Below, one piece after another: positions 1-13,535 of a stretch of DNA of 13,535 nt (its first letter is position 1; each line of letters starts with the position of its first letter). The DNA comes from Dysgonamonadaceae bacterium (GTDB taxonomy: Bacteria; Bacteroidota; Bacteroidia; Bacteroidales; Azobacteroidaceae). The stretch is from NCBI GenBank assembly GCA_031282925.1, contig JAITCT010000150.1, forward strand, positions 1 to 13,535. The letters run 5' to 3'. Under the pieces are notes generated by a model that was not told where the DNA came from, ran no database searches, and saw only the letters and a program-made list of their open reading frames with translations. Both the position numbers and the translations under genes were made by a program.

Positions 1-18
1 CAAAGACAATGATTTCGG

Positions 19-48
19 TTGATATGTCGGAAAAAAGCAGTACTTTTG
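19..48 (+). promoter_or_regulatory. Predicted Bacteroidetes-type promoter of the pyrBI operon
   Basis: TACTTTTG at 41-48 matches the Bacteroidetes -7 consensus TAnnTTTG. A TTG core at 19-21 lies 19 bp upstream, as expected for the -33 element. Transcription would start near 53-56, giving a very short leader before the pyrB ATGs at 66, 72 and 81. No attenuator hairpin is visible in the little upstream sequence present. Confidence 0.55.
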
Positions 49-80
49 GCAGCGAGTAACAAGATATGTCTATGTCCCCA

Positions 81-992
81 ATGAAGAAAAAAAGTTTTGT
101 TTCCGTAGCCGATTTATCAAAAGAGGATATCCTCCGTTTGATGAAAAGCGCCGAGTCTTTCGAGAAAAATCCGAACCGGAAAATATTGGACGGAAAAATC
201 TGCGCTACTCTTTTTTTTGAACCGTCCACCCGAACGCGGCTGAGTTTTGAAACGGCTATCAACCGCTTGGGCGGCAAGGTGATAGGGTTCAGCGACGCGG
301 CTACGACAAGTTCCTCAAAAGGTGAAACATTAAAAGACACCATCAAAATGGTGAGTAATTACGCCGACCTGATTATCATGCGCCATTACCTGGAAGGAGC
401 AGCCCGCTACGCTTCGGAAGTTACGGACGTTCCTGTTATTAACGCAGGCGACGGAGCTAACCAGCATCCTTCTCAAACGATGCTTGATTTGTATTCCGTC
501 TATAAAACGCAAGGCAAACTTAATAATCTGGCTATTACGATGGCAGGTGATTTGAAATACGGGCGAACGGTGCATTCTTTGATTGTCGGGATGTCGCATT
601 TCAAGCCTGCATTTAATTTTATTGCGCCCGAAGAACTCCGGTTGCCGGATATTTACAAGCAATTCATGGAGGAAAAAGGATTGCATTACCGGGAATATAC
701 CGATTTTTCGGAAGATGTAATCAATCAATCGGATATTTTGTACATGACTCGCGTCCAACGCGAACGGTTTACGGATTTGATGGAATATGAAAAAGTGAAG
801 AACATTTATATTCTGAAAAACAATATGTTAAGAAATAGCAAAGAAAACTTGCGGATTCTCCATCCTCTGCCTCGCGTGAATGAAATTGCCTATGATGTGG
901 ACGATAATTTCAAAGCCTATTATTTCGAACAAGCCAGGAACGGCGTCTTCGCCCGACAGGCGGTTATCTGCGACGTACTCGGAACTAATTAA
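81..992 (+). CDS. pyrB: Aspartate carbamoyltransferase catalytic chain
   Basis: Condenses carbamoyl phosphate with L-aspartate to N-carbamoyl-L-aspartate, the committed step of pyrimidine synthesis, in the cytoplasm. Counting from the ATG at 66, the ligand-binding residues of the family are present: the carbamoyl-phosphate loop FEPSTRTR (51-58), the [11 protein letters not shown] segment (82-92, from the neighbouring subunit), R106/H107, H134 and Q137 in NQHPSQT, R167, R229/Q231 in TRVQRERF, and the HPLPR loop at 266-270. The chain is full length for the family. ATGs occur in frame at 66, 72 and 81. I chose 81 because [15 protein letters not shown] lines up with the N-terminus I recall for Bacteroides homologues, but 66 gives a 308-residue version and cannot be excluded. 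The stop overlaps the pyrI ATG by one base (TAATG), which suggests coupled translation of the two chains. Confidence 0.97.
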
Positions 993-1462
993 TGCACAAC
1001 AGGATGATTAATAAGAAAGAATTACAGATTGCGGCTCTACAAAACGGAACGGTTATCGACCACATTCCCTCCGGCCAGTTATTTAAAGTTGTTTCACTGT
1101 TGGGAATCGAAAAATTGAAAACGCCCGTTACTATCGGTTACAACCTGGATAGCAAGAAGATGGGCAGCAAAGGCATACTGAAAATCGCGGGAAAGTTTTT
1201 CGAACAGGACGAAATCAATCGTATTTCTCTGATTGCTCCGGCGGTTAAGCTGAACATTATCAAGGACTATGAAGTTGCGGAAAAGAAATTGGTCCAACTT
1301 CCCGACGAACTGACCGGCATCGTTAAATGCAACAATCCCAAATGTATTTCCAACAATGAGCCGATGAAAACACGATTCACAGTTATTGACAAGAAAAAGG
1401 TAACGCTGAAATGCGAATATTGTGAAATGAGAACAAAAAAAGAAGATATTGTACTTCTATAA
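992..1462 (+). CDS. pyrI: Aspartate carbamoyltransferase regulatory chain
   Basis: The regulatory subunit joins PyrB in the allosteric holoenzyme and binds nucleotide effectors (CTP and ATP in the E. coli enzyme). The N-terminal effector domain starts with [19 protein letters not shown] and continues through the [15 protein letters not shown] region. The C-terminal zinc domain has the four expected cysteines, C113 and C118 (CNNPKC) and C141 and C144 (CEYC), which hold the zinc that makes contact with PyrB. At 156 residues it is family length. The ATG at 992 overlaps the pyrB stop, and a second ATG at 1004 fits the usual N-terminus slightly better. Its own stop overlaps the next gene's ATG in the same TAATG arrangement. 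Presence of PyrI implies a feedback-regulated ATCase rather than a PyrB-only trimer. Confidence 0.96.
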
Positions 1463-2151
1463 TGGGAAAGATGCGCATAATTTTCACTCTTGGATTGTTA
1501 ATATTCCTTTTCGGAACGGGAAATCAGTCGTTTGCACAATCGGAACTGCTGAATTACGGCTTTAAAGTCGGCATGAATGCTTTATCTCCGACTCAATATC
1601 AAACATATTATGCAGGCGATTCCACTGCCGGATCCTATATCAACAAAAACGGTTATTTGGCAGGCGCATTTTTCAGGATAAATTATAACAGGGTATTCCT
1701 GCAACCCGAAGTGATATGGAATTTTCACCGGCAACAATGCGGTTTTATGCTTCCCGACACAAATGCCGAGAATATATATTTACCTAAAACATTGAATATT
1801 AATATGGATGCGGTGAATACGAATTTGTTGGCAGGCTATAGTATGATAAAAAACAAACCTTATTTGTGCGACATTTACTTAGGAGCTTCTCTCAAATGGA
1901 CTTACAAAATAAAATATGAAATCACGGAAGAACATGACTATTCCGCTAAAAGTAATTTTTCCTGCTATGCAGGCGTTATCGGTTTTTCGGTGAGTATTTC
2001 CAAGCTCTATTTCGATTTCAGGTACGAAATCAATCAGCCGAATACCAATCTTGATTTCAGTAAAATTCTTGGTATTTCCGATCCGTATCAAAGCGTTTTT
2101 TTGGAAAAGAATGAAAATATCTTGAGCTTTTCCTGCGGAATAATATTTTGA
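1462..2151 (+). CDS. Outer-membrane beta-barrel family protein (PorT-like fold)
   Basis: A 229-residue exported protein of unknown specific function. Residues 1-25 form a signal peptide with a hydrophobic core (IIFTLGLLIFLFG) and a likely signal peptidase I site at SFA|Q. The mature part is built of alternating polar/aromatic stretches typical of beta-strands, for example GFKVGMNA, AFFRINYNRVFLQPEVIWNF, LYFDFRYEINQ and the terminal NILSFSCGIIF, which ends in phenylalanine as outer-membrane barrels usually do. This pattern fits the small Bacteroidetes outer-membrane beta-barrel families (OMP_b-brl_2/PorT-like). The size suggests about eight strands. An alternative ATG exists at 1471, but the ATG at 1462 overlaps the pyrI stop and is preferred. 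Its place in a pyrimidine operon is unexplained, and no substrate can be named from sequence. Confidence 0.75.
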   Translation: MGKMRIIFTLGLLIFLFGTGNQSFAQSELLNYGFKVGMNALSPTQYQTYYAGDSTAGSYINKNGYLAGAFFRINYNRVFLQPEVIWNFHRQQCGFMLPDTNAENIYLPKTLNINMDAVNTNLLAGYSMIKNKPYLCDIYLGASLKWTYKIKYEITEEHDYSAKSNFSCYAGVIGFSVSISKLYFDFRYEINQPNTNLDFSKILGISDPYQSVFLEKNENILSFSCGIIF

Positions 2152-2183
2152 TTTTTACTCTCGCAAACAATTTAACCGGACTT

Positions 2184-2348
2184 ATGCTACAATACATTAT
2201 TGTTATATTAATCGGAATCGCAGTAGTTGCTTTTGTTGTAAAGAGAATTTATAAGGTTTTCTTTCAAAAAAGTCGTTCCGCCGGACTTTGCAGCGATTGC
2301 CCCGGATGCGCTTTGAACAAATCCCGTAAAAAAGCAATCAATGCATAA
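2184..2348 (+). CDS. FeoB-associated Cys-rich membrane protein
   Basis: A 54-residue protein with one transmembrane helix (about residues 3-22, YIIVILIGIAVVAFVVKRIY), then a basic stretch and a cysteine cluster CSDCPGC near residues 36-42. The layout of helix, short linker and CxxCPGC matches the small family annotated as FeoB-associated Cys-rich membrane proteins, usually encoded beside ferrous iron transporter FeoB. No feoA or feoB is visible here. The reading frame can be extended upstream to a TTG at 2148, but that would put a polar segment before the helix, so I chose the ATG at 2184, 32 bp after the preceding stop. The last 11 bp overlap the 3' end of convergent holA. The role in iron handling is family inference. 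Confidence 0.8.
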   Translation: MLQYIIVILIGIAVVAFVVKRIYKVFFQKSRSAGLCSDCPGCALNKSRKKAINA

Positions 2349-3354
2349 TCTTATACAGCAATTCCGCCAACAATTTCCCATCGGGAAGCGAAACATTCTC
2401 AAAACCTTTGGATTTAGCGTCGCAAGTGCGGATGAGGGAAATAATCCGCATGGTTTTTCCGGGTTTATAGTTTTTCATAGCCTGCATGTAGTCCGTTATT
2501 TGGAAATTATACCGGAAACCGAGTACCGACATCAGGTGTGATTCGGTTTTGTTCCCTTCGTAATGGCAAATCATCAGGTTGGTAAAAAAGTTGAACAGTA
2601 CCGTCAATGTAACGATTAACGGATTGTTTTTCGGATTTTGTTCAAAATATTTTGCAATCCGGTTGGCTTTCAGGACGTCTTTTGAAGCAAGGGCTTTCTG
2701 CAACTCGAAATTATTGTAATCTTTGCTGACGCCGATGTTTTTTTCTATTAATTCCGATGTTATCTGCGCATTGTTTTTGGGAAGCGAGATAATCAGCTTT
2801 TCCAGTTCATTGGTCAGTTTACTCAAATCGTTTCCCAGATAATCCGTTAACAAGAGAGAGGCTTTTTGTTCGATTTTCACGTTTCTTCCCTGAAGATAGC
2901 GGATAATAAAAGCAGGAATTTGATTTTCGTATAATTTTTTCGACTCAAAGGAAACTCCGGTTTTTCCGATTTCGAGGGCTAATTTTTTCCGTCCGTCCAG
3001 TTTTCCGTGTTTGTAATTAATCACCAGTACCGTTGAGCGGAGCGGTTGTTTGACGTAATGAACCAGTTCGTCAATATCCTTCATGTTCTGGGCTTCTTTC
3101 AGGACAACCAACTGCCGTTCCGCCATCATCGGAAAGCGTTTGCAGGAGGCAATGACCGTGCGGGCACTGGTTTCCATCCCATAAAAAACAATTTGGTTAA
3201 AATCACGCTCCGAATCGTTCAGGACATTTTCAATCAGCATATCGGTTAACCGGTCAATAAAATAAGATTCGTCACCTTGAAACAGATACGCCGGTGCAAA
3301 ATTCCCGGCTGCAATGCCTTGCTTTATTTCCTCAAATCCCAATTCTTTCGCCAT
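2338..3354 (-). CDS. holA: DNA polymerase III subunit delta
   Basis: Delta subunit of the clamp loader, which opens the sliding clamp during chromosomal replication. The 338-residue length and overall layout fit HolA. The N-terminal domain begins APAYLFQGDESYFIDRLTDMLIENVL, the typical ATPase-like (but non-hydrolysing) start of the family. The middle contains SKLTNELEKLIISL and the motif IEKNIGVSKDYNNFELQKALASKD, which leads into the helical lid domain. The C-terminal collar domain includes NNPLIVTLTVLFNFFTNLMICHYEG. The ATG lies 3 bp after the amn stop, so amn and holA are very probably one transcript. The 3' end overlaps the convergent Cys-rich gene by 11 bp. Confidence 0.93.
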   Translation of the reverse strand: MAKELGFEEIKQGIAAGNFAPAYLFQGDESYFIDRLTDMLIENVLNDSERDFNQIVFYGMETSARTVIASCKRFPMMAERQLVVLKEAQNMKDIDELVHYVKQPLRSTVLVINYKHGKLDGRKKLALEIGKTGVSFESKKLYENQIPAFIIRYLQGRNVKIEQKASLLLTDYLGNDLSKLTNELEKLIISLPKNNAQITSELIEKNIGVSKDYNNFELQKALASKDVLKANRIAKYFEQNPKNNPLIVTLTVLFNFFTNLMICHYEGNKTESHLMSVLGFRYNFQITDYMQAMKNYKPGKTMRIISLIRTCDAKSKGFENVSLPDGKLLAELLYKIMH

Positions 3355-3357
3355 AAT

Positions 3358-4134
3358 TTACCATTCAAAGCGGAGATGTTTCACCGTTTCCTTGTTTTCA
3401 ATAATTGTTTTCAAAGCCTCAATGCCGATCAGAACATGTTCTTCTACAAAATTCCGGGTAACGGCCAGATCGCTCTTTTCAGTCTTAATTCCTTCCGAAA
3501 TCATCGGCTGGTCGCTGATTAGCAGGAGCGCTCCGGTAGGAATCTGGTTTGCAAAGCCGACGGTAAACAGGGTTGCCGTTTCCATATCAACTCCTATTGC
3601 GCGAATTTTCCGAAGGTATTCTTTGAACACCTCATCGTATTCCCACACACGGCGGTTGGTTGTGTAAATCGTTCCCGTCCAGTAGTCTTTTCCGTGGTTT
3701 CTCACGATGGAGGAAACGGCGCGCAGCAAGCTGAATGCCGGTAAAGAGGGAACTTCGTGCGGTAAATAATCGTTGGAAGTGCCTTCCCCGCGGATAGCGG
3801 CAATGGGCAGGATATAATCGCCCACAGCGTTTTTGGGTTTCAACCCGCCGCATTTTCCGAGAAACAAAGCGGCTTTGGGTTTGATAGCGCTCAATAAATC
3901 CATGATTGTTGCGGCATTGGCAGAACCCATTCCAAAATTGATAATCGTAATTCCGTCGGCCGAAACATTCGGCATATTGCCGTCCTGACCCATAATCGGC
4001 ACTTGATAATAATCGGCAAAAATTTCAACGTATTTACTGAAATTGGTCAATAAAATGTAAGGCGTGAAATCTTTCAAAGGTCTTTTGGTGTAGCGAAACA
4101 ACCAATTTTCAACTATTTCCTGTTTTGTTTTCAT
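3358..4134 (-). CDS. amn: AMP nucleosidase (short Bacteroidetes type)
   Basis: Hydrolyses AMP to adenine and ribose 5-phosphate, a purine salvage and adenylate control step. It belongs to the nucleoside phosphorylase fold: the glycine-rich FGMGSANAAT segment (67-76), GKCGG (93-97), the purine/ribose-binding VDMETAT (182-188) and SDQP (207-210), whose Asp is the expected general acid. At 258 residues it corresponds to the short form found in Bacteroidetes and lacks the extra N-terminal domain of the roughly 480-residue E. coli enzyme. Substrate is inferred from family resemblance; a related phosphorylase activity cannot be excluded. It is the first gene of an amn-holA unit. The leader of about 107 nt carries a strong hairpin (4151-4197) and the promoter abuts that of the divergent HSDR_N gene. 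Confidence 0.9.
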   Translation of the reverse strand: MKTKQEIVENWLFRYTKRPLKDFTPYILLTNFSKYVEIFADYYQVPIMGQDGNMPNVSADGITIINFGMGSANAATIMDLLSAIKPKAALFLGKCGGLKPKNAVGDYILPIAAIRGEGTSNDYLPHEVPSLPAFSLLRAVSSIVRNHGKDYWTGTIYTTNRRVWEYDEVFKEYLRKIRAIGVDMETATLFTVGFANQIPTGALLLISDQPMISEGIKTEKSDLAVTRNFVEEHVLIGIEALKTIIENKETVKHLRFEW

Positions 4135-4150
4135 CGTTTAATTTGTTTTT

Positions 4151-4197
4151 GCCGCTAATTCACTAATTATATTCGTATGAATTCGTGAATTAGCGGC
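4151..4197. repeat. Long inverted repeat / hairpin in the amn leader
   Basis: Arms 4151-4168 and 4180-4197 are 18 nt each, pair with a single mismatch (4164/4184) and enclose an 11-nt loop. The outer 13 nt (GCCGCTAATTCAC and its complement) match perfectly. It lies in the predicted 5' untranslated region of amn, ending 16 bases before the start codon. Short palindromes built on GAATTAGCGGC-like words are, from memory, dispersed in Bacteroidetes genomes, so this may be a small mobile repeat rather than an amn-specific regulator. Confidence 0.85.
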
Positions 4198-4238
4198 TCA
4201 AAAAATTTTTATGTTTTTATTCTTAAATTAATATTGTG

Positions 4239-4246
4239 TATTTTTG
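4239..4246 (+). promoter_or_regulatory. Predicted -7 element for the HSDR_N gene
   Basis: TATTTTTG matches TAnnTTTG exactly and lies 32 bp before the ATG at 4278. It covers the only longer alternative start (GTG at 4236), which supports the 4278 start. No convincing -33 TTTG is seen at the usual spacing. Confidence 0.5.
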
Positions 4247-4254
4247 CAAAGGTA
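4247..4254 (-). promoter_or_regulatory. Predicted -7 element for amn-holA
   Basis: On the minus strand this reads TACCTTTG, an exact TAnnTTTG match, directly abutting the plus-strand -7 motif. The transcript would start near 4241 and have a leader of about 107 nt containing the 4151-4197 hairpin. The -33 element is not evident. Confidence 0.5.
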
Positions 4255-4277
4255 AACAAAAAAGAAGATACGGGAAA

Positions 4278-4742
4278 ATGTTGGAATTAAATCTTCCGCA
4301 GGCGGAATTAAATATCAAGGAAGAAAACGGAAAAGCGTATGTTTTCGACCGTTTGAGGAAACAATTCGTGCGTTTGACACCGGAAGAATATGTTCGTCAA
4401 AGTTTTGTTTCTTATCTGATTACATACAAAAATTATCCCCAATCCCGCATGGCAAACGAAATCGGCATCGAATTGGGGAATGTGAAAAAACGCTGCGACA
4501 CGGTTCTTTACGATGAATATCTGCATCCTTTGATGATTATCGAATTCAAAGCGCCGTCAATACTTATCAAACAAAATGCGTTCGACCAGATAACACGCTA
4601 TAATATGCGCTTGAATGTTCCGTGGCTCATTGTGAGCAACGGCGTCAGACATTATTGCTGCCGGGTTGATTATGAAAAAAAGGAGTACTTTTTCCTCAAA
4701 GACATACCGGAATATGAAAAACTAAAAAAAGTTACGCACTAA
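4278..4742 (+). CDS. Orphan type I restriction HsdR N-terminal domain (HSDR_N) protein
   Basis: A 154-residue protein that resembles only the N-terminal nuclease domain of type I restriction HsdR subunits. It shows a PD-(D/E)xK arrangement: E61 in a helix, D74 in KKRCDTVLYD, E89-F90-K91 in MIIEFKAP, and Q104 in the following FDQITRYN helix. There is no helicase motor, methyltransferase or specificity subunit nearby, so it is not part of a restriction-modification system here. From memory, Bacteroidetes genomes commonly carry this stand-alone protein close to holA and amn, suggesting a housekeeping nucleic-acid role, but its function is unknown. The ATG at 4278 was chosen because the upstream extension runs through the promoter. 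Its stop overlaps the convergent ApgM-family gene by 11 bp. Confidence 0.85.
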   Translation: MLELNLPQAELNIKEENGKAYVFDRLRKQFVRLTPEEYVRQSFVSYLITYKNYPQSRMANEIGIELGNVKKRCDTVLYDEYLHPLMIIEFKAPSILIKQNAFDQITRYNMRLNVPWLIVSNGVRHYCCRVDYEKKEYFFLKDIPEYEKLKKVTH

Positions 4743-6009
4743 AGAAATTTCCGATAAACTGCTCCCCTTTCAAAATCCCATATTTCCCCTTTTCGACCGA
4801 GAACTCGTTATATTCGGTAACTTCATCAGGCATTTCCCCCGGCTTGTAAATCACAAACGGTACGGGTGAACCGGTATGGGTCTTGAGGCGGCAAGGCGTG
4901 GGATGATCGGGCAAAAGCGCAATTGTTACCGGTTCGTTCCAATTATCAATGGTTTCGAGAATGGGCTTCAGCAGGCGTTTGTCGAGATATTCGATGGTTT
5001 TTACTTTCAGGAAAGCGTCTCCTTCGTGGCCGGCTTCGTCGCTTGCTTCGACATGGACATATACAAAATCGGTTTCCTGCAAGGCTTTTAGCGCTGCTTG
5101 CGCTTTCCCTTCGTAATTCGTGTCATATAGTCCGGTGACTCCCGGCACGTCTATGCTTTCCAGTCCGGCATAGATACCGATTCCTTTGATTAAATCCACT
5201 GCCGAAATGACCGCTCCCGTCCGTACCGGATATGTTTCCGAAAGCGGTTTCATCTGCGGCTTATACCCCGGCGACCAGGGCCAGATACTGTTGGCAGGGT
5301 CTTTTCCCTCCGCTTTCCGTTTCAGGTTAACAGGATGGTTTTCGAGTATTTCCTGCGAACGGATAATCAAATCGTTCAGGTAATCAGCAGTTTCCTGCGC
5401 TTCGGGGATTGCCGCTTTTATCAGCGCTTTCCGGAATTCGGTTCCGGGTACATCGTGCGGCGGCGTACAAATCAAGTGTTTGTTGCCGCCTTTCAGTTTC
5501 AAAATATGCCGGTAGGAAACGCCTGGAAAAATCCCTAAATCTCCTAAAGGGGACTTTGCCGTAGCAGAATGTTCAATCTCTCTGCTCCCAACTCCCCCTT
5601 CAGGGGGTAGGGGGTAAGGTAATTTCTCATTAAGATAATGAATCAATATTCCGGCTTCTTCGCTCGAAATGTGGCCTGCCGAATGGTTTTTGATTTTCCC
5701 GTTTTCGACACAGATTAAGTTACAGCGCATGACCATTTCGCCGGGAAGAATATCAATGCCCATGCTGGCGGCTTCCAATGCGCCGCGTCCTTCCAGAACC
5801 TTGACGGGATTGTAACCCAAAACCGATAAATTGGCAACTTCGCTTCCCGGATGCATTCCTTCGGGAATGGTTCGCAGCAAACCGGTATTCCCTTTTCGCG
5901 CCAACAAATCCATTGTCGGGGTGGAGGCGTATTGCAAAGGCGTCAGATTCCCCAAAGATTCGATGGGTTCGTCGGCCATCCCGTCTCCTAAAATAATGAT
6001 ATACTTCAT
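4732..6009 (-). CDS. apgM: ApgM-family phosphoglycerate mutase (possibly homoserine kinase), with repeat-derived insert
   Basis: A member of the alkaline phosphatase superfamily that would interconvert 2- and 3-phosphoglycerate. Bacteroidetes proteins of this exact type have also been proposed as homoserine kinases for threonine synthesis, and no thr genes are present here to decide. Metal and catalytic residues are in place: GDGMAD (8-13), the nucleophile segment HPGSEVAN with S56, SDEAGHEGD (323-331), LPDHPTP (366-372) and THTG (377-380). NLKRKAEGKDPANSIWPWSPG (228-248) is a family signature. Residues 131-160 are an anomalous Pro/Gly-rich insert (PLPPEGG...KSPLGDLG) between NEKL and FPGVSYRH, where relatives have roughly seven residues. 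It is encoded by a palindromic repeat at 5530-5619, which explains the 425-residue length against about 400. The reading frame is intact. It sits 63 bp downstream of nfeD on the same strand. Confidence 0.88.
   Translation of the reverse strand: MKYIIILGDGMADEPIESLGNLTPLQYASTPTMDLLARKGNTGLLRTIPEGMHPGSEVANLSVLGYNPVKVLEGRGALEAASMGIDILPGEMVMRCNLICVENGKIKNHSAGHISSEEAGILIHYLNEKLPYPLPPEGGVGSREIEHSATAKSPLGDLGIFPGVSYRHILKLKGGNKHLICTPPHDVPGTEFRKALIKAAIPEAQETADYLNDLIIRSQEILENHPVNLKRKAEGKDPANSIWPWSPGYKPQMKPLSETYPVRTGAVISAVDLIKGIGIYAGLESIDVPGVTGLYDTNYEGKAQAALKALQETDFVYVHVEASDEAGHEGDAFLKVKTIEYLDKRLLKPILETIDNWNEPVTIALLPDHPTPCRLKTHTGSPVPFVIYKPGEMPDEVTEYNEFSVEKGKYGILKGEQFIGNFFSA
5530..5619. repeat. Palindromic repeat inserted in frame inside the ApgM-family gene
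   Basis: The segment has two GC-rich arms, each itself a small palindrome: CTCCTAAAGGGGA near 5541-5553 and CCCCCTTCAGGGGG at 5593-5606. Together the arms form a larger imperfect inverted repeat (5533-5553 against 5592-5614). An inner GCAGA/TCTGC pair (5564-5568, 5581-5585) could extend the fold. The composition differs sharply from the surrounding gene. Elements of the CCCCTAAATC...AAAGGGGACTTT type are, from memory, abundant in Bacteroidetes intergenic regions. The length is a multiple of three and no stop is introduced in the gene's frame. Confidence 0.8.
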
Positions 6010-6024
6010 TTAATTACGGTTTAT

Positions 6025-6082
6025 AGTAAACGAGTAAACAAGACCTGTCAACTCGTTTACTCGTCAACTTGTTTACTCATCT
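6025..6082. repeat. 8-bp unit array, inverted and direct, at the nfeD/apgM junction
   Basis: Five direct 8-bp units run from 6043 to 6082: ACCTGTCA, ACTCGTTT, ACTCGTCA, ACTTGTTT, ACTCATCT. The preceding 6025-6042 (AGTAAACGAGTAAACAAG) holds about two units in reverse orientation. Two overlapping perfect inverted repeats result: 6026-6035 with 6051-6060 (10 bp) and 6032-6042 with 6068-6078 (11 bp). The array contains the nfeD stop codon and the end of the nfeD frame, and occupies most of the 63-bp gap before the ApgM-family gene. It could form alternative hairpins in the transcript. Confidence 0.85.
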
Positions 6083-7464
6083 ACATAAAGTTGCATGTTT
6101 TCAAATCTTACGACTTTCACGGTTTTTCCCGCTTCGATAAATCCCCGGTTGGAAACCGCATCGTAAACTTCATTGTCTATCATGATTTTTCCCGATGGCC
6201 GGAGTACGGTCATTGCCGTAGCGGTTTTCCCCACCAGTCCGTATTCTTCGAGGTCCGCACTTGCGGAATCTTCCAAATCGGCTGTCAAAGCGACTCTCCG
6301 GAACAAGCCTTTTTCCCCGATTCGCGCAGATATCCACACGATAATCAGAAGGCCGAGGATTAATCCAGACAAAACGGTCAGCGAGGCCTGCGAAATATCC
6401 GGCATCCGTACTTCTTTGAACGAAAAATAATCATTGTTGAGCAATGCAAATACTAATCCGGCGCTAATACATACAATTCCGAGAATCCCGGAAATTCCGA
6501 ATCCGGGGAAAACAAATATCTCAAGGAAAACGCAGGCAATACCGATAATGAAAACGATAATTTCCCAATTTTGCACTAATCCGTCCAGATATAATGGCGT
6601 AAAATACAGGATAGCAGCGCCTGTTGCCGCAAAAGTCGGGAATCCGATACCGGGCGTCTGCAACTCGAAATAAATGCCGGCGACAATAATCATGATTAGC
6701 ACGGCCTGAAAAGCCGGATTCATCAGGAAACCTTTCAGTTTGTCCAAAAATGTCGGCTTGTATTCCGCCGATTTGTAGTCTTTGTAGCCCAAATATTGAG
6801 TAATCACCTCGCCGGCGCTTTCGGCTATTCCGTCGCAAAAGCCCAGCTTCACAGCTTCCCGGGCGGTGAGCGAGAGTACTTTACCCGAATCAATCACGTT
6901 GGGGATATAAATACGTTCATCGACCATGGCTTCGGCGATTTTGGGATCGCGAATCCATTCGTAAACGGTGTCATTTCCCGTAATTACCGGTTTTTTACCA
7001 TGCGACTCGGCGGTTGCACGGATAATGGAACGCATGTAAGATTGATATTTATCGGGCATGGCTTCTCCCGAACCGCCGTTCACAACGGTGGCCGCTCCGA
7101 TGCTCGCTCCTTCCCGCATGTAAATTTTCTTGCAGGCGATGGCAATTAAAGCTCCTGCCGAAGCAGCGTTGTTGTCAATAAAAACATGCACGGGAATCGG
7201 ATTGTACAGGATGGCCGACCGCATGGAATCGGCGTCAACCAAGGCGCCTCCGTAAGTATTCAAATGCAGCAGAATAGCGTCGGCATTCATTGCGTTTGCC
7301 TCTTTCAGGCCATTAATCAGGTAGATATGCGAAGTAGTATTGATTTCCGAGTTGATATTGATTTGATAAATAACAACTTCCTTTTTTCCTTCCTTTTCCC
7401 CGTTTTTTTCCTGTGCAAAAAGTACATTTGAAAAAAGGAAAATAAAACAAATTATTCTTTTCAT
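6073..7464 (-). CDS. nfeD: NfeD-family membrane-bound ClpP-class serine protease
   Basis: Full-length NfeD protein of 463 residues. Residues 1-17 are a signal peptide (MKRIICFIFLFSNVLFA|Q). A ClpP/SppA-like protease domain follows (about 28-225), with nucleophile S102 in NNAASAGALIA and candidate general base K139 in MPDKYQSY, as in the archaeal 1510-N protease. Next come four or five transmembrane helices between about 253 and 380, including QAVLIMIIVAGIYFEL and EIIVFIIGIACVFLEIF. The C-terminal OB-fold NfeD domain (about 403-463) contains GLVGKTATAMTVLRPSGKI. The family works at the membrane, often partnered with flotillin-like or stomatin proteins, but no flotillin gene is adjacent here; the ApgM-family gene follows instead. 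A consensus -7 motif at 7527-7534 supports its own promoter. The stop codon lies inside an 8-bp repeat array. Confidence 0.92.
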   Translation of the reverse strand: MKRIICFIFLFSNVLFAQEKNGEKEGKKEVVIYQININSEINTTSHIYLINGLKEANAMNADAILLHLNTYGGALVDADSMRSAILYNPIPVHVFIDNNAASAGALIAIACKKIYMREGASIGAATVVNGGSGEAMPDKYQSYMRSIIRATAESHGKKPVITGNDTVYEWIRDPKIAEAMVDERIYIPNVIDSGKVLSLTAREAVKLGFCDGIAESAGEVITQYLGYKDYKSAEYKPTFLDKLKGFLMNPAFQAVLIMIIVAGIYFELQTPGIGFPTFAATGAAILYFTPLYLDGLVQNWEIIVFIIGIACVFLEIFVFPGFGISGILGIVCISAGLVFALLNNDYFSFKEVRMPDISQASLTVLSGLILGLLIIVWISARIGEKGLFRRVALTADLEDSASADLEEYGLVGKTATAMTVLRPSGKIMIDNEVYDAVSNRGFIEAGKTVKVVRFENMQLYVDE

Positions 7465-7526
7465 TCTTTGTATATGCCAGTTTACCTCGTGAATCCCCGA
7501 AGGGAATGTTTTGGGAATACGTTGCG

Positions 7527-7534
7527 CAAAAGTA
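7527..7534 (-). promoter_or_regulatory. Predicted -7 element for nfeD
   Basis: Reads TACTTTTG on the minus strand, an exact TAnnTTTG match, 63 bp upstream of the nfeD ATG. The predicted leader of roughly 57 nt includes a small C(UUCG)G hairpin (7494-7505). No good -33 motif is seen at 19-21 bp spacing. Confidence 0.45.
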
Positions 7535-7626
7535 CATGAAATTTTTTATATAACCGCACAGACAGGTATAAAATATCAGGGAAAATTGTTTAAAAAAGAC
7601 GTAAAATGTTTTATCATAATTATGTG

Positions 7627-7700
7627 TGGAGCATACGAGGATCGAACTCGTCACCTTTAGACTGCCAGTCTAACGCTCTAGCCGGATGAGCTAATGCCCC
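7627..7700 (-). tRNA. tRNA-Ala (anticodon GGC)
   Basis: The minus strand folds into a complete 74-nt cloverleaf. The acceptor stem GGGGCAT pairs with ATGCTCC and includes the G3:U70 wobble that identifies alanine tRNAs. The D arm is GCTC/GAGC, the anticodon stem TTAGA/TCTAA holds loop CTGGCAG (anticodon GGC, reading GCC and GCU), and the T arm is ACGAG-TTCGATC-CTCGT. The discriminator base is A. The 3' CCA is not encoded (CAC follows), so it must be added after transcription. It lies between divergent nfeD and ruvC, with a likely own promoter at 7719-7726. Confidence 0.97.
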
Positions 7701-7718
7701 CTTTCAAAAATTCGGTTG

Positions 7719-7726
7719 CAAAAATA
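7719..7726 (-). promoter_or_regulatory. Predicted -7 element for tRNA-Ala
   Basis: TATTTTTG on the minus strand matches TAnnTTTG and lies 18 bp upstream of the tRNA 5' end. The -33 position has only a weak TTTC-like match near 7744-7747. Confidence 0.4.
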
Positions 7727-7749
7727 ATGATTTTTCTGAAAAAGAAACG

Positions 7750-7757
7750 TACCTTTG
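7750..7757 (+). promoter_or_regulatory. Predicted -7 element for ruvC-galE
   Basis: TACCTTTG is an exact TAnnTTTG match, placing the transcription start near 7763, about 11 nt before the ruvC ATG at 7774. This rules against the in-frame GTG at 7759 as the start codon. Confidence 0.5.
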
Positions 7758-7773
7758 CGTGTTTTTAAAAGAA

Positions 7774-8376
7774 ATGATAAAAGAAAAAATTATATTAGGC
7801 GTTGATCCGGGTACAAGCATAATGGGTTACGGCTTGTTGAAAATCACAGACAACAAACCCTCGCTGTTAGCAATGGGCGTATTGTTGTTGAACAAAACGG
7901 ACGATCATTATCTTCGTCTCCGGCGAATTTTTGAGCGGATAATTAGCCTGATTGATGAGTTTTTACCGTCCGAATTAGCCATTGAAGCGCCTTTTTTCGG
8001 GAAAAATGTACAAAGTATGCTCAAATTGGGACGCGCTCAGGGAGTTGCCATGGCAGCCGCCTTATCGCGCAATATTCCTGTTTTTGAATACGCTCCCTTG
8101 AAAATAAAAATGTCGATTACCGGCAACGGACGCGCTTCCAAAGAGCAGGTGGCCGATTTATTGCAGCGTTATTTGAAAATTCCCGGTGAAGAAATGCTTC
8201 CGCAAATGGATGCTACCGACGGACTTGCTGCCGCTCTCTGTCATTTTTTCCAGAGCGGTCGCCCGCAATCGAAAATGCCGTACACAAGTTGGAAAGATTT
8301 TATTAACAAAAACGGAAAAAAATGTAGAGATGTTGCTCACAACGTTTCTACCAAATTAAACAACATAAAAAAATGA
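7774..8376 (+). CDS. ruvC: Crossover junction endodeoxyribonuclease RuvC
   Basis: Resolves Holliday junctions by symmetric cleavage with RuvAB during recombination and repair. The four acidic catalytic residues of the RNase H-like fold are visible: D11 in GVDPGTS, E71 in AIEAPFF, and D146 and D149 in [14 protein letters not shown]. The segment [18 protein letters not shown] and the basic stretch [17 protein letters not shown] are also family hallmarks. At 200 residues it is slightly longer than is usual, through a basic, Asn/Lys-rich tail after the last helix ([20 protein letters not shown]). The ATG at 7774 was chosen over the GTG at 7759 because of promoter position. Its stop overlaps the galE start by 4 bp (ATGA). 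Confidence 0.96.
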
Positions 8377-9401
8377 AAAAAATTTTAGTTACCGGAGGTA
8401 CCGGATACATTGGTTCGCATACCACTGTTGAACTTCAAAACAACGGATTTGAAGTCGTTATTGTCGATAATTTGTCTAATTCCCATTCCGGCGTTATAGA
8501 CAGGATTGAAAAAATAACCGGTATTCGTCCTGCATTTGAAAAAGTTAATTGTGCAGACGCAGTTACAATGAAAAATGTGTTTGCCGCTTATCCCGGAATA
8601 AAAGGTATTATCCATTTTGCCGCCGATAAAGCTGTCGGCGAGTCGGTTGAAAAACCTTTGAAATATTACCGGAATAATATTGATTCTTTGCTTACTTTGC
8701 TGGAACTGATGCCGGAAAACGGCGTAGAAGGCATTGTATTTTCCTCGTCCTGTACGGTTTACGGACAACCTGCTTCCGAATATTTGCCGGTCGGCGAACA
8801 AACGCCGATTCAGCCGGCCATGTCGCCTTACGGCAATACCAAACAGATTAATGAAGAAATTATTCGCGACGCGATTCATTCGGGCGCACCTTATAAAAGC
8901 ATCATTCTGAGGTATTTCAATCCGATTGGAGCGCATCCGTCTTCCGAAATCGGGGAATTGCCCAACGGAACTCCGCAAAACTTAGTGCCATTCCTGACGC
9001 AGGCTGCTGCCGGTATCCGTAAAGAATTATCGGTTTTCGGCAACGATTATAATACGCCCGACGGCTCATGTATCCGGGATTATATTCATGTAGTTGATTT
9101 GGCAAAAGCCCATGTGACAGCCATGAATCGAATGTTGGAGAACCGTTCCGGACTTGCTTTGGAATATTTCAACCTCGGAACTGGAAAGGGATTTTCGGTC
9201 TTGGAGTTAATCCATTTGTTTGAAAAAGCGACGGGCGTGAAAGTCCCCTGTAAAATCGCCGGTCGCCGTGAAGGAGACATTGAGCAAATTTGGGCTGACC
9301 CGCGTCATGCGAATGAAGTGTTAGGCTGGAAAGCCGTTGAAACCATTGAAGATACGTTACGTTCCGCCTGGAATTGGCAGAAAAAAATGCAGGTTCTATA
9401 A
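8373..9401 (+). CDS. galE: UDP-glucose 4-epimerase
   Basis: Interconverts UDP-glucose and UDP-galactose for galactose use and for surface polysaccharide precursors; cytoplasmic. An NAD-binding Rossmann start is present (GGTGYIGS, residues 8-15), with VDNLSNS (31-37) binding the adenosine ribose side. Catalytic elements are the SSSCTVYG loop (124-131) and the YxxxK pair Y153/K157 in [24 protein letters not shown] and the C-terminal [13 protein letters not shown] are typical of GalE. At 342 residues it is family length. The start overlaps the ruvC stop (ATGA), so it is translated from the ruvC transcript. Activity on UDP-GlcNAc/GalNAc cannot be excluded. Confidence 0.95.
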
Positions 9402-9411
9402 TCGCAGATTT

Positions 9412-10422
9412 ATGGCATATACAGGTAAATCATTTAATAACAAGGTAAAAGAAATCGGATTTATACTCCTGCTTGTCTTGTTGTTCTGTTTGATTGTGTA
9501 TGAACTCAAATATTTTTTGAGTTCCTTTTTAGGAGCATTCACATTATTCATGATATTGCGTAAACCCTATAAACACCTGTTAGCCAAAGGATGGAAGAAT
9601 ATTTGGGCGGTAACGGTATTGGTGGTATCCGTTTTTTTAATTATTGCTGTTGTTGGGGGAATAATCACCGGGGTTGTCTATCTCAAATTGAAAAGTTTCA
9701 ATTCGGGAATCATCATGAATAATCTTCAATTACTTCACAATGAGATAAAAGAAAGATGGGATTATAACATTTTTTCGGAGGAAATCATTGTCAATGGCAT
9801 CAACCGGATAGGAAGTTTCTTGCCTGCTTTGCTGTCTGCCACAGGAAATGTAGTTGCCAATGTCGTTATGATGATTTTTATCCTTATCTTTATGTTAAAA
9901 GACAGCGCTTCTTTTGAGGAAGGAATTGAGAATTTTCTTCCTGTTTCCAAAGACAGTATTGCCCTTTTAAAAAAGGAAACGAATCAGATGGTAATTAGCA
10001 ATGCCATAGGTATTCCGATGATTATGCTCGGACAAGGCTCGGTTGCCGCATTCGCTTATTGGTTTACCGGCGCCGGCGACCCGATTATCTGGGGATTATT
10101 AACGGGCTTCTTCGGTTTGATTCCTGTTGTGGGAACGGCCGCTATATGGATGCCGCTGGCCGTCAATTTACTAATAGGGAATCATATCTGGCAAGGCGTT
10201 GCTTTGATTGTGTGGGGAACATGTGTCGTAGCCTCCATCGACAATGTATTTCGAATGTTTTTCCTGAATAAATACGCTAACGTACATCCTGTAACAGCGC
10301 TTTTCGGCGTTATTGCGGGAATAAACCTTTTCGGGTTTTGGGGCGTTATTTTTGGCCCTTTGGTAATATCGGGATTTCTCTTACTTGTTAAAATTTTCCA
10401 CCACGAGTTTATTGAGAATTAA
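9412..10422 (+). CDS. AI-2E family transporter / permease
   Basis: Polytopic inner-membrane protein of 336 residues, family PF01594. Transmembrane stretches are visible at about 14-31, 35-49, 64-92, 146-162, 205-220, 224-255, 260-275 and 295-327. A less hydrophobic segment (about 93-145) separates the N-terminal helices from the rest. Family motifs include GFFGLIPVVGTAAIWMP (232-248), SIDNVFRMFFLNKYANVHP (275-293) and the C-terminal GFWGVIFGPLV. Members have been linked to autoinducer-2 export, Na+/H+ antiport and other roles, so the substrate is unknown. The ATG at 9412 is 10 bp after the galE stop; a longer frame from 9337 runs into galE and adds an unrelated basic stretch, so I rejected it. 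Its stop overlaps the convergent methyltransferase stop in the sequence TTAA. Confidence 0.9.
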   Translation: MAYTGKSFNNKVKEIGFILLLVLLFCLIVYELKYFLSSFLGAFTLFMILRKPYKHLLAKGWKNIWAVTVLVVSVFLIIAVVGGIITGVVYLKLKSFNSGIIMNNLQLLHNEIKERWDYNIFSEEIIVNGINRIGSFLPALLSATGNVVANVVMMIFILIFMLKDSASFEEGIENFLPVSKDSIALLKKETNQMVISNAIGIPMIMLGQGSVAAFAYWFTGAGDPIIWGLLTGFFGLIPVVGTAAIWMPLAVNLLIGNHIWQGVALIVWGTCVVASIDNVFRMFFLNKYANVHPVTALFGVIAGINLFGFWGVIFGPLVISGFLLLVKIFHHEFIEN

Positions 10423-11243
10423 GAATTGCCAACCGTCCGCACCCGGTCGACGGATTTTTCACCGCTTCTCTGCCTCATTGCCTCAAAAGTAATCACCGCC
10501 GTTGATACCGAAACATTAAGCGAATCGATTTTTCCCCGCATGGGGATTTTTATCCCTGCATCGGCGTTTTTCAGCCAAAACGGGGAGAGGCCTTCGGCTT
10601 CCGTTCCCATGACGATAGCCGACGGACCTCTGAAGTCGGTTTCATGATAGCATTGAGAGGCCTGCAATTCGGCGGCAAAAGTCCGGATGTGCCTTTCTTT
10701 CAGGAAAGACAAGGCCCCTGCGTTGTCCGAAACGGCAACCGGCACGGTGAAGACACAACCAATGCTTGAACGGATTGTATTCGGATTGTAAACATCCGTC
10801 AACGGGTCGCACACGATAAGCGCGTCAACGCCTGCCGCGTCCGCCGTGCGAAGAATAGCGCCCAGGTTTCCCGGTTTTTCAACCGATTCGAGAAGAATGA
10901 CAAAAGGATTTTCCGGCAAATGCAGGGATGACAAATCAAGTTTTTTCGCTCCTGCTATGGCTAAAATACCGCCGGAATTTTCACGGCAGGCTATTTTTCC
11001 GAAAACTGCCGCCGATACTTCGCAGAGAATTTTGGGATTAACAAACCGAAGCATTTCGGTATCCGTAAACAATTCGGGACAATAAAACACGGAATCAAAA
11101 CCGTAGGAACCGGCTAAAGCCAGACTGATTTCGCGAACGCCTTCGACGATAAAAAGGCCGCGGGTTTTCCGCTCTTTCGATTTGGCGATTAATGTTTGTA
11201 CATTTTTTATCCGGCTGTTTTGGGCGCTGACTATTCTTTCCAT
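10419..11243 (-). CDS. SpoU/TrmH-family RNA 2'-O-ribose methyltransferase
   Basis: Predicted S-adenosylmethionine-dependent methyltransferase that 2'-O-methylates a ribose in rRNA or tRNA. The 274-residue chain has an N-terminal substrate-binding domain (about 1-98, with RGLFIVEGVREISLAL) and a SPOUT knot domain. Motif 1 is ESVEKPGNLGAILRTA (119-134, N126 and R132), motif 2 is VMGTEAEGLS (211-220) and motif 3 is IPMRGKIDSLNVSVSTAV (233-250), which form the cofactor-binding trefoil knot. The exact RNA target is not deducible. The ATG at 11243 overlaps the stop of the upstream membrane-protein gene by one base (TAATG) and begins the usual MERIVSAQNSRIK, so a longer frame to 11318 was rejected. 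It overlaps the convergent permease gene by 4 bp. Confidence 0.92.
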   Translation of the reverse strand: MERIVSAQNSRIKNVQTLIAKSKERKTRGLFIVEGVREISLALAGSYGFDSVFYCPELFTDTEMLRFVNPKILCEVSAAVFGKIACRENSGGILAIAGAKKLDLSSLHLPENPFVILLESVEKPGNLGAILRTADAAGVDALIVCDPLTDVYNPNTIRSSIGCVFTVPVAVSDNAGALSFLKERHIRTFAAELQASQCYHETDFRGPSAIVMGTEAEGLSPFWLKNADAGIKIPMRGKIDSLNVSVSTAVITFEAMRQRSGEKSVDRVRTVGNS

Positions 11244-11608
11244 TACTTCTCCTCCCGTTTCCTGACGATTGCGACATACAGCTGCAAAATCGCGGAAATA
11301 AACAGGGCGGCAAACCATTCGTTTCGTCCCCGAAACATAAGGTAAGAAGACACGGGTAACAGAATCGCGGCAATCGCTTGCTGTATATTCAGCCTTTTCA
11401 GCCGTAAATTATCCCCCCGATAGGGACCGGTCAGGTAAGCAACGGCAATGCCGGCGCCCGAAACGGCATATATATAAGGAATATATTTATTTTCCGTGAT
11501 ATACAAAGCCGCCGAAATCACGAGGAGAACGGCGCAGGCATAAAAAAAGCAAGTTTTGAAACGAACAGCCATAACAGCATATTTTATCTTTGATTTCATT
11601 TTCGGCAT
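11243..11608 (-). CDS. Small conserved membrane protein of unknown function
   Basis: Protein of 121 residues from the ATG at 11608, with about four hydrophobic helices: FFYACAVLLVISAALYI, YIYAVSGAGIAVAYLTG, QQAIAAILLPVSSYLMF and FAALFISAILQLYVAIV. Between helices 2 and 3 is a basic segment (YRGDNLRLKRLNI). I do not recognise a named family; it resembles small hypothetical proteins that I recall in Bacteroidales. An ATG three codons later (11599) is equally possible, and a TTG at 11632 would overlap the preceding gene. The stop shares a base with the start of the RNA methyltransferase gene, indicating co-translation. No catalytic motif is visible. Confidence 0.75.
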   Translation of the reverse strand: MPKMKSKIKYAVMAVRFKTCFFYACAVLLVISAALYITENKYIPYIYAVSGAGIAVAYLTGPYRGDNLRLKRLNIQQAIAAILLPVSSYLMFRGRNEWFAALFISAILQLYVAIVRKREEK

Positions 11609-11621
11609 ATACAGGGGAGGA

Positions 11622-13535
11622 TTATCCGACAATGACTTTTACGGCTTTACCTCCACACCTGACAATCACCACCCCGCGGGGGGCCGCAACCGTTTGATCG
11701 GCTTTGGTGATTTCCACGGATTTGATCAACCGCCCGTCAATCGTGTAAATATCAACCTTTTTACCTGTCTGGTTCAGCAGCCGCACACCGCCGCGGATGC
11801 CGAAAATTTCACCCCGTCCCACTACCTCAAGACCGGTAAAATTTCCATTCTCATCCTTTTTGCCGTACTGCAATATCAATACGGTTTCTTCCATCATACT
11901 GTCAACGAATACCAAACGGCCTTTGTCCGCAAGGTAACGATAGTTGTCGGAACCATAATTCCTGAAATTAGCGTTTGAAGTGATTACGAAAGTTTTTTTC
12001 TCCGTTTCCTTTACCGGATTTTTGGCGTCATCCGGGTCAATGTACCGGAAACCGAAAGTTTGGATAAACCGTTCATCCGCCTTTGTCGGCAAATATCTTT
12101 CATAATCGGGATATTTTCCTTCCCTGAAATAAGCCAGGGGATATTTTCGTCCGTCATACCACAGATATTTGTACCGGGGATTTGTTTCATACCGGGAATC
12201 GGTCAGGTACAGGTCTTTATCAGGGATTTTTATTTTGTAGTAAAAAACCTGATGTTTTACATAAGAACCGATCATTTCCTGTCCTTCGGCGATCAATTCG
12301 AGTTGACCGTTATTGATATCCGCCATAGTACCGTAATTGACCGGCGCGGCTTTGCTTTCGCCGATGAACCAGACGCCGCCGCCAAACAGCCGGGCGTCGG
12401 TCAATAAACCCTGAACGCCGGCCGGCGCAGCCCACTCGTTTTCGTCCGAATGTTTACCGGCCAGAACCCACGAAGTTACCGGGCGCTCCGGATCTGTCAG
12501 CGAATAATCCGCGGAATAAATGTTCCATTTCAGGCTGTTTTCCCCCGGATTGTTTTTCGTGAGAACTGTATTCAGGCGCTTGCCGGAAGCGTATTTTGAA
12601 TCGCCGACAATCAGGTAAGGATAGTCGTTAGAGGTGTTATCGCTTAAAGTTTGAATATATACCGGTTGATATTCGATTTCATAGCCGGGGGTGTCGCCAT
12701 ACCTTGACGGCCTGGCGCGGCATCCCGCCGTATCCATCTGGTAGGGGAAACAGAATTGATATTGTTTGAACCGGTATTTATATTGCGGAGAGCCGTATTT
12801 TTCAGGATTAACGAGTATGTCCCTGTCCTCGACGGTTATCCGCGTCCAGCACACGAGAGTATCTCTTTGCGAGGTATTGTCCACATGGAGAAAATACTCT
12901 TCTTCATCTATCGTAAGAGAAAATGCAAAATAGGGAATCACATATTCCGTGTTGCCCAAAGATACTTCCGTAGTCTTGTATATCGTCAGGAAAGTCAGGG
13001 ATTTATCGTTTCCGTCCATACAGGCCGGATATGACCCGCCGACAGGATCAGGCCTGACGCCGTAACTCTTATCGGTCAGGTTCCGGTCAACAAACGGCGA
13101 TGCGAGAACAACCAGTGAATCGGGAAGCGCATAACGGGGGATGTTATAATAAGGAGATTCGTATGCTGTGGGAATGATTTCAAATGTATCTGTTTTAACA
13201 ATTTCATGATATTCGTCATATCTGCTGAGGTCAAACGCCTGCACGTGCATCGCCGGATCGTCACCGTTCAGTTTCCTGAAATAATATGCCCCCTGCAATT
13301 GATCGGTTGGCCGCACCCCGTAAATCTCGGCCAGTACGGGGGAAATAGTATGCAGCAGGGGGTCTTCTTCATTTATGCTTGTTTCCCAGTGGGCAAGGAG
13401 AGTAGTTGCACCTGCCCGTTTCAGCCGGTTTTGCCCTTCGCCCCCTCCCGCATAATAAAATCCGCCGTTCACGTCATATACCAGGCAATGGCTTTCGCTG
13501 TCCACCTGCACAAATTCCGGTTTTTTCCATTTGAT
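11622..13535 (-). CDS. Large secreted protein with T9SS/DUF6383-like C-terminal domain (5' end beyond the window)
   Basis: The frame stays open to the window edge, so at least 637 codons are present and the true start and any signal peptide are missing. The body is rich in Tyr, Asp, Gly and Pro, with few long hydrophobic runs, and reads as a large beta-rich extracellular protein. Repeated lipocalin- or ricin-like short motifs such as YFLHVDNTS, YLTDSRYETNPRYKYLW and YRYLADKGRLVFVD recur along it. The last 63 or so residues (GGVRLLNQTGKKVDIYTIDGRLIKS...PRGVVIVRCGGKAVKVIV) look like the C-terminal sorting domains of type IX secretion cargo and the DUF6383 tail of Bacteroidales proteins. This suggests export to the cell surface or medium. 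Function is unknown. Codon usage is somewhat richer in G+C than the pyr region. The small membrane protein gene follows 13 bp downstream. Confidence 0.8.
   Translation of the reverse strand: MKWKKPEFVQVDSESHCLVYDVNGGFYYAGGGEGQNRLKRAGATTLLAHWETSINEEDPLLHTISPVLAEIYGVRPTDQLQGAYYFRKLNGDDPAMHVQAFDLSRYDEYHEIVKTDTFEIIPTAYESPYYNIPRYALPDSLVVLASPFVDRNLTDKSYGVRPDPVGGSYPACMDGNDKSLTFLTIYKTTEVSLGNTEYVIPYFAFSLTIDEEEYFLHVDNTSQRDTLVCWTRITVEDRDILVNPEKYGSPQYKYRFKQYQFCFPYQMDTAGCRARPSRYGDTPGYEIEYQPVYIQTLSDNTSNDYPYLIVGDSKYASGKRLNTVLTKNNPGENSLKWNIYSADYSLTDPERPVTSWVLAGKHSDENEWAAPAGVQGLLTDARLFGGGVWFIGESKAAPVNYGTMADINNGQLELIAEGQEMIGSYVKHQVFYYKIKIPDKDLYLTDSRYETNPRYKYLWYDGRKYPLAYFREGKYPDYERYLPTKADERFIQTFGFRYIDPDDAKNPVKETEKKTFVITSNANFRNYGSDNYRYLADKGRLVFVDSMMEETVLILQYGKKDENGNFTGLEVVGRGEIFGIRGGVRLLNQTGKKVDIYTIDGRLIKSVEITKADQTVAAPRGVVIVRCGGKAVKVIVG

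Follow-up and report, generated by a model that had tools for sequence, protein, structure and literature searches.

How a palindromic repeat can come to lie inside the coding sequence of a conserved enzyme, and what carried it there, is the question raised by a stretch of 13,535 nucleotides from a Dysgonamonadaceae bacterium of the Bacteroidota (genome G000), which we call the window. A sequence-only reading of this DNA had proposed that such a repeat was domesticated in frame within an ApgM-family gene. The product of this gene scored 545 bits against the cofactor-independent phosphoglycerate mutase model NF003242 (cut-off 426) and also exceeded the cut-offs of TIGR02535 ('proposed homoserine kinase') and TIGR00306 (apgM); its nearest solved folds are PH0037 (2zkt) and a Thermoplasma enzyme (3kd8). 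The gene is convergent with a small stand-alone gene for a type I restriction R-protein N-terminal domain (window positions 4236-4742, forward strand; PF13588, 133.8 bits), with an overlap of 11 bases at the gene end.

Alignment confirmed that a Pro/Gly-rich stretch separates the conserved blocks NEKL and FPGVSYRH, where native relatives have six or seven residues, and that the insertion kept the reading frame open (Table 1). The distance from HSAGHIS to YRH is 60 residues with the insert versus 37 in native relatives, a net gain of 23 residues; because the element measures ~84 bp, ~15 bp of the native GN(D/E)RLQ loop must have been lost. The core of this copy has undergone length changes, and its own frame remains open. 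Both GC-rich arms are palindromes in themselves, as the first reading had noticed, arm 1 (CTCCTAAAGGGG) being an imperfect one, and an inverted repeat search paired positions 5543-5552 with 5595-5604 (10 nt, 90% complementary). The RNA fold of positions 5522-5629, reverse strand, had an energy of -38.1 kcal/mol (z = -2.74 against 200 shuffles). As single-stranded DNA the copy folded unexceptionally (z = -1.27; 21 of 200 shuffles were equally good), and an Rfam search of 351 bases matched no RNA family up to an E-value of 1. An AlphaFold2 model (mean pLDDT 81.9, 30 sequences) placed the insert in a loop that joins a helix to a strand; residues 133-153 had pLDDT below 50, and the insert is modelled as disordered.

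Table 1. Features of the apgM-family gene and its insert (positions in the window).
Feature	Positions	Strand	Basis
apgM-family gene, 425 aa, carries the insert	4732..6009	-	NF003242, TIGR02535 and TIGR00306 above cut-offs; PF10143 and PF01676
Conserved block FPGVSYRH past the insert; strand start in the model	5506..5529	-	Alignment; strand 156-161
Palindromic repeat element, about 82-85 bp, protein residues about 132-159	5533..5614		BLASTN match limits in own and sister genomes; alignment of 43 copies
Arm 1, CTCCTAAAGGGG, family consensus CCCCTAAAGGGG	5541..5552		Sequence; consensus of 43 copies
Arm 2, CCCCCTTCAGGGGG	5593..5606		Sequence; inverted repeat with arm 1
Conserved block preceding the insert, ends NEKL; helix end in the model	5620..5667	-	Alignment; helix 116-129

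BLASTN with the element located six more places in its own genome (E-values 3e-18, 3e-16, 2e-15, 4e-11, 5e-9 and 1e-8), together with weaker partial matches, in an assembly that is itself incomplete (2.04 Mb, 349 contigs, 74% complete). Among 38 genomes of the genus, 15 matched the element at an E-value of 0.01 or better; copy counts per genome are lower bounds, as ~23 candidates were scored in each (there were 94 candidates in G004 and 51 in G019). No phage or plasmid match was found at blastn sensitivity. We aligned 43 copies: the one in the window, those of five other loci of the same genome, and those sampled in G004 and G019 whose match covered most of the length. Their consensus (TACCCCTAAATCCCCTAAAGGGGACTTTGCCGCAGCA...CCCAACTCCCCCTTCAGGGGGCTGGGGGGTA) has two self-palindromic, GC-rich arms that face each other across a variable core of ~35 bp, and it agrees with the Bacteroidetes repeat type CCCCTAAATC / GGGGACTTT to which the insert had been assigned. 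Many copies carry a TA before the C run and another after the G run; this TA may belong to the element or reflect a preferred target.

The apgM loop itself could be compared across related genomes. At the DNA level it was readable by pattern match in 20 of 30 fetched loci, representing 17 genomes: three hold the full-length element (G000, G019 and G004), two a shorter GC-rich loop (G016 and G001), and 12 a loop of native length. Among 29 homologous proteins, chosen from the 120 matches listed out of 7999, 11 had longer altered loops, two had shorter ones, and 16 were of native length; filled sites also occur in several metagenomic proteins. The insertion model is supported because other copies of the element exist and because not all close relatives carry a homologous 30-residue loop, the two tests that had been set in advance. 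The three full copies are 70-75% identical to one another, equal to their identity with unrelated copies, and pairs of them have 2-3 derived bases in common (median for unrelated copies, 2-3). On these sequences, a single old insertion and several independent ones would fit the counts equally well. At both apgM and carA, empty and filled sites differ by lost bases of the native loop, and target duplication is therefore unreadable.

Copies of the repeat also lie in other genes. Of 38 copies from G004 and G019, taken by DNA match, five (L171, L186, L192, L193 and L198) sit in a reading frame that stays open for 40 or more residues in each direction; L171 encodes CarA and L186 release factor 3 (PrfC), both above their NCBIfam cut-offs with the repeat read through. 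The isoleucyl-tRNA synthetase (IleRS) of G004 (L208, located by protein search) likewise reads through a repeat, in a partial frame scoring 420 against a cut-off of 621, and a diverged copy is read through in DPP5 of G000 (L009; 904 bits, cut-off 900). The suggestion that intergenic repeats have a general route into proteins of this phylum is thus borne out within the genus, by CarA, PrfC, IleRS and DPP5. A further full copy in the genome of the window (L002, G000:C88) lies in frame between a short MKAIFT start and a hydrophobic signal stretch, in what we take to be a secreted 5'-nucleotidase-like gene whose reading frame is opened by the one repeat copy; another gene of this genome, presumably methylmalonyl-CoA mutase-like, holds half a copy. 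The IleRS genes of G029 (L105) and G004 (L208) each carry two or more PG-rich inserts of the palindromic kind, at differing positions, and aminoacyl-tRNA synthetases look like favoured hosts for palindromic inserts.

The carA loop was readable in 22 of 27 loci, the other five lying outside the pattern, and 16 of the 22 loops were ordinary. That of G004 holds the apgM-family repeat. The loops of G000, G022 and G019 hold unrelated sequences that fold strongly relative to shuffles (z = -8.6, -5.8 and -4.3), and the remaining two are those of G020 and of G058, whose insert has an ambiguous fold z of -1.30; L223 was left out of the DNA folds, its segment ending within the element. That related genomes hold unrelated palindromes in one loop suggests that tolerant sites have captured inserts again and again. 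The inserts of G022 (L226) and G058 (L230) are rich in GGTACAGGG / GGTGCACGG, unlike the CCCC..GGGG palindromes, and over most of their length they matched none of the fetched flank repeats of DUF559 or Y1 genes. Many genomes of the genus have carA within ORFs of about 1300-1520 aa (L223-L248), at L171 the start of the large subunit shares its frame, and a few genomes have a separate small CarA subunit; the two proteins, CarA and CarB, appear to be fused in the genus.

In the genome of the window, a gene for a DUF559 protein lies between two copies of the apgM-family repeat. DUF559 was matched in 14 of the 38 genomes, and arms of the same repeat family stand on both sides of all five short-frame DUF559 genes of the genus (G000, G002, G004, G023 and G058). 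The domain is common in the phylum (163 of 395 Bacteroidota genomes drawn, E-value 1e-10 or better). We scored repeats, direct or inverted, between the two 400-bp flanks of each locus, with a threshold of 40: 28 of 40 DUF559 loci (10 of the genus and the 30 best-scoring of the phylum draw) reached it, versus none of 12 apgM loci, which were taken as a negative control from the 30 fetched. For a second set, 20 DUF559 loci were chosen among the rows listed, on contigs of sufficient length and before any flank was inspected, and each was compared with 52-99 shifted windows along its stretch of 11-19 kb. The threshold was reached at 16 of the 20, and 16 of the 20 had no control window that scored equally high. 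L150, L168 and L169 failed both measures and L164 the score only; at L166 two control windows exceeded the locus's own score because another repeat lies nearby.

The flanking repeats vary in sequence by lineage, and most of those examined are GC-rich hairpins. A search with one protein yielded six further DUF559 loci, five of which have CCCC..GGGG arms on both sides: the cassette occurs in Candidatus Symbiothrix sp. Hs463_bin62 (L210), in Bacteroidia bacterium MS502-39 and MS502-62 (L211 and L214) and in a Lentimicrobiaceae bin (L213), and L212 has arms on both sides, yet its flanks are unlike each other (score 23). L215 lacks such arms and has an inverted flank repeat (score 62). Dispersal of the flank repeats was assessed in three distant genomes. 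A search of G448 with its DUF559-flanking repeat gave 46 matches, including the DUF559 locus, and there are seven gene-less places with two facing arms about 85-115 bp apart, besides single arms; in the other two (G323 and G269) the flank repeats were found only at the DUF559 locus.

Comparisons between genomes indicate that the cassette changes place. G376 and G234, of one genus, have DUF559 genes that are 93% identical over 367 nt at different loci (L134 and L135), and within 1.5 kb on their flanks the matches are confined to the repeats. The genes of G004 and G002 (76% over 327 nt) also occupy different loci; G352 and G376 have a DUF559 locus in common. The occurrence of one cassette at different loci means that it moves or is moved.

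The DUF559 profile matches 3hrl, an 'Endonuclease-Like Protein' (E-value 8e-35), and 3r3p, a 'Mobile intron protein' (2e-7), and the PADLOC model 'HEase' gave weak matches in two of four cases (5e-4 and 8e-4); we assume the fold to be of the PD-(D/E)XK class, Vsr-like. Of 160 domains, 157 retain the ExDGxxH motif, an indication that nuclease function is under selection. The domain also enters large proteins. Among the 150 places listed from the phylum draw, 38 were in ORFs of at least 600 aa and 11 in ORFs of 300-599 aa; NCBIfam names around the nuclease include IleRS (L105), ValRS (L106) and LeuRS (L109), and palindrome-DUF559 units lie in frame within LeuRS, ValRS, IleRS and MetH. The other MetH, HsdR and LeuRS host labels of flank-scored loci are assumed from motifs that we recognized.

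A protein search with the L106 domain, restricted to proteins of about 490-1550 aa, gave 605 chimeras among 755 candidates. The 120 chimeras listed include ValRS, IleRS, MetRS, MetH, MurC, PurL and a sugar-nucleotide epimerase (names from the source or Pfam), and their precomputed Pfam accessions, as we understand these, contained no self-splicing domain. The linkers around the domain are rich in Pro and Gly, at 17.6% and 22.5% versus 11.7% in whole proteins (n = 141). In a tree of 91 DUF559 domains, built on 109 columns and weakly resolved, 63 chimeric rows formed one clade (99/99), and the HsdR chimeras stood apart (100/99). Host labels were clustered on this tree (22 changes versus 57.1 in shuffles), with the rows of MurC and PurL placed among those of ValRS, as host switches would give. 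Occurrence at the same site (four LeuRS loci, five MetH loci) fits homing but also descent.

From these comparisons of sequence, we consider it likely that the apgM segment belongs to a dispersed family of non-autonomous mobile repeats of REPIN-like build, and that this copy landed in a permissive surface loop and is translated through. Selection would remove out-of-frame and harmful insertions, so that tolerant loops such as those of apgM and carA accumulate insert after insert. What moves the repeat is a separate matter. By analogy with homing endonucleases, DUF559 would cut at or near palindromes, and repair or recombination would then copy the repeat, with or without the DUF559 gene; in-frame events in protein loops would survive. 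The repeat would be a gene-less derivative of a palindrome-DUF559-palindrome unit, a proposal to which we give about an even chance. Counting against DUF559 as the mover are genomes that have repeats without it: G019 and G018 (at least 24 and 8 scored copies) matched neither DUF559 nor Y1_Tnp, and G026 and G061 have repeat copies and Y1 with no DUF559 match. Incomplete assemblies (80-96%), loss of the mover after spread, or a third mover could account for these genomes. The confinement of the flank repeats to the DUF559 locus in G323 and G269, two of the three distant genomes, also speaks against DUF559 as the mover.

The two genomes that lack both genes also fit the alternative that survives best, namely that the repeat has no dedicated mobilizer now and spreads by template switching, gene conversion and recombination between palindromes, with DUF559 using the repeats as safe landing sites. 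DUF559 units often lie between long direct repeat copies (e.g., L110, L144 and L146), as if inserted beside an existing one. However, the element has defined ends across the 43 aligned copies, G448 has the same arms with and without the DUF559 gene, and the pairing of DUF559 with palindromes holds phylum-wide though the palindromes differ. We regard the alternative as possible, at rather less than an even chance.

That the repeat is a conventional REP/REPIN mobilized by a Y1 (HUH) transposase, a RAYT of the Bacteroidota subclass, is unlikely. Y1_Tnp matched in 17 of the 38 genomes, and flanking repeats stood at 19 of 26 Y1 loci (of 30; L090, L097, L102 and L103 were left out of the score), as expected of REPtrons and as a positive control for the flank score. 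A Bacteroidetes Y1 subclass, 2.6, is reported to have atypical flanking structures (PMC6006769). Against this, an arm of the apgM-repeat family was present at only one of 30 Y1 loci (L097), the 16 Y1 flank repeats examined were all of other sequence, and G023, G058, G019 and G018 bear the repeat without any Y1 match. On the arm count and the differing flank sequences we rejected Y1/RAYT as the cognate partner.

A true domestication, in which the loop has taken on a function in regulation, binding or stability, appears less probable still. The insert has stayed open in three genomes despite sequence decay; on the other side, the loop varies widely in length and sequence among relatives, remnants are common, the model gives the insert low pLDDT, and other palindromes take a similar role in carA. 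Nor is the repeat shaped for coding, a possibility we rejected since the 43 copies have fewer open frames than mononucleotide shuffles (mean 1.44 of 6 versus 2.00). Since the repeat is not built to code and the loop is modelled as disordered, 'tolerated' describes the insert better than 'domesticated', if the latter is taken to mean selection for a function. Finally, loops of such length vary in many proteins and all genomes compared are fragmented, but a drifted low-complexity Pro/Gly loop or an assembly artefact is very improbable given DNA copies in non-homologous places (E-values down to 3e-18) and apgM sites filled in three genomes and several metagenomic proteins, and a chance low-complexity loop was rejected on the nucleotide copies elsewhere in the same genome.

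A mobile repeat translated through in a tolerant loop has relatives among known systems, and in-frame palindromic repeats are themselves already known, as Rickettsia palindromic elements (RPEs) and intragenic REPs. The likeness to RPEs that had been noticed holds: a palindromic repeat stands in frame in unrelated genes (here apgM, carA, prfC, ileS and dpp5) and adds a peptide. The present copies differ in phylum, being in Bacteroidota, and, as judged from the tags, in sequence. According to one study, at least some RPE-decorated proteins are expressed, the intragenic CGTC repeats of R. conorii are equated with RPE-4 and RPE-6, and REPs of the GTAG and CGTC super-families occur in ORFs, whole or as dimers, coding for 20-30 residues (PMC3733652). 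In these super-families the tag adjoins a palindrome of 20-40 bp; neither CGTC nor GTAG stands beside either arm in the 43-copy consensus, which begins TACCCCTAAATCCCC and ends GGGGGGTA. In the same study, recB of two Xanthomonas species is reported to hold different REPs at about the same site (PMC3733652), which resembles the carA loop here. The GTAG and CGTC families are tied to Y1 transposases or to none, whereas the apgM-family repeat goes with a DUF559 nuclease.

In architecture the repeat comes closest to the REPIN-RAYT system, where one element is made of two inverted palindromic units, as in the arm-core-arm order of the 43 copies and the facing arms at seven G448 places, and a single gene, in one or few copies, is flanked by the same units. 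The flanked gene here encodes DUF559 and not an HUH/Y1 transposase (one family arm among 30 Y1 loci), and the DUF559 unit enters proteins in frame along with its gene. Bacteroidetes Y1 subclasses with flanking structures have been described (PMC6006769). A MITE would have an autonomous relative that shares its ends and carries a coding gene; in this respect, the G448 arms occur with and without DUF559 and the G000 DUF559 gene lies between repeat copies, DUF559 being at most a putative transposase. The Vsr-like (EDxHD) homing endonuclease 3r3p, which the profile matched at 2e-7, is likewise mobile and found within conserved genes; it differs in that DUF559 has no intron or intein around it and, in the 120 chimeras listed, is retained within the host protein as one of its domains. 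By the same match DUF559 resembles the homing-family nuclease expected of homing endonuclease genes; cutting and copying are proposed by analogy.

Bacteroidota may host an undescribed class of mobile element, a reading that we hold to be evenly balanced: a small DUF559 (Vsr-like) gene framed by palindromic repeats, with gene-less derivatives, that spreads in frame into loops of conserved proteins without splicing. The gene-less form (in ApgM, CarA and PrfC) and the nuclease form (in LeuRS, ValRS, IleRS, MetH, MurC, PurL and HsdR) would each be part of working proteins, and DUF559 would serve these repeats as RAYT serves REPINs, with a non-HUH chemistry. In the titles and abstracts of the open-access papers searched, we found neither a pairing of DUF559 with palindromes nor the present repeat.

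Intragenic palindromic repeats are known from Rickettsia and several REP-rich Proteobacteria; for most families their route of entry and their mover have yet to be worked out. In the present case the apgM loop can be compared as filled, decayed and empty across sister genomes, and there is a candidate mover with testable activity, a small nuclease adjoining its own palindromes. Should DUF559 prove to be the mover, a role would be assigned to a 'domain of unknown function' that is very common; in that case, the nuclease domains in aminoacyl-tRNA synthetases and methionine synthase of Bacteroidota would be in-frame passengers and not purposeful fusions.
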